Of a stretch of DNA of 64,000 nucleotides, positions 1-64,000 are shown one piece after another. How positions within the stretch are numbered: position 1 is the stretch's first letter; every line of letters begins with the position of its first letter. The stretch covers positions 1 through 64,000 of the forward strand of contig JACOST010000014.1 in the NCBI GenBank assembly GCA_016178705.1, written 5' to 3'. The notes beneath the pieces are model-generated. The model searched no databases and was not told the origin of the DNA. It saw only the letters and a program-made list of their open reading frames with translations. This DNA is from Deltaproteobacteria bacterium (GTDB lineage Bacteria > Desulfobacterota > Binatia > HRBIN30 > JACQVA1). Position numbers and translations under genes: made by a program.

Positions 1-1028
1 AGTGCGGCGGCATCGGCGCTCGGCATTGCAGGCGGCGCTGGGTTCGCGCGTGATAGCGCCTTGAGTCGACGAAGCAACGCCCGCAGATCCTCCAGCGTGC
101 GCTTGCGCGCGAAGCGGCACCACGCGCGGCGGAATTCCGTGCGTGCGTTGGCGGCGCGCTGCCGCTGGTGCTCAGTATACGCGCCCAGCGCAAGCAACCC
201 GGCGGATTCCATCGGCGCGGCGCTGGTCGCCTGGTGCAGGAACGCGGTTGCTACCACGGCATCCTGATGTGCACCGAGGAGGTCTTGCAGCCGGATCAGT
301 CGCTTGACCAAGCGGCGGCCCGGTTTGCCGGTCAACTCACGGAGGAATTCGAGCAAGTAGCGCACCCGCTTAGCACGGATACGAAGCGCGTGCAGGTCCT
401 CGGGCGTGACGTCGTGATCACCCGCGGCAATGGCGTTGCCGCGTTGGAGCAGCCGCTTTGCGCCACGCCCGAGGATGCGGCGGCCGGCGGTCGCTAGCAG
501 ATCGTGCGCGGCAGCGGGCTGCGCGGGTCCGCGGGGTCCCGTCGCAAATCGTTCCAGGCGCGTCAGTAGGATGGCGTATCGGCGCGAGTCGAGGGCGACC
601 AGCATCGCTCCGCGACGGCGAGTTCGTTCGCGACGCACGTGCGGCTCCAACCATGCGAGCCCGCCACGTTGAGCAGGTGAGAGGCTAGCGCGGTAGGTTC
701 TCAAGGCCACCAGTTGCACGTCGAGATCGCGTACGCCACCCAAGCTCTCGCCGAGCCAGTGCAACTCACGTCGGAAAGCCTCCCGCTGTCGTATCGGGAT
801 AGCGACCGCGAAGATCCGCACCGCGGCTCGCAGGCGACGCACCGCGACGCGCATGCTGTGGAGCGCCTCGGGGTCTTCACCGCGCCGCGTGCCTGAATCG
901 TGTTGCCGCAACCGCTGCGATTGGAGTGCGACGATCTGGCGCAGAGCATCGCCGAGCGCGGCTCCCGCCGGCGGAAGTGTTGGCGCTGCCAAGTTAGCTT
1001 GTTCACGAGCTATCGCGCCCTTACTCAC
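1..1028 (-). CDS. CHAD domain protein, C-terminus cut by window edge
   Basis: The reading frame runs leftward from a GTG at 1028 to the window edge without a stop. Early in the protein is the CHAD signature: a His-Ser-Met-Arg-Val-x-x-x-Arg-Leu-Arg stretch, and later a second Leu-His-x-Leu-Arg-Ile-x-x-Lys-x-x-Arg-Tyr repeat (near 340-380). CHAD domains are alpha-helical, rich in conserved His and basic residues, and bind polyphosphate. The gene follows two thymidylate-kinase-like genes and a Ppx/GppA gene on the same strand, a context that fits polyphosphate metabolism. The GTG has a weak GAGG 8 bases upstream, so the start is tentative. The family assignment is firm from motifs; the cellular role is inferred. 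Confidence 0.85.
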   Translation of the reverse strand, partial: MSKGAIAREQANLAAPTLPPAGAALGDALRQIVALQSQRLRQHDSGTRRGEDPEALHSMRVAVRRLRAAVRIFAVAIPIRQREAFRRELHWLGESLGGVRDLDVQLVALRTYRASLSPAQRGGLAWLEPHVRRERTRRRGAMLVALDSRRYAILLTRLERFATGPRGPAQPAAAHDLLATAGRRILGRGAKRLLQRGNAIAAGDHDVTPEDLHALRIRAKRVRYLLEFLRELTGKPGRRLVKRLIRLQDLLGAHQDAVVATAFLHQATSAAPMESAGLLALGAYTEHQRQRAANARTEFRRAWCRFARKRTLEDLRALLRRLKALSRANPAPPAMPSADAAA

Positions 1029-1071
1029 CGGAAGCCTCGATGTCCTCTCGCGAGGCGCGGCCGCTCGACCG

Positions 1072-1824
1072 TTATTCGTCGACCGCCAACTTGCTCTCCG
1101 CCAACGAGGCGGGATCGGCGGGCGGTCGTTTGCTGCGGTTGAGGTAGGAAGAGATGTGGCGCCGCAGGTCGGCCTGAATCGTCTCAATCGGCCGGCGCGC
1201 GTCAATGGTGACGAACTGGAATTCCTGCGCCAGCCGATTGTACTCGCGAATCAGTCGGGTCTGGTAGTGGCGGAACGAGTCGAAGATGTCACTGCCCAAC
1301 GCCAGGTGCATGCCGGACTCCCAGTAGTCCATACCCTTGCCTTCGAGCACGCGTGGAATCAAATGATCGGCGTCGATCTTGAGATACAAAACCAGATCGG
1401 GCACGAGCGCGCACCCGAAGAGTTCGCGGGTCCACTTCGGATCGGCGCGCATGACCGCATTGCGCGCAAAGGCCGTGTACATATAGCGGTCCGCGACAAC
1501 GATGAACCCGGCACGGAGCGCGGGAATGATTTCATTCTCCAAGCGATCGGCGAAGTCGGCGGCGTAGAGCAAGCTGAACGTAGTCACGGTCAGCTCGTGA
1601 CCAGCCTTCGCTTCGTTGATGGTCTCGGAGAGCAACGGAGACCGGGTCCACCCGGTGTTGGTCACGCCGTGGCCTTGCACTTCCAACCACGGCGTGAGCT
1701 GCTCGATCTGGGTCGAGCGGCCAACCCCGTCGGTTCCCTCGATCACAATCAGGCTGCCGCGCAGCGAACCGATTTTCAGATACGGCAGGCCATGCCCGTA
1801 GAAGGCCTTATCTTCACCGTGCAT
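1072..1824 (-). CDS. Thymidylate-kinase-like P-loop protein with altered Walker A
   Basis: This 250-residue protein resembles the thymidylate kinase (TMPK) fold. It has a P-loop at residues 30-38, a TTFSLL...DFADRL segment, and a DRY motif at 112-114 (ADRYMYTAFAR). The P-loop reads GTDGVGRST: the Lys that normally holds the phosphates is Arg36. The TREPGGT motif of true TMPKs is absent. The ATG lies inside the end of the upstream paralogue (11-base overlap) behind a GGAGGG ribosome site, so the two are probably translationally coupled. The family is clear. Whether it still phosphorylates a nucleotide is doubtful, and genuine dTMP kinase function should not be assumed. Confidence 0.8.
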   Translation of the reverse strand: MHGEDKAFYGHGLPYLKIGSLRGSLIVIEGTDGVGRSTQIEQLTPWLEVQGHGVTNTGWTRSPLLSETINEAKAGHELTVTTFSLLYAADFADRLENEIIPALRAGFIVVADRYMYTAFARNAVMRADPKWTRELFGCALVPDLVLYLKIDADHLIPRVLEGKGMDYWESGMHLALGSDIFDSFRHYQTRLIREYNRLAQEFQFVTIDARRPIETIQADLRRHISSYLNRSKRPPADPASLAESKLAVDE

Positions 1825-2569
1825 CCCCGATCCCTCCGCTTTCGCTGGCGCCTCCGCTGTCGCTCACGACTCGCTCGACGGGCGCGGCAGCGACCTCGGC
1901 AACCGTCCCGCGGTAGTCGCGGATTGCACGACGGGCCAGCCGGCGAACGAGCGCCTGCTGGCTATTGATGTCGCCCCGCGCGTCGACCACTTTGAGTCCG
2001 AACTCCGCCACCAGCGCATCGTAGCTCTTGAGCACGCGGCTTTGGAACAACTGGAAACTCTCCACCGGGTCACGACTCAACCCCACGTCCATCCCGGCCT
2101 CGTGATACTTCAGTTTGGCGCGGCCGCTCAGGATGCGATCAAGCGCCACGTCGATCGGGACGCGAAAGTACAGCGCCAGGTCCGGCCGCGGAGCGAAGCT
2201 GTAGACGGCGCGTACCCACTCCGGATGGACGCCACGCGCGACATCACGCGCGAACGCCGTGTACACATAGCGATCCGCCAACACGATCATTCCAGCTTTC
2301 AGCGGGGGAACGATCTTGTAGGTCAAGCGGTCGGCGAAATCGACCGCGTGAAGAAGACTGAACGTCGTCGGCGTGAGCAGATCCTTCTTCTTGCCGCGCT
2401 TCATCGAGCGTCGCACCAGGATCGACGAGTTCCATTCGGTAAAGAACACCTTGTGGCCCTGCGCGACCAGCCAGCGGTGCAGCAGCGCGATCTGGGTCGA
2501 CTTGCCGGAGCCGTCGATACCTTCGACGATGATGAGTTTACCCGGATACAGATGCGGTTCGGTCAACAT
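1814..2569 (-). CDS. Thymidylate-kinase-like P-loop kinase (intact Walker A)
   Basis: This 251-residue paralogue of the next gene keeps a canonical P-loop, EGIDGSGKST (Lys23), and the DRY motif (residues 99-101) in an ADRYVYTAFARD context. It shares with its neighbour the TTFSLLHA-x-DFADRL helix, and both lack the TREPGGT substrate loop of housekeeping TMPK. The gene starts 18 bases after the Ppx/GppA stop, so the operon order is ppx, this gene, the Arg-loop paralogue, CHAD. TMPK and PPK2 polyphosphate kinases belong to related P-loop kinase groups, so a role in phosphate transfer linked to polyphosphate is possible, but this is inference. Alternative: the organism's dTMP kinase. Confidence 0.8.
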   Translation of the reverse strand: MLTEPHLYPGKLIIVEGIDGSGKSTQIALLHRWLVAQGHKVFFTEWNSSILVRRSMKRGKKKDLLTPTTFSLLHAVDFADRLTYKIVPPLKAGMIVLADRYVYTAFARDVARGVHPEWVRAVYSFAPRPDLALYFRVPIDVALDRILSGRAKLKYHEAGMDVGLSRDPVESFQLFQSRVLKSYDALVAEFGLKVVDARGDINSQQALVRRLARRAIRDYRGTVAEVAAAPVERVVSDSGGASESGGIGDAR

Positions 2570-2587
2570 GAACGCACGACTCGCGGC

Positions 2588-4126
2588 TTACGGGATGACA
2601 CGAAAGTCCACTGCAGTGTCCAGCAGTTTCTCAAGCGGCTCGGCACGGCGGCGGGCTTCCCAAATTTCCAGCTCTGCATCGTCGCCGTCGGTCTGGAGCT
2701 GCAAGAGCCAGCGGTCTGAGCGTTGGGTCATCGTCACATCGCGCACCACGCCGTAGTGGCTGCGATCCAAACCGTCGGCCACGCGCAAGATGGCGCTCAA
2801 CGCGCGCACCGTACGGCGCTCAGCGCTGGGCAACTCGGCAAACGCATCGTCCGACCCCTTGGGTGCGCCCTTCTGGTGATAGCGCGCCACCAAGGCGATG
2901 AGTTCCAACTCGTCGCGCTGAAAGCCGAGCAAGTCACCATTCGTGATCAGATAGTAGGAGTGCCGATGGTGGTTCTCATGGCCGATGTGATGCCCGACAT
3001 CGTGCAGCAGTGCGGCAAACTCGAGCCATTCGCGCGCGGCCGGCTCGAGACCGAGCGCGCTGCTCAGTTGATCAAACAGACGCAGCGCGATGCGAGCGAC
3101 CTGCTGCCCGTGCTGCTCCGTTCCTCCCAAGTGGCGGACGAAGCGCGCCACGCTGCGGCGCCGCACATCGGCGAAGCGTTCGATCTCCTCGATCCCTTTG
3201 CGATGCTTGGCGATGAAGTCGAGCAGCAACCCCTCTCGCAACGCCCAGGTACAGGCCACCATTTCCTTCGCGTCGAGTTGGCGCAAAATGTGGTCGGCCA
3301 AGCAGGCACCGGCGACGATGATGTCACTCCGCTTCGCATCCAAGCCCTTGATCCGCAGGCGTTCGGCACGGTCGGCCTTGGTCACCAGCCGGCGGACGTG
3401 GGCGATCTCCTCCGCCGTCGCCACGCAATTGTTGAGGTGGCCGTCGGGCGGCTCACCGCGCTGGAACGCGGCGATGGTGATCACGTTCAAGAGCGTCCCC
3501 GATGTCGCGACCACGCGGCGGATGTCGCGCTTCGCGAGTGGCGCAAGAATCGGATCGAGGTGCTGGTGCAAGTGCGCCTCAATCTGAGCGACCCCCTGTG
3601 CACCGAGCGCGTCATCACCGACGAACTCCTCACTGAGGCGCGCCACACCGATCTTGAGGCTGTGCAGTCCGGTTGGCCGGTCGTCCTCAACCACAACGAG
3701 TTCGACGCTGCCGCCACCGGCGTCGACGATCAGCGTCTCGGCGCCGTGCAAATCAATGGCGTGACGCACACCGAGATAGATCAAGCGCGCCTCCTCGCGT
3801 CCGGGGATTACTTTGACGCGCAGGCCCACGTCGTCGTACACGCGCTGGATGAAATCGCCGCCATTGCGCGTCTCGCGGACCGCGCTGGTGGCCACGGCCT
3901 TGAACCGCTCGACGCCTTGGCGCTCGCCCAGCGTCCGAAACGCCGAGAGCGTGCGCAGGCCGGCATTCATCGCCTCAGCCGACAGCCGCCCACTACGCAG
4001 ACTGCCGCGACCCAACCGCACCATTTCCTTGGCACGATCGAGTACGCGGAAGCGTCCGTCGGATTCTACTTGGGCAATCACCATGTGGATGGAATTGCTC
4101 CCAACGTCGATTGCAGCAATGCGCAT
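2588..4126 (-). CDS. ppx: Ppx/GppA exopolyphosphatase with C-terminal HD domain
   Basis: The predicted 512-residue protein begins with the actin-fold phosphate-binding motif AIDVGSNSIHMVIA, as in exopolyphosphatase and guanosine pentaphosphate phosphohydrolase. A second glycine-rich phosphate loop, DAGGGSVELVV, follows, then a C-terminal HD-type domain with LLHDVGHHIGHENHH. Ppx/GppA enzymes release phosphate from polyphosphate or convert pppGpp to ppGpp; sequence alone does not separate the two. I chose the ATG at 4126 because homology begins there; the frame is open 40 codons further upstream without family features. It leads the operon with two TMPK-like genes and CHAD. The symbol reflects family rather than proven substrate. 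Confidence 0.9.
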   Translation of the reverse strand: MRIAAIDVGSNSIHMVIAQVESDGRFRVLDRAKEMVRLGRGSLRSGRLSAEAMNAGLRTLSAFRTLGERQGVERFKAVATSAVRETRNGGDFIQRVYDDVGLRVKVIPGREEARLIYLGVRHAIDLHGAETLIVDAGGGSVELVVVEDDRPTGLHSLKIGVARLSEEFVGDDALGAQGVAQIEAHLHQHLDPILAPLAKRDIRRVVATSGTLLNVITIAAFQRGEPPDGHLNNCVATAEEIAHVRRLVTKADRAERLRIKGLDAKRSDIIVAGACLADHILRQLDAKEMVACTWALREGLLLDFIAKHRKGIEEIERFADVRRRSVARFVRHLGGTEQHGQQVARIALRLFDQLSSALGLEPAAREWLEFAALLHDVGHHIGHENHHRHSYYLITNGDLLGFQRDELELIALVARYHQKGAPKGSDDAFAELPSAERRTVRALSAILRVADGLDRSHYGVVRDVTMTQRSDRWLLQLQTDGDDAELEIWEARRRAEPLEKLLDTAVDFRVIP

Positions 4127-4320
4127 TCCGATCCCATCTACCACACCACCACCCCACTTCGGTTCACACGATAGCACACCCGATGCGATCTTCGAGCGGG
4201 GTGCGAACCGAAGGGTACTGCCGCGCCGTTGACCAGCCTCGGTCAACGCGTCAGTACGCGAACCACCCTGCCACGGAAACGTTTCGGTTCGATTACCAGC
4301 ACATGAACAATTCGCGTCGA
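4127..4320. other. Intergenic region between sulfatase and ppx
   Basis: These 194 bases separate the sulfatase stop from the ppx start, both genes being leftward. The region would hold the ppx operon promoter. I see an imperfect hairpin (GTTGACC...GGTCAAC near 4229-4245) but no T-run and no recognisable sigma-70 promoter. Confidence 0.4.
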
Positions 4321-5703
4321 CTAGCTCGAAATGCTTCGGCGCTCGGTCTCGACCTCCTCGAACCAGGCCGCAAGCTGGCTTTGCATGCGAGTGACTCGCG
4401 CGTGTTCGAACGGGGCGAGATCATTCCGCTCGAACGGATCGGTGACGAGATCGAACAGTTGCGGCGCCGGCGGTGGAGACAGCTCGCGTGCTGGTTCGGG
4501 TGTCCGCATGATGTCGGTATGGTCGTCGGGATGGTACTTCGCGTCGATGTCCATCTTGAGATCACTGCTGGCGAGTGCCATCGCCTCAGTGATCGCGGGA
4601 CGAACGAGTTTCCAGCGGCCGTCGCGCATCGCCGCGTTACACTCGCCGACAGGGGTGTAGCGGTTCCATTGCCAGAAGCGCGTGGTGCACACTTTGCCCC
4701 GCTCGCCTTGCAGCATGGGCAGGACATTCACGCCGTCGAGTTGCACATCGTGCGGCGGCGCCGCGCCGGCGACGTCGAGCAGCGTCGGCAACCAGTCGGT
4801 GAAGTGAACCATTTCGTCGATCTGTCGCCGGCCAGCGAAACCGGCAGGCCATCGCAACACCATCGGCAGGCGGATGCCGCCCTCGTACACCAGGAGCTTG
4901 GCGCCTCTGAATCCGCAGTTGAATCGGTCGGTACACATGTCGCCTTTGCCGCCGAACTGCGGCCCGTTGTCGCTGGAGAAGAGCACCAGCGTGTTGTCGG
5001 CAAGCCCTTCGTGATCGAGCGCGTCGAGTACCCGCGCGATGCCGCGATCCATGCCGCGAATCATGCCGAAGATGTGACTGACCGCGGGGGTGAAGCGGTC
5101 CGCGTCACGAAACGGCGCGAGATCGTCGTCGCGCGATTGAAACGGGAAGTGCGGCGCATTGTAGGCGAGGTAGAGGAAGAAGGGCTCGCTGCGATGGCGG
5201 TGAATGAACTGCTCGGCCTCCTCGGTGAGGACGTCGGTGAGATACGTCCCGTCGCTGCGCGCGATGGCTCCGTTGCGATCCAACCGCCAGTCGAAGTACG
5301 GCGACCAGCCGCCGGAGAAACCCGCGAACTCGTCGAAGCCGCGCTGATTCGGGTGATAGCGCGGATCGAGCGAGCCGTTGTGCCACTTGCCCACCAGACC
5401 AGTGATGTAGCCCGCGCGCTTGAGCAGGTCGGCAACCGTGCGTTCGCGCAGCGCGAGGCGATCGAGCCCGCGCATCTCCAGCGTGTCGATGACACCGGTG
5501 CGATGCGGATAGCGTCCGGTCAGCAGCGACGCCCGCGCCGGCGCGCATACCGGCGAGGCCGAGTAGTGTTGCGTCAGGCAGACGCCCTCGCTGACGAGAT
5601 GATCGAGCGTCGGCGTTTGCGACACGCCGTCGTTGAAGCAACCGAAGTCGCCGTACCCCATGTCATCGGCGAGGATGAAGAGGATGTTGGGACGATTCGG
5701 CAT
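4321..5703 (-). CDS. Sulfatase (arylsulfatase family, Cys-type)
   Basis: A 460-residue sulfatase of the alkaline-phosphatase superfamily. The N-terminus carries the metal-binding NILFILADDMGYGD. The catalytic signature CAPARASLLTGR has Cys53, which would be converted to formylglycine. A downstream SSDNGPQFGG motif supplies further metal ligands. The start at 5703 begins directly with the catalytic domain, so there is no signal peptide and the enzyme should act in the cytoplasm. It is the last gene of a tight leftward operon with a GFA-like protein, an amidohydrolase and a Gfo/Idh oxidoreductase (gaps of 5-10 bases), pointing to desulfation of an imported sugar; the substrate is not visible. 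Confidence 0.92.
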   Translation of the reverse strand: MPNRPNILFILADDMGYGDFGCFNDGVSQTPTLDHLVSEGVCLTQHYSASPVCAPARASLLTGRYPHRTGVIDTLEMRGLDRLALRERTVADLLKRAGYITGLVGKWHNGSLDPRYHPNQRGFDEFAGFSGGWSPYFDWRLDRNGAIARSDGTYLTDVLTEEAEQFIHRHRSEPFFLYLAYNAPHFPFQSRDDDLAPFRDADRFTPAVSHIFGMIRGMDRGIARVLDALDHEGLADNTLVLFSSDNGPQFGGKGDMCTDRFNCGFRGAKLLVYEGGIRLPMVLRWPAGFAGRRQIDEMVHFTDWLPTLLDVAGAAPPHDVQLDGVNVLPMLQGERGKVCTTRFWQWNRYTPVGECNAAMRDGRWKLVRPAITEAMALASSDLKMDIDAKYHPDDHTDIMRTPEPARELSPPPAPQLFDLVTDPFERNDLAPFEHARVTRMQSQLAAWFEEVETERRSISS

Positions 5704-5708
5704 CGAGT

Positions 5709-6164
5709 TCACTTGCGATCGAGCTTGAGCGCCCGCAGCATTTGCATGCGCACGTCGCGCGGCGGACCGGCATCGTAGCTCGGCAGCGAGTGATCGAGAT
5801 TCCACCACGGCGCCTTCTGGTTGACGTGGATCTGATCGATCAGTCGGGAGCCACAATCGCCCGCGATGAGCCCGGCGGGAATCTCGACGAACTGGGCGCC
5901 GTCACGCGCGATCGGCAGTGGCGAGCCGCATACACGGCAGAAGCATTGGCGATATGCCGGCGGCTTCTCGCGCACCGGGAGGTCAAACACAGCGACTAGT
6001 TCCAGCCCCCGCAGCCACGCGAAATCGGTGGCCTTCACCCAGAAGGTCGCGGCAAACGCGGACCCGGAGGCCGCGCGACAGCGCACGCAGTGACACAACT
6101 CGATCGCCGTCGCGGGACCGTGGATCTCAAACGCGACGGCCCCACACAAACATCGTCCTTCCAT
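5709..6164 (-). CDS. GFA-family (glutathione-dependent formaldehyde-activating-like) zinc protein
   Basis: A 151-residue GFA/CENP-V fold protein. The zinc-binding cysteines are all present: CLCGAVAF near the start, CHCVRCR, and CFCRVCGSPL. Members bind zinc and some have been linked to glutathione-dependent formaldehyde or dehalogenation chemistry, but most are of unknown function. The ATG at 6164 is where homology begins. It sits 10 bases after the lactonase-like amidohydrolase and 5 bases before the sulfatase, so it is cotranscribed with sugar catabolism genes. Its role there is unknown. Confidence 0.88.
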   Translation of the reverse strand: MEGRCLCGAVAFEIHGPATAIELCHCVRCRAASGSAFAATFWVKATDFAWLRGLELVAVFDLPVREKPPAYRQCFCRVCGSPLPIARDGAQFVEIPAGLIAGDCGSRLIDQIHVNQKAPWWNLDHSLPSYDAGPPRDVRMQMLRALKLDRK

Positions 6165-6174
6165 TGGGTTCACC

Positions 6175-7005
6175 TCACGCGAGCCCGTAGCAATGCACGG
6201 CTGTTTCCCCGAGGATCGCTCGCTGCTCGCCGGGCGCAAGGCGCGCAATATAGTCGGTGACGATGGCGACGACATCGGCATAGGTGCCGGCAAGCAAGCA
6301 GACCGGCCAATCGGAGCCGATCAGCAGCCGCTGCGGACCGAAGGCTTCGAGCGCGGCGTCGAGATACACGGTGAAGTGGGCCGGTTTCCAACTGTGCCAG
6401 TCCGTTTCGGTGACCATCCCGGAGAGCTTGCAGTACACGTCGCCGGACGCGGCCAGCGCGACGATGTCGCGTCGCCAGTCATCAATGCGGCGCGCGCCGA
6501 TCTCCGGCTTGCCGATATGATCGAGGACGAAGCGTTGTTGCGGGAACCGTCGTACCAATTCGATCGCGGCGGGCAACTGGCGCGCGTAGACGAGGACATC
6601 GTAGGTCAGACCGAACGACGCGAGCGCCGCAATGCCACGCTGGAAGTCAGCGCGCAGCACAAACTGATCGTCAGGCTCGTCCTGCACGACGTGGCGGACG
6701 CCGCGCAGCTTTGAATGGGCGGCACAGCGATGCAGCGCATCGGTGACGGTGGGCGCACACAGATCGACCCAGCCGACGACGCCGCGAATGAACGGATGCG
6801 CGTCGGCTAGTTGCAGCAGCCATTCGGTTTCGGCGACGTCCTGCTGCGCTTGGACAGCCACGCAGCCGTCGAAGTCCGCCGCGGCGAGCAGCGGCGCCAA
6901 ATGCTCGGGCAGGAAGTCACGCTTGAGCGGCGCCATCGCATCAGTGATCCACCCGTGCGTCGCGCGCCGGTACTGCCAGAAGTGTTGATGAGCATCGATG
7001 TGCAC
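6175..7005 (-). CDS. Amidohydrolase-2 family, probable L-fuconolactonase
   Basis: A 276-residue TIM-barrel amidohydrolase. It starts with the metal motif HIDAHQHFW, continues with VLDHIGKPEI (His ligand) and ends with the LLIGSDWPV aspartate motif, the pattern of the COG3618 lactonase group. L-fuconolactonase, L-rhamnono-lactonase and related sugar lactonases belong here. A divergent L-fuconate dehydratase and a nearby mutarotase and SDR make L-fucono-1,5-lactone the likeliest substrate. It lies 6 bases downstream of the Gfo/Idh gene in the same operon. The family is firm; exact sugar stereochemistry is inferred. Confidence 0.88.
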   Translation of the reverse strand: MHIDAHQHFWQYRRATHGWITDAMAPLKRDFLPEHLAPLLAAADFDGCVAVQAQQDVAETEWLLQLADAHPFIRGVVGWVDLCAPTVTDALHRCAAHSKLRGVRHVVQDEPDDQFVLRADFQRGIAALASFGLTYDVLVYARQLPAAIELVRRFPQQRFVLDHIGKPEIGARRIDDWRRDIVALAASGDVYCKLSGMVTETDWHSWKPAHFTVYLDAALEAFGPQRLLIGSDWPVCLLAGTYADVVAIVTDYIARLAPGEQRAILGETAVHCYGLA

Positions 7006-7011
7006 TGCTGC

Positions 7012-8091
7012 TCACTCTCCCGACAGGATCGGCGTCGCACCGTGCGCGCTCGACTCGTAGCAGGCTTCGACGATTGCCATCGTATGGAACGCGTCCTCAA
7101 CGCTCGACATCAATGTCGCGTCCTCGCCGGCCACGACGCGCTGCAGATTCGCCATCGGTCCCTCGAACGCTTCGAGAAACCACGAACCGCGCAGCGGCAC
7201 GTTGGCCCAGTCGTCGCTGCCGGTCGTGATCTCCAGTGCATCGGGCTCGCCGTGTGGATAGTTGAGGTTCACGCCCATCCTGGCAATCGCGGCACCGCGC
7301 GTGCCCTCGATCTTGAGCTGCGACATTCCGTACCGCGTCCCGAACGTGTGCGTGTGGTTGAGGGTCAGGCTGCAGCGGATCAGATCGCCGTAGTCGAGAA
7401 TGATGCTCGTGCGGACGTCGGGGTATTCGGCGAGATCCGGATGACGTACCCCGCGGCAGTAGACGCCGTGCGGTTCACCAATCAGCGCGCGAATGAGATC
7501 GATGTAGTGGACCGAGTGCACCAGCACCTCGAGCCGCGGTACGCCCTTCAAGAACGCCCAGTAGCCCCATGGTGTATGCAAGTTCAGTCGCACTTCGATG
7601 TCGGTGACGTCGCCGAGCAGCTCGCGCTGCAACGCGTCGCGCAGCGCTAGCATGTTGGGCGCGAAGCGGAGTTGAAAATTGATCGCCGCGGTGAGTTGGC
7701 GGCCACGACAGATCTCGCGGATGCGACGCGCATCAGCGAGGTCGCGCCCCATCGGCTTTTGAATCAACACCGCCGCGCTGGCTGGCATGTGATTCAGGAT
7801 GCCCGCAATTTCACCCGGCGGCGCGGCCACGTCGAACACCGCGTCCGGCGTTGCGAGCGCCGCGTCGAGCGAATCGAACACGCGCGGGATGCCGAAGGTC
7901 TCCGCCCGCTCGCGACTCGCCGCCGGGTTTACATCGAAGATGCCCGCGACCGGGAAGCCGAGCCGTTGGTAGACCGGCAGGTGCGCATCACGCACGATGC
8001 TGCCGGCACCGATGATGACAATCGGCCGCGGTGCGGTCGGCAGCGGCCAGCGTTGGCGCAAGTCGGTGAATCGACTGACAGCGTCCATCAT
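7012..8091 (-). CDS. Gfo/Idh/MocA family NAD(P)-dependent sugar dehydrogenase
   Basis: A 359-residue oxidoreductase with an N-terminal Rossmann fold (IVIIGAGSIVRDAHLP) and the catalytic QKPMG motif, corresponding to the EKP motif of the family with the key Lys kept. The C-terminal half matches the Gfo/Idh beta-sheet domain. It opens the leftward operon with the lactonase-like gene. An oxidation of a sugar C1 to lactone (an L-fucose or related sugar dehydrogenase) would feed directly into the lactonase, but this is inference from context. Two adjacent ATG codons are possible starts. Confidence 0.88.
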   Translation of the reverse strand: MMDAVSRFTDLRQRWPLPTAPRPIVIIGAGSIVRDAHLPVYQRLGFPVAGIFDVNPAASRERAETFGIPRVFDSLDAALATPDAVFDVAAPPGEIAGILNHMPASAAVLIQKPMGRDLADARRIREICRGRQLTAAINFQLRFAPNMLALRDALQRELLGDVTDIEVRLNLHTPWGYWAFLKGVPRLEVLVHSVHYIDLIRALIGEPHGVYCRGVRHPDLAEYPDVRTSIILDYGDLIRCSLTLNHTHTFGTRYGMSQLKIEGTRGAAIARMGVNLNYPHGEPDALEITTGSDDWANVPLRGSWFLEAFEGPMANLQRVVAGEDATLMSSVEDAFHTMAIVEACYESSAHGATPILSGE

Positions 8092-8163
8092 GAACCGGCG
8101 GCAACGTCGACCATCTTCGCTCTCAACGTGCGCATGCTATACCAGCCGCCCGGAGGGAGAACC

Positions 8164-9462
8164 ATGCCGCACACCATCACCGCACTTCACCCCCGCGACA
8201 TCCGCACGCCGACTTCACGCACGCTCGCCGGGTCCGATGCCGTGCACACCGATCCCGACTACTCCGCTGCCTACGTCGTGCTCACCACCGATCACCCCGA
8301 CGCGCTGCAAGGGCACGGGCTCACGTTCACCATCGGGCGCGGCACCGAAGTATGCGTGGCTGCTATCAAGGCGTTGGCGCCACTGGTGGTGGGGCAGACG
8401 CTCGAATCCATCATCGCCGACATGGCCAACTTCTGGCGCCGCCTCACCGGCGAAAGCCAACTGCGCTGGATCGGTCCGGAGAAGGGTGCGATCCATCTCG
8501 CCACCGCGGCGATCGTCAACGCCGTGTGGGATCTGTGGGCGAAGGTCGAAGGCAAGCCGGTGTGGAAGGTCGTCGCTGACATGACCCCGGAGCAATTCGT
8601 CGCCTGCATCGATTTTCGCTACCTCAGCGACGCGCTTACCCGCGACGACGCGCTCGCCATTCTCCGCTCTCAGGCAGCTACGCGCGGCGCGCGTGAAGCG
8701 GAAATGCGGCGCGACGGCTACCCGGCGTACATCACCTCCGCGGGCTGGATGGGCTACCCCGACGACAAAGTTCGCACGCTCTGTCGCGAGGCACTCGCCG
8801 CGGGCTGGACCCGTTTCAAAATCAAAGTCGGACGCGACACCGATGAGAACGTCCGTCGCTGCGCGCTGGTGCGCGAGGAGATCGGGCCGAACGCGTGGCT
8901 GATGCTCGACGCCAATCAGGCGTGGGATGTCGGCGAGGCGATCGACTACATGCGACCGCTCGCGCGATTCCGTCCGTTGTGGATCGAGGAGCCGACGAGC
9001 CCCGACGACATTCTGGGTCACGCAGCGATCCGGCGCGCGATCACACCGATTGGCGTCGCCACCGGCGAGCATTGCCCGAACCGCGTGATGTTCAAACAGC
9101 TCCTGCAAGCGCACGCGATCGATTTCTGCCAATTCGACAACTGCCGCCTCGGCGGCCTCAGCGAAGTGATGGCCGTGTTGCTGCTCGCCGCCAAGTTCGG
9201 CGTGCCGGTCTGCCCGCACGCGGGCGGACTCGGCCTGTGCGAGTACGGCCAGCACGTCTCGCTGATCGACTACATTTGCGTGAGTGGAAGCTTGGAGAAC
9301 CGCGCCATCGAGTTCGCCGATCACCTGCACGAACACTTCGTCGCGCCGGTGGTCGTGCGCAACGGGCGTTACCGGCCACCGACTGCGCCGGGCTTCAGCA
9401 TCGAGATGCACGCGGCATCGCTGGCCGAGTTCGATTTTCCGGGTGGGGCGGCGTGGGGGTAG
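8164..9462 (+). CDS. fucD: L-fuconate dehydratase (enolase superfamily)
   Basis: A 432-residue mandelate-racemase/enolase superfamily protein. It shows the KIKVG base motif, metal ligands in MLDANQAWD, WIEEPTSPDD and VATGEHCPN, and the catalytic His in CPHAGGLGLCEYGQH, all as in L-fuconate dehydratase. The enzyme dehydrates L-fuconate to 2-keto-3-deoxy-L-fuconate. The ATG at 8164 follows a strong GGAGGGAGA ribosome site. The gene is divergent from the Gfo/Idh-lactonase-sulfatase operon with 72 bases between, suggesting shared regulation. Length is normal for the family. Confidence 0.93.
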   Translation: MPHTITALHPRDIRTPTSRTLAGSDAVHTDPDYSAAYVVLTTDHPDALQGHGLTFTIGRGTEVCVAAIKALAPLVVGQTLESIIADMANFWRRLTGESQLRWIGPEKGAIHLATAAIVNAVWDLWAKVEGKPVWKVVADMTPEQFVACIDFRYLSDALTRDDALAILRSQAATRGAREAEMRRDGYPAYITSAGWMGYPDDKVRTLCREALAAGWTRFKIKVGRDTDENVRRCALVREEIGPNAWLMLDANQAWDVGEAIDYMRPLARFRPLWIEEPTSPDDILGHAAIRRAITPIGVATGEHCPNRVMFKQLLQAHAIDFCQFDNCRLGGLSEVMAVLLLAAKFGVPVCPHAGGLGLCEYGQHVSLIDYICVSGSLENRAIEFADHLHEHFVAPVVVRNGRYRPPTAPGFSIEMHAASLAEFDFPGGAAWG

Positions 9463-9467
9463 TGGAG

Positions 9468-9496
9468 CATCCGACCGATCGGACTGATCGGACCGA
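9468..9496. repeat. Short GACCGATCG-type tandem repeat
   Basis: Just after fucD the sequence repeats a CCGATCGGACTGATCGGACC pattern with a period of about 10, ending at the mutarotase stop codon. The units are also partly self-complementary (GATCGG/CCGATC), so it may form a hairpin between the convergent genes. No T-run follows. Confidence 0.5.
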
Positions 9497-9832
9497 TCAA
9501 ATCAGCGCATACACCAGATCCATATCCGCCCACCACTCACCCGGCTTGGCGTCGAACACCGGCTCCTGGAACGTCTCCATCAGCGCTTGCCACTCGCGGA
9601 TGCGCGGGTCGCTCTCCATGTAGCGGGCGAAGTCGCGCTCGGGATCGAAGTCATCGACCGTCTCCATCAGCATGAAGAGCCGCCGGCCGAGGCGCCAGAT
9701 CAGCATGCGCTCGATGCCGATCGCGCGGAGTCCGCGTTCCACCTCGGGCCAAACGCTACGGTGATACTCGATGTAGCGGGCGATGATACTGGGATCGTCC
9801 TTCAAGTTGAGCGTGCGAGCGTAGCGTTTCAT
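9497..9832 (-). CDS. L-rhamnose/L-fucose mutarotase (RhaM family)
   Basis: A 111-residue single-domain protein of the L-rhamnose mutarotase family (dimeric alpha/beta barrel). Visible family features are the N-terminal Arg-Tyr-x-x-x-Leu-Asn-Leu-Lys-Asp-Asp, the YHRSVWPEV segment with its catalytic His, and a C-terminal WWADMDLVYAL. Such enzymes interconvert the alpha and beta anomers of deoxy sugars; here L-fucose is the likely substrate because of the neighbouring fuconate dehydratase. The start at 9832 is chosen from homology. It is convergent with fucD and downstream of the SDR. Confidence 0.9.
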   Translation of the reverse strand: MKRYARTLNLKDDPSIIARYIEYHRSVWPEVERGLRAIGIERMLIWRLGRRLFMLMETVDDFDPERDFARYMESDPRIREWQALMETFQEPVFDAKPGEWWADMDLVYALI

Positions 9833-9854
9833 GGGTTCATGGTCCCTGGTTTGT

Positions 9855-9912
9855 GGTCTGTGGTTTGTGGTTTCCGCCCCAACCATGAACCAGAAACCAC
9901 AAACCACAGACC
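9855..9912. repeat. 20-bp perfect inverted repeat
   Basis: Two 20-base arms (9855-9874 and 9893-9912) are exactly complementary and enclose an 18-base loop. The arms are built from GGTTTGTG/CACAAACC words, and the left arm is preceded by another partial copy. It lies between the SDR stop and the mutarotase start on the same strand. It could be a transcript hairpin, but there is no U-run, so it is not a classical terminator. Confidence 0.75.
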
Positions 9913-9916
9913 TTGG

Positions 9917-10687
9917 TTAGACTAGCAGTACACCGCCGTCGATCGGATAGGCTTGGCCGGTGATGAACGACGCTTCGTCGGAGCACAGGTATAGCGCCAG
10001 CGCGGCAACTTCCTCCGGCGTGCCCATGCGACCGATCGGCTGATACTCGGATAGCTGGCGGAACATCTCCGCCTCGCGCCCGGGATAGGTGTCGCGCAGG
10101 TAGCCGTCGACGAACGGCGTGTGGACACGCGCGGGGCAGATGCAGTTACAGCGAATGCCCTGCTTGATATAGTCGACCGCGACCGAGCGGGTCATCGTCA
10201 GCACCGCCCCCTTGCTCATCGAATAGGCGAAGCGGTCGGGCAGCCCGATCAGCGAAGCAATCGACGCCAAATTCAAGATGACGCCGCCACCGCTGCGCAA
10301 CATGCGCGTGACTCCGGCTTGCGAGCACAGAAATACGCCCTTGACGTTGACGGCGTAGATGCGATCGAAGTCCGCTTCAGTCGTGGTCGCCACCGTGCCG
10401 ATGTGGGCGATGCCGGCGTTGTTGACCAAGATGTCGAGTCGACCGGCGGCGGCATCGATCTGGTCGAACGCCGCGATCACCGATGCCGCGCCGGTCACGT
10501 CGCAGAGGATCACGTCGGCCGCACCGCCGGCCGCGCGAATCTGCTCGACCGTTGCCGCGGCCGCCGACATCTCACGGTCGAGAACAAAGACCCGAGCGCC
10601 TTGCTTCGCGAACGTGATTGCGATCGCGCGCCCGATGCCGGAACCGGCACCGGTCACCACGGCGATCTTGCTGTCCAAGCGAAACAT
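9917..10687 (-). CDS. SDR dehydrogenase, probable 2-keto-3-deoxy-L-fuconate dehydrogenase
   Basis: A 256-residue classical short-chain dehydrogenase. Motifs are TGAGSGIG for the cofactor, LVNNAGIAHIG, an active-site Ser (NLASIASL) and YSMSK (Tyr-x-x-x-Lys), ending with GQAYPIDGG. In the non-phosphorylated L-fucose route an SDR of this type oxidises 2-keto-3-deoxy-L-fuconate to the 2,4-diketo acid, and the neighbouring pathway genes support that. The same fold also serves as L-fucose dehydrogenase, so the step is not certain. The ATG at 10687 has a GAGGAA site; the frame stays open upstream but only as a shadow of the Pit gene. Confidence 0.87.
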   Translation of the reverse strand: MFRLDSKIAVVTGAGSGIGRAIAITFAKQGARVFVLDREMSAAAATVEQIRAAGGAADVILCDVTGAASVIAAFDQIDAAAGRLDILVNNAGIAHIGTVATTTEADFDRIYAVNVKGVFLCSQAGVTRMLRSGGGVILNLASIASLIGLPDRFAYSMSKGAVLTMTRSVAVDYIKQGIRCNCICPARVHTPFVDGYLRDTYPGREAEMFRQLSEYQPIGRMGTPEEVAALALYLCSDEASFITGQAYPIDGGVLLV

Positions 10688-10728
10688 CCGACATTCCTCG
10701 CGCGTCGCGTAGGCGCGCCCAGCGAGAA

Positions 10729-11730
10729 TCAGAGCCCGATCATTCGTAACAACTCGACGATCATCATCGCGATCGCGGCGGTACACGGCACGGTCAATAT
10801 CCACGCCCACACGACGGTGCGCGCCACACCCCAGCGCACGGCCGACAAACGGCGGCTCGCCCCGACGCCGACGATCGCGCCGGTAATAGTGTGGGTGGTG
10901 CTCACCGGAATCCCTGCCATCGCCGCGCCGATGAGCGTGATCGCGCCCGCGGTCTCGGCGCAGAAGCCACCGATCGGTTGCAGCTTCGTAATGCGCATCC
11001 CCATCGTCTTGACGATGCGCCAGCCGCCGAACATCGTGCCGAGCGCGATCGCCGCATGGCACAACAGCACCACCCAGAACGGCACGTAGAAGGTCTTGCC
11101 GAGATAGCCGGCCGAGAACAGCAGGACCGAAATGATGCCCATGGTCTTCTGCGCGTCGTTGGTCCCGTGGCCGAGACTGTAGAGCGCTGCCGACACCAGT
11201 TGCAGCCGGCGGAACAAGCTGTCGACAACAGCCGGCGTCGAATGCCGCACGAAGATCAGCGTCAGCGTCATCATCGTCACGCCGATCAGCAGTCCGACGA
11301 CAGGCGAAATGAAGATGAAGAGTACGATTTTCAACACGCCGGACACGATCACCGCTTGCGGCCCAACCGCGGCGACGGCGGCACCGGCGAAGCCGGCGAT
11401 CAACGCGTGCGACGAACTGGTCGGCAGCGCGTACAACCAGGTGATGACATCCCACGCGATCGCCGCCGCCAAACCGGCGAACACAACAGTGGGCGTCGCT
11501 GCCGCGGGATCGATGATGCCCTTGCCGACCGTGGCCGCCACTGCCACGCCGAAGCCAAACGCCGCCACAAAGTTGAAGAACGCGGCCCACGCCACCGCCT
11601 GGCGCGGCGTGAGCACGCGAGTCGACACCACCGTCGCCACCGAGTTGGCGGCGTCGTGAAAGCCGTTCATGAAGTCGAAGCCCAGCGCCACGACGACGAG
11701 GAAGATAACCAAACCCATCCCACCACCCAC
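10729..11730 (-). CDS. pit: Inorganic phosphate transporter, Pit family
   Basis: A 333-residue inner-membrane protein with about nine or ten hydrophobic segments. Both copies of the duplicated PHO4/Pit signature are present: GFHDAANSVAT near residues 23-33 and LGHGTNDAQKTMGI in the second half. Pit proteins import metal-phosphate complexes using the proton gradient. The gene follows the DUF47/PhoU-like gene by 36 bases on the same strand, the usual partner arrangement. Length is at the short end for the family (short bacterial/archaeal type). Confidence 0.93.
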   Translation of the reverse strand: MGGGMGLVIFLVVVALGFDFMNGFHDAANSVATVVSTRVLTPRQAVAWAAFFNFVAAFGFGVAVAATVGKGIIDPAAATPTVVFAGLAAAIAWDVITWLYALPTSSSHALIAGFAGAAVAAVGPQAVIVSGVLKIVLFIFISPVVGLLIGVTMMTLTLIFVRHSTPAVVDSLFRRLQLVSAALYSLGHGTNDAQKTMGIISVLLFSAGYLGKTFYVPFWVVLLCHAAIALGTMFGGWRIVKTMGMRITKLQPIGGFCAETAGAITLIGAAMAGIPVSTTHTITGAIVGVGASRRLSAVRWGVARTVVWAWILTVPCTAAIAMMIVELLRMIGL

Positions 11731-11766
11731 GGAGAGTACGTAACGCTGGTGAAACCCAGGCGCGAC

Positions 11767-12396
11767 TTACGCGTATTCGAGCGCGACGCCTTCGAGAATG
11801 TTGGCCACGTCCTCGCAGCGATCCACGGCGTCTTCCAGGAAGTCGTACAGCTCTTTGAGTTTGATGATGGTGACCGGGTCCTTGGTGCCGTTGAAGAGGC
11901 GCCCCAGTGCGCTGCGCAGGAGCGTGTCGCCCTCGTTTTCGAAGCGATTGATCTCCATACAAATCTTGATGAGGCCGTCGCGGTCCTTGAGATTGCGCAA
12001 GCCGGTCATCGCGCGATTGACCTGCGTGACCGCCTGCACCAACACTTCGGCGATCTGCACGGCGTCCGGATCCACCTCGGTGAGTTTATAGAGCCACACC
12101 CGTTCGGCGGTGGCTTCGATGAGATCGAGAATATCGTCCAGCCGGGTGATCAGGCGATGGATGTCGCCGCGATCGATCGGCGTCACGAAGGTCTTGTGCA
12201 ACGTCTCAACGGCCTTGTGCGTGATGACATCGCCTTCGTGCTCGACCTCTTTGATGCGGCGAGCCTGCGAGGCCGCGTCGCCGGGAGTCGTCAGCATCGT
12301 GTGCAACAATTTTGCCCCTTCCAGCGTCTTCGCGGCGTGCTGCTCGAAGAAGTCGAAGAAGCCCTTGCCTTCGCTGGGGAACAGTCTGGCGAACAT
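11767..12396 (-). CDS. DUF47/PhoU-like phosphate transport regulator
   Basis: A 209-residue all-helical protein of the DUF47 (TIGR00153) family, distantly related to PhoU. It begins with the typical Phe-rich segment (GKGFFDFFEQHA) and carries the E-x-x-x-D repeats that bind metal in PhoU-like proteins (IKEVEHEGD, INRFENEGD). Members are cotranscribed with Pit transporters and are thought to modulate them. The ATG at 12396 fits the homology start; a longer frame reaches 12561 but runs into the mobile element upstream. Confidence 0.92.
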   Translation of the reverse strand: MFARLFPSEGKGFFDFFEQHAAKTLEGAKLLHTMLTTPGDAASQARRIKEVEHEGDVITHKAVETLHKTFVTPIDRGDIHRLITRLDDILDLIEATAERVWLYKLTEVDPDAVQIAEVLVQAVTQVNRAMTGLRNLKDRDGLIKICMEINRFENEGDTLLRSALGRLFNGTKDPVTIIKLKELYDFLEDAVDRCEDVANILEGVALEYA

Positions 12397-12503
12397 GATG
12401 GCCGTATAGTCAGGCGGACCGCACAAGTAAAGACAGGGGCCGTGATCCCGACTCGATCGACCCGTTGCAGCCAGTGGACGCAACGCGACTTCATGACGAT
12501 GAA

Positions 12504-12746
12504 GTAGTGTCTCAGTTTGAAATTGGCACTGCGGCCCATCTTCTAGCGTCGTGTCTCGCAAATGTCAGCGATAGGCGATCTTTTCTGAAGCGTAGGGGCG
12601 ATGCATGCATCGCCCTCCGTGTTTCTCCGCGGTGGACACGTCAATTCGCGGGCGACGCATGCGTCGCCCCTACAGGGAACCGGGAGTGCTTCCTCGCTCG
12701 TTCCTACCAATGACAACTTTCGTTGCGCTCAAACTGAGACACTACC
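12504..12746. mobile_element. Non-autonomous inverted-repeat element (MITE-like) with 9-bp target duplication
   Basis: Perfect 17-base terminal inverted repeats (12504-12520 and 12729-12745, left end GTAGTGTCTCAGTTTGA) bound about 243 bases with no transposase gene. Directly outside, GACGATGAA occurs at 12495-12503 and again at 12747-12755, a 9-base direct repeat that looks like a target-site duplication. The inside holds a second, independent repeat (12592-12680). It sits between the DUF47 and DUF971 genes, within the probable promoter region of the latter. The mobilising transposase is not in the window. Confidence 0.82.
12592..12680. repeat. Dispersed palindromic repeat, copy A
   Basis: About 89 bases bounded by imperfect 23-base inverted arms (12592-12614 and 12651-12673, 21 of 23 matching), containing CTCCGCGG in the middle and ending TACAGGGAAC. 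A closely similar block lies at 57203-57290. It is nested inside the inverted-repeat element. It looks like a REP/BIME-type dispersed repeat of this genome. Confidence 0.8.
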
Positions 12747-12800
12747 GACGATGAACCTGCGTTGCTTTCCGCACACCGACTGGTTAGGGTCGTCGTCGGA

Positions 12801-13151
12801 ATGACTCAGAGCACCACCGCGATCCCCACCGATATTCGCCGCATCGGCAAAAGCGCAATCGAGATTCTGTGGAGCGATGGCCATCGCTCCGAGTTCACCA
12901 ATCACTACCTGCGCCAGCATTGCCCGTGCGCGACCTGCCGCGAACGGCCGCCGCGCACTCTGCCCGTGGTCGGTGCAGGTGGCACCGAGTTGTATCCATC
13001 CCAAATCGGCGTGGTCGGGCGCTACGCGATCAGCATTCAATGGAGCGACGGTCACGACGCCGGCATCTACAGCTATCGCACGCTGCGCGAACTCTGCCCG
13101 TGTGCGGAGTGTCGTCCCGAGCGACCCGTCAGTGAAGGCGCGGCATCATGA
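12801..13151 (+). CDS. DUF971 family protein
   Basis: A 116-residue protein with two copies of the DUF971 pattern: I-x-I-L-W-S-D-G-H followed by YLRQHCPCATC, and I-S-I-Q-W-S-D-G-H followed by LRELCPCAEC. The paired Cys-x-Cys-x-x-Cys sets suggest metal or iron-sulfur binding. DUF971 is the N-terminal domain of gamma-butyrobetaine hydroxylase and often stands alone next to Mrp-type ATPases, as here: its stop overlaps the mrp start by four bases (ATGA). I chose ATG 12801; 12762 is an in-frame alternative. Its biochemical role is not established. Confidence 0.9.
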   Translation: MTQSTTAIPTDIRRIGKSAIEILWSDGHRSEFTNHYLRQHCPCATCRERPPRTLPVVGAGGTELYPSQIGVVGRYAISIQWSDGHDAGIYSYRTLRELCPCAECRPERPVSEGAAS

Positions 13152-14221
13152 CAACGATCGACGACATCCGCGAGCGATTGACAGAGATTCGCCCCACCGG
13201 TCAGCGCGACAATATCGTTGGCCTCGGCATGGTGCAGGGCGTCGACTCGCAGAACGGCGCGGTGACGATTCATCTGGCGCCCGCCGCGCTGGCGCCGCCG
13301 ATCTTGCAAGCGACCATCGCCGACATTCGCCGCGCCGTTGGTGCGCTCGAAGGGATCACTGCCGTCGAGGTGCGCGTCCAGCAACCATCGCAACAGACGC
13401 AGAGCCCGTACGGCGAGCTCGGACCGATCCCCGGCGTGCGCGACATCATCGCGGTGTCGAGCACGAAGGGCGGCGTCGGCAAATCGACTGTCGCCGCCAA
13501 TCTCGCCCTCGCGCTTCAGCACTGCGGCCGCCGTGTCGGGTTACTCGACTCCGACGTGTACGGTCCCAGCATGCCGCTGATGCTCGGCATCTCGGGCCGG
13601 CCGCGCATGGGTGAGAACAAGCGCATCTTCCCGATCGAGAAGTTCGGCCTGCGGGTGATGTCGATGGGCTTCTTCCTCGACGATAGCTCGCCGGTGATCT
13701 GGCGCGGGCCGATGGTGATGGGACTGGTGCGACAGTTTCTCAAGGATGTCGAGTGGGGTGAACTCGACATCCTGGTCGTCGACATGCCGCCCGGCACCGG
13801 CGATGCGCAGCTCACGCTGGTGCAGCAGGTGCCGCTCGCCGGCGGGGTGATCGTCACCACACCGCAAGATGTCGCGCTGCTCGATGTCGAGCGCGGCATC
13901 GCGATGTTCCAACAGGTCAACACGCCGGTGCTCGGTGTGGTCGAGAACATGAGTTACTACCAGTGCGACAAGTGCGGTCGTCGCGAAGACGTGTTCGGAA
14001 CCGGCGGCGGCAGCCGCATCGCCGAACGCTTCGGCGTACCGCTGCTCGGGGCGATTCCGCTGATCCCGGCAATTCGCGAAGGCGGCGACGCCGGCACGCC
14101 GATCGTCATCGCGCAGCCGCAGCATGCCGCGAGCAAGACGTTCCTCCACATCGCCAGCCAAGTCCTCGATGCCGTCGAGGCGGGCCGCGCCGAAGCCGCA
14201 GCGCCGCGGATCATTGGGTAG
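13148..14221 (+). CDS. mrp: Mrp/ApbC iron-sulfur cluster carrier ATPase
   Basis: A 357-residue protein with an N-terminal MIP18/DUF59 domain (residues 1-80) and a ParA-type ATPase domain. The deviant Walker A reads STKGGVGKST, then come VDMPPGTGD (Walker B) and a C-terminal CDKCGRR Cys-x-x-Cys that bridges an Fe-S cluster between subunits. Mrp proteins deliver [4Fe-4S] clusters to target enzymes in the cytoplasm. It is translationally coupled to the DUF971 gene. Length is standard. Confidence 0.95.
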   Translation: MTTIDDIRERLTEIRPTGQRDNIVGLGMVQGVDSQNGAVTIHLAPAALAPPILQATIADIRRAVGALEGITAVEVRVQQPSQQTQSPYGELGPIPGVRDIIAVSSTKGGVGKSTVAANLALALQHCGRRVGLLDSDVYGPSMPLMLGISGRPRMGENKRIFPIEKFGLRVMSMGFFLDDSSPVIWRGPMVMGLVRQFLKDVEWGELDILVVDMPPGTGDAQLTLVQQVPLAGGVIVTTPQDVALLDVERGIAMFQQVNTPVLGVVENMSYYQCDKCGRREDVFGTGGGSRIAERFGVPLLGAIPLIPAIREGGDAGTPIVIAQPQHAASKTFLHIASQVLDAVEAGRAEAAAPRIIG

Positions 14222-14275
14222 TTGGCGTTTGCATGGAGGGCTCCGAAGCGCGCGTTTTTTTGCGAGGTACTTTGC

Positions 14276-14488
14276 TTGAAGACGTTGAAAAAACCTGAAC
14301 GGTTGGAACTGATCCGTCGGCGAGCCTTTGAGTATGCTGCGAGCGGCAAGTTTGAAGACTGGTACAGAATCGAACGGGCGCTGTACAAGGAAGGCCTAAA
14401 GGAAGCTCGTACCGAACTGGACAGGCGCTTGATACGCGAACAATTGAACGAAGCGTGTCGTCAGGCAAGACAGAAGGGTGAATCTTGA
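14276..14488 (+). CDS. Small basic/acidic helical protein, unknown
   Basis: A possible 70-residue protein starting at a TTG at 14276 behind a GAGGT site. The sequence is highly charged (PERLELIRRRAFEYAASG, then a KFEDWYRIERALYKEG segment) and predicted helical; composition and codon use look like real coding sequence. I do not recognise a family. The frame is open to a TTG at 14222 directly after the mrp stop, but that extension looks non-coding. It precedes a small secreted protein. Confidence 0.5.
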   Translation: MKTLKKPERLELIRRRAFEYAASGKFEDWYRIERALYKEGLKEARTELDRRLIREQLNEACRQARQKGES

Positions 14489-14550
14489 GCAGGGGCGATG
14501 AACCTGATCGCTCTCGAGGTTGATGTCGAGTCAAACAGAGGAGGTGCCGA

Positions 14551-14802
14551 ATGAGTTCCACGAAAGCTGTGGTGGCGTTGTCCGCGTTGATCTTCGCAAC
14601 CTCGGCCATCGGCGATGAGAGTTCGCCGCCCAACGATCCCAAGGAAATCGTTCGGTGGGCCGCCCGTCAATGTGGCATCACCGATCCGTCTACAGCCACA
14701 CCCGAACAGAAGTTGTGCCTGGGGAACAAGGCGATGGAAGCTACCAATAGGATTGAGAAGGAGATGTGGGACAGTAAACGTCCCATACCGACGCCCCGGT
14801 AA
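14551..14802 (+). CDS. Small secreted protein, unknown
   Basis: An 83-residue protein behind a strong GAGGAGG site. It has a hydrophobic signal-peptide-like N-terminus (KAVVALSALIFATSAIG) with likely cleavage near residue 21. The mature part is about 60 residues with two Cys (RQCGITD, KLCLGN) that could pair in the periplasm. I recognise no family. Confidence 0.6.
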   Translation: MSSTKAVVALSALIFATSAIGDESSPPNDPKEIVRWAARQCGITDPSTATPEQKLCLGNKAMEATNRIEKEMWDSKRPIPTPR

Positions 14803-14889
14803 ACGTTGCACCTCGCGGCATGGGCGGGGGACGGCGGGTGCGTTTAGGTTCTGTGGCGGGCATGGCGTAGGAAGTGATATTCCGTTTCC

Positions 14890-15090
14890 GTGAAGGTCCG
14901 AGACGTAGTCCGGATGGTCGAGCAAGATGGATGGCGGAAGGTTGTTACTGAGGGCAGCCATCGCCAGTACAAACACTCCCAGAAGCACGGGCGGGTCACC
15001 ATCAGCGGGCATCCGGGAGACGACATGCCGAAGGGAACGCTGGTTTCGGTCATGCGACAGGCAGGCCTAGCGCGAGGGAAGAAATCATGA
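14890..15090 (+). CDS. hicA: HicA-type mRNA interferase toxin
   Basis: A 66-residue double-stranded-RNA-binding-fold toxin. Family features are the start KVRDVVRMVEQDGW, the catalytic-His segment GSHRQYKH and the C-terminal GTLVSVMRQAGL. HicA cleaves mRNA and is neutralised by HicB. The start is a GTG at 14890. Its stop overlaps the hicB ATG by four bases, so the pair is coupled, in toxin-first order as usual for this family. Confidence 0.93.
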   Translation: MKVRDVVRMVEQDGWRKVVTEGSHRQYKHSQKHGRVTISGHPGDDMPKGTLVSVMRQAGLARGKKS

Positions 15091-15347
15091 AGCGACAGTA
15101 TCTAGTGCGGATCGACAAGGACGTAGATAGCGATTGGGGCGCCTCCGTTCCGGATCTACCTGGCTGCGTCGCGACCGGGAAAACCATCGATGCAGCGCTG
15201 CGGCGAATCGAGGGGGCCATCGAACTGCACCTGCGCGGGCTGCGCGAGGATGGAATCAGAGTTCCACTTCCGAGACAGCGAGCGGTGAGGCCACGACGCA
15301 CTGCGAAGCAAGTCAACTTCTACGCAACGGTCGAGGTAGCAGCATAG
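15087..15347 (+). CDS. hicB: HicB-type antitoxin
   Basis: An 86-residue HicB protein with the degenerate RNase-H-like domain (VRIDKDVDSDWGASVPDLPG, then a CVATGKTIDAALRRIEGAI helix). The C-terminal tail is short and basic; I see no clear ribbon-helix-helix or HTH DNA-binding domain, so autoregulation is uncertain. It overlaps hicA by four bases and converges on the methyltransferase gene 16 bases away. Confidence 0.92.
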   Translation: MKRQYLVRIDKDVDSDWGASVPDLPGCVATGKTIDAALRRIEGAIELHLRGLREDGIRVPLPRQRAVRPRRTAKQVNFYATVEVAA

Positions 15348-15363
15348 TCGCGCGTCGAGGCGA

Positions 15364-16170
15364 CTAGCTCTTCATCGCCACGAACAAACCCGAGTCCTTC
15401 GTGATGCGAACGGCCCCGCGCATTGCGATCTCGTGGTCGATGTGCGCGCGCAGTTTGCCGAGCGCTTCCTTTGAGATTGTCGCGGTTGCAGACATCGATC
15501 GGATATACGCGATGAGTGGTTCCGCATCAGTGACGACCAACCCATCCTCGTAGCGCAGCGCGCGGACGTCGCCGAAGCGGCGCTGGAGTTGCGCGAGCCC
15601 GGTCTCCAGTCCGAAACGGGTCGCGCTGTCGATCATCTCGGTCGCCGGCGCGAACGGGGCGGCAAGTTGATCGAGTTCGCGCAGATGCGCGTGGCCGTTG
15701 GTGGCGGCGTACAATCGTCCGCCCGCTCGTAGCACGCGATGGATCTCCGCAATCGCGGGGTCGCGATCGGGGACGTGGTACAGCATGTGATTCGCGATTA
15801 CGACGTCGAAGGAGTCGTCGGCATGTGGGATCGACTGCGCGTCGACTTGTTCGAAGCGAACCGTGAGGTTGCCGCCAGCGAGTCCTTGGCGCGCCGCGTT
15901 GAGCATGCCGGACGAGAAGTCCGACAGCGTCAACTCCCATGTCGGATCCAGTCGATCGCGATTCTTCACCCACATCGTGCCGGCGCCGCAACCAACGTCC
16001 AGCACGCGACTCGCCGGCGGCAACGCGAGCTGATCGAATAGCCAGCGGTGCCATGGGTACGGGTTGATGCTGAAGCGGTCGTGCAGCGCGATCCGGGCAT
16101 CAAGGTTGCGGCTGTCGCGGTACTGCACATTGCGAAGATATGACGGGTCGGTGTTGATCGAATGGGCCAT
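15364..16170 (-). CDS. Class I SAM-dependent methyltransferase
   Basis: A 268-residue methyltransferase of the UbiE/type-11 group. Motif I is VLDVGCGAGTMW, followed by an acidic end of strand 2 (TLSDFSSGML) and the post-motif FDVVIANHMLYHVPD. The acceptor is unknown: it could be a small molecule or lipid. The ATG at 16170 (MAHSINTDP) is preferred; 16191 is also possible. The gene is divergent from the ferredoxin gene with about 110 bases between. Confidence 0.88.
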   Translation of the reverse strand: MAHSINTDPSYLRNVQYRDSRNLDARIALHDRFSINPYPWHRWLFDQLALPPASRVLDVGCGAGTMWVKNRDRLDPTWELTLSDFSSGMLNAARQGLAGGNLTVRFEQVDAQSIPHADDSFDVVIANHMLYHVPDRDPAIAEIHRVLRAGGRLYAATNGHAHLRELDQLAAPFAPATEMIDSATRFGLETGLAQLQRRFGDVRALRYEDGLVVTDAEPLIAYIRSMSATATISKEALGKLRAHIDHEIAMRGAVRITKDSGLFVAMKS

Positions 16171-16282
16171 GACACTGTGCGCGTATCGCATTGCGCGGAG
16201 CAAGAGAAGCTGAGGTGCACTTTGTTGTCTGCTCGGTGGCCCTGTGCTAGTCGTCCCGCGACCTTTGCGGAGGCCGCGTTTC

Positions 16283-16618
16283 ATGTCCACGCTGATCACC
16301 GAAGAATGCATCAACTGCGGCGCGTGCGAGCCTGAGTGCCCGAACACCGCGATCTACGAAGGCGGGGCGCGGTGGGCGCTGAACGGCGACACCCACCCGG
16401 CGATCAACGACGACATCTATTACATCGTGCCCGACAAGTGCACCGAGTGCGTCGGCTTCTTCGCCGAAGAGCAATGCGCCGCGGTGTGTCCGGTGGACTG
16501 CTGCGTGCCCGATCCCAACATTCCCGAAACCGAAGCCGTGTTAATCGAGCGCGCACGCCGGCTCCATCCCGACAAACCGCTCGGCGATCCGTTTCCGTCG
16601 CGCTTCCGAACAGCGTAA
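16283..16618 (+). CDS. 4Fe-4S dicluster ferredoxin (YfhL-like)
   Basis: A 111-residue ferredoxin. The first cluster motif is [13 protein letters not shown]. The second is spaced by an insertion ([21 protein letters not shown]), as in YfhL-type ferredoxins. It would carry low-potential electrons between cytoplasmic enzymes; no partner enzyme is adjacent. The ATG at 16283 follows GGAGG. Confidence 0.93.
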
Positions 16619-16665
16619 CCAGGCGCGGCGGCAACCCGCCGCCGATTCAACCAATCGACTCATCC

Positions 16666-17430
16666 GTGGAACCTCTGACCCCCACTTCTCGCGCCGCGTT
16701 TGCGGCGGTGCTGTTGGTGCTGGTTGCCGGCGGCGCGCTCGTCAGCATCTTTACGTTCGTGCGTCGACGCCCTGATACCAGTCGCGCCGGCGGCTCGCTC
16801 TTGTTGGGTGCCGCCATTCGCGCCTGGCACTTCGAGAACCTGCGCCCGTTCGAAGAGGCCTGCGTGCGCTGGGGCGTGCGGCCGGCGTGGTTGTCGTGGA
16901 TACAACTCGGCATCGGCGTGCTCGTCGGCATCACGTACGCCGAGGGCCTGATCTTCGACAGCGGATTTCTGCTCATCTGTGCGGGCAGCCTAGACATCCT
17001 CGATGGGCGAGTGGCGCGGCGCACCAACTCGGGTAGCACGCGCGGCGCGTTCATGGACTCGATCATCGACCGCTACACCGATGCGCTCGCGTATCTCGGC
17101 ATTGCCGTCTACTTCCGCGACTCGTGGGTGCTGTGGGCGGCGTTGTGGGCGTTGATCGGTGGGCTGATCACCAGCTACGCGCGCGCGCGTGGCGAGGCGC
17201 TCGGCGCGACTTGTCACGTTGGCTTGTTGCAGCGGCCCGAACGCTACGTGATTCTCGGACTCGGCTCGATCTTCGGCGCGCTGATCGAACACGCGCTCGG
17301 CCATCCACTCGGCTGGCAACCGCACATGATCCTCGCCACGGTGGTGCTACTGTTGGCGGTGTTGTCGAATGTGACGGCGGTGCAGCGGCTCACCCACATC
17401 ATGCACCAACTCGACGGGCCGCCCGCATGA
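16666..17430 (+). CDS. CDP-alcohol phosphatidyltransferase family membrane enzyme
   Basis: A 254-residue polytopic protein starting at GTG 16666. It contains the complete CDP-alcohol phosphotransferase motif: DGRVAR at residues 113-118, Gly127, Asp131 and Asp135, with the normal spacing. Such enzymes move a phosphoalcohol or phosphatidyl group from a CDP-linked donor onto an alcohol such as inositol, glycerol phosphate or a sugar phosphate. The product cannot be told from the sequence. It overlaps the next gene (ATGA) in an operon with a flippase-like protein, suggesting synthesis and transport of a lipid. Confidence 0.87.
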   Translation: MEPLTPTSRAAFAAVLLVLVAGGALVSIFTFVRRRPDTSRAGGSLLLGAAIRAWHFENLRPFEEACVRWGVRPAWLSWIQLGIGVLVGITYAEGLIFDSGFLLICAGSLDILDGRVARRTNSGSTRGAFMDSIIDRYTDALAYLGIAVYFRDSWVLWAALWALIGGLITSYARARGEALGATCHVGLLQRPERYVILGLGSIFGALIEHALGHPLGWQPHMILATVVLLLAVLSNVTAVQRLTHIMHQLDGPPA

Positions 17431-17591
17431 GCGACGGCAAAGGCTGGCGCGTCGGCGGCTTCTTCGTCTTCATGCTGGGCGCTGGGTTGGTGTTGGAAAG
17501 CCCGGCGGTGTGGTACGGATTGGTCATGATGGGTGCCGGAGCAATCGGGTTTGCATGGGGCCTGGTGCGTGCCCGTGGAAGCGCTGCATGA
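17427..17591 (+). CDS. 54-residue two-helix membrane protein
   Basis: A very short protein overlapping its neighbours at both ends by four bases (ATGA), so clearly part of the operon. It has two hydrophobic stretches (VGGFFVFMLGAGLVL and WYGLVMMGAGAIGFAWGLV) with a short loop, and a positive C-terminus. No known family. The gene pair around it suggests a role as an accessory subunit in lipid synthesis or transfer. Confidence 0.7.
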   Translation: MSDGKGWRVGGFFVFMLGAGLVLESPAVWYGLVMMGAGAIGFAWGLVRARGSAA

Positions 17592-18586
17592 ATCGAACGA
17601 TTCGCATCGTCTTGAGCGTGGCGCTGTCGCTCGTGTTCCTGGGCTTCGCGGTGCAGAACGTCAACTGGAACGAAGCGCTGCGCGCGATGGCCAGTGCGCA
17701 CTACATCTACGTTGCCCCGATGTTCGCGGTCACGGTGTGGACGCTGTACATCCGCGCGCAACGCTGGCGGCTGTTTCTGCGGCCGGTCGGCGTGCCGCCC
17801 ATGCGGCTGCTGATCGCCGCGGTCAATATCGGGTTCATGGCCAACATGGTACTGCCGCTGCGCATCGGCGAAGTGATTCGTCCGGTGCTAGTGAGTCGCC
17901 GCCAACGCGTTCCGCTCAGCGGGATCTTGGCAACCATTGTCCTCGAACGCATCTTCGACATGTTCACCGTCGTCTTCCTCTTCGGTGTGTCGGCGCTGTT
18001 GGTTCCGGTCTCCGCGCAGGTGCAGCAGTGGGGCGTGCGGTTGACCGTACTGGCCCTGTTGATCGGCGGCGGGGTCGCGTTGGTGCGGTGGCAAGAGCAA
18101 CGGATGTTGGCGCTCGCGCGCACCATCCTCCGCATAGTGCCTGCCGGCCCGCGCGACGCGATCGATCACTTTCTCGAGGGCTTCATCACCGCGCTCGAAG
18201 TACTCGACCGGCCGTCGACGTTCTTGCTGGCGTTCGCGTGGTCGCTCTACTTGTGGATGGTGATCGCGCTGGTGTGGGCGCTGGGCTTCTGGGCCTTTGA
18301 TCTGCACGTGCCGGTGATCGTGGGGGCGATGACCGTGACGGTGATGGTCGCCATCGCGGTCGCGGCGCCGTCGGCTCCCGGTTATGTAGGCGCGCTGCAG
18401 TTGGGTTGCGTGCTGGCGCTGGCGATCTTCGGCGTCTCGGAGAGCCAAGCCATCGCGTACTCGATCGTCCTCCACATCGCGCAGTTTGTCGCCAGTGTGG
18501 GCGCCGGGCTATATTCGCTGTGGAGCGAAAATTTGTCGTTGCGAGAAGTGGAGAACGTGTCGGAGGTCGAAGGTGCCGCGGCTTGA
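17588..18586 (+). CDS. UPF0104/LPG-synthase-type transmembrane protein (flippase-like)
   Basis: A 332-residue membrane protein of the lysylphosphatidylglycerol-synthase TM-region family, with about eight hydrophobic segments. Family motifs are RWRLFLRP, NMVLPLRIGEVIRP and the conserved ER in ATIVLERIFD. The C-terminal part has the PGYVGALQ motif. The family (AglD/MprF membrane domains) is linked to lipid-head-group transfer or flipping. It follows the CDP-alcohol transferase and the 54-residue protein and runs into coaBC with a 14-base overlap. Confidence 0.88.
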   Translation: MNRTIRIVLSVALSLVFLGFAVQNVNWNEALRAMASAHYIYVAPMFAVTVWTLYIRAQRWRLFLRPVGVPPMRLLIAAVNIGFMANMVLPLRIGEVIRPVLVSRRQRVPLSGILATIVLERIFDMFTVVFLFGVSALLVPVSAQVQQWGVRLTVLALLIGGGVALVRWQEQRMLALARTILRIVPAGPRDAIDHFLEGFITALEVLDRPSTFLLAFAWSLYLWMVIALVWALGFWAFDLHVPVIVGAMTVTVMVAIAVAAPSAPGYVGALQLGCVLALAIFGVSESQAIAYSIVLHIAQFVASVGAGLYSLWSENLSLREVENVSEVEGAAA

Positions 18587-19787
18587 AGGGCGCAGCGTTC
18601 TGCTCGGGGTGAGTGGTGGGATCGCCTGCTACAAAGCCGCCGAGATCGTTCGCCTGTTGACGACAGCCGGCGCCACTGTGCGCGTGGCGATGACCCGCAA
18701 CGCGTGCGAGTTCATCACGCCGTTGACGCTGCAAACATTGTCCGGCAATCCGGTCTCCACCGACACCTTCGATCTCACGCAAGAGTCGGAGATCGGCCAC
18801 ATCCGCCTCGCCGATACCGCCGAGGCCGTCGTCATCGCCCCGGCCACGGCGAACATCATCGGCAAGCTGGCGCACGGCATCGGCGACGACTTGCTCACCA
18901 CCGTGCTGTTGGCCGCCCGCGCACCGGTGCTGATCGCGCCGGCGATGAATGTCCACATGTACGAGAACCCAATCGTGCAGGAGAACCTCGCGCGGCTGCG
19001 CACGCACGGCTACCGCATCATCGAACCGAGCGCCGGCTTCCTCGCGTGCGGGTATGAAGGACAGGGGCGCCTCGCCGATCCCGAGATCATCGTCGCCGAA
19101 GTCGCGCGCGCGCTCACCACACCCGACCTCGCCGGGCAACGGGTGCTGGTGAGCGCCGGACCCAATCGCGAAGCAATCGATCCGGTCCGATTCATCTCCA
19201 ATCGCTCGACCGGCAAGATGGGCTTTGCATTGGCGGCAGCCGCGTGGCGGCGCGGTGCCGAGGTGGTGCTGGTTGCCGGACCGACGAGTCTGCCGACGCC
19301 GTGCGGCGTGCGCCGCGTCGACGTTGACAGCGCCGAGGAGATGCACCGCGCGGTGGGCGCGGAGTTCGACCACAGCTCGATTGTGTTGATGACCGCCGCG
19401 GTCGCCGACTACCGCCCGGCGCGCGTCGCACCGCAGAAGCTCAAGAAGGCGGCGGGCGGCTTGTCGCTCGAACTGGAACGCACGACCGACATCCTCGGCG
19501 ACATCGCGCCGCGCAAGGGTAGCCGCATCGTCGTTGGGTTTGCGGCCGAGACCGAAGCCATGCTCGCCAACGCGCAGCGCAAACTGCGCGAGAAACAGCT
19601 CGACTTCATCGTCGCCAACGATGTGTCTCGGCCCGACGCTGGTTTCAGTGTCGACACTAACGCGGTCACAATCGTCAGCGCCGCTGCAATTGAGGAGCTG
19701 CCGCTGATGTCGAAAGACGACGTTGCCGATCGCATTCTCGACCGTATCAGCGCACGCGTGCGGACGCCGCAGACCGCCAGCGCCTGA
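18573..19787 (+). CDS. coaBC: Bifunctional CoaBC (phosphopantothenoylcysteine synthetase/decarboxylase)
   Basis: A 404-residue fusion. The N-terminal CoaC flavoprotein domain shows GVSGGIACYKAAEIVR, the catalytic His76 in SEIGHIRLA and the substrate-binding PAMNVHMYENP, where the usual Trp is Tyr. The C-terminal CoaB ligase domain shows RFISNRSTGKMGFALA and AAVADYRP, with KLKK. It joins cysteine to phosphopantothenate and decarboxylates the product in CoA synthesis. The GTG start at 18573 has a GGAGGT site inside the upstream gene. Confidence 0.95.
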   Translation: MPRLEGRSVLLGVSGGIACYKAAEIVRLLTTAGATVRVAMTRNACEFITPLTLQTLSGNPVSTDTFDLTQESEIGHIRLADTAEAVVIAPATANIIGKLAHGIGDDLLTTVLLAARAPVLIAPAMNVHMYENPIVQENLARLRTHGYRIIEPSAGFLACGYEGQGRLADPEIIVAEVARALTTPDLAGQRVLVSAGPNREAIDPVRFISNRSTGKMGFALAAAAWRRGAEVVLVAGPTSLPTPCGVRRVDVDSAEEMHRAVGAEFDHSSIVLMTAAVADYRPARVAPQKLKKAAGGLSLELERTTDILGDIAPRKGSRIVVGFAAETEAMLANAQRKLREKQLDFIVANDVSRPDAGFSVDTNAVTIVSAAAIEELPLMSKDDVADRILDRISARVRTPQTASA

Positions 19788-19793
19788 TCGTCT

Positions 19794-20738
19794 TCAGTGA
19801 GGGTCGCGACCGCTGGCTTGGGCAACGACCCGCCGGGGGCGAGTGAGCGCCGAGAGCGATAACGGCGACTCCAGCGTGCCCGGACTTAGTGCCAAGGCGT
19901 CGACCTCGCGTTGCAACGCCGGTGGAATCTGCCCACGCCGCAGTAACAAGCGCAACGTGCGCCGGATCGTCAGCGCCTGACTCAACGCCTCGTGCCCGGT
20001 TGGATCGCCGGCCTGCGATGCGGACCGCTTGCCGCGGCTGAGCAGGTCGACGATGCTGGTCCGACAGAGGTCGTTGTAGAGCGGAACGATCTCGGGCGGC
20101 AGTGGAAAGCGCGACATCGCATCGAGCACAAGCACGACGCGATGCCACTGCTCGAATCCCTGCCAGGCCAGCACCGAATCGAAAATCCGCTTGTTGGTCC
20201 GAAACGAGAACAGCGTGCGGGCCACCGCCCGTTCCACCAGTGCGTCACAGGCGGTAAAGCGCCGGTGACGCAGGTCTTGGATCACTTCGCGCAGCGCCGC
20301 GTCCTGCAAGGAATCGAAGCGAGTCTCCCAGTACACATGACGCAGTGTGCGGGCCGGATAGCTGACGATGAGTTGGGTGGGGACGTAGTGATTGTGCGAG
20401 TAGACGTCGGCGGCGAGATGCGAGAGATAGCCGTAGGCGAAGGCGCGCTCGGCATTGCTGCGCGCGGCCGCGCGCACCTGCCAGCCCACCACCCACGAGT
20501 GGCAATGCGCCGCCAGCGCGCGGGTGTACTTCTTCGCCTGCGTGATGTCGGCGCCGATGCAGCCGTAGAGGTACTCCAACTGGTGGCGTGCGAGTAAATC
20601 TTGAAGCGCCGCCGGGGCGGTGTTAAGGGTTTGCAAGACCGCCGATCCGTGTGCCAAGTGCGTAATCGGTCCCCACGCCAGCGCGTCCACAGGCACCAGC
20701 AACACGACGGCGATCAGCCCCAAGCACAGCAGCATCAT
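19794..20738 (-). CDS. Zinc-dependent phospholipase C-like protein, secreted
   Basis: A 314-residue protein with an N-terminal signal peptide (LLCLGLIAVVLLVPVDALA) whose mature part begins WGPITHLAHG. This matches the start of the Zn-dependent phospholipase C family, where the N-terminal Trp and the His bind zinc. More His/Asp ligands are seen in AHCHSWVVG and YGYLSHLAADVYSHNHYVP. The family includes many uncharacterised proteins; substrate here is unknown. It is convergent with coaBC and nearly back-to-back (16 bases) with the uracil-DNA glycosylase. Confidence 0.82.
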   Translation of the reverse strand: MMLLCLGLIAVVLLVPVDALAWGPITHLAHGSAVLQTLNTAPAALQDLLARHQLEYLYGCIGADITQAKKYTRALAAHCHSWVVGWQVRAAARSNAERAFAYGYLSHLAADVYSHNHYVPTQLIVSYPARTLRHVYWETRFDSLQDAALREVIQDLRHRRFTACDALVERAVARTLFSFRTNKRIFDSVLAWQGFEQWHRVVLVLDAMSRFPLPPEIVPLYNDLCRTSIVDLLSRGKRSASQAGDPTGHEALSQALTIRRTLRLLLRRGQIPPALQREVDALALSPGTLESPLSLSALTRPRRVVAQASGRDPH

Positions 20739-20754
20739 GTGACTGGATCGTACT

Positions 20755-21480
20755 ATGGCGGATGAGACCCCTCAAGCTGAGTTGCGCGCGCTCCTAGCGA
20801 GTGTGCGGGCACACGTCGAAGACGCGCGCGATGACGGGGTGGCAGGCTTTCCGCGAGTGACGGCGCGCGCGACGCCGCCGCGGCCGGCGGTGCCAACGGT
20901 GCACGAGCCCTCCGCAACCGGCGTGGCGTCGCTCGACGACGTGCGCGCCGAGCTCGGCGACTGCCAGCGCTGCAAACTGTGCAAAGGGCGCACGCATATC
21001 GTCTTCGGTGTCGGCAATCCCGCTGCCGAGCTGATGTTCGTCGGTGAAGGCCCGGGGCGGGACGAAGACTTGCAAGGCGAGCCCTTTGTCGGTCGCGCTG
21101 GGCAGCTGCTCACCGAGATCATCACTAAGGGCATGAAGCTGCAGCGCGCCGATGTCTACATCGCCAACGTGGTGAAGTGTCGCCCGCCGGAGAATCGCAA
21201 TCCCGAAGCGGACGAGATCGCAGCCTGCGAGCCGTTCCTGATTCGACAGATCGAAGCCATCAAGCCGCGCGTGATTGTCGCCCTCGGCAAGTTCGCCGCG
21301 CAAACATTGCTGCGCGACAGCACCCCGATCACCCGCATGCGCGGCCGGTGGTTTGACTATCACGGCATCAAGCTGATGCCGACGTTGCACCCGGCATACT
21401 TGCTGCGCAATCCCGCCGACAAGAAGTTGGTGTGGGAAGACATCAAGATGGTGCTGCAGGAGTTGGGGAGACGGCCGTGA
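20755..21480 (+). CDS. Family 4 uracil-DNA glycosylase (4Fe-4S)
   Basis: A 241-residue family 4 UDG. The iron-sulfur Cys pair [10 protein letters not shown] is followed by [17 protein letters not shown], the catalytic water-binding motif, then [13 protein letters not shown] with a further Cys ligand, and TLHPAYLLR with the leaving-group His. It removes uracil from DNA in base-excision repair. The first 60 residues are low-complexity and not part of the fold. The stop overlaps the GTG of the NfeD gene. Confidence 0.94.
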
Positions 21481-22808
21481 AAATCCATACGCGGGTCTTG
21501 GCGCGGGTCGCTCTGCTGCTGGTTCTGCTGAGTGCGACGGCGGGCGCGGCGGAGCACCACGTCAACCTGATCGAGATCGACGCCGGGATCAATCCGGCCA
21601 CGGCGGACTTCATCCGCGAGGCCATCGACGAAGCGCACCGCGACGGGGCGCAGGCGCTCATCATTCAGCTCGACACGCCCGGTGGTTTGCTCGATTCGAG
21701 CAAAGCGATCGTCAAGGATCTCCTCGGCTCGCCGGTACCGGTGATCGTCTACGTGGCGCCGAGCGGTGCTGGCGCGACCTCAGCCGGCGTCTTCGTCACC
21801 ATGGCCGCCAACCTGGCCGCGATGGCGCCCGGTACGAACATCGGCGCGGCGCATCCAGTCGGCGGCCAGGGGGAAGACATTGCCGGCGACATGCGCGAGA
21901 AGGCGGAGAACTTCACCGCGTCGCTCAGCAAGTCGATCGCACAACAGCGCGGCCGCAATGTCGAGTGGGCCGAGAAGGCGGTGCGCGAAAGCGTCTCGAT
22001 TACCGCCCAGGAGGCGCTCAAGCTCGGCGTGATCGATTTGGTGGCGATCGATATTCCCGATCTCCTGCGCCAAGCCGACGGCCGCGAAGTCGACGCCAAC
22101 AACACGAAGCTGAAGCTGGCGCTGGCGGACGCGACCGTCGCGCGCAAACAGATGCGCCTGAAGCAGACGCTGCTCAACATCATCGCCAATCCCAACGTCG
22201 CCTACCTGCTGATGATGGCGGGGCTGCTCGGACTGTACGTCGAGTTTACGCATCCGGGTGTTTTCTTCCCGGGCATCGCCGGCGCGATTTGTCTCGTGCT
22301 CGGGTTGACGGCGTTGCAGGTGCTGCCGATCAACTATAGCGGCTTGGCGTTGATCCTACTCGGTGTGGCGATGCTGGTCGCGGAATTGTTTCTGCCCAGC
22401 TTCGGAGTGGTGGGCGTTGGCGGGCTCATCGCATTCGTGATCGGGTCGCTGTTGCTGTTCGACACCGCCGACTCGGACCTCGCGGTCGATCGCGGTATCA
22501 TCGCGGCCGCGGCGGCGACGCTCGGCAGCTTTACGCTCTGGGTGGGATACCTCGTGGTGCACTCGCAACGGCGCAAACCGTCGTTGGGGCAGGAGGGCAT
22601 GATCGGCGAAGTCGGCGAAGTGCGACAGCGGCTGGCACCCGCGGGTAAAGTGTTCGTCCATGGCGAGTACTGGAATGCGGTAGCCGAAGCCGCCGATGAC
22701 CCGCTCGATGTCGGCGCGCAGGTGCAAGTGGTGGCGATTGAGGGGCTGAAGATCGTTGTGCGTGCGCTGCGACCAGCTCTCAGCGGGCGTGAAGGAGGCA
22801 AGAGATGA
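21477..22808 (+). CDS. NfeD-family membrane serine protease (ClpP-like/NfeD fusion)
   Basis: A 443-residue protein. It has a signal peptide ([14 protein letters not shown]) and a ClpP-like protease domain with Ser102 in [12 protein letters not shown] and a basic residue in [13 protein letters not shown]. Four or so membrane helices span residues 230-370, and a C-terminal OB-fold NfeD domain begins near [11 protein letters not shown]. Such proteins act in the membrane with a slipin partner, encoded directly downstream with a four-base overlap. The GTG start lies over the UDG stop. Confidence 0.93.
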
Positions 22809-23560
22809 TCGGTCCGTTCGCGACAGTTGTGGTGGTGGTTGCCGGCTTGGTGCTCAGCGGCATCAAGATTCTCAAAGAGTACGAGCGCGGAGTGATCTTT
22901 CGGCTGGGGCGCTTGGTCGACCATCGTGGCCCCGGCATCATCTACGTGCTGCCGGTGATCGAGCGCATGCAACGGGTCGATCTGCGGACCATCACGATGG
23001 ACGTCCCGCCGCAGGATGTCATCACCAAGGACAACGTGTCGGTGAAAGTCAGCGCCGTGCTCTACTTTCGTGTCGTCGATCCCAACCGCGCGGTGGTCGA
23101 AGTCGTCGACTACTTGTTCGCCACCTCGCAGCTGGCGCAGACGACGCTGCGCAGCGTCTGCGGCCAGGCCGAACTGGACGAGTTGCTGGCCGAGCGCGAC
23201 AAGCTCAACGCGCGGATCCAAGAGATCCTCGATCAACAGGCCGACCCGTGGGGCATCAAGGTCGTCACGGTCGAGGTGAAGCACATCGATCTGCCTCAGG
23301 AGATGCAGCGCGCCATGGCTCGCCAAGCCGAAACCGAACGCGAGCGCCGCGCCAAGGTCATCAACGCCGAAGGTGAGTTCCAAGCCGCGCAAAAACTCGC
23401 CGATGCCTCACACATCATCAGCCAGCATCCGGTGGCGCTGCAACTGCGCTTCCTGCAAACGCTCACCGAAGTGGCGTCGGAGAACAATTCGACGACGATC
23501 TTCCCGGTCCCGGTCGATTTGTTCGCGCCGTTCTTCGCGCTGAATGAGAAGAAGACCTAA
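22805..23560 (+). CDS. Slipin (SPFH/stomatin-like membrane protein)
   Basis: A 251-residue SPFH-domain protein with one N-terminal membrane segment, then [26 protein letters not shown] and the prohibitin-type core, followed by a helical region ([17 protein letters not shown]). It is the classical partner of NfeD, thought to form membrane scaffolds cleaved by the NfeD protease. The overlap of four bases with nfeD implies coupled translation. Confidence 0.94.
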
Positions 23561-23631
23561 CATCGGCAGACGCCGCAAATCTCGACCTTACATTGCGGCC
23601 CAGCGATCGAGTCTGGTAAGCACCGGCCACG

Positions 23632-25020
23632 ATGCAGACACGATGGTTCGTGCTGACGATGCTCTTTCTCACGGCGAGGCCGGCGGCGGCCGAGCCCGAC
23701 TGGGACGCGTTGACCAACGAGGCGGCCCAGCTGCTCTCCCGCTACGTGCAAATCGACACCACCAATCCGCCAGGCAATGAGCTGCCGGCGGCGCGTCTGC
23801 TCGAACAAACTCTGACACAGCACGGCGTGGGGTCGACGCTCTACCCGAGCGCCGACAATCGCGCCAATCTGCTCGCACGCCTTCCTGGTAGCGGACGGGC
23901 CGAACCGCTCGTGCTGCTGCATCACATGGACGTCGTGCCGGTGGAGGTGGCGAACTGGTCGTTCCCGCCGTTCAGCGGCGAGATTCGCGACGGCTTCGTC
24001 TATGGGCGAGGGAGCATCGACGACAAGAGCCACGGGGTCGTGCAACTCTTCGCGCTGCTTGCCCGCCATCAGGAACAGCGGCCGTGCACCCGCGATCTGG
24101 TGTTCCTGGCTGTGGCGGACGAAGAGGTGGGTGGAGAAGCCGGTGCGCGCTTCATGGTCGAGCGGCACCCCGATCTGGTACGCGCCGCGGCCGTGTGGAA
24201 CGAAGGTGGCGCCAGTGTCGAAGGGATTCTCGCGGATCATCCCGTCAATTCGATTGCGACCACGGAGAAGAATTCGCTGTGGCTAACACTCGACGCGACC
24301 GGTGAAGGTGGCCACGGTTCCGCTCCCACGCCCGATGGGGCGATCAATGTGTTGATTGCCGCGCTGGCGCGGATTGCGGCATGGGAGACGCCGATTCACC
24401 TGGTGCCGTCGGTTCGCGACGGGTTCGATCGGCTCGGCGGAGCGATGTTTCTCGGCGGCGGGTTTCTGCTCCGCAATCTCGATTCTCCGGTGATCGGCAG
24501 CCTGGCGCGCGGACGCATCACCAAGAACCGCGTCACCAACGGCTTGGTGCGCAACACGATTGCGCTCACCGGCCTGCGTGCCGGCGTGAAACACAACGTC
24601 ATCCCGCGCGCGGCGGAGGCCGACATCGACGTGCGCTTGCTGCCCGATCAGTCGCCCGAGGAGTTCCTCGCGGAGTTGCAGCGCGTGATCGACGATCCGC
24701 GCGTAACCATTCGCCCGCTGCGCGAGTTGCCCGAGTTGCAGCCTCCGAGCCCACCCGACACGCCGTTCTTCGCCGCCGTCGAGCAATCGTTGGCCAAACG
24801 TTTACCCGCCAGTGTGACCGTGCCGGGGATGCTCACCGGCGGTAGTGACTGCAAAGCGTTCCGCGCCGTCGGCATCCCGTGCTACGGCTACCAACCGCTG
24901 CTGGGCAACACCGACATGATCGCCCGGATCCACGGCGTCGACGAACGGCTCAGCCTCGACAATCTCCGACTCGGCATTCAGGTTACGTACGACGTGCTGA
25001 CGACGCTCTGCGAGCCGTGA
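23632..25020 (+). CDS. Secreted M20 family metallopeptidase
   Basis: A 462-residue M20 peptidase with a signal peptide (FVLTMLFLTARPAAA). Zinc ligands and catalytic residues are visible: LLHHMDVVPV, YGRGSIDDKSHGVV, ADEEVGGEAG and a late GGSDCKAF in place of the usual His-rich end. M20 enzymes remove residues from peptides or hydrolyse acylated amino acids; here probably a periplasmic dipeptidase or carboxypeptidase. Its 3' end overlaps that of the histidine kinase gene by 38 bases on the opposite strand. Confidence 0.92.
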   Translation: MQTRWFVLTMLFLTARPAAAEPDWDALTNEAAQLLSRYVQIDTTNPPGNELPAARLLEQTLTQHGVGSTLYPSADNRANLLARLPGSGRAEPLVLLHHMDVVPVEVANWSFPPFSGEIRDGFVYGRGSIDDKSHGVVQLFALLARHQEQRPCTRDLVFLAVADEEVGGEAGARFMVERHPDLVRAAAVWNEGGASVEGILADHPVNSIATTEKNSLWLTLDATGEGGHGSAPTPDGAINVLIAALARIAAWETPIHLVPSVRDGFDRLGGAMFLGGGFLLRNLDSPVIGSLARGRITKNRVTNGLVRNTIALTGLRAGVKHNVIPRAAEADIDVRLLPDQSPEEFLAELQRVIDDPRVTIRPLRELPELQPPSPPDTPFFAAVEQSLAKRLPASVTVPGMLTGGSDCKAFRAVGIPCYGYQPLLGNTDMIARIHGVDERLSLDNLRLGIQVTYDVLTTLCEP

Positions 25021-27187
25021 CGGTGGGGACGGTCGCTGGCTGCTCGCGCGCAGTCGCGGCTAGCTCGCGATAGGGTACGCGGAGGGATACCGTCGTGCCG
25101 CGTCGTGGTTGTACCGTCACTCGCACGTGGCCGCCGAGCAGGGCGAGCCGGTCGCGCAATACCGCCGGCAGCCACGCCTCGCGCCGCGTGCTCCGCCGCG
25201 AGTCGAAGTGCAGACGGGCGCACAGGTGCCCGTCGCGGATGCTAAGGTGCACCGCGACATCGGCGGGAGACTGGCGCTGCTGCGCGCTAGCCAACACTTC
25301 GCGGATGAGAAACACCAGTTCGTGCGCAATGGTTGCCGGGATGGCTTCCAGCGCGCCACCCGTGACGCTGACGCGCTGACCGCGGCGCGTCACTTCGTGG
25401 GCAAGCGCTTGAACTTCCGCCAACAGGTCCACCGCCGAAGCGTCGTGGTGGCGCAGTCGCGCGACGAATCCCTGCATCGCGAGGAGCTGTTCGCGCAATG
25501 CCGTCTGCAGCGCGGCGAGGTCCGTGTTCCCCACCGGCTGCCCACGCCGCTGGAGCGCGCCCACTTGCATGCTGATGCCGACCAGGGTCTGGAGCACCGT
25601 GTCGTGCAGATCACGGGCGATGCGTTCGCGTTCGCGGTGGCTGGCGAGCTCGCGTTCGTGTTGAGCGGCGTCTCGGTGTAGTTGTGCCTGTTCCAGGCGC
25701 AGCGCGGTCACGTCCGCGATGCTGGCGAGCGTCCGCGCGTCGTGGTGTGCGGTGCCCGCCCCGCTGACCACGATGACGCCTTGCACGCGATCGCCCGCCT
25801 GCAGTGAGGCGAGCAGCGCGGGCCCGCTGCCGGCCCACACCGCGAGCGGTGATTCGCTCGGCAATGTGTGCGCGACGACCGCAGGACCGCTCGCATGTGG
25901 CGCAGCGTCCCACGGGGCGAACGCGCGCACCGGCACCAACGGCGGCCGCGCCGTTCCCGCGCGCGGGCGAAGGTGATCGTCGATCGCCCGCGCAGCCAAT
26001 TCGAGACGCCGTCCCGCGCGATCGCTCAACCACACCGTACACACCGTCGCGCCCAGGGCGAGACGCGCGCGCCGCGCTACCGCCTCGAGGTACGCGTCAC
26101 GTTCAAACGGGTGCGGCGGCACCGCGGCGAGATCGAGCAGAATCCGGGTGCGCTCGAACAGCCGCGCCGCTTCCACCGCAACACCGACTTGCTCCGCGTA
26201 CTGACGCGTTCGATCAATCTGGGCGGCGGTGAAGGCGGTCTCGGGATGATCCGTGATGGCAGCGAGCGCACCGACGACCTGAGTCTGCACGCGCACCGGC
26301 ATCACCAGGAGTCGGCCGACCCGATCGGCGACGAGGTCGATCGGAAACCACTCGGCCAGCACGGTCGGTTCGAGCGTGAAATGGCCCTCGGGTGGAAAGT
26401 TGCGCGGCAGGTGATCGGGGTAGGCCTTCTGGGTAACGATGGCGATGAAATCGTTGGAGACGCCTGCAACCGCCGCCAAGCGCAAGCGCGCCGTGGTCGG
26501 ATCGCGCAGGATCACGCCGCAGGCGCGTGCGGGTATACCGGCGAGCGCACGCTGCGCGAGGCGGGCGAGGACTTCGTGCAGCTCGCTGGACCGTGCCGAC
26601 TCACCCAGGCGATCGGCCAAGGTGACCGCGCTGAGCGCCGCCGCCCGCTCGTACTCGGCCAGTTGGGCGAGCGCGATGGCGGTCGCGGCCATCACCCCCC
26701 AGGGCTCCAGTGCTGCTCGGTTGTGAAGTTGTGCGGCTGGCGTTGGCGCTCGATAGAAGAGACAGGCCAGGCCGTGGAGTCGCCCGGAGTATCGCAACCG
26801 CAACGGCACCGCGTGGACTGAGTGCCAGCCCGCCCACAGCGCGCAACCCGGGATGAGCGCGGCGCCCTCCAGCGTGACGATCGGCGCGGGATTCTGGAGC
26901 AGTCCGTCCACTTCGCGCGACGAACCGCGCGCCAATGTGGAGCGCTTGAAGGCTCGCTGCGCGCCGGCACTGAGTCCACGCGCCGACCCGGGCCGCAATT
27001 CCTCGCGCACGTGATCCCACACGAAGACGCATGTGGCGTCGCAAGCGAACAGATGGACGGCTTCCTCCGCTACGGTATCGAGGGTCTCGGCAACATCGGT
27101 GAACTCGCCGCTGGCACCGTGATCGGAGCCGTGCGCGGGCTCGCCATCGGGCGGAGGGCGCATGATGGTACACAGAGCGCGCCGCAT
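24983..27187 (-). CDS. GAF-domain histidine kinase with degenerate ATPase domain
   Basis: A 734-residue soluble protein with three GAF-like domains (about 30-175, 200-345, 365-500), then a HisKA_3 dimerisation domain with the phospho-acceptor His528 in [18 protein letters not shown]. The C-terminal HATPase region (about 615-706) keeps the overall layout, including [10 protein letters not shown] and [11 protein letters not shown]. But the N-box Asn is Ser (REVLASAQQ) and the D-x-G-x-G box is replaced by FDSRRSTRR. The kinase may be weak or inactive. There is no response regulator next to it, so it is an orphan. The start is uncertain (27187 or 27163). Confidence 0.85.
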
Positions 27188-27222
27188 GGCCGATTGTCAA
27201 GCCGAACACTAGGGCCGGCGCG

Positions 27223-29121
27223 CTACACGTCGAGGGTGTCCACTTTCGGGGCCCGTTCCATGATGAAGCGGAAACGCGGCTCGACCTCCTTCCCCATCAG
27301 CGTCTGAATCGTCTGCTCGGTGGCCGCGTCATCGGCGATGCCAACGCGCAGGAGCGCGCGCCGCGCCGGATCGAGCGTGGTCTCTTTCAGCGTCGACGGG
27401 TTCATCTCACCCAAGCCCTTGAAGCGTTGGACGGTGGCCGACTTGCCGTTCGCGGCTGCGAGAACGCGGTCGCGCTCCGCGTCGTCGAGCGCCCACTTGG
27501 TCTCCTTGCCGATGTCGATGCGATAGAGCGGCGGCTGGGCGATGAAGACGAAGCCACCGCGAATCAGCTCCGGCATATGGCGGTAGAAGAAGGTGAGCAG
27601 CAAGGTGCAAATGTGATGACCGTCCGAGTCGGCGTCCATCAACAGGCAGATCTTGTGGTAGCGCAGCTTCGACCGGTCGAAGCTTTTGCCCGCGCCGCAG
27701 CCGAGGGCGGAGACCAAGTCGCTCAACTCCTTGTTGTTGAGCACCTTGCTGGTGGAGGCTTGCTCGGTGTTGAGCACCTTGCCGCGAAGCGGCAGGATGG
27801 CTTGGAACTCACGGGCGCGACCTTGCTTGGCGGAGCCGCCGGCGGAGTCGCCCTCGACGATGAACAGTTCGCTCTCAGCCGGATCGGTCGAGCTGCAGTC
27901 GGCGAGTTTGCCGGGCAAGTTGAGTCGGTGCGAGATCGCGGTCTTGCGCTGCACGCTCTCCACCGCCGCGCGTGAAGCGCTGCGCGCGCGGGCCGCGAGG
28001 ATAACGCGCGAGGCGATCGCGTTGGCGGGCGTTCGGTTCTGCAGCAGATGATTTTCGAGGGCAGTGCGGATGAGATTGTCGATCGGCGCCGTCACCTCGG
28101 AGTTGTTGAGCCGCTCCTTGGTTTGTCCCTGAAACTGCGGTTCCTGAATGTAGATTGAGAGCACCGCGACCACGCCCTCGCGCACGTCCTCAGCGGCGAT
28201 GGTCAACCCCTTGGGCGTCAGGTTCTGCACCGCGAGATAGTTGCGGACGGCTTTGGTCAATCCGTTTCTCAACCCGTTCTCGTGCGTACCGCCTGAGGAG
28301 GTCGGGATGCCATTGACGAAAGAGAGGATGCGCTCCTCGGTCGCTTCGGTCCACGCCACCGCACACTCGATGACGAAGCCGTCTTTGCGCTCGACGTCGA
28401 ACGGCTCCGCGACTTGTTTGTGGCCGCCATCGGCGATCAGCTTCTCGATGTACTCGGCGATGCCGCGCTCGTGGCGAAAGGTCTCGCTCTGCTTGTCGAC
28501 GTGGTTGTCGAACTCCAGCGTGAGGCCACGGTGCAGATACGAGCGGGCTTCGAGGCGTTCGCGAATCAGTGCAGGACTGAATGTCGTCTTGGGAAAGATC
28601 GATGCGTCGGGCGTGAACGTGATGCTGGTGCCACTCCCGCGTGCGGGGGCGCCACGCTTCATCTTGCCGGTCGCCTTGCCGGCGGCAAAGGTCTGCTCCC
28701 AGTGATAGCCGTCACGCTTGACGTTGGCGACGAGCGGAGAGGCGAGGGCGGTCACCACCGACGCGCCGACGCCGTGCAAGCCGCCCGAGTGGAAGTAGTT
28801 CTGGTTCTCGAACTTGCCCCCGGCGTGCAACGTGGTGAGGATCAGCTCCAACGCCGAGCGTTTGTACTTCGGATGCATGTCGACCGGGATGCCGCGGCCG
28901 TTGTCGCTGACGGTCATCGTCTTACCGTCTTTGTGCAACGTGACGACGATCTTGTCGCAGTGCCCGTTCATCGCCTCGTCGACGGCGTTGTCGACCAGCT
29001 CCCAGAGCAAATGATGCAGCCCGGTGACGTCGGTGCCGCCGATATACATCCCCGGCCGCTTGCGCACCGGTTCGAGGCCTTCGAGAACTGTGATGTCTTT
29101 TGCGGTGTACTTCTGCTTCAT
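27223..29121 (-). CDS. parE: DNA topoisomerase IV subunit B
   Basis: A 632-residue GyrB/ParE-type ATPase subunit. The N-terminal GHKL domain shows [22 protein letters not shown] and [12 protein letters not shown]; the Toprim domain shows [14 protein letters not shown] and [10 protein letters not shown], followed by [10 protein letters not shown]. Length and lack of the long GyrB insert favour ParE. Its partner (ParC) is at 54847-57168, not adjacent. The function is ATP-driven decatenation of chromosomes. ATG 29121 fits the family start. Confidence 0.9.
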
Positions 29122-29511
29122 CAGCCACCCATCCCCACTGCGGAGTTTCTACCACAGCAGCGCACAGATCACAGGGGCGGCATCAGCGTGGGGTCTCACG
29201 ATCGGGTTTGCCGATCGGCTGATGTAAAACTGCGAGGGCGAGGCTCCTGCCGAGCCGCACTGTACAAGCCGAACGGCTCGCCGGGAGGCTCGACCTCCCC
29301 CTGGAGGATTGCAGCCTTCAGGTATGCTTTGTTGGTCGAGAGGTCCCGTGGCCCGCGCAGCGAGCCGACGAGGTCGCCCGCTAGATCGACGCAATTGACG
29401 AATGGTTTGGCGCCGATCGTATTGCCCTCGTTGCATCGAGGCAATACTGGGAGCAAGGTCAGTCGAACCTCTCGACGACAGCGCGCCGCGGCCTGAGCAC
29501 TCGATTGCCCA
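29122..29511. other. 390-base intergenic region with dispersed-repeat-like block
   Basis: This gap separates parE from the divergent glycosyltransferase gene and must hold both promoters. Around 29228-29305 is a GC-rich block with GGCGAGGCTCCTGCCGAGCCG and a hairpin around GCCGAACGGC. Similar GGCTCGGCAGGAGCCTCGCC words are dispersed repeats in other GC-rich genomes, so it is likely a mobile repeat. Open frames here look non-coding. Confidence 0.4.
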
Positions 29512-31191
29512 ATGTCTCTCAATCAAGCGTTAGACCGATTCGCCGGCGTTCTCGATCGCCGACCCCTCGTCGTCGCGCTGAGCTTGTTCATCGTCGCCGC
29601 GTCGGCGTATGGCTTTCGGCTGGGGTTGCCCGACATCTATGGAGATGACGAAGCCTTGGACGCGGGCGTGGTGTGGGAAATGGCGGAGAACGATCATTGG
29701 CTCCTGCCGTTTTTCAACGACGAGATGGTCCCGGAAAAACCTCCGCTGTTTTTCTGGCTCGCCGCCGGCGTCGCCCGCATCGGCGGCGTGAGCGAGACCA
29801 CGGTTCGCCTGCCCTCGGTTGTGGCGGCCGCATTGACGGTGATGACGGTTTTCCTGGCCGGCCGGCGGTTGGTGGGGGCCGGGCCTGCGTTCCTCGCCGC
29901 GCTCATCGTGCTCACCGCGCCGATGATGGTGGCGCGGGCGCGCGTCGGCCGCGCCGACATGGTCCTCGTCGCCTGCGCGACCGGCGCTTTCTTTGCGGCC
30001 GCAATCAGCCTCGCGCCCAACGCGGCGCGCCGGCATCGCAACGCGTTCTGGCTGTTGGCCGCGCTCGCGGTGCTGGCGAAGGCGGGCGCGGGGCTTGGCG
30101 TTGTGGCGTGTGGAACAGTGGCGCTGCTACTCGGCGCTCGCAAAGGCCCGCTGCGACTCGCGACGCCGGAAGGCATCATCGGCTTCGTCGTCCTCGCCTT
30201 CAGTTGGCACGTGTTTGCGACTCTGGCGCTCGGTCAGAGTTTTGTTTCGGTGAACCTCTTGCAGCAGAACCTCAACCATCTGGTCGGCGGAATAGATGGC
30301 CCGCCGGTGAAGCGGGGGATCGAGCATCTGCTGAAGCCAACGATCAATCTGATCGGCGGTGTGATGCCGTGGTCGATATTGGGACTGGTCGCCGTTCGCG
30401 GCTGGCGAACGGCATGGAGCACCAACGGCAAGCTCGGCCTGATCTGGGCGGGCGCGGGGCTGGCCTTCTTCTCCGCGGCCGCGAGTCGGCATTCGTACTA
30501 CGTCGCACCACTCGTTCCTCCGCTTGCCCTGTTTCTTGGAACTCTGCTGTGGAACGAAAAGAGCGCGCAACCGCGCGCACCAGTGGTTCGGATCGCGCTG
30601 GTCTCGCTGAGCATCGCGGTGATCGTCGCCATCGTCGGCGTGGTGCTGCTGCGCGCATGGTCGGCAGCCGATTGGGTCGGGATGTCGGTTTCGGATCACA
30701 CGAGGGCCGCCATGCTGTGGGAGTGGTGGTCGCGTCGGTCGGCGCTGGCGGTGGTGCTGCTCGCCGTTTTGGCGGCGGCCTCCATCTTTTCGGTTAGGAT
30801 GACTTGGCGACGGCAAGCCGCGTGGGCGGTTGCGGTCTGTTTGCTCGCCGCAGCCGGCATCCAGGCGATCACCGAAGCGGCCCTGGGAAGCGAAAGCACC
30901 GCGCACTTGTCGCTGAAATCATTTGCCGGCGAAGTCGCGCGGGTCGATGGCCCGGTATACTTCTACGGGCCAGTGATTCGGCAGATCGTCTACCACGCGC
31001 GACGGCACATCCATCACGCGTCGCTCGCTGAGCTGTCGGCTCGGTCCTCTTTCTACCTCATCGCGACCGAGTCAGAGTTGCTGGAGTTGCGCACGCGCTT
31101 GGTTCAACCGGTCGCAGAACTCGCCGCGGGCGACGGCATCGTCAACAACTCCGACGTGGCCCATGTGGTCCTTCTTCGAGTCGACCGATAG
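29512..31191 (+). CDS. GT39/ArnT-like membrane glycosyltransferase
   Basis: A 559-residue polytopic membrane protein. It shows the acidic motif after the first helix (DIYGDDEALDAG), typical of dolichol/undecaprenyl-phosphate-sugar glycosyltransferases (PMT_2/ArnT). It also has PEKPPLFFWLAAG, the usual second-loop motif, and about ten hydrophobic segments, ending with a soluble domain. Such enzymes transfer a lipid-linked sugar to lipid A or other acceptors on the periplasmic face. Acceptor and sugar are not visible. Confidence 0.88.
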   Translation: MSLNQALDRFAGVLDRRPLVVALSLFIVAASAYGFRLGLPDIYGDDEALDAGVVWEMAENDHWLLPFFNDEMVPEKPPLFFWLAAGVARIGGVSETTVRLPSVVAAALTVMTVFLAGRRLVGAGPAFLAALIVLTAPMMVARARVGRADMVLVACATGAFFAAAISLAPNAARRHRNAFWLLAALAVLAKAGAGLGVVACGTVALLLGARKGPLRLATPEGIIGFVVLAFSWHVFATLALGQSFVSVNLLQQNLNHLVGGIDGPPVKRGIEHLLKPTINLIGGVMPWSILGLVAVRGWRTAWSTNGKLGLIWAGAGLAFFSAAASRHSYYVAPLVPPLALFLGTLLWNEKSAQPRAPVVRIALVSLSIAVIVAIVGVVLLRAWSAADWVGMSVSDHTRAAMLWEWWSRRSALAVVLLAVLAAASIFSVRMTWRRQAAWAVAVCLLAAAGIQAITEAALGSESTAHLSLKSFAGEVARVDGPVYFYGPVIRQIVYHARRHIHHASLAELSARSSFYLIATESELLELRTRLVQPVAELAAGDGIVNNSDVAHVVLLRVDR

Positions 31192-31206
31192 CCAACGCGA
31201 AATGGC

Positions 31207-32187
31207 TCACTCTTTTCGGATGAGTGGTGAATCCTCTGGCGCCAGCCGCGTCATCTTGACGCTCTCGTCCCAGAGCGCGCGCGCACGATCGAGGTCGTAC
31301 GACGCATCTGACGACGGCGCGTCGTGCCAGCGTGCGTGCGACGGGAAATACTTTCCCGACGTCCGTTCGAGCGCCGGGTCAAGCACCAGCTTCGCGAGCG
31401 CTGCGCCGGATTTCGGCGCCGGGTTGATGGTGGAGACCAGCGGCGAGAGCAGACGCGCCACGCCGGGCAGAATCCGATCCCAGATGAAGCGCAGAGCGGG
31501 CGGGTAGTCGCGCGCCAGACCGGAGCCCGGCACCAGGCCGGGGTCGAAGGCGTTGACGGTGAGCCGGTGCTCCGCATTCGACAAACCGGCGGCCGCGATC
31601 CGTCGGACGAGTTCGTAAGTGAACCACAGGTTGCAGAGTTTGCTGTTCACGTATGCGAGGCGGCCATCGAATTCGCCCGCACGCGGGCCGCCGGTGACAG
31701 CGAGCGTGTCGAACTCTGCGACCGCAGCCTTCGGCATGCCGGTTCTGAGCTTTGGATCATGCACGCCGGACGCAACGATCACGATGCGCCCAGACTGATT
31801 CCGCAGCAGGCGAGCGAGGAGCAGATTGGTAAGCAAGAAGTGCCCGAGATGATTGACGGCGAATGTGAGTTCATATCCGTCGGTCGAGAGCTGCGGCCCG
31901 GTGTGCATCTGCAGACCTGCGTTGCAGACCAGCGCCCGCAGCGGGACGTTCTGTGCCTCGATCGCATGAGCGAATTGGCGCACGGACGCGAGCGAACCGA
32001 GGTCGAGGCCCATCTCGAACGCGGCGCCGTCGCCACTTTCGGCATTGATCCGCCGTACCGCCTCGACCGACGCTTCGCGGTTTCGACTCGCGACGACGAC
32101 GTGCCACCCTTCACGGGCAAGCTGCCGCGCACACTCGAAGCCGATGCCTGAGTTCCCTCCAGTTACGAGAGCGGTGTCACGACTCAT
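31207..32187 (-). CDS. Short-chain dehydrogenase (retinol dehydrogenase-like)
   Basis: A 326-residue SDR. Cofactor motif TGGNSGIGFE, LVCNAGLQM in the NNAG position, active-site Ser in VIVASGVHD, and YVNSKLCN (Tyr-x-x-x-Lys). It belongs to the WWOX/retinol-dehydrogenase-like branch with a C-terminal extension. The substrate is unknown, likely an alcohol or ketone. It lies 5 bases after the decarboxylase gene on the same strand. ATG 32187 chosen; the longer frame is a shadow. Confidence 0.88.
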   Translation of the reverse strand: MSRDTALVTGGNSGIGFECARQLAREGWHVVVASRNREASVEAVRRINAESGDGAAFEMGLDLGSLASVRQFAHAIEAQNVPLRALVCNAGLQMHTGPQLSTDGYELTFAVNHLGHFLLTNLLLARLLRNQSGRIVIVASGVHDPKLRTGMPKAAVAEFDTLAVTGGPRAGEFDGRLAYVNSKLCNLWFTYELVRRIAAAGLSNAEHRLTVNAFDPGLVPGSGLARDYPPALRFIWDRILPGVARLLSPLVSTINPAPKSGAALAKLVLDPALERTSGKYFPSHARWHDAPSSDASYDLDRARALWDESVKMTRLAPEDSPLIRKE

Positions 32188-32192
32188 GATCT

Positions 32193-33476
32193 CTACAACC
32201 GCTCGAAGCACTCGCGACGCGTGATCTCTTCCACTGTCTCGCGGCGCGACATCAGATAGGGTTGCCCATCCTCTAGCCAGACTTGCGGGGCGCGACCGAT
32301 GGAGACGTAGTTCGAACTCATCGCCACGCCGTACGCACCGGCATCGTGCAGAATCAAAAGATCGCCCCGCTTCGGCGGCGGCAGATCGCGCGGTTGGAGC
32401 AGTTCGTCGGCACCACGGGTGAACACGTCGCCCGATTCGCACAGCGGCCCCGCCACCACGACCGGCGGGCGCGGCGCCTTCGATTCGGCGCCGTGAATGG
32501 TGATGTGATGATACGAGCCGTACATCGCCGGACGAATCAGATCGACGAACCCGGCGTCGACCATCGCGAAGGTGTGGCCAGGACCCTTGTCGTTCGGACG
32601 CGTTGACTTCACGTCGGTGACGCGTGCCACCAACGCGGTGCTCGGCGCCACGACGTAGCGACCGGGCTCGATCTCCAACCGCAACGGCCGTCCGGCGGCC
32701 GCGCTCACGCGCGCCTGCGCGTCGCGCAGACCGCGCGCGAGCGGATTGAGATCGAGCGGCGGCACGTCCGGGTGATACGGATGCGGCAACCCACCGCCGA
32801 GGCCCACCGCTTCGAGCGCCGGATAGTCGCCGACCCGCTCGACGAAGAAGTGCGCCAGCTTGGCCATGTTGGCGGTGAACTCGTCGATCGTCGGTCCACT
32901 ACCGACATGCGCGTGCAACAGTACAATCGGATTGCCGGCCTGCTCCGCGGCGCGGCGAACGCCATCGGCATCGTCGTGCCAAATGCCGTGCTTCGAGCTC
33001 GGACCGCCAGTGTCGACCGCGCTCACGTGCCCGTGGCCAAAGCCGGGATTGAGGCGCACGCCAATCGGGCCCCGATATCCCGCGCTCTGAAGTTCGTCGA
33101 TCATCGCTGGCGAGCCGATGTTGGGGAGGATGCGGTGCTCGACGACGACCGCGAGGGCATTGTCGCGGAACACATCGGCGGTGAAGAGGACGGTGGGCGG
33201 CTGCGTGCCCATCCGGAAGCCCGCCGCGCGGGCGCGCAACACTTCGTTGCCTGACACCGCATCGATCCACAGGCCTTGCGTGGAGATCTCTTCGAGCACG
33301 CGCCGCGTCGAACACGCTTTCATGGCGTAGCGCGCCTGCAGGTGCGGATGATCTGTCAGCCGCTGCACGTCCGCAATCCGCCGCCGCAACACGTCGGCGC
33401 TGGTGATAAAGAACGGTGTACCAACCCGCTGCGCAATCGCCTGCAGATCGACACTCTCGCAAAACGATTCCGGCAT
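32193..33476 (-). CDS. PLP-dependent decarboxylase, diaminopimelate-decarboxylase-like
   Basis: A 427-residue fold-III PLP decarboxylase. The PLP Lys is in ARYAMKACSTR, with HAHVGSGP, a phosphate-binding GLGGGLPHPY, LEIEPGRYVV and the active-site Cys in GPLCESGDVF. This is the pattern of LysA, which makes lysine from meso-diaminopimelate, but related carboxynorspermidine and other decarboxylases look alike. The pairing with an SDR is unusual for lysA. ATG 33476 follows GGAGG. Confidence 0.86.
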   Translation of the reverse strand: MPESFCESVDLQAIAQRVGTPFFITSADVLRRRIADVQRLTDHPHLQARYAMKACSTRRVLEEISTQGLWIDAVSGNEVLRARAAGFRMGTQPPTVLFTADVFRDNALAVVVEHRILPNIGSPAMIDELQSAGYRGPIGVRLNPGFGHGHVSAVDTGGPSSKHGIWHDDADGVRRAAEQAGNPIVLLHAHVGSGPTIDEFTANMAKLAHFFVERVGDYPALEAVGLGGGLPHPYHPDVPPLDLNPLARGLRDAQARVSAAAGRPLRLEIEPGRYVVAPSTALVARVTDVKSTRPNDKGPGHTFAMVDAGFVDLIRPAMYGSYHHITIHGAESKAPRPPVVVAGPLCESGDVFTRGADELLQPRDLPPPKRGDLLILHDAGAYGVAMSSNYVSIGRAPQVWLEDGQPYLMSRRETVEEITRRECFERL

Positions 33477-33659
33477 CGCTCCTCCGTTGGTGCGTCTCGT
33501 AACAATCCCTCTGTGGTGGTGCAAGCCGATCGTCAGAGCCGACAGTGCACACTCGTGGACGCTCGCGTTCGACTGCGGCCCAAATCAGCAAACTTACCCA
33601 ACTTGCTTCTGCCGCTTCATCTCGTATGATCGCCCGCCGCGGCAGGTAGGAGAGGAACG
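33477..33659. other. Intergenic region between divergent genes
   Basis: 183 bases between the decarboxylase and the histidine phosphatase, which are transcribed away from each other. Both promoters should be here; I cannot identify clear boxes. A GGTAGGAGAGGA ribosome site precedes the phosphatase ATG. Confidence 0.4.
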
Positions 33660-34397
33660 ATGGCGAGCACAAGTTTGGAAGAGCGAGAGCGGCGCGGGCG
33701 CGCCAATCTCCCACTCGAGCTAGTGCTCGTGCGCCACGCCGAGCCCGATTGGGATTGGGCACGGGACACCAGCGGCGATCCGCCGCTCACCGCGCTAGGT
33801 CGCCGGCAAGCCGCGGATGTGGCCGCGCACCTCACCACGATGCCGCTCAATGCCTTGTACTGCAGTCCGCTGGCGCGGGCCCGCGAGACGGCGGCAATCA
33901 TCGGCGCCGCACAGCAGCTCGACGCCACTGTGGTCGCAGGGCTCGCTGAGATTCGCGTCCCCATGTTGTCATCGGCGTCGCAAGCCGAAGTGGACGCCTA
34001 CTTCGCCGCCGCGGCGCGGCGCTCGCTGCGTGAGCACTGGGACGGCTTTCCCGGCGGCGAGCCGTTCCGCGAGTTTCACGCGCGCGTCACCGCCGCCTTC
34101 GAGTCGGTCCTGGCGCACTACAACGTGCGGCCGCAGCACGCCGACGAGTTCGCGGTGTGGCACTCCCCCGCGCGGGCGCAAACGTTGCGCGTCGGCGTGG
34201 TCGCGCACGGCGGCACCAACGGCGTGTTGCTCACCCACATGCTCGGTATCGCGTCGGTGCCCTGGGAGTGGATTCGCTTCGAAACCCCGCTGGCCGCATA
34301 CAGTGTGATCGGGCTGCGCGCCATCAACGATCAAGGATACGTGTGGTCACTGCAGCAGTTCGGTCGCCGCGCCGACGATCGCGAGTCCGATTCGTGA
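33660..34397 (+). CDS. Histidine phosphatase superfamily protein
   Basis: A 245-residue phosphoglycerate-mutase-like phosphatase. The catalytic RHG motif is RHAEPDWDW, followed by PLTALGRRQA, CSPLARARETA and the second His in VVAHGGTNG. This is a broad family whose substrates include phosphosugars and cofactor precursors; the target here is unknown. Its TGA overlaps the GTG of the following M24-like gene. Confidence 0.92.
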   Translation: MASTSLEERERRGRANLPLELVLVRHAEPDWDWARDTSGDPPLTALGRRQAADVAAHLTTMPLNALYCSPLARARETAAIIGAAQQLDATVVAGLAEIRVPMLSSASQAEVDAYFAAAARRSLREHWDGFPGGEPFREFHARVTAAFESVLAHYNVRPQHADEFAVWHSPARAQTLRVGVVAHGGTNGVLLTHMLGIASVPWEWIRFETPLAAYSVIGLRAINDQGYVWSLQQFGRRADDRESDS

Positions 34398-35767
34398 GCC
34401 ACGCTCGCAGGCGAATGACTCTCGGCCAATGCGCCACCATCGCCGTGCTGCTGTGGCAGTGTATCGGCTGCAGCGATGGCCTGTTCTCGCACAGCGCGAG
34501 CCGCCGTGGCAGCGACCATCGGCCATGTGCATGGCTACCGGACGAGCATGCGGAATGGCAGTTCCGCCGCAGCGCGGTCGGCGACAAAGTGCGGCGGCTG
34601 GTGCAGCCGGCGTTGCAACGGGCCGAGCTCGACGGGTGGCTGCTGATCGAGCGCGACTACCAACGCGACCCGATGCTCGACAGCTTTGGCTTCACCGAGC
34701 CCGGCGACAAAGCCGTCTTGCTCCTCGATAGCGGCGGGCCGGCGCCGCGCGCCTTCGGCTTCGGTACCGCACCCGCGGTTGTCGCTCAACTGACGGCGTC
34801 CGGACTGTTTGAACAAGTATCGCCGCTCACACCCTCGGCGGTGGAAGATGTGCTCGCGCGCTTTCACCCGCGCCGTATCGGTATCGACTATTCGGCGCGC
34901 ATCGCGCTGGCCGACGGCATCGCGACGGGAACCCGCCAGTTCGCCGCGTGGTTGGTGGGACGTGAGTACGCGGGGACGTTTCGCTCGGCTGAGAACGCAG
35001 TGATCGCGGTGCGGGCCGACCGCACGCCAGACGAAGTCGAACTCGCCAAGCAGGCCGCACGCTGCGCCGCCGAGATCGCCGATCGCGAACTCGCCAACGC
35101 CACACTCAACGCGGGTCGGACCACCGCCACCGAGCTGTCGAGCCGCCTGGCGGCCGCCATTCGCGACGCGCAACTCGAACTTCCTTCCGCGCCGCAGGTG
35201 TCGATCATCCAACTCGCCGATCGCCCGCATCTGGCGTGGCCGTGGGCGGGACCGAACACCGACACGACGATTGTCGCCGGCGATCTCGTCCACATCGAGT
35301 TGAACTTACGCTACGCCGGCGTCGCCGCCACGACCCAGCGCACGGCGTACGTGCGCGGCAGCTGGGAACGCGAGGTGCCTGCCGACGTTCGCCGCGCCTT
35401 CAGTACGATGACGCAAGTGCGGGCCAGCCTCACCCCCCTGTTTCGTGTCGGAGCGACCGGCCGTCAGGTTGCTGCCGACGCGGCGGCGTGGGCGCAGCAG
35501 CAGCACCTCAGCGTCGAGTTAACCGCGCACCCGGTCGGCTACACCGCCCGCGAAGTCGGGACGTTCACCTGCTCCGAACGGCCGTTTGATCCCTACGATC
35601 CGGCCGACACCCTCGCCGACCGGCCGCTACAAGAGCGCGACTTGCAGGCGCTCGCGTTCCACGTCACCGTGTTGCTCGACAACGGCAACCGCCTCACGCT
35701 CTCGGCTGGCGATGTCGGCGAAGTCGGCTTCGGCGGCCTCGCATTGCTCACGCCGCCGAACGATTGA
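34394..35767 (+). CDS. M24-like (aminopeptidase P-fold) lipoprotein lacking metal ligands
   Basis: A 457-residue protein starting at GTG 34394 (ATG 34415 alternative). The N-terminus looks like a lipoprotein signal (IAVLLWQCIGCSDG). The remainder resembles the creatinase/M24 pita-bread fold: residues around HIELNLRYAG and GYTAREVGTF align with metal-site segments. But the two Asp (usually D-x-G...D-x-T-R-T) read ELNLRYAG...TTQRTAY, and the usual His and Glu ligands are not where expected. It is probably a non-catalytic binding protein. Fold assignment is moderate. Confidence 0.7.
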   Translation: MSHARRRMTLGQCATIAVLLWQCIGCSDGLFSHSASRRGSDHRPCAWLPDEHAEWQFRRSAVGDKVRRLVQPALQRAELDGWLLIERDYQRDPMLDSFGFTEPGDKAVLLLDSGGPAPRAFGFGTAPAVVAQLTASGLFEQVSPLTPSAVEDVLARFHPRRIGIDYSARIALADGIATGTRQFAAWLVGREYAGTFRSAENAVIAVRADRTPDEVELAKQAARCAAEIADRELANATLNAGRTTATELSSRLAAAIRDAQLELPSAPQVSIIQLADRPHLAWPWAGPNTDTTIVAGDLVHIELNLRYAGVAATTQRTAYVRGSWEREVPADVRRAFSTMTQVRASLTPLFRVGATGRQVAADAAAWAQQQHLSVELTAHPVGYTAREVGTFTCSERPFDPYDPADTLADRPLQERDLQALAFHVTVLLDNGNRLTLSAGDVGEVGFGGLALLTPPND

Positions 35768-35795
35768 GCGCCGACAACAACGGAGGATTCTGCGG

Positions 35796-36638
35796 ATGGA
35801 CTTCACGACGCTGACACTCACCACCGACGATCGCATCGCCACGATTACCCTCAACCGGCCCGAGCGCCTCAACGCCATCAATCGCGAGTTGCCGATTGAA
35901 TTGGAAAAGGCAGTGCAGGTCGCGAACGACAATGCGGCGGTCCATGTCATCGTGTTGCACGGCGCCGGCCGGGCGTTTTGCGCCGGCTACGATCTCGACT
36001 GGGGGACGCGCGTGGAGCACGAGAGTGACGCGCGCCAGAGCTGGGACCCCGTGCGCGATTTCGTCGGCATGTCCGACAACGTGCGCCGCTTCATGAGTCT
36101 GTGGCACAGCCGCAAACCGGTGATCGCACAAGTACACGGGTGGTGCGTCGGTGGCGGCACCGATCTCGCGCTGTGTTCAGACCTGATCGTCGCCGCCACC
36201 GACGCGCAGATCGGGTATCCACCCGCGCGCGTCTGGGGCTCGCCGACCTCAGCGCTGTGGGCGTATCGCCTCGGCATGGAGCAAGCCAAGCGCCTGCTGC
36301 TCACCGGCGATCCGGTTGACGGCGCCAAGGCGGAACAGATCGGCCTCATCTACAAGGCCGTGCCGCCGGCGCAGTTGGCGGCGGAAGTCAGCGCGCTCGC
36401 GCAGCGCATGGCGCTGTTGCCCATCAATCAGCTCATCATGATGAAGCTACTGGTGAACCAGGCGTACGAAAACATGGGGCTGCGCAGCTCGCAGATCATC
36501 GGCACGATCTTCGACGGGATCGCTCGGCACACTCCTGAAGGTGTGGCGTGGCGCGAGTTGGCAATGAAGGAAGGCTTCAAGGCCGCGGTGGCCGAACGCG
36601 ACGACCCGTTCGGCGACTACGCCAGTCGCAAGCGATGA
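35796..36638 (+). CDS. Enoyl-CoA hydratase/isomerase family
   Basis: A 280-residue crotonase-fold protein. It has the typical NRPERLNAINRELPIELE start, the oxyanion-hole FCAGYDLDW and VHGWCVGGGTDLAL segments, and a C-terminal helix. The usual Glu pair is not complete (Thr/Asp replace one position), so it could be a hydratase, isomerase or another crotonase-type enzyme. The ATG follows GGAGGATT. It is convergent with the DksA-BON gene 7 bases away. Confidence 0.88.
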   Translation: MDFTTLTLTTDDRIATITLNRPERLNAINRELPIELEKAVQVANDNAAVHVIVLHGAGRAFCAGYDLDWGTRVEHESDARQSWDPVRDFVGMSDNVRRFMSLWHSRKPVIAQVHGWCVGGGTDLALCSDLIVAATDAQIGYPPARVWGSPTSALWAYRLGMEQAKRLLLTGDPVDGAKAEQIGLIYKAVPPAQLAAEVSALAQRMALLPINQLIMMKLLVNQAYENMGLRSSQIIGTIFDGIARHTPEGVAWRELAMKEGFKAAVAERDDPFGDYASRKR

Positions 36639-36645
36639 GCCGCTG

Positions 36646-37434
36646 CTACTCGGTATCCGGTAGCGGTTTGCTGGGCGCGTCGAAGTCGGAGCCGTCCTCG
36701 ATCGCCTCAGTCACGTCTTCAGTCGCGGGCTGATCCTGCCACCGCGCGCGTGGCAGCGGCGTCGGTTCCTCGCGCGTGCGATCCTCGCGCTGCCAGGGAG
36801 CCTGTTCAACGCGCACGTGATCGACGACGGCAGTCAGTCCCATCACGTCGTTGAGCGTGTGCAGCAAAATTTGATGCTCGGCGTTGCTCGGTACCTCGCC
36901 CTCGACGTACACCACCCCATGGCGACAGACGATGCGCAATTCGTCGAAATCGAGGCGGCCGTCGGCGAGCAGCTGTTCGCGCACGGTGGTCTGGAGCTCG
37001 CGATCACTCAGCAGGGCGTATTCCGGTGGCAACGTCGCGCGCGGCGGTGTGTCACCCACGACCGGTTCCTCAATTGCGGCGGTGAGCATGCCGCGCTCGG
37101 CCGCATTGGCGCAGGCGATGCAGTAGGATGTAGCCGGCAGCGCCTGCAGTCGCGCCGGGGCGATGACTTCTTCACAGCGGATGCAGAAACCGTAGGTGCC
37201 GGCGGCCATGCGGGCGAGCGCCCGATCGATCTCCTCGACCTCGACCTTAGCGCGGCGGTCGAGACGGTCGAGCAAGCGCATCGTCACCTCTTCCTGTGCC
37301 GCTTCCTCCAACTCGCTATCGCGCGTCCCCTCGAGCGCGTGCAGATCGGTTTCCGTGACGGCGACTTCCTTGAGCAGCAGGCGACGGTGATACTGCAACG
37401 TTTGGTACAGTGCGTCGCGATCCTTCTTGCGCAT
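36646..37434 (-). CDS. DksA/TraR zinc-finger protein fused to a BON domain
   Basis: A 262-residue protein of two parts. Residues 1-115 are DksA/TraR-like: a coiled-coil of two helices, then a C4 zinc finger with Cys84, Cys87, Cys105 and Cys108 (YGFCIRCEEVI, YCIACA). Residues about 145-210 are a BON domain (DRELQTTVREQLL... RIVCRHGVVYVEGEV... GLTAVVDHVRV), a fold of outer-membrane or periplasmic lipid-binding proteins. DksA binds RNA polymerase; BON domains normally sit in other compartments. There is no signal peptide, so it should be cytoplasmic. ATG 37434 has an AGGAGG site. Confidence 0.87.
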   Translation of the reverse strand: MRKKDRDALYQTLQYHRRLLLKEVAVTETDLHALEGTRDSELEEAAQEEVTMRLLDRLDRRAKVEVEEIDRALARMAAGTYGFCIRCEEVIAPARLQALPATSYCIACANAAERGMLTAAIEEPVVGDTPPRATLPPEYALLSDRELQTTVREQLLADGRLDFDELRIVCRHGVVYVEGEVPSNAEHQILLHTLNDVMGLTAVVDHVRVEQAPWQREDRTREEPTPLPRARWQDQPATEDVTEAIEDGSDFDAPSKPLPDTE

Positions 37435-37518
37435 GGCGATCCTCCTGCCTTGGGCGCAAGCACAGTATGGCACCAACCGCAGGCAAGTGGGAAGCATGAA
37501 GAGAACGCGCGACCGCGT

Positions 37519-39003
37519 TCAGCGGCGCTTGCGATCGAACAACTCGAACCCGCGGTCAGGATGGTAAAAGAGACGATACGCCGATTCGACTGGTTCACCC
37601 ATGCGGTGGACCTCCACGCGCATCGACGGGTCGTCGTAGTACAGCCGAACCGCGTCTTCGAATCCGTAGACGAACACGCCGCGGCCGCGCAGATCACCGA
37701 GGCCGTAGAACGCCAGCGGGCGACCGGGCTCGGGGTCGGGGAGCACCTGCAGCAAACTCTCCACGACCTCGCGATGGAGCGCACCACGCGCCACCCACTC
37801 GGTCTCTTCGCGGTCAACCGCCCGCTGCCCGCTCCATAGGTAGGTGCCCAGCAGCGCGCTCACGCAGAGCGCCGCGAATCGCGGGCTGCGCCGCTGTAGG
37901 ATGCGATACAGTTGCGCAACTAACTCAGCAAACACCAACCCAAATCCGGCAACCGCCAGATACAGGTGGCGTGGCCCGCCTCCAAACATCCGAAGCGCAA
38001 ATGGCGCCACACCCATGCCGATCCACAGCAGCCCCCACAGGGCGATCGGCGCACCGCGCCACCATAGCCAAATGGCAACCAGCGTGAGTGCTGCCGCCGC
38101 GGGCAGCGCCAGCCATCCCAGATCGGCCGGCAGGTTCAACATCAGTGAGCTGGTATTGCCGAGCTTACGTGCGAGGAGATTCGTCAGCGCCAATGCCTCA
38201 AGCGGCACACCGGGATCGACCCCCATCTGTCCAAGCGTGATCGGCGCCGATATCACCAAGTGTCGCAAGAGCCCGAAGCCCAGGAAGACGCCGGCCAACC
38301 CACCGTAGAGTCGAAGGCTGCGACGCTCGAACAACGCCGGGCGATCGGAAAACACCTCGCGCGTCAGAATCAATGCCGGCAAGACCGCCGCGCTCTCCAG
38401 TCCGCCCAACGCGAGTGCGAACGGCCCCAGGACGAAGATGAGCCGGCCGCGCCGCTGGCGCCAGCGCACCGAGGCCCACAGCGCGAACAAAACCAGCGCG
38501 CCCGACATCGGTCCGCCGGCTGCGCACACCCACGTCGCCGATTCGGTCTGAATCGGATGCGCGGCGAACACCATCGCCGTCATCAGCGCGCGGAAGCGGT
38601 CGGTGATTTGGGCGCTCAGCGTATACAGGGCGCACGCTGCGAGGGCGTGCCACGCGACGCTGATCAGGTGATACCAGACCGAGTCTACCCCCCACACCAG
38701 ATACTCGATCCCGAACGCGAGCTGGAGCAAAGGACGCCACGAGGTGCCGGCACCGTCGAGGATGACGTCGCTGGTCAGCAGGGTCCACAGCCCCCGCCCA
38801 GGTTGCAGTTTGCAACGGAGCAGCCACGTGAAGTCTTCGTTAATGAAGAATGCCGCGAAGCTGGCGCGGTAGATGAAGAAGACGAGCCCCACGAGCGCCG
38901 CATACGCGAAACCGTCCCACACGCCCGTTGCTGGCAGGTTGTTCGTGTCGCTCGCGGCTGTCCTGTCGGCGCTCACTACGGCGTGCTCTAGCGGGGGCAC
39001 CAA
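37519..39003 (-). CDS. Polytopic membrane protein, glycosyltransferase-like
   Basis: A 494-residue protein with about nine to eleven hydrophobic segments and a soluble C-terminus of about 85 residues. The first periplasmic loop has an acidic FINEDFTWLLR, and later segments (SWRPLLQLAFGIEYLVWG, HPIQTESATWV) resemble the PMT/TMTC-type membrane glycosyltransferase loop. I do not see a clear family, so this is a tentative description. It is divergent from purU. Confidence 0.6.
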   Translation of the reverse strand: MVPPLEHAVVSADRTAASDTNNLPATGVWDGFAYAALVGLVFFIYRASFAAFFINEDFTWLLRCKLQPGRGLWTLLTSDVILDGAGTSWRPLLQLAFGIEYLVWGVDSVWYHLISVAWHALAACALYTLSAQITDRFRALMTAMVFAAHPIQTESATWVCAAGGPMSGALVLFALWASVRWRQRRGRLIFVLGPFALALGGLESAAVLPALILTREVFSDRPALFERRSLRLYGGLAGVFLGFGLLRHLVISAPITLGQMGVDPGVPLEALALTNLLARKLGNTSSLMLNLPADLGWLALPAAAALTLVAIWLWWRGAPIALWGLLWIGMGVAPFALRMFGGGPRHLYLAVAGFGLVFAELVAQLYRILQRRSPRFAALCVSALLGTYLWSGQRAVDREETEWVARGALHREVVESLLQVLPDPEPGRPLAFYGLGDLRGRGVFVYGFEDAVRLYYDDPSMRVEVHRMGEPVESAYRLFYHPDRGFELFDRKRR

Positions 39004-39079
39004 CGATCAGCAAACGAGCCGAAGGAGACGCCCACCGGTGCGATTGACCGCACGCTGCGTTGTTCCTAATCTACCGGCC

Positions 39080-39955
39080 ATGGCGAAAAACCTCGCAGTC
39101 ATCTCGGTGATCGGGAAAGACCAGAAGGGTGTCGTCGCACGCGTGTCGACCTATCTAGCCGGCAGCGGCGTCAACATCGAAGACATCGAACAGCGCGTCG
39201 TCGAAGGCTTGTTCATCATGACCATGGTCGTGGATCTCTCCGACCTCGCGCTCTCGCTCGACGAGTTGATCCTCGGCCTCAAGCGGATCGGCGACGAGAC
39301 GCACATGGAAGTCACCATCCGCCTGCGCGGCGACAAGGCGCGCAAGCGGGTCGCGATTCTGGTCAGCAAGGAACCGCACTGCCTGGAAAAGTTGATCGCC
39401 GACCGCACGGCGGGTTTGATCAACGGTGAATTCGTCATCGTCCTGTCGAATCACGAAGGGCTGCGGCCACTCGCTGAGCAACATGGGCTGCCGTTTCTGT
39501 GGCACCCGTCGACCGACAAGGCCGTCCACGAGCAGTTCATGCTCGACCAGTTGCGCGACCACCACGCCGACCTGGTGGTGCTCGCGCGCTACATGCAGAT
39601 CCTGACGCCCAACTTCGTGGCGCGCTATCCCAGCCGGGTGATCAACATCCATCCGTCGTTGTTGCCGTACCATCCCGGCGCCAACGCGTACAAGCAGGCG
39701 TGGGAGGAAGGCGTGCGCGTGTCAGGCTGCACTGCACACTTCGTCACCGAGCAACTCGATCAGGGGCCGGTCATCTTGCAGGACGTGTTTCACATCCGCG
39801 TCGGCGAAGACACGCTCGACGAGGTCAAGGCGCGCGGCAAGGCGCTGGAAGGCGCGGTGCTGTCACAGGCGGTGCAGCTCTTCCTCAACGATCAATTGGT
39901 GGTAAAGGACAAGAAAGTAATTTTTCGCCCCGGGCACTTGCCGGTGGCGGAGTGA
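39080..39955 (+). CDS. purU: Formyltetrahydrofolate deformylase
   Basis: A 291-residue protein with an N-terminal ACT domain (LAVISVIGKDQKGVVARVS, residues 1-85) and a C-terminal formyltransferase-fold domain with INIHPSLLPYHPG, including the catalytic Asn and His, and LDQGPVILQ. PurU hydrolyses 10-formyltetrahydrofolate to formate and tetrahydrofolate, balancing one-carbon pools. The stop directly abuts that of the convergent epimerase gene (TGATCA). Confidence 0.94.
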   Translation: MAKNLAVISVIGKDQKGVVARVSTYLAGSGVNIEDIEQRVVEGLFIMTMVVDLSDLALSLDELILGLKRIGDETHMEVTIRLRGDKARKRVAILVSKEPHCLEKLIADRTAGLINGEFVIVLSNHEGLRPLAEQHGLPFLWHPSTDKAVHEQFMLDQLRDHHADLVVLARYMQILTPNFVARYPSRVINIHPSLLPYHPGANAYKQAWEEGVRVSGCTAHFVTEQLDQGPVILQDVFHIRVGEDTLDEVKARGKALEGAVLSQAVQLFLNDQLVVKDKKVIFRPGHLPVAE

Positions 39956-41056
39956 TCACCGCTCTTCGGTGCGCCCACCGGCGACGACGCGCGGGCGCAC
40001 CGGCGGCGCGGGGGGAGCGCCAAACACCGAACCGGTGACGGCGACGGTGCGCTCGGCCTCTTCGAGGAACTGCACCCAGCGGATGTTGTAGTAGCGCGGG
40101 TTGTCGAAGTCGTCGTAGTGGTACTGACGAATGCCGGTGACCATCTCGCGGACAGCTTCTTCGATGTCGACCTTGGCGTGGAAGCCGAGCACTTGCTCGA
40201 TCTTCCGCGACGACACGCGATAGCTGCGCACGCCGCGGTAGGCATAGTCGGGCACGATGTCCACGTTGATCCCCATTGTGCGCAGCGCGGTACGAACGCG
40301 CAGCGCTAGTTCAGAAATGCGCACGTTTTGAAACGCGACATTGAAGATCTGTCCGCGCACGAGTTCCTCGTCCGCTTCCAAGCTGGCGATGTAGGCGCGT
40401 GCGGCGTCGCGCACGTCGAGCAGCGGGCGCCACATCTCGCCACCGCAGTAAATCGTGATCGCGCCGCGCGATAGCGCGTCTTTGACGAAGGTGTTGACCA
40501 CCAGGTCGTAGCGCATCCGCGGCGAGAAGCCGAAGATCGTGCCCTTGCGCAGGATCACCGGGCAAAAGTCCGGCCCCGCCATCGCCAGCAGGAGCTGCTC
40601 GGCTTCGAATTTCGAGGTCGCGTACGCGGCGCGCGGTCGCACGTCGGCGGTCTCGTCGAGCACCACGTCCTTGCCGTCGTCGCTGACGCCGAGGTCGTAG
40701 ATCGAGCAGGACGACGCGAACACGTAGCGGCGCACTCCGGCGGCGCGACACTGCTCGGCCAGCCGCACCGTCGCCACCGTGTTCATCTCTTTGTTGGCCG
40801 CCGGGTTGTATTCGGCGGTGGGATCGTTGGAGAGGCCGGCTACATTCACCACGCCGTCGATGTCGCGGAACACCTCCGACGGCAGCGCGCGCATGTCGGC
40901 AATAACCAAATCGATGCGGTCGCGTACGTCCCGCAGTGCCGCGTCACCAAAGTACAACCGATCGGCGACGCGGACGGCGTAGCCGCGATCCAGCAACTCG
41001 CGAGTCAGGATCGACCCGACGTAGCCGGCCCCGCCGACAACCAGAATCTTGCTCAC
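39956..41056 (-). CDS. NAD-dependent epimerase/dehydratase
   Basis: A 366-residue extended SDR with GGAGYVGSILTREL at the N-terminus, SSCSIYDLG, and AYATSKFEAE (a Tyr-x-x-x-Lys variant). It belongs to the sugar-nucleotide epimerase/dehydratase group. Start is a GTG at 41056. The neighbouring RfbC-like gene hints at surface-sugar synthesis. Substrate is unknown. Confidence 0.88.
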   Translation of the reverse strand: MSKILVVGGAGYVGSILTRELLDRGYAVRVADRLYFGDAALRDVRDRIDLVIADMRALPSEVFRDIDGVVNVAGLSNDPTAEYNPAANKEMNTVATVRLAEQCRAAGVRRYVFASSCSIYDLGVSDDGKDVVLDETADVRPRAAYATSKFEAEQLLLAMAGPDFCPVILRKGTIFGFSPRMRYDLVVNTFVKDALSRGAITIYCGGEMWRPLLDVRDAARAYIASLEADEELVRGQIFNVAFQNVRISELALRVRTALRTMGINVDIVPDYAYRGVRSYRVSSRKIEQVLGFHAKVDIEEAVREMVTGIRQYHYDDFDNPRYYNIRWVQFLEEAERTVAVTGSVFGAPPAPPVRPRVVAGGRTEER

Positions 41057-41145
41057 GCGCGTCGCCTCAAGATGGAAAGCAACATAACGCCGATTCTAAG
41101 GTGCGGACGGGCCGTCTTGCAACCGAAAGTTGATTCGCAGCCGAA

Positions 41146-41718
41146 TCAAGCGAAGCGGAAGTGCTGCGAACGCGGATCCTGCAGCCATTCCGCGAACGCC
41201 GGTGCCTGCTGGTCTTTCTCCGACACGATCGCGCGCGTGCCCGTCGGCAGCGGCCAGGCGATTGCGAGCGCTGGGTCGTTCCAGCGGATGCCCCCTTCAC
41301 GGCCTGGGCCATGTTCGCTGGTGCACTCGTAGAGAACGATCGCATCGTCGGTGAGCGCGAGCGTCCCATGGGCAAAGCCGGGCGGCACCCAGATGACCTG
41401 ATGATTGCGATCCGAGAGTTCCACGGCCGCATGATCGCCGAGGGTCGGTGATCCGTGCCGCACATCGACGACGACGTCGATGATCACCCCGTGAATGCAA
41501 CGAACGAGCTTGCCCATCGGCGGGTCCCATTGAAAATGCAGGCCGCGCACCACGCCGCGCTTGGAGTGGGTTTGAATCGCTTGTTTGAACTCGCTGGGGA
41601 TGCCGACCGCATCGAGGTCCTGTTTCACCCACGACTGCAGCAGGAACCCGCGCTCGTCGGCGTAGCTCTTCGCGGTGATGACCTGCACGCCTGCCAGTCG
41701 GCTCGCTTCAACTCGCAT
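41146..41718 (-). CDS. RfbC-like dTDP-4-dehydrorhamnose 3,5-epimerase family protein
   Basis: A 190-residue cupin-fold epimerase. It has DERGFLLQSW, VVRGLHFQWDPP (with the catalytic His), VIWVPPGFAHGTLAL, and a YECTSEH Tyr-region. This matches RfbC, which epimerises dTDP-4-keto-6-deoxyglucose on the way to dTDP-L-rhamnose. RfbA, RfbB and RfbD are not in the window, so the exact nucleotide sugar is open. It lies 89 bases upstream of the epimerase gene on the same strand. Confidence 0.88.
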   Translation of the reverse strand: MRVEASRLAGVQVITAKSYADERGFLLQSWVKQDLDAVGIPSEFKQAIQTHSKRGVVRGLHFQWDPPMGKLVRCIHGVIIDVVVDVRHGSPTLGDHAAVELSDRNHQVIWVPPGFAHGTLALTDDAIVLYECTSEHGPGREGGIRWNDPALAIAWPLPTGTRAIVSEKDQQAPAFAEWLQDPRSQHFRFA

Positions 41719-41781
41719 TGCGATCTCCCATCGAGCTGAGTATTCAGCACAACCGGAGCGCAGCGCACAAGGGGACGCAGG

Positions 41782-42987
41782 ATGGCAGCGGGAGCAGACG
41801 TGATCGTGATCGGCGGCGGCATCGTCGGCCTATCGACCGCTATGGCGATCGGCGAGCGCTATCCGCGTGTGCAGCCCTTGGTGCTCGAGAAGGAAGCCGA
41901 GGTCGCGCGGCATCAGACCGGTCACAATAGCGGCGTGATCCATTCCGGCCTGTACTACAAACCAGGGTCGATGAAAGCGCAGATGACCGTCGCCGGCGCG
42001 CGGCGCATGATCGAATTCTGCCAACAGCACAACCTCCCGCACACCATCTGCGGCAAAGTGGTCGTTGCCACCGAGGCGGCCGAGGTGCCGCGTCTCGAAG
42101 AGCTGCAGCGGCGCGGCGTCGCCAACGGCGTCGAAGCCGAGCTGATCGGGCCGGAACGCCTGCGCGAGATCGAGCCGCACGCCGCCGGATTGCGAGCGCT
42201 GCGCGTGCCGGCGACCGGCATCGTCGACTACGGCGTGGTGGCCCGTTGCTATGCGGAGCTGATCCTCGCACGCGGAGGCGAAATCCGCACGAACGCAGCC
42301 GTCACGCGCATCGTGCGCGAGGCCGGTGGTTGGGTGATCGAGACCGCGGCCGGCACGGTGCGCACGCGCAACCTCATCAACTGCGCCGGGCTGCACTCGG
42401 ACCGCATCGCGCGCCTGGCAGGCTTCGCGCCGCCGGTGAAGATCGTGCCGTTTCGCGGTGAGTACTATGCGCTGCGCCCCGAACGCGAGAGCCTGGTGAA
42501 GGCGCTGATCTATCCCGTGCCTGATCCCGCCTTTCCGTTTCTCGGTGTGCACTTCACCCGCATGGTCCACGGCGGCGTCGAAGCCGGCCCGAACGCGGTG
42601 CTGAGCTTGAAGCGCGAAGGCTACCGTAAGACCGATTTCGACGCGCGCGACGCGTGGGAGTCGCTCACGTTCCCCGGCTTCATCCGCCTGGCATCGAAGT
42701 ACTGGAAGACGGGGCTCGGGGAAATGTACCGATCGTTTAGCAAAGGGGCGTTCGTTCGCGCGCTGCAACGCTTGCTGCCTGAGTTACGGGATGATGACCT
42801 CACGCCCGGCGGCAGCGGCGTACGCGCGCAGGCGCTCACTTCCAATGGGGCGCTCGTCGATGACTTTTCGATTCAAGAAGGCGACGGCGCGATCCACGTG
42901 CTCAACGCCCCATCGCCTGCGGCGACTGCGTCGCTGATGATCGGCGAAGCGATCGCCGAACGCGCTGGCAAATCGTTCGCGTGGTGA
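41782..42987 (+). CDS. lhgO: L-2-hydroxyglutarate oxidase
   Basis: A 401-residue FAD-dependent oxidoreductase (DAO family). The FAD motif is VIVIGGGIVGLSTAMAI, then RHQTGHNSGVIHSGLYYKPG and the C-terminal VLNAPSPAATASLMIG, the pattern of LhgO. LhgO oxidises L-2-hydroxyglutarate to 2-oxoglutarate and passes electrons to the membrane quinone pool. The stop lies one base from that of the convergent efp gene. Confidence 0.9.
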   Translation: MAAGADVIVIGGGIVGLSTAMAIGERYPRVQPLVLEKEAEVARHQTGHNSGVIHSGLYYKPGSMKAQMTVAGARRMIEFCQQHNLPHTICGKVVVATEAAEVPRLEELQRRGVANGVEAELIGPERLREIEPHAAGLRALRVPATGIVDYGVVARCYAELILARGGEIRTNAAVTRIVREAGGWVIETAAGTVRTRNLINCAGLHSDRIARLAGFAPPVKIVPFRGEYYALRPERESLVKALIYPVPDPAFPFLGVHFTRMVHGGVEAGPNAVLSLKREGYRKTDFDARDAWESLTFPGFIRLASKYWKTGLGEMYRSFSKGAFVRALQRLLPELRDDDLTPGGSGVRAQALTSNGALVDDFSIQEGDGAIHVLNAPSPAATASLMIGEAIAERAGKSFAW

Positions 42988-42988
42988 G

Positions 42989-43552
42989 TTACTTCGCGCG
43001 CGACAGGTATTCGCCGGTATCGGTATCGACCCGAATGATGTCGCCGACATCGAAGAAGTTGGGCACCGGCACGATCAGGCCGGTCTCGGTGGTAGCGGGC
43101 TTGAGGACGTTCGTCACCGTCGCGGTCTTCAATCCGGGCGCGGTGTCGGTGATTTTCAGATCGACCGTCTTCGGCAACGAAACACCGATCGGCTTCTCTT
43201 CATAGAAATCGACTTGCAGCTTCATGTTGGCCGTGAGGTAGCTGGCCGCGTCGCCGAGGTCATCCGCGCTCATCGCGATCTGCTCGTAGTTCGCCGTATT
43301 CATGAAGTGGTACTGGTCGTCGTCGTGATAGAGGAATTCCATCTCGTGCTGCTCGAAGGTGACGCGGTCGACCTTGTCTTCCGAGCGGAAACGGTTCTCG
43401 GTCTGCGTGCCCGACCGGATGCTTCGCATCTTGGTCTGGACCATGCCGCGCCAATTGCCGGGCGTGACATGGACGACCTTCATGATGCGATACAGATCCT
43501 TATTGTAACTGATGATCATGCCAACACGTAGTTGGGTGGCAGGGATGAGCAT
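42989..43552 (-). CDS. efp: Elongation factor P
   Basis: A 187-residue EF-P of normal length, with all three beta-domains and the C-terminal GEYLSR end. EF-P binds the ribosome E site and rescues stalling at polyproline. The tip loop normally carries the Lys or Arg that is post-translationally modified. Here it reads VTPGNWRGMVQTK, so residue 33 (aligning with E. coli Lys34) is Asn, with Arg two positions further. Neither the EpmA-type Lys nor the EarP-type Arg is in the classical position, so it may be unmodified or use another system. Confidence 0.95.
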   Translation of the reverse strand: MLIPATQLRVGMIISYNKDLYRIMKVVHVTPGNWRGMVQTKMRSIRSGTQTENRFRSEDKVDRVTFEQHEMEFLYHDDDQYHFMNTANYEQIAMSADDLGDAASYLTANMKLQVDFYEEKPIGVSLPKTVDLKITDTAPGLKTATVTNVLKPATTETGLIVPVPNFFDVGDIIRVDTDTGEYLSRAK

Positions 43553-43664
43553 GGAACCGTAGCCTCCGTTTGGTCGAGATCGCGTGGTGTAAGGCGATTG
43601 TGCGCGGGGGTCTTAGCATCCGGCCGACACCGCCGCAACGGCGTCGGAGGCAACCGATCACGCG

Positions 43665-44081
43665 CTACTGCAACCGGCTCGCCTCCCCCTCTTCGGGGTG
43701 GACGATCGGTGATCCATGATGGTGGACGAGATACCACGTGTCGCCGCGGCGCTCGAAGATGTTGGTGGCCTGGATCACGCCCGCGCCCGACCCTTGTCCG
43801 TGCTGGCTCTCGATGGTCTCGGTGAGTTGCACCCACGCCACGTCGCCGCTGACATGAATATTGACGTTGCTGAGCGTGAATCGCATCATCAATGTATGCG
43901 CGAAGAGCTGCTGCCAGCTCTGCATCACCGGACCCCAACCGAACAGGGGAGCCCAGCCGGGATGGACGCACGAGATGTGGCCCTCGCGCAGCCAGGCTGT
44001 CTCCATCTGCGCCACGTCGAGACTCTCGAACGCGGCGTAGAATCGCCGATTGGCCGCGTCGATGTGTTCGGTATCGCTCAC
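43665..44081 (-). CDS. SnoaL-like/NTF2-fold protein
   Basis: A 138-residue small alpha-beta barrel protein (DUF4440/SnoaL-like) with an N-terminal helix (AANRRFYAAFESLD), a VHPGWAPLFGW loop and a final IFERRGDTWYLVHHHGSP strand with His residues. Such folds serve as enzymes, binding proteins or immunity proteins; I cannot assign a role. Its start overlaps the cupin stop by four bases, so they are cotranscribed. Confidence 0.82.
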   Translation of the reverse strand: MSDTEHIDAANRRFYAAFESLDVAQMETAWLREGHISCVHPGWAPLFGWGPVMQSWQQLFAHTLMMRFTLSNVNIHVSGDVAWVQLTETIESQHGQGSGAGVIQATNIFERRGDTWYLVHHHGSPIVHPEEGEASRLQ

Positions 44082-44401
44082 GACGGTTTCGGTGCCATGA
44101 ACACCAACACCGCCAGCCGCGCCGGTCCGGGGTTGCTCACGGCATGACTCGCGCCCGCGGGTGCGAACACCGCGCAGCCCGGGCCCACTTCGCGTTCTTC
44201 GTCGTCGACGCGAAACCGCCCGACTCCCTCGATGACGTAGTAGACCTTGTCGCTCCCGGCATGCGCGTGCGCGGTCTGCGCTTGCCCCGGCTCGAAGCCG
44301 TACACGTCACAGAACATCCGCGCCGTGTCGAACAGGTTGGCCTTCTGCATCTTCTCGGGCGCGAACTTGAGATGCTCGCGCGCATTTTTGAAGACGTTCA
44401 T
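44078..44401 (-). CDS. Cupin-domain protein
   Basis: A 107-residue single-domain cupin with a metal-binding motif (TAHAHAGSDKVYYVIEG, then GPGCAVFAPAGASHAV). It may be an enzyme or a metal- or ligand-binding protein; the family is too broad to be specific. It is coupled to the SnoaL-like gene downstream. Confidence 0.88.
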   Translation of the reverse strand: MNVFKNAREHLKFAPEKMQKANLFDTARMFCDVYGFEPGQAQTAHAHAGSDKVYYVIEGVGRFRVDDEEREVGPGCAVFAPAGASHAVSNPGPARLAVLVFMAPKPS

Positions 44402-44471
44402 GGTTGGCTCTCTATCATCGGGCGCGCGGACCAGCCAAACCGGGAAGCGGGCCTGCCGAACCGTGCGGTGC

Positions 44472-45023
44472 TCACGCGCTCGTGTGCGATACCGGTGGCG
44501 GCGTTTGCGGCATACGCGCGCCGGGGTGGGTGAGTTCCAACCCGAGCAAGGTGATGATCGCGGTCAGCACCAGCGCCACGATCAGCGTGGCGGACAAGCG
44601 GCGGATGATGCCCGATTCTTTCGCGACGTCGACCGGCTCGTCCCACTGTTCGAAGCGCACCAACCGGTGCCCCAGCCCGAAAACGCTGTAGGTCGCGATG
44701 ATGATCAGGACGAAGGCCAAGCCGAGCTTCCACGCGAGCAAGTGCCCGAGCTCGACGAAGAACTCGGCGCGCAGCGCCGCCTTGTAGTTGGTAAGATTGA
44801 ACGCACCGGTCATCAGCACCACGCCGAGCACGGCGATGACCAGCGGGTTGTAGATGCGCAATACGCGGAACAACAGGCGCCGGCGCGCCGCCGGATCGGC
44901 TTCCGCGCGCGCCAGCGGCAGCACCATCATGACGATCGCCAGCGTTGTTCCGAAGTACGCCGCCAGGCTGATCACGTGCAGCCACAGGTTGATGAAGTCG
45001 GTTGTCGTCGATTGCATATGCAT
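44472..45023 (-). CDS. CopD-like four-helix membrane protein
   Basis: A 183-residue inner-membrane protein with about four hydrophobic helices and His residues in and near them (NLWLHVISLAAYFGTT, GHLLAWKLGLAFVLI). This resembles the CopD/DUF2269 group, which has a haem- or copper-related role. ATG 45023 is preferred; a GTG at 45050 is also open. It is divergent from nuoB. Confidence 0.6.
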   Translation of the reverse strand: MHMQSTTTDFINLWLHVISLAAYFGTTLAIVMMVLPLARAEADPAARRRLLFRVLRIYNPLVIAVLGVVLMTGAFNLTNYKAALRAEFFVELGHLLAWKLGLAFVLIIIATYSVFGLGHRLVRFEQWDEPVDVAKESGIIRRLSATLIVALVLTAIITLLGLELTHPGARMPQTPPPVSHTSA

Positions 45024-45113
45024 TGCCGTCGATCGCATATCGCGGATCACCCACTGCCGGAAGAGCCTGGACCATAAGCAACGCGCGCTCAGTCATTAGC
45101 AAGCGCCCGCGCG

Positions 45114-45141
45114 TTGACTCCCCGGCACTACATGGTAAGGT
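45114..45141 (+). promoter_or_regulatory. Candidate sigma-70-like promoter of nuoB
   Basis: TTGACT (45114-45119) and TAAGGT (45136-45141) are separated by 16 bases and lie about 31 bases before the nuoB ATG. The -35 is good, the -10 weak. It is an inference from spacing alone. Confidence 0.35.
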
Positions 45142-45172
45142 CCGAACCGACCCACGAGATTCCGGAGTCACG

Positions 45173-45697
45173 ATGGCAAAACGAATCCAGCCGGTTGGCC
45201 AAGGCGAAGAAGCGTTGTTGCACGATAGCGTCGTGCTCACCTCGGTCGACAAGGCCGTCGGATGGGCGCGCAAGTGGTCGCTGTTCCCCTACCCGTTCGC
45301 CACCGCGTGCTGCGCGATGGAATACATGTCGCTGTCGATGTCGCCGTACGACATCGATCGCTTCGGCGCGCTGCTGCCACGTTTCACGCCGCGCCAGGCG
45401 GATTTGTTGATGGTCATTGGCACCGTCACCGTCCGGCAAGCGCCGATCCTCAAACGCGTGTACGAGCAGATGGCGGAACCGAAGTGGGTAATGTCATTCG
45501 GCGCCTGCGCGTCGACCGGCGGCTTTTACGACAACTACTCGACTCTACCGGGTATCGATCGCGTGATCCCCGTCGATGTCTACGTGCCCGGCTGTCCGCC
45601 ACGACCCGAGGCGGTGCTCGACGCGCTCATGGCGTTGCAACGCAAGATCCAACGCTCGAAGCAAAAGCTCATCGGCGATGTTGTCGAAGCCCACTGA
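45173..45697 (+). CDS. nuoB: NADH-quinone oxidoreductase subunit B
   Basis: A 174-residue NuoB (20-kDa subunit) that carries the N2 [4Fe-4S] cluster. The ligands are the adjacent Cys pair in ATACCAMEYMS, the Cys in GACASTGG and the last in VPGCPPRPEAV. It forms the quinone-reducing end of complex I in the membrane arm junction. In most genomes nuoB lies between nuoA and nuoCD, but here nuoF follows by 27 bases, so the set is split. Confidence 0.95.
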   Translation: MAKRIQPVGQGEEALLHDSVVLTSVDKAVGWARKWSLFPYPFATACCAMEYMSLSMSPYDIDRFGALLPRFTPRQADLLMVIGTVTVRQAPILKRVYEQMAEPKWVMSFGACASTGGFYDNYSTLPGIDRVIPVDVYVPGCPPRPEAVLDALMALQRKIQRSKQKLIGDVVEAH

Positions 45698-45724
45698 CGC
45701 CGTTCGCTCCCATTCGCATCGATC

Positions 45725-47036
<1,312 letters not shown>

Positions 47037-47050
<14 letters not shown>

Positions 47051-48614
47051 GATCGACGGCAAGCAAGTCACCGTTGCCGACGGCATGAACCTCATCCAAG
47101 CCGCCGAGCAAGCCGGCATCGAAATTCCGCACTACTGCTACCACCCCGGCCTCACCATCGCGGGCAATTGCCGCATGTGTTTGGTCGAGATCGAGAAGAT
47201 GCCGAAGCTGCAGATCGCGTGCAACACGCGGGCGACCGAAGGCATGGTGGTACGCACGCAGAACGAACGCGTGAAGAGCGTGCGCGCATCGGTGCTCGAA
47301 TTTCTGCTGCTCAATCACCCGATCGATTGCCCCATCTGCGATCAGGCCGGCGAGTGCAAGCTGCAAGACTACTACATGGACTACGATCTGCAGCACAGTC
47401 GCGTGCCGGTCGAAGAGAAGGTTCACAAAGGCAAGGCGATCGACATCGGGCCGCTAGTGATGCTCGACCAGGAGCGCTGCATTCTCTGCACGCGCTGCGT
47501 GCGCTTTGTCGACGAGGTCACCAAGACCAGCGAGCTCGGCGTTTTCGAGCGCGGTGATCACTGTCAAATCGATCTGTTTCCCGGCAGCCGGCTCGACAAT
47601 CCGTACTCCGGCAACGTCGTCGATATCTGTCCGGTCGGCGCGCTGACGAACAAGGACTTCCGTTTCCAAGCACGAGTTTGGTACCTCGACCACACGCCGT
47701 CGCTGTGCATCACCTGCGCAACCGGCTGTAACATCGACGTGCACCATCGCCGCGGGCAGGTGTACCGCTTCCGTCCGCGTGAAAACGACGCGGTGAACAA
47801 GTATTGGATCTGCGACGAAGGTCGCGCCAGCTACAAGTCGCTGCACAGCGAGCGCCGCTTGCTGCGTCCGATGCTACGCGAGCACGAGCAATGGACCACC
47901 GCGCCGGCGGAAGACGCGCAAGCCCGCGTCATCCGCCACTTGCAGGAGATTCGTGACGGCGCCGGCGCCGATCGCATCGGCGCGTTGATCTCGGCGCACG
48001 CCTCGAATGAAGAAGCGTATCTATTCACACGGCTGTTCCGCGACGCGTTCCCCGGCAGCAAGCTCGCCGGCCTGTCGTGGTCGCCGGCCGACGCGTTTCA
48101 CGACGACTTCCTCATCGACGCCGACAAAAATCCCAACACCAACGGCTTGCGCGCGCTCGGGTTGTCACTCGACGCCAGCGAGATCGTGCGCGCCGCCGAA
48201 GCCGGCGAGTTGAAGGCCCTGGTGTTGTGGCGCACCGACCTCGCGCGCTCGCAGGGTGAAACGTGGCTAGAGCGCGTTGCCGAAAAGGTCGACTTCATCG
48301 CGGTGATGGACACCGACGGCCACGCCACCGCCGAAGCCGCCGACGTGCTGCTACCGATCGCAACCTTCGTCGAGACCACCGGCACGTTCACCAACCGCGC
48401 CCGGCGCATCCAACTCGCCCGTCAAGCGTTCATCCCGCCCGCCGAAGTGCAAGAAGGGTGGGAGCTGCTGTCGCACCTGCTCCGCCGCGCCGCTGGCGCC
48501 GACTTGTACGCGTCGGCTCAGTCGGTCTTTGCCGACATCGCCGCAAAGGTCCCAGCGTTCTCCGCTCTCGACTACGCAACCATCGGCTTGCACGGCGCCG
48601 AACTCAGCGCGTAG
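47037..48614 (+). CDS. nuoG: NADH-quinone oxidoreductase subunit G
   Basis: A 525-residue NuoG. The N-terminal part has the 2Fe-2S ferredoxin domain (HYCYHPGLTIAGNCRMCLVE), the His/Cys [4Fe-4S] region (CPICDQAGECKLQDYYMDY), and a second pair in CILCTRCVRFVDEV and NVVDICPVGALTNKDF. The C-terminal molybdopterin-type domain (YLDHTPSLCITCATGCNI onward) is short compared with E. coli NuoG, as in many bacteria. It carries electrons from NuoF to the rest of complex I. The ATG at 47037 is close to a GAGAGA site. Confidence 0.93.
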
Positions 48615-48639
48615 CGAGCGCGCCGCAACCTCACCCTGG

Positions 48640-48697
48640 CCCTCTCCTTGGTAAGGAGAGGGAACCGATCCGATCCTCGTCCCCCTTACCAAGGGGG
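48640..48697. repeat. Paired hairpins after nuoG
   Basis: A perfect 10-bp stem (48640-48649 with 48653-48662; CCCTCTCCTT/AAGGAGAGGG) is followed by a 7-bp stem (48681-48687 with 48691-48697). It lies 26 bases after the nuoG stop and may end the transcript, but no T-run follows; the sequence is of the CCTGGCCCTCTCC dispersed-repeat type. Confidence 0.6.
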
Positions 48698-48755
48698 ACC
48701 ACAGGGGGTCGGGCGGCTAGTCAAGTCTGAGAACGGAATCGGGAGCAGCACGACG

Positions 48756-48860
48756 TCATTTCGAGAGCAGCTCATTGAAGACATCGTCCGCTTCGTTGTC
48801 CCACGCGTTCATCAACGACTTCTCGGAAAGCTGTAACCAGGCTTCGCGCTCCGCGTCACA
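48756..48860 (-). pseudogene. 3' remnant of a small antitoxin-like gene
   Basis: On the minus strand, in a frame without a start codon, about 33 codons read EREAWLQLSEKSLMNAWDN and on to ELLSK before a stop. This looks like the C-terminus of a small antitoxin/AbrB-partner protein family ending in AWDN-E-x-D-D-V. It begins right at the end of the truncated secreted gene, suggesting a recombination junction. Family assignment is from memory of similar tails and not certain. Confidence 0.5.
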
Positions 48861-49980
48861 TCACCCCGGTGTTGTTGTCGGTGATCGTACCGTCGCCGTT
48901 ATCGGTGTACGACGGAGTCCTCCCGGCCCGAACGTCGCCGTCAGAGCCAGTGCCGTACGAGGTGACCTGCCCCGTCGCCGGGAAGGCCGCCGCATGGCAG
49001 TTGGAGACGTCAAAGCCACACCCGGTCGTGCAGCTCAACGTGCCGCTGACAAACCCCAAGCTCTCGCAGCTCGCCCCGCCGAGGTCCGCACCGTCGCACG
49101 ATTCAAAACCCTCGCGGACGCTGTTGCCGCAGGTACCACATTCCGCCACGCAGCTGGAGGTGTCGAGTACACAGCTCCCGCTGCAGGCCAGTGTGCCGCC
49201 GCTGAAGCCCAGGCTGACGCAGGTCGCGCCGCCCAGATCGCCGCCGTCGCACTGGTCGCTGCCGTTCTTCAGACCGTCACCACAACTGCCGCCACATTGC
49301 AGGGTGGGCCTGTTGTCGTCAGCGCCCCCTTCCATCGCCGCATCGAGCGCCGTCAATCCCGCAACCGCGTCGGTGATCTTGTTCGGATCGGTGGCCGGCG
49401 GCACCAGCGCCTGCATCGCCGGCTTCACCAGGGCGAGCCATTCGAGTGCCCGCGGATATTGCGTCGCAATCGCGGCGTGCGCGGCGCAGGTGTGAGCGTT
49501 CCGCACACAGTCGATCCATTCGGCCACGCTGTCGATCGATCCATCGCCGCCGAAGTTGGCACACCAACTGTTGATGTTCTCCGCGTTGAGCGGCTGCGGC
49601 ACCCCGGCCCCGGGGCCGAGCACATCGGCGAGCGTGTGAGTCACGTAGAGCATGCCCGGCTCGCACTTCCTGTCGATCGTCGCGGTCAGCTTTTCTCCCA
49701 GGCTGCGGCCGAGCGCGCGTGTGTCGGAGATATTGCGAAACTGGAGCACGCAGGTTGAGGCCACTGCGGAGGTAAGCGGCGCATTGTCCTTGACCACCTT
49801 GGCCGCCACGGCTTGCAAACAGGTGCCGACGGCGTTGACGTAGTTCGCCACGTAGGTCTTGGCCGCGGTGCGCACCGTGCTCTGGCAGGTGTTGAGGCTG
49901 GTGGCCGGCAGGGGCTGCGCCGTGGCCGTGCCGGCCCACAGCAATACCGCGATGATGGTGGACGATGTCCATGTTCTCAT
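48856..49980 (-). CDS. Secreted protein with Cys-rich repeats and truncated DUF1566-like end
   Basis: A 374-residue protein with a signal peptide (IIAVLLWAGTATAQ). The middle has two Myxococcus-type Cys-rich repeats (DUF4215-like; CGDGLKNGSDQCDGGDLGG and CGNSVREGFESCDGADLGG). The end matches the start of a DUF1566/Lcl domain (TSYTDNGDGTITDNNTG-type motif), but translation stops at TGVM where the family continues with Trp and about 100 more residues. It is therefore truncated at the domain boundary. Function unknown. Confidence 0.75.
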   Translation of the reverse strand: MRTWTSSTIIAVLLWAGTATAQPLPATSLNTCQSTVRTAAKTYVANYVNAVGTCLQAVAAKVVKDNAPLTSAVASTCVLQFRNISDTRALGRSLGEKLTATIDRKCEPGMLYVTHTLADVLGPGAGVPQPLNAENINSWCANFGGDGSIDSVAEWIDCVRNAHTCAAHAAIATQYPRALEWLALVKPAMQALVPPATDPNKITDAVAGLTALDAAMEGGADDNRPTLQCGGSCGDGLKNGSDQCDGGDLGGATCVSLGFSGGTLACSGSCVLDTSSCVAECGTCGNSVREGFESCDGADLGGASCESLGFVSGTLSCTTGCGFDVSNCHAAAFPATGQVTSYGTGSDGDVRAGRTPSYTDNGDGTITDNNTGVM

Positions 49981-50272
49981 GGTCGTTCCCCTCTCCTCTT
50001 CTTGGACTGCGCTACTTCACTGCTGGTTTTTGATTGCCGCGCTGATCCCGGCGGTCCTGCGGACCGCCGGACAGGCACGGAGGCCTGTCCCCACCGGATC
50101 GGACTAGGATTGCTGTCTGTCATTCCCGCAGTAGTGCGTGGTGAGTGCGTGCGAGAAGCGCCACCTCTGCGAAGGATTCGAGCGAAGCCGTCGCCCCCCG
50201 AAGCATCACAAACATGGAATTACCGTAACCCCGTGACGCGATCGCTGTCAATCGAGAGAAACTCCTGATGCC

Positions 50273-50307
50273 GTGACTCGCGACTCGTGACTCGTGACTC
50301 GTGACTC
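50273..50307. repeat. GTGACTC heptamer tandem repeat (five units)
   Basis: Five consecutive 7-base units, GTGACTC with one GCGACTC variant, in the intergenic region. It could vary in copy number between strains; it is not a CRISPR because there are no spacers. Confidence 0.8.
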
Positions 50308-50311
50308 GGAG

Positions 50312-50437
50312 CCTCCACCCTGGCCCTCCTCCGCGGCGGGTGATGCCGCAGCGGAGGGAACCTTTCGCGCATCGCCCCGCCTTCCGGTCCCCTCCTCCGT
50401 GAGCAATTTCGCGAACGGAGGAGGGTTAGGGTGGAGG
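50312..50437. repeat. Inverted-repeat element with 22-bp arms
   Basis: Left arm 50312-50333 and right arm 50416-50437 are complementary at 20 of 22 positions and flank about 80 bases with internal CGCGGCGGG-type palindromes. This is a CCTCCACCCTGGCCCTC-type dispersed repeat, related to those in and after the nuo genes. Confidence 0.7.
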
Positions 50438-50474
50438 CCGTTCTGCGCCGATCGGCTCGATGTCATCCGTGATG

Positions 50475-52556
50475 CTACTCACCGTTCGTACAGACGCTGA
50501 GCGTGTTGCTCGTTGCAGCGGTTGCGCCCTGATCAATCCGCACGACGAGATCGACGGGAGCGACGCAAGTGAACGGCCAGCGCACCACCAGCATCGTCGG
50601 GGTCACTGCTTCCACTGGCGCCGGCACGCCGTTGATCTGCACGCAGTTGCCACGCAGCGGCACGCAGCGATTGCGCCCGATGACGTCGGCGCATTGGTTG
50701 TCCTTCTCGCTGAAGTGCCCGTCGATGACGTTGAAGCCGGAGCCGAAGATGCGCAGCAGTTCGCCCTGAACACCTTTGGTGGAGGCGGTCGAAGTGAGGA
50801 CCGGTTGCAACGCACGCTGCGCTTGCGCGGGCATGAACGTAGTCTGCGCGCCATGATCGCTGAGATCGTCCGCCGCGATGAGAACGTTGTCACACTCGGC
50901 TTCCCGCCCGCAGTGTTCCCACTGGTTGTTGATGGCACTCACCGCTAGGACGCTGGCGTTACGCAGATTGGCCCCACCCGCCGGCAGGTTGTTTTGCGTA
51001 AACGCGTTATTGCCAAGGCTGCCGAGCGGACCGCCGCCGAAGTCGGCCGTCGAGGTATTGGCCACCACCGCACCATCGACGGCGTTACAAACCGCGCTTG
51101 TGCCCGTGACCACCGCGCTCGCCGGCGGCCCCACGTCGTTGAACACGCGCAGGCCCGAGCTGAGGTTGGTGGCGAGATAGTCGTCATGGAGGTCGGCGAT
51201 CGAGAAGGCGCGCACGGAGATGCCGTTGGCGCCGTTGCCGCGCGAGATGTTGCCCCACGTCACCAGCTCCGAGAAGCCTGTCGACATCGTGTCATCGTCG
51301 TCGGCGTTCACCGACAACCCGTTTTGCGCCGTGCTGCCACGGTTCCGCTCGACGAGGTTGTGCCACGCTTGCACGTGGCCGCCGAGCGTGGCCTGGATGC
51401 CGCCATTCGCGTTGTCGTGCACCCAAGAGCGCTCGATTCGCGCATGCGCGCCCGTGGTAACTTTGATCCCTTTGTCGGCGGCGCCGAGCACTTCGCAATC
51501 GCGAATGACAGTTGCCGCGTCGCCGAAGTCCTTACCCGCCTGTTGGTCGACGCCAATGCCGTCGGCCGAGGCCGCCTGCTCGATGATGGTGCGCTCCACG
51601 ACGTTACCATCGGCGTCCGGACCGGCGATGTTGAGCACGTCGCGTTCATTGCCGCCGGCATTGCGCAGCCGCATGCCGATGATGTGATTGCGCGCGCCGC
51701 TGATGGCGAGCACGCCGATCGGCAGGCCGCCGGCATCGACGATGCGATTGCCCACGTCGCCGGCCGCGTCAGTGCCGTCCACCGTGACGTCACTCGCAGT
51801 CAACGTCGGCAGCGCGAAATCGAGCGCGATCGTCGTCGGAACGCCGGCGGGAAACACGGCGGGATCAAACCGGATGAGCGCCGGCGGTGCCGCTAGCGCG
51901 ACGTCCTGCAGCGTTTTGCGCAGCGAGCCGTTGCCGGCATTCGCGGTGGTGGTGACTGAGAACACGCTTGCGAATCCGGTGAAGCGCAGGCGATTGGGTG
52001 TCGAGCCGCCGGTCAGCAGCGAAGCCTGATGCTGAAGCTGTCCGCTGCCGGGCGCGATGACACTGATGGAGTGCCGCCAGCGGCCGGGAGCGAGCCCGCT
52101 GAATTGGGCGCAGGACACGACACCCACCCCCTTGCAGTCGAGCGTCTGACTGTAAAACGTGTCGAGCGTCCCCGCCGCGCACTCTTCGCTCAGCCGCTCG
52201 CCGGTGATCACGACCGAGATCGGTGAGCTTCCAGTTCGATTGTCGATCTCGATCATCAACTCAGCACCGGATGGGCACACCGCCTTCGTCGGCGTGGCCG
52301 TGACGGTTGGCGACGATGATTTCGTTGGCGTAGCCGACGGCATGAGGATGATCGCTTCGGTAAGATCGGCCGCGCTGACGACACCGTCGCCGTTGAGATC
52401 GCACAAGCCAACGGTTGAGTCGAAGATTGCGGCGGTCACCTGCGTGACGTCGCAGCTAGCAGTCGCGGCGGAACTCGGCGTGCGACCCAGGCAGCATACG
52501 AGTACCCATGCCGCGCATACCTGCGACCCGCGAAGGGTGTTGGAGCGGAGCTGCAT
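50475..52556 (-). CDS. Secreted right-handed beta-helix protein with dockerin/EF-hand-like motif
   Basis: A 693-residue protein with an N-terminal signal-like segment (VCAAWVLVCCLGRTPSSAA). Next is an EF-hand/dockerin-type calcium motif (CDLNGDGVVSAADLTEAI) and a Thr/Pro/Ser-rich linker (SATPTKSSSPTVTATPTK). The long central region (about 230-560) has repeats like VDGTDAAGDVGNRIVDAG, DGIGVDQQAG and NANGGIQATLGG, typical of a parallel beta-helix. It is likely a surface or secreted carbohydrate-binding or lyase-like protein; activity is not visible. Confidence 0.8.
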   Translation of the reverse strand: MQLRSNTLRGSQVCAAWVLVCCLGRTPSSAATASCDVTQVTAAIFDSTVGLCDLNGDGVVSAADLTEAIILMPSATPTKSSSPTVTATPTKAVCPSGAELMIEIDNRTGSSPISVVITGERLSEECAAGTLDTFYSQTLDCKGVGVVSCAQFSGLAPGRWRHSISVIAPGSGQLQHQASLLTGGSTPNRLRFTGFASVFSVTTTANAGNGSLRKTLQDVALAAPPALIRFDPAVFPAGVPTTIALDFALPTLTASDVTVDGTDAAGDVGNRIVDAGGLPIGVLAISGARNHIIGMRLRNAGGNERDVLNIAGPDADGNVVERTIIEQAASADGIGVDQQAGKDFGDAATVIRDCEVLGAADKGIKVTTGAHARIERSWVHDNANGGIQATLGGHVQAWHNLVERNRGSTAQNGLSVNADDDDTMSTGFSELVTWGNISRGNGANGISVRAFSIADLHDDYLATNLSSGLRVFNDVGPPASAVVTGTSAVCNAVDGAVVANTSTADFGGGPLGSLGNNAFTQNNLPAGGANLRNASVLAVSAINNQWEHCGREAECDNVLIAADDLSDHGAQTTFMPAQAQRALQPVLTSTASTKGVQGELLRIFGSGFNVIDGHFSEKDNQCADVIGRNRCVPLRGNCVQINGVPAPVEAVTPTMLVVRWPFTCVAPVDLVVRIDQGATAATSNTLSVCTNGE

Positions 52557-52659
52557 CTTTCAACTTGCTTATCCGGAGCGGGCGCGGTTCGGCAAGTACA
52601 ATAGTTGGGGCAAGTGCGATGGGTTGTCATCGCAACCGATCCCGGTGTAGTGGAGCGCC

Positions 52660-53100
52660 ATGCGTCGGGGTGCATGGCTGGTACTTGTGCTGGTCGGGGC
52701 GGGTCTGGTGGCGGCGGGCTGGGCGGTTCGCCCTCGTGCCTGGCGCGCCAATGAAGGCGTGAACTCCGATCAGGTGGTGCGCGAGTTCGCCAAGATTATG
52801 TCCCGCGAGGTTGGCGCATACCACCGGGCACTGCGGCCGATTGCCGAGGACGCCGAAAAAGACTCCGGCGCCATAGCGGCCGCGTTGACCGCCATTGATG
52901 CGCGCGCCGCGGAGGCAATCACGAAGATCCAACAGCACAGCAAGAACGCTCGTGACCAGATCGACGACATGCACGAACTGTCGCTACGGACCCAAGACAA
53001 TCGGATCAACCGAATTCTCGCCCAAGCACGCCAGGCCGAGCGCTCCATCACCCAGATTGCAACCCAGGCGAGGACCGACTTGCAAGCGCACCATCACTGA
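52660..53100 (+). CDS. Membrane-anchored coiled-coil protein, unknown
   Basis: A 146-residue protein with one N-terminal hydrophobic segment (AWLVLVLVGAGLVAAGWAV), then about 100 residues of heptad-like helix (AEDAEKDSGAIAAALTAI, RINRILAQARQAERSITQIA). It is probably an inner-membrane protein with a periplasmic coil. No family is recognised. A TACAAT box (52596-52601) lies about 60 bases upstream. Confidence 0.55.
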   Translation: MRRGAWLVLVLVGAGLVAAGWAVRPRAWRANEGVNSDQVVREFAKIMSREVGAYHRALRPIAEDAEKDSGAIAAALTAIDARAAEAITKIQQHSKNARDQIDDMHELSLRTQDNRINRILAQARQAERSITQIATQARTDLQAHHH

Positions 53101-53133
53101 TCGGACCGGCGCGACGAGCGATCGCTGCCCGCC

Positions 53134-53808
53134 TTACTTCATCGGCGACCAGCTCGCAGTGCGCAGCAGCTTGCTCTCCCAGCGGTCGCGATACTTGAGG
53201 CCTTCCTGCATCCAGTCGCCCGGACGGGATAGACGTTCACCGTCGGTGAGCAGATGCGAAAACGCCTCCCAGTTGTGGATCTTCTGCAGCAGCACGACTT
53301 CGTGAAAACGGCCGCTGCCCCAGCACGTCGTCCAGCACGCTTCGACCGTGATCATCTGCGAGTGCTTCACCTGCGGATAGTAAATCGTGCCCAGCGCGTG
53401 AACGTAGTCGTCGAGTCTGCCGCTATACGGCCAACCCGTATCGTGCAGGTAGAGGGTAACCGGTGCGTCAGGTGCGGAGGGCACAGGCAGCGGCGGCGAC
53501 CACGACGCCGGCTGCAACAGCTTGCTCGTCACCTCGCGGCGCGACCGCCAGACCTCGCGGTTCCATCTTGCAAACCCGTCGGACTTGGCACGGGCATCGA
53601 CCAATTCTCCCCACGCTTTCCAGTCGGCGATCTCCGTCAACGTGATCGCGTGATAGCTCGGTCCGGTGCCGTGAGTGTGATGCCAAAACCAGCGCAGGCA
53701 GCCGAGACCGCTGCGCTCGACCGCAGGCTGCCACTGCTCGCGCAGCGCGGCCTCGAACTCTCCCATTTTGCCGCCAATGATCTCGTGCGTCTCGTGCAAG
53801 TAGAGCAT
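53134..53808 (-). CDS. NIPSNAP/dimeric alpha-beta-barrel-like protein
   Basis: A 224-residue protein of two similar halves. The first begins MLYLHETHEIIGGKMGEFEA, the second LYLHDTGWPYSGRLDDYVHA, each followed by aromatic-rich strands and helices. This is the pattern of NIPSNAP-type ferredoxin-like domains. Function in bacteria is unknown. The ATG at 53808 follows GAGGGAGGGG. Confidence 0.7.
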   Translation of the reverse strand: MLYLHETHEIIGGKMGEFEAALREQWQPAVERSGLGCLRWFWHHTHGTGPSYHAITLTEIADWKAWGELVDARAKSDGFARWNREVWRSRREVTSKLLQPASWSPPLPVPSAPDAPVTLYLHDTGWPYSGRLDDYVHALGTIYYPQVKHSQMITVEACWTTCWGSGRFHEVVLLQKIHNWEAFSHLLTDGERLSRPGDWMQEGLKYRDRWESKLLRTASWSPMK

Positions 53809-53948
53809 GTCCCCTCCCTCGATGTGTAGCACCGCACTCTGCGGTAGCAGCGCGCAACTCTGCGGCAACGGCGTGATGGATGTCAACGGGATCAACAACC
53901 GGACGCCGCTTGCTCAAACAACGTCCGCGTGTCATCTGCTTCCGGCTC

Positions 53949-54401
53949 ATGAAGCAACCGATGCACAAACGGTGGTGGGGAATGATCGTCGTCGTGGCGT
54001 TGGTGAGTGCATGTCGCACCCCGGCTCCGCCGCCGGTCGACTCAGGATTTCGCAGCCTCCGGCGCGTCACCATCGGCGAGGCGATGCCGGCTGGCCAACT
54101 TCACCTCACTGCGTACGTACTCGACGTCGGGACGGCCACTGACGGCACGTGGCTCAATCTCGCCGATCCGGACGATCACCGCGAGCATCAGATCCTCGTA
54201 TACGGTCATCCGATCGACGCCACATTTGCAGCCAAGTTCAAAGGTCACGTACTCGATCTCGCGTTCACCGTCGTCGGTCCGACGAAGCTGCCCGACGGCC
54301 GCGCGGCACTGCGCGTGGCGATGAGCGGCATGGCCAGCGGTGGCGGAGCCGCGAGCCGCTGGGATCTCAAGCCGCCGCCATCGCCTGAGCCTTGGCGCTG
54401 A
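53949..54401 (+). CDS. Putative lipoprotein, unknown
   Basis: A 150-residue protein with an N-terminal hydrophobic segment ending in a lipobox-like VVVALVSAC, suggesting a lipoprotein. The mature part has Thr/Leu strands (QLHLTAYVLDVGTATDGT) and a proline-rich tail. No family recognised. It is divergent from the NIPSNAP-like gene with about 140 bases between. Confidence 0.55.
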   Translation: MKQPMHKRWWGMIVVVALVSACRTPAPPPVDSGFRSLRRVTIGEAMPAGQLHLTAYVLDVGTATDGTWLNLADPDDHREHQILVYGHPIDATFAAKFKGHVLDLAFTVVGPTKLPDGRAALRVAMSGMASGGGAASRWDLKPPPSPEPWR

Positions 54402-54460
54402 TACTGTAGAGGTCTACCGAACCTCTTCCGGCCCAACTCCCGCAACGAGGGATGATGTGT

Positions 54461-54796
54461 TCACCGAGGAAGCTCCACATTCAGCGTGGCGCTGATCTTG
54501 TCCATGTCACGCTCAAGGGCATGAATCGTGTCGGTCGCCTTTGGGTCATCTGCACAGTCGGCCTTCGCGTTAGTCAGTGAAACTTTCGCGTCGGTGTAGT
54601 ACTTCGCCAAACGCCTCGCCATCTCAGGTTGTTGATCCTTCTCTACAATGCCACCGGCCTCATGCGCCATCATCAGAACGGATCCAATTGCACTTTGTAG
54701 GTGCTCAAGTGAAACCCCGCAATTGTCTGCCGACGCCAATCTCAAGTGTCCTAAGCCAATCGTTAGGAGCGGCACACTCAACAAGATGCGTCTCAT
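54461..54796 (-). CDS. Small secreted protein, unknown
   Basis: A 111-residue protein with a signal-like N-terminus (RRILLSVPLLTIGLGHLRLASA). The mature part is helical and has two Cys (DNCGVSLEHL, KADCADDPK) that could pair. ATG 54796 has a GAGGGA site. No family recognised. Confidence 0.55.
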   Translation of the reverse strand: MRRILLSVPLLTIGLGHLRLASADNCGVSLEHLQSAIGSVLMMAHEAGGIVEKDQQPEMARRLAKYYTDAKVSLTNAKADCADDPKATDTIHALERDMDKISATLNVELPR

Positions 54797-54846
54797 AGGT
54801 CCCTCGTGTCGCCTGCCGACATCGGACATCCGAATTCTCCCAACGG

Positions 54847-57168
54847 CTAGCGTTTGAACAGGTCCGGCTGCACCGGGGCGGCGGAGCCTTCGGGCGGCGT
54901 GGGTTCGATCGCGCGCGCCTCCATGCGCAACTCGATCGGTTTCATTCGCTTGATCGCTTTGCGCCCCTTCTGGGCACGGTGCGCGGGCTCGGGGAGATGG
55001 AAGGCGCGCTCGCTGCCATCTTCGTCAATCGCAATCACTTTATCGTCGGGACGATGACAGATCGCGCCGATGACGCGGTCGCCTTTGTCGAGGCGCATCA
55101 AGATGACGCCACGGCCGGGGCCGGAGAGTTCGGCAAGTTCCTCGGCGGGAAACACCAGCACCTTGCCGTCGGCGGTGGCGGCGGTGATCGTCTTGCCAAT
55201 CGCCGGAGCAACGACCAACACTTCGTCGCCTTCCTTCACTCGCGCCAGGCGCCGACCACTCTTGGTCGTCTCGCTGAAATCGGGGCGACAGAAGAATCCC
55301 ATGCCCCCGGCCGTTGCAACCAACCAGCGCGGAGACGCGCTCGGCTTGGCGTCGCCGTTGGTGCCTGGAATCAACGCGGCGCTGACCACGCGCTCACCGT
55401 CCTTGAAGTTGAGCAGCGACTGCACCGGCTCGCCGTAGCCGGTGGTCGCCGGCACGTTGGCGACCTTCATCACAAACGCGACGCCGAAGTTCGAAAACAG
55501 GGCGAGGCTGTCGCGCGTGTTGCCGCGCACGATCCATTTCGCCACATCGCCTTCGCGCACACGTGTCGACGACGGATCTTTCACCTCGCCGAGTCGCTTG
55601 ATCCAACCGTCGCGCGTCACTACCACCGTGGCATCTTCGTGGACGACGTACGCCTCCGCGTCGTAGACCAGCTCCTCGGCCGTGCTCAGCGCGGTACGGC
55701 GTTTGTCACCGTACTGTTCGCCCACCGTTTTCAGTTCGCTCTCAACCAGATGCCAACGCGCCTTCTTGCTCTTGAGCAAGCTCTCGATCTCGTCCGCCCG
55801 CTTCTTCTTCTCGCGCTGTTCCTCGCGGATCTTGTCGATCTCCAGGCGCGCCAGTTGATACAGGCGCGTCTCGAGCACCGCGTCAGCCTGGATCTCGTCG
55901 AGCTTGAACTCCCGCTGCAACTGCTTCGACGCATCCTGGCGCGAGGCGGATTGGCGGATGATCTTGATGGCGCGATCGAGGTTGGCGAACAATTTCAAAA
56001 AACCGGCGAGGATGTGCAGCCGCGCTTGCAACTCGCGCAGTTCGTGTTCCAGACGACGCGTCACCACGTCGAGACGGAAGTCGAGGAAGTGGCGACACAT
56101 CTGGTGGAGATTGAGTCGCGCCGGCTGCCCTACCCCCGGCGTCGCGGTCGGCACCAGCGCCGTGAGGTTGACATTGAAATTGATCTGCAAGCTGGTGTGC
56201 TTATAGATGTACGCCATCGCCGCTTCGACCGAGGCGTCGGGCTTCAGTTCGATGACGATCCGCACGTCGTCGGTCGACTCATCGCGCACATCGGTAGCCA
56301 GCGGCAGCCGGCGCGCGATGATGTGTTCGGCGATCTCCTCGACGATGCGCGCCTTGTTCGCCGTGTACGGGATCGACGTCACCAGCACGCGGCGGCGGCG
56401 CTTGTCGGCGTCGATTGTGTACTCACCGCGCAGGCGCACCGAGCCTTGCCCGCTTTCATAAATCGCCCGCAGTTCCTTTCGCGAGTTGAGGATCTCACCG
56501 CCAGTCGGGAAGTCCGGCCCTTTGATGAACTTGCACAGCCCCTTGCTGTCGAGGTCGCCGTCGTGAATCAACGCGATGAGCGCGTCGATCACTTCGGTGA
56601 GATTGTGCGGCGGAATGTTGGTCGCCATCCCAACCGCGATACCGGTGCTGCCATTGATCAGCAGGTTCGGAATCGCCGCCGGCAAGACCACGGGTTCGCG
56701 CAGCGTCGCGTCGTAGTTTTCGCGGAAGTCGACGGTCTCGTGCCGAATGTCGCGCAGCAACTCTTCGGCAATCGCGGTGAGGCGGGCCTCGGTGTAGCGC
56801 ATCGCGGCGGCATTGTCGCCGTCGATCGAGCCGAAGTTGCCTTCGCCGTGAACCAGCGGGTAGCGCAGCGCGAACGGTTGCGCGAGACGCACCATCGCTT
56901 CGTACGCCGCCAGGTCGCCGTGCGGATGATATTTCCCCAGCACTTCGCCGACGACCGCCGCCGACTTGCGCGGCCGCGTCCCGGCGGTGAGCCGCAGGTT
57001 CTGATACATCGCGTACAGAATCCGGCGCTGCACCGGCTTGAGTCCGTCGCACACGTCCGGCAGCGCGCGCGAGGTGATCACGCTCAGCGCGTAGGCGAGG
57101 TAACGCTCCTCGGCGGCGCTGCGCAGATCGACAGAACGAATGGCTTCAGCGGTTGCGGCTTTCTTCAC
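54847..57168 (-). CDS. parC: DNA topoisomerase IV subunit A
   Basis: A 773-residue GyrA/ParC-type breakage subunit with the catalytic Tyr125 in [11 protein letters not shown]. The quinolone-determining region reads [18 protein letters not shown]: the Ser that most susceptible bacteria have is Leu86, while the acidic Glu90 remains. The C-terminal beta-pinwheel (from about 500) is present but lacks a clear GyrA-box, which favours ParC. Its partner ParE lies at 27223-29121. Confidence 0.9.
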
Positions 57169-57202
57169 GTCCGAATCCTATTCCGGGTCTCTTCCGGGTC
57201 TC

Positions 57203-57290
57203 GTGGGGGCGATGCTTGCTTTGCCCTCCGTCTTCTCCGCGGCGCCCACGTAGGCTGGCGGGCGACGCATGCGTCGCCCCTACAGGGAAC
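57203..57290. repeat. Dispersed palindromic repeat, copy B
   Basis: A second copy of the 89-base element at 12592-12680: it shares GGGGGCGATGC, CCCTCCGTCTTCTCCGCGG and the end GGCGACGCATGCGTCGCC-CCTAC-AGGGAAC. It lies upstream of parC, between it and the GST gene. No target duplication is evident. Confidence 0.8.
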
Positions 57291-57416
57291 GGAATGACGA
57301 CTGTCGATGGGTCTTGCCGTACGGTCCACCACTCCCCCACTCCACGGCGCGGAGTATACGGAAGCCCGCGCCGCGCGTCGAGGCGCGGGATGGCGGACTC
57401 TGGCAAAGCAATCCTT

Positions 57417-58100
57417 CTATCGCTGCAGCATCGTGCGCGCGCCCTTCGCGAACTCGTCGGCGCCCTTGGTGTCACTCTCGAGGTTCGGAATTTTGAACGG
57501 GACCTCGACGCCCTTCTGGCAGGCGGGGCGCGCCTTCATCTCATCCATCCATCGAGAAAGATGATCGAGGCCCTCAATGTTGACGCCGGACCATTTGTAG
57601 GTGCGCACCCACGACCAGTTGGCGATGTCGGCGATCGAGTAGTCGCCCGCGAGCCATTGGTAGTCCGCCAGCCGCGTGTTGAGCACTTCGAACAGACGCC
57701 GGCACTCGTGCTGATAGCGATCGATGGCGGGCTGGATCTTCTCCGGGAAGTAGCGAAAGAACACGTTGGCTTGGCCCATCATCGGACCGATGCCGCCCAT
57801 CTGAAACATCACCCACTGAATCACGCGCGAGCGGCCCTGGCGATCGCTCGGCAGCAGACGGCCGGCCTTCTCGGCGAGATAGATCATGATCGCGCCCGAC
57901 TCGAACACCGCGAAGTTGCCCTCGTCGCGATCGACGATGGTGGGGATGCGGCCGTTCGGGTTGAGCGCGAGATAGTCCGGCTTCTTCTGATCGCCGGCCA
58001 TGAGATTGACCACGTGGACCTCGTACGGGATCTGCAGCTCTTCGAGAGTGATCGACGCCTTCCAACCGTTCGGCGTCGGGGCGGTATAGAGATCGATCAT
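57417..58100 (-). CDS. Glutathione S-transferase family protein (YfcG/Nu-type)
   Basis: A 227-residue GST. The N-terminal thioredoxin-fold domain starts [19 protein letters not shown], includes the cis-Pro segment GRIPTIVD and the glutathione-binding [12 protein letters not shown]; the C-terminal domain is helical ([11 protein letters not shown]). This matches YfcG-type GSTs, which have disulfide reductase activity with glutathione. ATG 58100 follows AAGGAG. Confidence 0.92.
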
Positions 58101-58217
58101 TGCGGACTCCTTTCGCGGCGCGCCGCGCTTCGCGCGCTGATGGCTGATTGCATATTGCATATCGCCAGACCATCGGCCACCGCGATGCAGCGACACGAGT
58201 CGGGCGACCTCCCCTTC

Positions 58218-58294
58218 GTCATACCAGCGAACGCCGGAATCCAGGCCTCCGCCCCGCGCCCCACCCTGGATACCGGCGTTCGCCGGTATGACGG
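58218..58294. repeat. CCGGCGTTCGCCGG-type hairpin repeat
   Basis: Two arms (58218-58246 and 58265-58294) of about 29 bases, complementary at about 27 positions, around a short GC-rich loop. This is the well-known CCGGAATCCAGG/CCGGTATGACG intergenic hairpin repeat of proteobacteria. It lies upstream of the CoA-transferase gene. Confidence 0.8.
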
Positions 58295-58360
58295 ACCGTT
58301 CGCTGCCGATCGCGCGTCGAGGCTTGCCAAGCGGCGATCAACATGGAATGCGGAGCGGCC

Positions 58361-59776
58361 ATGGCCAGGAAACACATCTGCGACTCCGCGCACGAAGCCG
58401 TCGCTGACATCGGCGACGGCGCATCGATCTTGGTCCACAGCTTTGGGCCGCCGCAGGCGTGGCCGACTGATTGCCTCCTCGCGCTTGCCGAACGCGGCGT
58501 GAAGGATCTGACTGTCATCTGCAACACGCCGGCGGGCGGTCCGACTTCGCTCAACATCCTCGCCGACAAGAAACAGATCCGAAAACTGATTTGTAGCTAC
58601 GTCGGCTCGCCGTCGATGCCGACGGCGATCAGCGAAATGGTGAAGGCCGGCGAGATCGAACTCGAAATGGTGCCGCAAGGCACACTCGCCGAGCGTGTGC
58701 GCGCCGGCGGCGCCGGGCTAGCGGGATTTTTCACTCCTACCGGCGTCGGCACCAAGATGGCCGACGGCAAGGAAGAGCGCGTCTTCAACGGCAAGCGCTA
58801 CCTGTTCGAGCGCGCGCTCACGGCCGACTTCGCATTGCTGCAGGCGTACCAAGCCGACGCGGCGGGCAACCTCACCTACCGTCGCGGCATGCGCAACTTC
58901 GGTCCGGCGTTCGCGACGGGAGGACGGACGACGATCGCCGAGGTGAAGGAGATCGTCCCGCTCGGCGCCATCGATCCGGAAGCCGTGATCACGCCGGGAA
59001 TCTTCGTCGATCGCATCGTCAAGACGACCACGCATCTCGACATCGGCGTGCTCCGTCAGATTCTGCTGGCCGTCGGTCGTGTCAACGACATGGACGGACG
59101 CGCCCTGCGTGACGGCGGCCCCGCCGGATTGCCCGCCGATTTGATGGCGATGAAGGCCGCCGCGCTGCTGCGCGAAGGTGAGTACGTCAATCTCGGCATC
59201 GGTTTGCCGACGTTGGTGTCGAACTACATCGCCGAGCGCAACGTCACGCTGCACTCCGAGAACGGGATTCTCGCCTATGGCGGATTCCCGGCCGAGGGCG
59301 AAGAGGACATCGATCTCTACAACGCGAGCGGACAACTGGTGACGCCGCTCGCCGGCACCGCGTACTTCGACTCGACGACTTCGTTTGCGATGGCGCGCAG
59401 CGGGCGCGTGTCGACGATCATCCTGGGCGCGTTCGAGGTGGCTCAAAATGGCGACCTTGCAAATTGGAGCACGCCGCGCGGTAGCGGCGGCATCGGCGGC
59501 GCCATGGATCTCGCGGCCGGCGGCGGGCGGATCATCGCGATCTGCTACCACTGCGAGCGCAACGGCCGGTCGAAGCTCGTCGAGACGTTGAGCTATCCCG
59601 CCACCGGGCTCGGCTGCGTTAAGTCGGTGATCACCGACCTGGCGTGGATCGACGTCGGTGCCGACGGGTTCCTCTTGCGCGAGTTCGCACCCGGTCTGAC
59701 CATCGACGACGTGAAGGCCGCCACCGCCGCACCGCTACGCGTCGCCAGCGACGTGCGCGAGATGCAGTTCGGCTAG
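58361..59776 (+). CDS. CoA-transferase, fused A and B subunits
   Basis: A 471-residue fusion of the two subunits of a 3-oxoacid CoA-transferase. Subunit A (about 1-225) has the ADIGDGASILVHSFG start and the VGTKMADGKEER motif; subunit B (about 255-471) has GEYVNLGIGLPTLVSNY and the catalytic Glu in TLHSENGILAYGGF. It moves CoA between succinate or acetate and a 3-oxo acid such as 3-oxoadipate or acetoacetate; which one is unknown. ATG 58361 is preferred over 58343. Confidence 0.9.
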   Translation: MARKHICDSAHEAVADIGDGASILVHSFGPPQAWPTDCLLALAERGVKDLTVICNTPAGGPTSLNILADKKQIRKLICSYVGSPSMPTAISEMVKAGEIELEMVPQGTLAERVRAGGAGLAGFFTPTGVGTKMADGKEERVFNGKRYLFERALTADFALLQAYQADAAGNLTYRRGMRNFGPAFATGGRTTIAEVKEIVPLGAIDPEAVITPGIFVDRIVKTTTHLDIGVLRQILLAVGRVNDMDGRALRDGGPAGLPADLMAMKAAALLREGEYVNLGIGLPTLVSNYIAERNVTLHSENGILAYGGFPAEGEEDIDLYNASGQLVTPLAGTAYFDSTTSFAMARSGRVSTIILGAFEVAQNGDLANWSTPRGSGGIGGAMDLAAGGGRIIAICYHCERNGRSKLVETLSYPATGLGCVKSVITDLAWIDVGADGFLLREFAPGLTIDDVKAATAAPLRVASDVREMQFG

Positions 59777-59782
59777 CAGCAA

Positions 59783-60646
59783 TCAGGTACCGAGCTCGCG
59801 TACGCGCGACGCCGCCGCGGCGAGGTCGCCGAGTTCGGCTTCGCGCTTACGACCGAGGAGCACATCGAGCGGATCGCGGAGGTCGTCGACGTAGCCAAGC
59901 GCGTAAGCGCCGCGGGCATATCCCATCAGGCGCAGCAGCGGTTCCGGCAGCGTGCGCGCGATCTCGGCGGGTACCGATAGGTACTGGTTTTCTTCTTGGC
60001 GCAGCCAACTAACCGCATACGTGATGTTGAGTCCGTAGCGCGTCGTGGTGGAGGTGTTGGCACCACCACCGTGATAGAGCGCGCCGGTGTAGAACAGCAC
60101 CGATCCCGCCGGCATCTCCGCCGCCTCGCACTGCTCGTGGGTGAACGTGAGGCGGTCGGCTAGACGGTGACTGCCGGGCACCAGCCGCGTCGCACCATTG
60201 GCAGCGGTAAAATCCGTCATCGCCCAGATCGTGTTGCACTGCACTTCGTAGCCGGACGGGAACGGGAAGAAGTCGAACGCCCACTGATCGCGATGGATCT
60301 GCTGCCCCGGCTCATTGGGGCCGATGGCGATCACCTGCGTCAAATGGAGCTGGAAGGTCGTCGCGTGTTGCAGCAGCGTGCCGACCGTGTCGAGCACGAG
60401 TGGATGCATGATCAACTCGCGGCAGGTTGCGGATCGCGCGATCAGTCCGCCGGTGCGGCGCGTGCGCCGGCCGGCGAAGTCGTCGGAGCCCGTCGGCGTC
60501 GCGTCAACGTACGGCTGAACTTCAGCCCGTGCCCGATCGAGTAGAGTGGGCGGCACGACCCGCTCAACGATCGCACCGCCCTCGTCCTTGAGCGCGGCGG
60601 CAACTTCAGCGGGGCTAGCAGTGGCAGCGAAGCGGGGAATGGGCAT
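59783..60646 (-). CDS. Phytanoyl-CoA dioxygenase (PhyH) family protein
   Basis: A 287-residue Fe(II)/2-oxoglutarate-dependent dioxygenase. The metal ligands are the HRDQ motif (IHRDQWAFDFFP) and a late YHGGGANTS, with the 2-oxoglutarate-binding Arg in TTRYGLN. PhyH-type enzymes hydroxylate various small molecules. The substrate is not visible. It is convergent with the CoA-transferase gene and divergent from the P450. Confidence 0.9.
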   Translation of the reverse strand: MPIPRFAATASPAEVAAALKDEGGAIVERVVPPTLLDRARAEVQPYVDATPTGSDDFAGRRTRRTGGLIARSATCRELIMHPLVLDTVGTLLQHATTFQLHLTQVIAIGPNEPGQQIHRDQWAFDFFPFPSGYEVQCNTIWAMTDFTAANGATRLVPGSHRLADRLTFTHEQCEAAEMPAGSVLFYTGALYHGGGANTSTTTRYGLNITYAVSWLRQEENQYLSVPAEIARTLPEPLLRLMGYARGAYALGYVDDLRDPLDVLLGRKREAELGDLAAAASRVRELGT

Positions 60647-60795
60647 CTGCGTTCCTCCTGGTCAGATCAACAGCATGGCGACCGCTCGCCCCAACCATAG
60701 TGAGGAACCAATGAGAGCGAAAGAGGAAATGCTCTCTCGACGATCAGCTATTGACTGGCCCGGGTGGGCAGCCTACCACGGTACCGCGAGGACCC

Positions 60796-61974
60796 ATGGA
60801 CCTGAATCCATTTTCCTACGACTTTCACGAGAACCCGTATCCAATTTACCGCTGGCTGCGCGATCACGCGCCCGTGTATCGCAACGATGCGCTGAACTTC
60901 TACGCGCTGTCGCGCTACGATGATGTCCTCACCGCCATCCTCGATCACGACGCCTACAGCTCGGCGAAGGGTACGGTGCTCGAAATCAAGCCCGAGATGA
61001 TCGAACAGTTCCCGATCATCCTGTTCATGGATCCGCCGCGCCACACCCGACTGCGCAAGCTCGTCAGCCATGCCTTCACGCCGCGGCGTATGGCGGCTCT
61101 CGAACCGACGGCGCGCGCCCTGGCGACCGGCTACATCGATCGCATACTCGAACAGGGCTCGTGCGACTTCATCCGCGACTTCGCCGCGCGCTTGCCGATC
61201 GAGATCATCAGCACCATGGTCGGCGTGCCACCGAGCGATCGCGATTTGGTGCGCGAACTAACCGACACGGCGCTGCACCGCGAGCCCGATCGACCTGAGT
61301 TTCCCGACTCGGCGCTGGCCGCCAATGCGCAGTTGGTGCAGTACTTCGCAGGACTCGTCGCCGAGCGGCGGAAGCAGCCGCGCGACGACATGACGAGTCT
61401 GCTGATCGACGCGGAAGTGGAAGACGACGACGGCGAAAAGGTGCGCCTCACCGACTTCGAGATCGTGGCGTTCTGCGGCTTGCTGAGCGGCGCCGGCAAC
61501 GAAACGGTGACCAAGCTGCTCGGCAACGCGGTCGTGCTGCTCGCCCGCCATCCCGACGCGCGCGCCGACCTGGTGCGCGACTTCGAACGGATTCCCGACG
61601 CAGTGGAAGAGATCCTCCGCTATTGGACGCCGGCGCAGTATACGATGCGCACACTCCTGCGCGACGTCACCGTGCACGGCCAGACAATGCCGCGTGATGC
61701 GCGCGTGTTGCTGTTGATTGGTTCCGCGACTCGCGACGAACGAGAGTATACCGACGCCGATGCGTTCGACATCACTCGCAAGGTGCCGACGCAGATTGCG
61801 TTCGGCTACGGCCTGCACCACTGCCTGGGCGCATCGCTCGCGCGCCTCGAGAGCCGGGTCTCGCTTGAAGAGCTTCACCGCCGCATCCCGGAGTACGAGA
61901 TCGACGAGTCGCGTCTCGAACGCGTCCACATGAGCAACGTCCACGGCTTTGCCAGCGTACCGATGCGCTTCTAA
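60796..61974 (+). CDS. Cytochrome P450
   Basis: A 392-residue bacterial (class I-type) P450. It has the I-helix SGAGNETV, the ExxR motif in VEEILR (Glu and Arg) and the haem loop FGYGLHHCLGASLARLE with the Cys ligand. It needs a ferredoxin and reductase partner, none of which is adjacent. The ATG at 60796 follows GAGG. The substrate is unknown. Confidence 0.93.
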   Translation: MDLNPFSYDFHENPYPIYRWLRDHAPVYRNDALNFYALSRYDDVLTAILDHDAYSSAKGTVLEIKPEMIEQFPIILFMDPPRHTRLRKLVSHAFTPRRMAALEPTARALATGYIDRILEQGSCDFIRDFAARLPIEIISTMVGVPPSDRDLVRELTDTALHREPDRPEFPDSALAANAQLVQYFAGLVAERRKQPRDDMTSLLIDAEVEDDDGEKVRLTDFEIVAFCGLLSGAGNETVTKLLGNAVVLLARHPDARADLVRDFERIPDAVEEILRYWTPAQYTMRTLLRDVTVHGQTMPRDARVLLLIGSATRDEREYTDADAFDITRKVPTQIAFGYGLHHCLGASLARLESRVSLEELHRRIPEYEIDESRLERVHMSNVHGFASVPMRF

Positions 61975-62024
61975 CGCGGCGCGGGCTACGACGCGCTGCG
62001 ACCTGGGGGAGTTTGCACGAGAAA

Positions 62025-62163
62025 GGCCCTCGATACGTTCGCTCCGCTCACACTCGGGCAAACGGATTTTGGGAGACTGTGAAAAAACCATCCGTCTCCC
62101 CGAGTAGCCGCCCTGAGTAGAAGCCGAAGGCTTCGTATCGAAGGGCGGCGTATCGAGGGGCCC
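62025..62163. repeat. Inverted-repeat element between P450 and metH
   Basis: Outer arms GGCCCTCGATACG (62025-62037) and CGTATCGAGGGGCC (62149-62162) are complementary save one base, around a CCGCCCT...AGGGCGG hairpin. The words TCGAAGGGCGG and GTATCGA are known from dispersed repeats in GC-rich bacteria. No riboswitch-like cobalamin box (GCCACTG) is seen. Confidence 0.65.
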
Positions 62164-62270
62164 TACTTGTGCGAGGCCGATGCGTGCCGCCGCGGTCGTT
62201 GACGCGCGTTGAAACACCCTGCCATTCAGGCTTGGAATTCCGCGCGCCGACAGGCTACAGGTATGGGTCT

Positions 62271-64000
62271 ATGGCAGCACCGATCGACCGCACTTCCCTG
62301 CTCCGTGCCGCGCTGGCCGAGCGCATCCTCGTGCTCGATGGCGCCACAGGTACCGCCATCCAGGCGATGGACCTCACCGCCGACGACTTTGGCGGGCCGG
62401 CGCTTGAAGGCTGCAACGAGAATCTCGTACTGACGCGCCCCGATGCCATTCGGCGCATGCATCAGAGCTACATCGACGCCGGCGCCGACTTGATCGAGAC
62501 CGATACGTTTGGGGGGACGCGCATCGTCCTCGCCGAGTACGGGTTGCATGACAAGGCCTACGAGATCAACTACGCGGCCACGCGCATCGCGCGGGAAGTT
62601 GCGGACGCGGCGTCGACGGCCGATCGGCCGCGCTTCGTGGTCGGCTCGATGGGGCCCGGCACGAAGACCATCTCGGTGACCGGCGGCATCAACTTCGAAG
62701 GCGTCCGCGCGGCCTACGCGGAGCAAGCTGCGGGTTTGCTCGATGGCGGCGCCGACGTGCTGTTCCTCGAAACCCAGCAGGATACCCTCAACGTCAAGGC
62801 GTCGCTGCTCGGCATCGACGAGGTCTTCGCCAAAGCCGGCCGCACGCTGCCCGTCGTGCTCACGGTCTCGATCGAAACCATGGGCACGATGCTGGCGGGT
62901 CAACCGATCGAGTCGCTCTATGTCTCGGTTGAGCATCGCGACCTGTTCGGCATCGGCATGAACTGCGCCACCGGGCCTGACTTCATGACCGATCATCTGC
63001 GCACGCTGGCGGAGATCTCGCGCTTTCCGATCGTGTGCTTCCCCAACGCCGGCTTGCCCGACGAGGATGGAAACTACAACGAGCTGCCGCCGATGCTGGC
63101 GAAGAAGATCGAACGCTTCTGCGCCGAGGGCTGGATCAACGTCATCGGCGGCTGTTGCGGCACGACCGCCGAACACATCCGCATGATCGCACAGGTTGTC
63201 GCGAAGTATCCGCCACGCAAACCAGTCACGGTGAAGCGTTGTGTCGTGTCGGGCATCGACACCCTTGTCATCGATCAAGACACCCGCCCGGTGATCGTCG
63301 GCGAGCGCACCAACGTGCTCGGCAGCCGCAAGTTCAAGCAGCTCATCGCCGACGGCAAAGTCGAAGAGGCGTCGGAGGTCGGCCGCCAACAGGTGCGCAA
63401 AGGCGCGCACATCCTCGATGTGTGTTTGCAGGACCCTGACCGCGTTGAAGTCGCCGACGTGACCGCGTTTCTCGAAATGGAGGTGAAGAAGGTCAAGGTC
63501 CCGCTGATGATCGACTCCACCGACGCCAACGTGATCGAAGAGGCGCTCAAGCGGACGCAGGGCAAGTCGCTGATCAACTCGATCAACCTCGAAGACGGCG
63601 AAGAGCGCTTCCAGCGCGTCGTCCCGCTGGCGCGCACCTACGGCGCCGCGCTCGTGGTCGGCTGCATCGACGACGACAAACAGCAGGCACAAGCGATCAC
63701 GCGCGAGCGCAAACTGGCCATCGCGCAACGCTCGTATGATCTGCTCACCAAGAAATACGGCGTGCCCGCGGAAGACATCATCTTCGACGCGCTAGTCTTC
63801 CCGGTCGGCACCGGCGACAAGAACTACATCGGCTCGGGCGTCGAAACGATCGAAGGCATTCGCCTGATCACGCAACACCTGCCCGACACCAAGACTATCC
63901 TCGGGGTGTCGAACGTATCGTTCGGGCTGCCGACCGCCGGCCGCGAGGTGCTCAACTCGGTCTTCCTCTACCACTGCGTGCAGGCCGGGCTCGATCTGGC
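62271..64000 (+). CDS. metH: Cobalamin-dependent methionine synthase MetH, N-terminal part
   Basis: About 576 codons to the window edge. The homocysteine-binding domain starts LVLDGATGTAIQAMD and has the zinc ligands Cys in GMNCATGP and the Cys pair in IGGCCGTTAEH. The pterin-binding domain begins near IVGERTNVLGSRKFKQ, with VPLMIDSTD. MetH transfers a methyl group from methyltetrahydrofolate to homocysteine through cobalamin, which would bind in the missing C-terminal half. ATG 62271 fits the usual N-terminus. Confidence 0.95.
   Translation, partial: MAAPIDRTSLLRAALAERILVLDGATGTAIQAMDLTADDFGGPALEGCNENLVLTRPDAIRRMHQSYIDAGADLIETDTFGGTRIVLAEYGLHDKAYEINYAATRIAREVADAASTADRPRFVVGSMGPGTKTISVTGGINFEGVRAAYAEQAAGLLDGGADVLFLETQQDTLNVKASLLGIDEVFAKAGRTLPVVLTVSIETMGTMLAGQPIESLYVSVEHRDLFGIGMNCATGPDFMTDHLRTLAEISRFPIVCFPNAGLPDEDGNYNELPPMLAKKIERFCAEGWINVIGGCCGTTAEHIRMIAQVVAKYPPRKPVTVKRCVVSGIDTLVIDQDTRPVIVGERTNVLGSRKFKQLIADGKVEEASEVGRQQVRKGAHILDVCLQDPDRVEVADVTAFLEMEVKKVKVPLMIDSTDANVIEEALKRTQGKSLINSINLEDGEERFQRVVPLARTYGAALVVGCIDDDKQQAQAITRERKLAIAQRSYDLLTKKYGVPAEDIIFDALVFPVGTGDKNYIGSGVETIEGIRLITQHLPDTKTILGVSNVSFGLPTAGREVLNSVFLYHCVQAGLDL

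Follow-up and report, generated by a model that had tools for sequence, protein, structure and literature searches.

The window, the whole stretch of 64,000 nucleotides that was analysed, begins at base 1 of its contig, where four minus-strand genes follow one another in the order Ppx/GppA, TMK-A, TMK-B and CHAD. The first (2588..4126) encodes a Ppx/GppA-family exopolyphosphatase of 512 residues with a C-terminal HD domain (PF02541, 206.7 bits against a cut-off of 27; PF21447, 105.3 bits; HD, 32.4 bits). In a profile search its top NCBIfam family was TIGR03706 (274.6 bits against a cut-off of 307), and it fell short of the NCBIfam threshold of each of GppA, Ppx and TIGR03706. The next two genes encode thymidylate kinase (TMK)-like proteins: subunit A (1814..2569, 251 residues; PF02223, 76.1 bits), the proposed catalytic subunit of a polyphosphate kinase (PPK), and subunit B (1072..1824, 250 residues; PF02223, 74 bits), its proposed non-catalytic partner. 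The last gene (3..~1028), interrupted at the contig end, encodes an incomplete CHAD-domain protein (PF05235, 192 bits against a cut-off of 25.6) whose start, uncertain, is likely the GTG at 1028.

The genes are tightly spaced, with 18 bases between the Ppx stop and the start of A, an overlap of 11 bases between the A stop and the B start, and 43 bases between the B stop and the likely CHAD start, which confirms the compact one-strand arrangement reported in the first-pass annotation. The DUF47-PiT pair that it placed 6.6 kb away was also found (10729-12396, minus strand, measured from the Ppx start) and is given as context only; it comprises a PiT phosphate transporter (10729..11730; PF01384, 318.2 bits) and a PhoU-like DUF47 protein (11767..12396; PF01865, 98.4 bits in a scan of 209 residues). 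A scan of positions 1-4700 found no promoter-like site, and the five terminator-like sites there, compared with 3.0 (sd 2.0) in shuffled sequences, are uninformative. The cluster holds the sole CHAD match of the 6.1 Mb assembly, and relatives show the arrangement again, so the clustering of Ppx, A, B and CHAD is not a matter of chance.

Residues of the two TMK-like proteins were compared at 92 loci with 34 canonical sequences, of which related genomes supplied 32; loci with a truncated A (L105), a truncated B (L116) or no B (L120) were excluded from this comparison, as they were from the tree and correlation counts below. Window A has an intact Walker A motif (GIDGSGKST) with its lysine, while window B reads GTDGVGRST, an arginine replacing the lysine; this arginine is present in B at 84 of the 92 loci, the lysine being kept in eight. 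The TREPGGT motif is, as had been noted, truly missing from both proteins, with FTEWNSS at this position in A and NTGWTRS in B. The E-P-G found in all 34 canonical sequences is W-T-R in window B and W-N-S in A at 92/92 loci, a figure that is biased for the 80 loci found by scanning, because EWNSS was one of the two scan patterns, and free of this bias for the 14 loci found with TIGR00041. At column 77 the arginine of all 34 canonical sequences is phenylalanine in 92/92 A and 89/92 B proteins, and the canonical Tyr-Gln at columns 107-108 is lost from the pair. These canonical residues presumably serve in dTMP binding, the column-77 arginine at the thymine. Conversely, five basic residues invariant in A (K60, R81, R108, R150 and R209) are absent or variable in canonical TMKs, R108 being common to A and B. 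The replacement of EPGG and of residues on the monophosphate side supports the earlier suggestion that these proteins are not ordinary dTMP kinases.

Both proteins share the predicted fold and the Walker A and DR motifs with canonical bacterial dTMP kinases, and their TIGR00041 scores lie near the cut-off. Against this cut-off of 83.25 bits, B scores 86.9 and A 82.7 in one search, and A 83.0, or 83.3 together with its neighbours, in another, whereas canonical matches in relatives mostly score 120-193 bits; the median identity of A to canonical TMKs is about 28%, and the pair further differs in consisting of two genes. The best PDB match of A is Sulfolobus tokodaii ST1543 (PDB 2plr, 4nzy, 4rzx, 5h70; phmmer 190 bits), and a structure model of A superimposed on it with Z 28.6 and rmsd 1.5 (207 aligned residues, 46% identity). 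ST1543 is also the best match of B by both sequence and structure. It carries the EWNSS motif and column-77 phenylalanine of A, although it is deposited as a dTMP kinase.

The first-pass annotation had raised a kinship of the pair to PPK2, a family of P-loop kinases that is related to TMKs and acts on polyphosphate (polyP). Neither A nor B matched PF03976 at E ≤ 0.1, so membership of the PPK2 family was rejected and this part of the proposal found no support. The 50 entries listed for each of the structural comparisons of A and B included no PPK2, a result that excludes nothing. The genome's one PPK2 is a separate gene on another contig and is itself another possible polyP enzyme.

Among genomes related to the window, the A+B pair is present in 14 of 57 others. 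In a scan, at least 545 stretches encoded a relative, and 79 of the best 80 had two TMK-type genes; the exception was L120, where the sequence ends 2 bases after A. Some loci depart from the usual pattern: at L125 A and B are separated by another gene, one of the pair genes in the genome of L067 was read with an in-frame stop, and genome G081 has a second A+B pair. Co-inheritance of the two genes is evident from the correlation of A and B identities over 92 loci (r = 0.883, against a maximum of 0.109 in 1000 permutations). A quick tree, built without bootstrap from 37 of the 92 loci, 12 of the 34 canonical sequences and ST1543, gathered B in one clade (SH-aLRT 99) and set A+B apart from canonical TMKs (100); by their labels, the 37 loci belong to 15 bacterial and 3 archaeal phyla. 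Here A was paraphyletic to B, and no order of origin is claimed from a quick tree with a long-branch root. On these sequence comparisons, A and B form an ancient, matched and conserved pair across many phyla, probably made up of a functional subunit and a modified partner.

The linkage of the pair to Ppx and CHAD was surveyed at 95 loci, using profiles that were built from these loci and carry no curated cut-offs. PPX was detected at 51 loci, at 36 of them on the same strand and within 200 bases, and CHAD at 37, such that 59/95 loci have one or the other. Neither was detected at the remaining 36, a point against a polyP role of the pair; 21 of these belong to the 54 loci that are flanked by 4 kb or more on each side, and all eight loci with a lysine-keeping B fall among those without PPX and CHAD. 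At L125 the gene between B and A encodes a Ppx-CHAD fusion. The expected conserved neighbourhood recurs, and with it the view of this cluster as a polyP-linked operon gains support.

Clusters of this kind have been described in archaea. A passage of one article states that CHAD clusters of Sulfolobales contain SixA, PPX, dTMP kinase and CHAD, and that the crenarchaeal polyP-making enzyme was unidentified at that time (PMC10892726). A statement in a further article, citing Hofmann et al. 2026, is that Sulfolobus has a distinct PPK-type enzyme (PMC13318637), and the title of that work refers to a crenarchaeal "distinct family of polyphosphate kinases" (Hofmann et al. 2026, J Biol Chem 302:111283, PMC12995831). 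The Sulfolobus locus in our set (L063) has the order SixA-ppx-A-B, with the pair directly after ppx; the ppx of S. acidocaldarius is Saci_2018. Sulfolobus A is 44% identical to window A and groups in the tree with ST1543 in the A+B group, and Sulfolobus B lies inside the B clade on a very long end branch (2.74). The open reading frame after this pair had no Pfam match and only a marginal match to the CHAD profile built here (E 0.0025), and a CHAD gene downstream of the Sulfolobus pair is not claimed. The crenarchaeal polyphosphate kinase is reportedly a heteromer of two TMK paralogues encoded beside ppx, and probably corresponds to the A+B pair studied here. The Sulfolobus locus resembles this composition in having a TMK-paralogue pair adjacent to ppx, whereas the window differs in its bacterial host and in a B that is less diverged than Sulfolobus B. 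The first-pass annotation mentions neither the arginine in the Walker A motif of B, nor the constancy of the pair over many phyla, nor this Sulfolobus parallel.

Taken together, these sequence-based results support a model in which A and B probably constitute a heteromeric, TMK-derived polyphosphate kinase, most likely one that makes polyP; this activity is a prediction. A would bind ATP via its intact Walker A motif and transfer the gamma phosphate of ATP onto the terminus of a polyP chain, which would occupy the site where dTMP kinase holds dTMP and be held by K60, R81, R108, R150 and R209. B, with arginine for the Walker A lysine in most lineages, would not turn over ATP and may be an indispensable partner in a physical A-B complex, with a structural, regulatory or chain-holding role. 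The Ppx of the cluster would degrade the polymer and the CHAD protein bind it, so that the operon as a whole would make, hold and degrade polyP. Two further points set out below speak for this model: thymidylate kinase structures come close to a PPK2, and 34 of 41 pair-bearing genomes had no PPK1 match, although PPK1 is not significantly depleted in matched comparisons.

One of the two genes might instead be the organism's housekeeping dTMP kinase, duplicated, its linkage to Ppx and CHAD being incidental. The first-pass annotation had regarded its own proposal as endangered by a genome with no other tmk and one paralogue fitting canonical dTMP kinases well, or by linkage that is not conserved in relatives. 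Linkage is conserved, but a search of the whole window assembly turned up no further match to TIGR00041 above the cut-off, which B exceeds by 3.7 bits, so that formally half of this test goes against the proposal; the third PF02223 match is a deoxynucleoside kinase. In G001, G007 and other genomes tmk is adjoined by metG, and no metG orthologue was found in the window assembly either. All 14 pair-bearing relatives have a separate canonical tmk (119.6-183.7 bits; 14 of the 15 genomes of this group when the window's is counted), while two relatives without a canonical tmk (G009 and G014) also lack the pair. Because metG is missing too and the pair-bearing relatives retain a separate tmk, the absence of tmk is likely an assembly gap, the stretch with both genes probably being unassembled. 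A housekeeping identity in the window genome, very improbable overall, was rejected on account of the missing metG.

It is unlikely that A, partnered by B, acts in salvage as a nucleotide kinase whose specificity has shifted, for instance to another (d)NMP, with the Ppx/CHAD adjacency reflecting phosphate or nucleotide economy rather than polyP synthesis. The TMK fold and near-cut-off TIGR00041 scores fit such an enzyme, as do the titles of the ST1543 structures (dTMP kinase, one with ADP) and of two 2017 papers on hyperthermophilic or S. tokodaii thymidylate kinase, which may contain dTMP kinase data. Set against this are the changes at EPGG, column 77 (Arg to Phe) and Tyr-Gln 107-108, the repeated Ppx/CHAD linkage including the fusion, and the presence of a separate tmk above the TIGR00041 cut-off in 35 of 41 pair-bearing genomes (hand-picked for spread from 80 loci and counted by hand). 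Among the others, separate matches reached 70.9 bits in G078, 81.4 bits in G092 and about 45 bits or less in G072 and G081, and G085 and G089 have the pair alone. A pair running mainly in reverse, consuming polyP as donor to ADP or NMPs in the manner of PPK2, seems quite improbable. The Ppx/CHAD linkage fits both directions, and passages in two articles relate the PPK2 and TMK folds (PMC8776046, PMC4748334), the latter placing two thymidylate kinases, S. tokodaii 2PLR first, nearest to a PPK2 after the PPK2s themselves. However, 34 of the 41 pair-bearing genomes had no PPK1 match (seven had any match, five over the cut-off), which counts against the reverse direction because the polymer for Ppx and CHAD must be made somehow; it is not decisive, the PPK2 search having covered the window's genome only.

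Despite this count, the pair is not claimed to replace PPK1, since in matched comparisons genomes with the pair did not have PPK1 significantly less often than those without, either among related genomes (7/15 with the pair against 29/43 without, p = 0.22) or in a draw across the phylum (1/4 against 14/144, p = 0.35).

Whether a prokaryote can make polyP is usually judged by PPK1 and PPK2 only. The TMK-derived polyphosphate kinase proposed here could be a third kind of PPK, in which an active TMK-like subunit and a partner with the Walker A arginine form a fixed heteromer; it would be widespread among bacteria and archaea but filed under the name dTMP kinase. Many lineages that lack PPK1 could obtain their polyP from it, and the arginine of B would be a conserved device rather than a sign of decay; we regard this wider proposal as evenly balanced. 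If the pair is a polyphosphate kinase, genomes scored as unable to make polyP would have to be reassessed, and the name dTMP kinase would be wrong for many genes, given the at least 545 stretches that encode a relative. The arginine-for-lysine partner would moreover offer a clean test of the part played by a pseudo-kinase subunit in a polymerising kinase.

The first-pass annotation had placed a Ppx/GppA gene, two thymidylate kinase (TMK)-like genes and a CHAD gene on one strand with tight spacing, and this arrangement proved correct. All four lie on the minus strand, with Ppx/GppA (2588-4126) separated by 18 bases from TMK-A (1814-2569), an 11-base overlap between TMK-A and TMK-B (1072-1824), and ~43 bases between TMK-B and the CHAD gene (3 to ~1028). 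The window starts at base 1 of contig JACOST010000014.1 (the 6.1 Mb assembly has 33 contigs), and the CHAD gene, which is interrupted by this contig end, is the single match for CHAD in the whole assembly by profile search. The neighbouring bases 4321-9907 encode a sulfatase and an amidohydrolase (both checked against Pfam), along with oxidoreductase-looking and enolase-type-looking open reading frames; these genes may form a cluster for sugar catabolism that has no connection with the Ppx/TMK/CHAD operon.

TMK-A and TMK-B match PF02223 (76 and 74 bits, respectively) and border the cut-off of 83.25 for the dTMP kinase equivalog model TIGR00041 (82.7 and 86.9). The best solved relative of both is Sulfolobus tokodaii ST1543, deposited as a dTMP kinase (190 bits for A, 139 for B; runner-up ~54). 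ST1543 was also the top structural match for the AlphaFold models of A (mean pLDDT 91.1; Z 28.6, rmsd 1.5, 207 aligned) and B (mean pLDDT 90.7; Z 26.8, rmsd 1.8, 204 aligned), with canonical TMKs ranking below it (Z up to 24.5). Excerpts of one report name two thymidylate kinases as the nearest structures to a PPK2 after PPK2s themselves, the first being 2PLR (PMC4748334), which is an ST1543 entry. The reference list of PMC10248530 includes two 2017 papers with titles on hyperthermophilic or S. tokodaii thymidylate kinase.

Residues were compared between 92 complete A/B loci and 34 canonical dTMP kinases. The E-P-G of the TREPGGT motif (34/34 canonical) is replaced by W-N-S in A at 92/92 loci, a count that is partly selected since EWNSS was one of two scan patterns for the 80 scanned loci; WNSS was also present in 14/14 A proteins from relatives, whose loci were found via TIGR00041 independently of this pattern. 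Arginine at column 77 (34/34 canonical) is phenylalanine in A (92/92), and the canonical Tyr-Gln at columns 107-108 becomes a gap and arginine. In canonical TMKs, these columns serve to bind dTMP. TMK-A further contains invariant basic residues (K60, R81, R108, R150 and R209) that are not invariant in the canonical rows; R108 is common to 91/92 B proteins, and the other four positions are variable in B. On these sequence grounds, TMK-A and TMK-B are probably not ordinary dTMP kinases.

The Walker A motif reads GxDGSGKS in A and GxD[GS]VGR[ST] in B at 15/15 loci (the window and 14 relatives). Across the 92 complete loci, the Walker A position of B holds arginine in 84 and lysine in eight (L074, L081, L082, L104, L107, L121, L128 and L132). 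Seven of the lysine-bearing loci are from Gastranaerophilales; the eighth, which has a Clostridiaceae label, clusters with a Gastranaerophilales sequence in the tree. Neither PPX nor CHAD was found at these eight loci within the stretch examined for each, and such Gastranaerophilales-type loci possibly encode two active subunits.

When the genome of the window and those of 57 relatives were searched with TIGR00041, 56 of the 58 gave matches above cut-off, and 14 relatives carried a tandem pair of low-scoring matches that BLAST identified as A and B orthologues (73-89% identity to the window's in 12; 50-59% in L039 and L051). Distribution was patchy, with the pair in 4/148 genomes drawn from the window's phylum, as two adjacent genes each time. 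Scanning a species-genome collection with an ST1543-led alignment yielded at least 545 stretches encoding a relative. Two TMK-type genes were present in 79 of the best 80 loci, the exception ending at a contig edge right after A; in L125 another gene separates A from B. Pairwise identities of A and B correlate across the 92 complete loci (r = 0.883; permutation maximum 0.109), thus A and B travel together. In a quick tree of 37 loci (SH-aLRT support only), the A and B rows together split from canonical TMKs (100) and B formed one clade (99), within which the Sulfolobus B has a very long branch. In addition to the group of the window itself, 15 bacterial and three archaeal phyla are represented among the labels of these loci, individual labels being possibly wrong since scanned loci come mostly from metagenome assemblies. 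Three genomes of one family encode lone, more distant TMK-like genes (L055:4922-5626, L056:4749-5858, L057:4795-5931; TIGR00041 57-61 bits, ~30% identity to A).

A separate tmk above cut-off was present in all 14 pair-bearing relatives and, by hand-reading, in 35/41 pair-bearing genomes chosen from the best 80 loci. None was found above the TIGR00041 cut-off in the window's assembly, and a metG orthologue was likewise not found there (at best, 183 residues within a larger reading frame matched at 30%). Since metG is linked to tmk in relatives (adjoining it in genome G001, and found at 10/32 tmk loci, most only ~3.6 kb long), a missing assembly stretch is the simplest cause of the absent tmk. 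The third TMK-profile match of the window's genome (L003:1375-2040, contig C13) proved to be a deoxynucleoside kinase (PF01712, 136.6 bits). Separately, the genome of L096 (G081) encodes two A+B pairs on different contigs, without a canonical tmk above cut-off.

By BLAST, Ppx adjoins the pair in 11/14 relatives; its identity to the window's Ppx is 45-51% in eight of them, 66% in L045 and 30% in L051, and one fragmentary copy has 58%. CHAD was found in eight of the 14 (26-39% identity). Across 95 loci (the window, 14 relatives and the best 80 of at least 545 scanned stretches), PPX was detected in 51, of which 36 have it on the same strand no more than 200 bases away; CHAD was detected in 37, and at least one of the two in 59. 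Neither was found in 36/95, including 21 of the 54 loci flanked by 4 kb or more on each side. A SixA-like phosphatase cluster occurs in 19/95 loci and an ABC ATPase cluster including a PstB in 10/95. At the Phycisphaerae locus L125, the gene that separates B from A (3321-5972) encodes one 883-residue protein combining an N-terminal CHAD with Ppx/GppA and HD domains. Eleven loci have a ROK-family sugar kinase downstream of the pair; all carry Verrucomicrobia-type labels except L064 (Sumerlaeota), and in some of them (e.g. L135) PPX comes after the kinase. Those scanned (L118:3592-4578 and L135:7437-8417) fall below the glucokinase cut-off and match the polyphosphate glucokinase model weakly; these kinases could be polyphosphate-dependent.

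Profile searches found no PPK1 and one PPK2 in the window's genome, and a PPK1 match was absent from 34/41 pair-bearing genomes outside the window's group, taken from the best 80 loci. Replacement of PPK1 by the pair was not indicated, with PPK1 in 7/15 genomes with the pair versus 29/43 without among the relatives (p = 0.22), and in 1/4 versus 14/144 in the phylum draw (p = 0.35). In three relatives (G028, G035 and G042), one contig carries both PPK1 and the pair, ~9-11 kb apart.

Excerpts of published work on biomining archaea describe CHAD in a conserved gene neighbourhood that has PPX nearby, a figure legend naming SixA, PPX, dTMP kinase and CHAD, and state that the polyphosphate-making enzyme of crenarchaea was not identified at that time (PMC10892726). 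Other excerpts give Saci_2018 as ppx of S. acidocaldarius and report that some Crenarchaeotes accumulate polyphosphate, an archaeal PPK homologue not having been found then (PMC7831078). A distinct PPK-type enzyme in Sulfolobus is attributed, in a further excerpt, to Hofmann et al. 2026 (PMC13318637). No description of the pair in bacteria was found in the literature searched, which covers few subscription papers, so this is weak evidence of novelty. The Hofmann et al. 2026 enzyme is reportedly heteromeric, its subunits being two paralogous TMK-like proteins encoded next to ppx, and the Sulfolobus A+B pair appears to belong to this family. In Sulfolobus sp. UBA167 the gene order is SixA, ppx, A, B, and the window's A+B pair is homologous and syntenic with the Sulfolobus pair. 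We infer polyphosphate kinase activity, the direction of the reaction and the role of B. Overall, the A+B pair most likely forms a heteromeric, TMK-derived polyphosphate kinase, and it appears to be a bacterial member of the recently named crenarchaeal polyphosphate kinase family.

Follow-up and report, generated by a model that had tools for sequence, protein, structure and literature searches.

The window, by which we mean the whole stretch of 64,000 nucleotides that was analysed, carries at 36646..37434 on the minus strand a complete gene in which a DksA-like domain is fused to a BON domain, as is apparent from its open frame, ribosome binding site, Pfam domains and orthologues of the same architecture. 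The single unbroken reading frame runs from the ATG at 37434 to the stop codon at 36646 and encodes 262 amino acids, with an AGGAGG ribosome binding site approximately 6 nt 5' of the ATG. An alternative in-frame ATG at 37497, which would add 21 amino acids, was rejected, as the additional stretch is not conserved in the frames of the nearest relatives and the ribosome binding site belongs to the start at 37434; a scan for a promoter and a terminator at the gene found neither. The gene is flanked upstream by an unannotated membrane protein, beyond which comes a formyltransferase/ACT (PurU-like) gene, and on its other side by a convergent enoyl-CoA hydratase.

The protein is ordered as a zf-dskA_traR domain, a short linker, a BON domain and a conserved acidic tail, all encoded on the minus strand. 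Its DksA-like half (residues 1–114; 37093..37434) consists of a coiled-coil hairpin and a C4 zinc finger, as seen with Pfam, AlphaFold and Foldseek, the Pfam match (PF01258) covering residues 79–114 with an E-value of 3.9e-11 and 43.2 bits against a gathering cut-off of 24.9. Alignments place the hairpin tip (R38-D39-S40-E41-L42-E43-E44-A45-A46-Q47-E48; 37291..37323) at the position of the DxxDxA motif of DksA/TraR proteins. The BON domain (residues 143–210; 36805..37008) has an alpha-beta-beta-alpha-beta order and was recognised by Pfam (PF04972, E-value 1.2e-8, 35.6 bits against a gathering cut-off of 27), by the model and by Foldseek; it is the sole BON match in its genome. The original prediction of a DksA-type zinc finger joined to a BON domain in one protein is thus borne out by the Pfam results together with the single open frame, and the concern that the BON-like segment might fail a profile search has been removed, with the AlphaFold model also resembling solved BON domains. 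As had likewise been proposed, all four zinc-binding cysteines are retained (C84, C87, C105 and C108, invariant in 28 relatives) and a signal peptide is absent: neither signal peptide, lipobox nor membrane helix was found in the protein, which has a charged N-terminus and no hydrophobic stretch, the highest 19-residue Kyte-Doolittle mean being 1.13 and located within the BON domain. The fusion is therefore predicted to be cytoplasmic.

In the AlphaFold model, which is of modest confidence (pLDDT 70, pTM 0.33) and does not predict the relative placement of the domains, the hairpin helices span residues 3–35 and 41–78 and the helices and strands of the BON domain residues 144–209. Foldseek searches matched the DksA-like half to 4ijj and 1tjl (DksA2/DksA) with E-values of about 1e-5 and the BON half to OsmY, DolP, BonA and Kbp, whilst the best PDB match by sequence was 2KQ9 from A. 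tumefaciens. The acidic C-terminal segment (residues 213–262; 36649..36798), identified through the family alignment and modelled with low confidence, carries W214-x-RED-R219 after the BON domain and continues in the family as (T)ED(V/I)xEx-EEG-x-x-(F/Y)-x-(A/P)P-x-x-P-x-P-(D/E)EE; no Pfam family matches this conserved tail (ED..E.EEG..F.PP..P.P.EE).

The original prediction had called for the same architecture to be sought in other genomes, and it was found there. A search with a profile (A1) built from 13 relatives identified 25 full-length open fusions in 23 of the 148 genomes of the class Ca. Binatia, a patchy presence, and three further fusions lie outside the class in the same phylum (G342, G320 and G280). 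The carriers are thus some two dozen bacteria of soil and groundwater that are related to each other; for other phyla, the distribution relies on a single motif-based scan covering about 85,000 species, in which seven loci titled Deltaproteobacteria, Ca. Binatia or HR30 were returned. All 28 fusions form one open frame, which disposes of the possibility that relatives encode two separate genes and that a frameshift had been missed. Compared with the nearest relative, the whole gene shows a dN of 0.25 and a dS of 1.16 (dN/dS about 0.22) and the BON domain alone a dN of 0.13 and a dS of 1.01 (dN/dS 0.13), values that indicate purifying selection on both halves. The BON-tail module was located at 27 places within the class and is joined to a DksA-like half at 25 of these, from which we infer that the two halves work together; the remaining two are stand-alone BON proteins from G390 and G401 (L095:4337-4870 and L096:3818-4501), cytoplasmic-looking and devoid of a DksA-like half. 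The correlation of distances between the halves was set aside as independent evidence, since the sequence pairs share ancestry. A phage or plasmid origin was also rejected: there were no matches to the fusion among 50,697 phage records, and plasmid matches cover the DksA half only, none spanning 80% of the query.

Two loci depart from the regular architecture. In G125 (L110 / G125:C108:115-690), a zinc-finger remnant and a BON domain lie in different frames and the hairpin is gone; the locus has the look of a fusion gene that has decayed. In G021 (L057:4062-6401), a solo DksA-like gene directly precedes a gene with two BON domains and another BON gene, the latter with a hydrophobic N-terminus; this neighbourhood is suggestive of a functional link between the two domains, although it is one case in the 12 solo loci examined. 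An artefact, in which two genes were joined by assembly error or chance, could be read from the separate frames in G125 and the adjacent genes in G021, but is already refuted by the conserved open frames, with 28 full-length fusions in independent assemblies, both halves under purifying selection and G125 resembling a decayed copy. Three further loci of family f11 (L013, L015 and L017) have a pterin-4a-carbinolamine dehydratase-like gene that adjoins or overlaps a solo non-canonical DksA-like gene.

The DksA-like half was compared with E. coli DksA. The DxxDxA motif is absent in 13 of 13 aligned relatives: the first Asp is replaced by S, P, A, I or similar residues, the second by Glu in nearly all 13, and the third position is variable. 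Shifting the tip of the fusion by one residue yields ExxExA, which is still not DxxDxA; a literature search on what the D74E exchange does to E. coli DksA yielded no description. The equivalents of L95, K98, R129 and K139, which we take to be the residues of E. coli DksA that contact ppGpp, are likewise replaced in the 13 relatives (by E/A/Q, D/E/L/A/Q, L/I/T/Q/E and A/E, respectively). Scores against the curated NCBIfam DksA models are about half of the cut-offs (TIGR02420, 54.9 against 115.5; NF033459, 58.3 against 105), and the same genome encodes a separate bona fide DksA (L103, 133.2 bits against 115.5). The fusion is thus not a functional equivalent of DksA/TraR as judged from its sequence, and its DksA-like half would be assigned to the DksA/TraR C4 zinc-finger superfamily (PF01258) but not to the functional DksA family. 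The earlier DksA/TraR label accordingly holds for the superfamily and for a transcription-type domain, whilst functional equivalence does not follow, with DxxDxA and the ppGpp residues gone. A ppGpp-responsive DksA that performs the job of DksA with an extra domain attached would account for the retained zinc finger and hairpin fold; given the replacement of the motif and of all four contact residues, the scores under the curated cut-offs and the true DksA encoded elsewhere in the genome, we regard this as very improbable.

The tip has nonetheless not been left to drift. E41 and E43 are invariant in the 28 fusions and R38, E39, E44, A46 and Q47 are conserved at 86–96% (E44, A46 and Q47 at 93–96%), giving the family a Glu-based signature of R-E-x-E-x-E-E-x-A-Q; with two invariant and several highly conserved positions, the hairpin tip is under strong selection and not decaying. 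In a tree of the DksA-like halves, a branch with support of 100/98 divides every fusion, along with 14 solo proteins, from E. coli DksA and the two other DksA-type proteins of the genome (L102 and L103). This strongly supported branch separates the DksA-like subfamily from canonical DksA. The fusion does not map onto this tree as a single event, as eight label changes are needed, three of them forced by supported branches; the BON domain may have been lost several times, or it may have been gained more than once.

The original prediction had also raised a small ligand or membrane signal as the input of the BON half. The second BON domain of DolP binds anionic phospholipid, with a Trp in BON helix 1 as a lipid-binding determinant (PMC7806268). 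No Trp was found in this helix in 13 of 13 aligned relatives, and the idea of a membrane signal is weakened by its absence. The precedent of DolP, together with W214, which directly follows the BON domain, is kept in most relatives and could insert into a membrane, would allow for a membrane-tethered transcription regulator whose BON domain binds anionic phospholipid and couples the state of the envelope to RNA polymerase. Beyond the missing Trp, the net charges of the BON domain (-8) and of the tail (-8) disfavour anionic membranes, and the DolP authors themselves conclude that lipid binding is not a general property of BON domains (PMC7806268), so that we consider such tethering improbable. 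As for a small ligand, Kbp coordinates K+ through six backbone carbonyls (PMC9481166), and K+ binding by the BON domain of the fusion can hence not be judged from sequence.

Gene neighbourhoods were compared for indications of function. The surroundings in the window are not stress-like (enoyl-CoA hydratase, unannotated membrane protein, PurU-like gene and epimerase). The PurU-like gene adjoins the fusion in three relatives too; relative to related genomes, the gene for the 490-aa multi-pass membrane protein (37519-38991, minus strand; no Pfam or NCBIfam match) is inserted between the two. Elsewhere, an Hsp20 gene lies just upstream of the fusion in three genomes of one genus (L022, L027 and L083), and an alternative RpoD/RpoS-type sigma gene adjoins it in four genomes of one family (L021:4535-5716, L084:3954-5144, L085:6895-8076 and L086:1070-2347; under all full-length cut-offs). 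A larger sigma factor gene is found near the fusion in L023, and the best match of the sigma gene in the window genome lies elsewhere (C28). Other neighbours in relatives are HPF, CBS, phosphoribosyltransferase (PRTase), Clp, cyclopropane (CFA) synthase and SDR genes. As a listing of neighbours rather than a comparison with random loci, this context in several relatives points to a role in stress or stationary phase.

Taken together, these results describe a member of the DksA/TraR zinc-finger superfamily that has probably departed from the job of DksA and been repurposed as a stress regulator. The explanation that we favour, and to which we give roughly even chances, is a cytoplasmic, ppGpp-independent stress or stationary-phase factor of the secondary-channel type that uses its BON-tail as a sensor or docking module. 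Here, the hairpin and zinc finger would dock, independently of ppGpp, at the secondary channel of RNA polymerase or at a comparable site, and the BON-tail would hang outside at the channel rim, where it may either recruit a partner or act as a sensor, for example of the ionic or osmotic state; in this manner, polymerase activity could be tuned under stress or in stationary phase beside the true DksA of the genome. A more specific form, in which the BON domain is a cytoplasmic sensor (of K+ or ionic strength, for example) that gates a factor with a Glu-based tip, is rather unlikely, although if true it would couple the activity of RNA polymerase directly with ionic or osmotic conditions in the cell. 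Counting against the favoured explanation are the patchy distribution (23/148), the non-stress neighbourhood in the window and the fact that the closest functionally studied stripped proteins, RSP0166 and SMc00049, are without DksA-like activity (PMC9239242).

The main rival is that RNA polymerase is not a target of the protein, and that hairpin and zinc finger serve as a protein- or nucleic-acid-binding scaffold whilst the BON-tail holds a partner, for example for protein quality control under stress. This is consistent with the loss of every residue needed for canonical DksA activity, with the precedent of RSP0166 and SMc00049 (PMC9239242), with the Hsp20, Clp and HPF genes near the fusion in some relatives and with OsmY, by some measures the closest BON protein, being annotated as a molecular chaperone in NCBIfam (weak score of 14.1). 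However, the tip that enters the polymerase channel in DksA is among the most conserved parts of the fusion, which a simple scaffold would not need, and we see the scaffold as a real but lesser possibility than the polymerase-associated stress factor.

As far as the literature searched shows, the fusion is a real, conserved and so far undescribed domain architecture: no DksA-BON fusion was described in the titles and abstracts searched, where co-mentions came from omics and annotation papers. If RNA polymerase is bound, the fusion would represent a secondary-channel regulator that carries its own sensor domain, whereas DksA relies on a diffusible signal, and the BON domain, the general function of which is unsettled, would gain a transcriptional role. 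Even without polymerase binding, the fusion defines a DksA-like subfamily of its own, marked by another conserved tip, that would otherwise pass for plain DksA/TraR in profile searches.

Comparison with known systems reveals that DksA (E. coli; P. aeruginosa DksA2, 4IJJ) is the best structural match and has the hairpin and zinc-finger-type globular architecture in common with the fusion, which in contrast has neither DxxDxA nor the ppGpp-contact residues, is without the long extension at the N-terminus, bears a BON domain and an acidic tail in addition and falls into a separate clade. The intermediate-length DksA-like proteins RSP0166, SMc00049 and 2KQ9 share the C4 zinc finger but possess no BON domain. 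RSP0166 (R. sphaeroides) and SMc00049 (S. meliloti), which are likened to the fusion by their published description, are reported to have neither DxxDxA nor the ppGpp residues and not to act like DksA (PMC9239242), whilst 2KQ9 has the tip DDEDRA, nearer to DxxDxA than that of the fusion. On the BON side, OsmY, DolP and BonA have the fold in common but are exported to the envelope, and OsmY and DolP contain two BON domains each, whereas the fusion is apparently cytoplasmic and without the lipid-binding Trp of DolP. Kbp/YgaU, an E. coli K+ sensor composed of BON and LysM, is closer in being cytoplasmic with one BON domain and no signal peptide, and superposes on the BON domain of the fusion with 2.2 Å over 69 columns (Foldseek); its BON partner is LysM, that of the fusion a polymerase-type domain. 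The DksA-BON architecture is absent from the main BON clusters listed in PMC7806268; CBS-CBS-BON is a listed major architecture (Table 1 therein) and, like the fusion, carries its BON domain on a regulatory domain, CBS in that case and a DksA-like zinc finger here.
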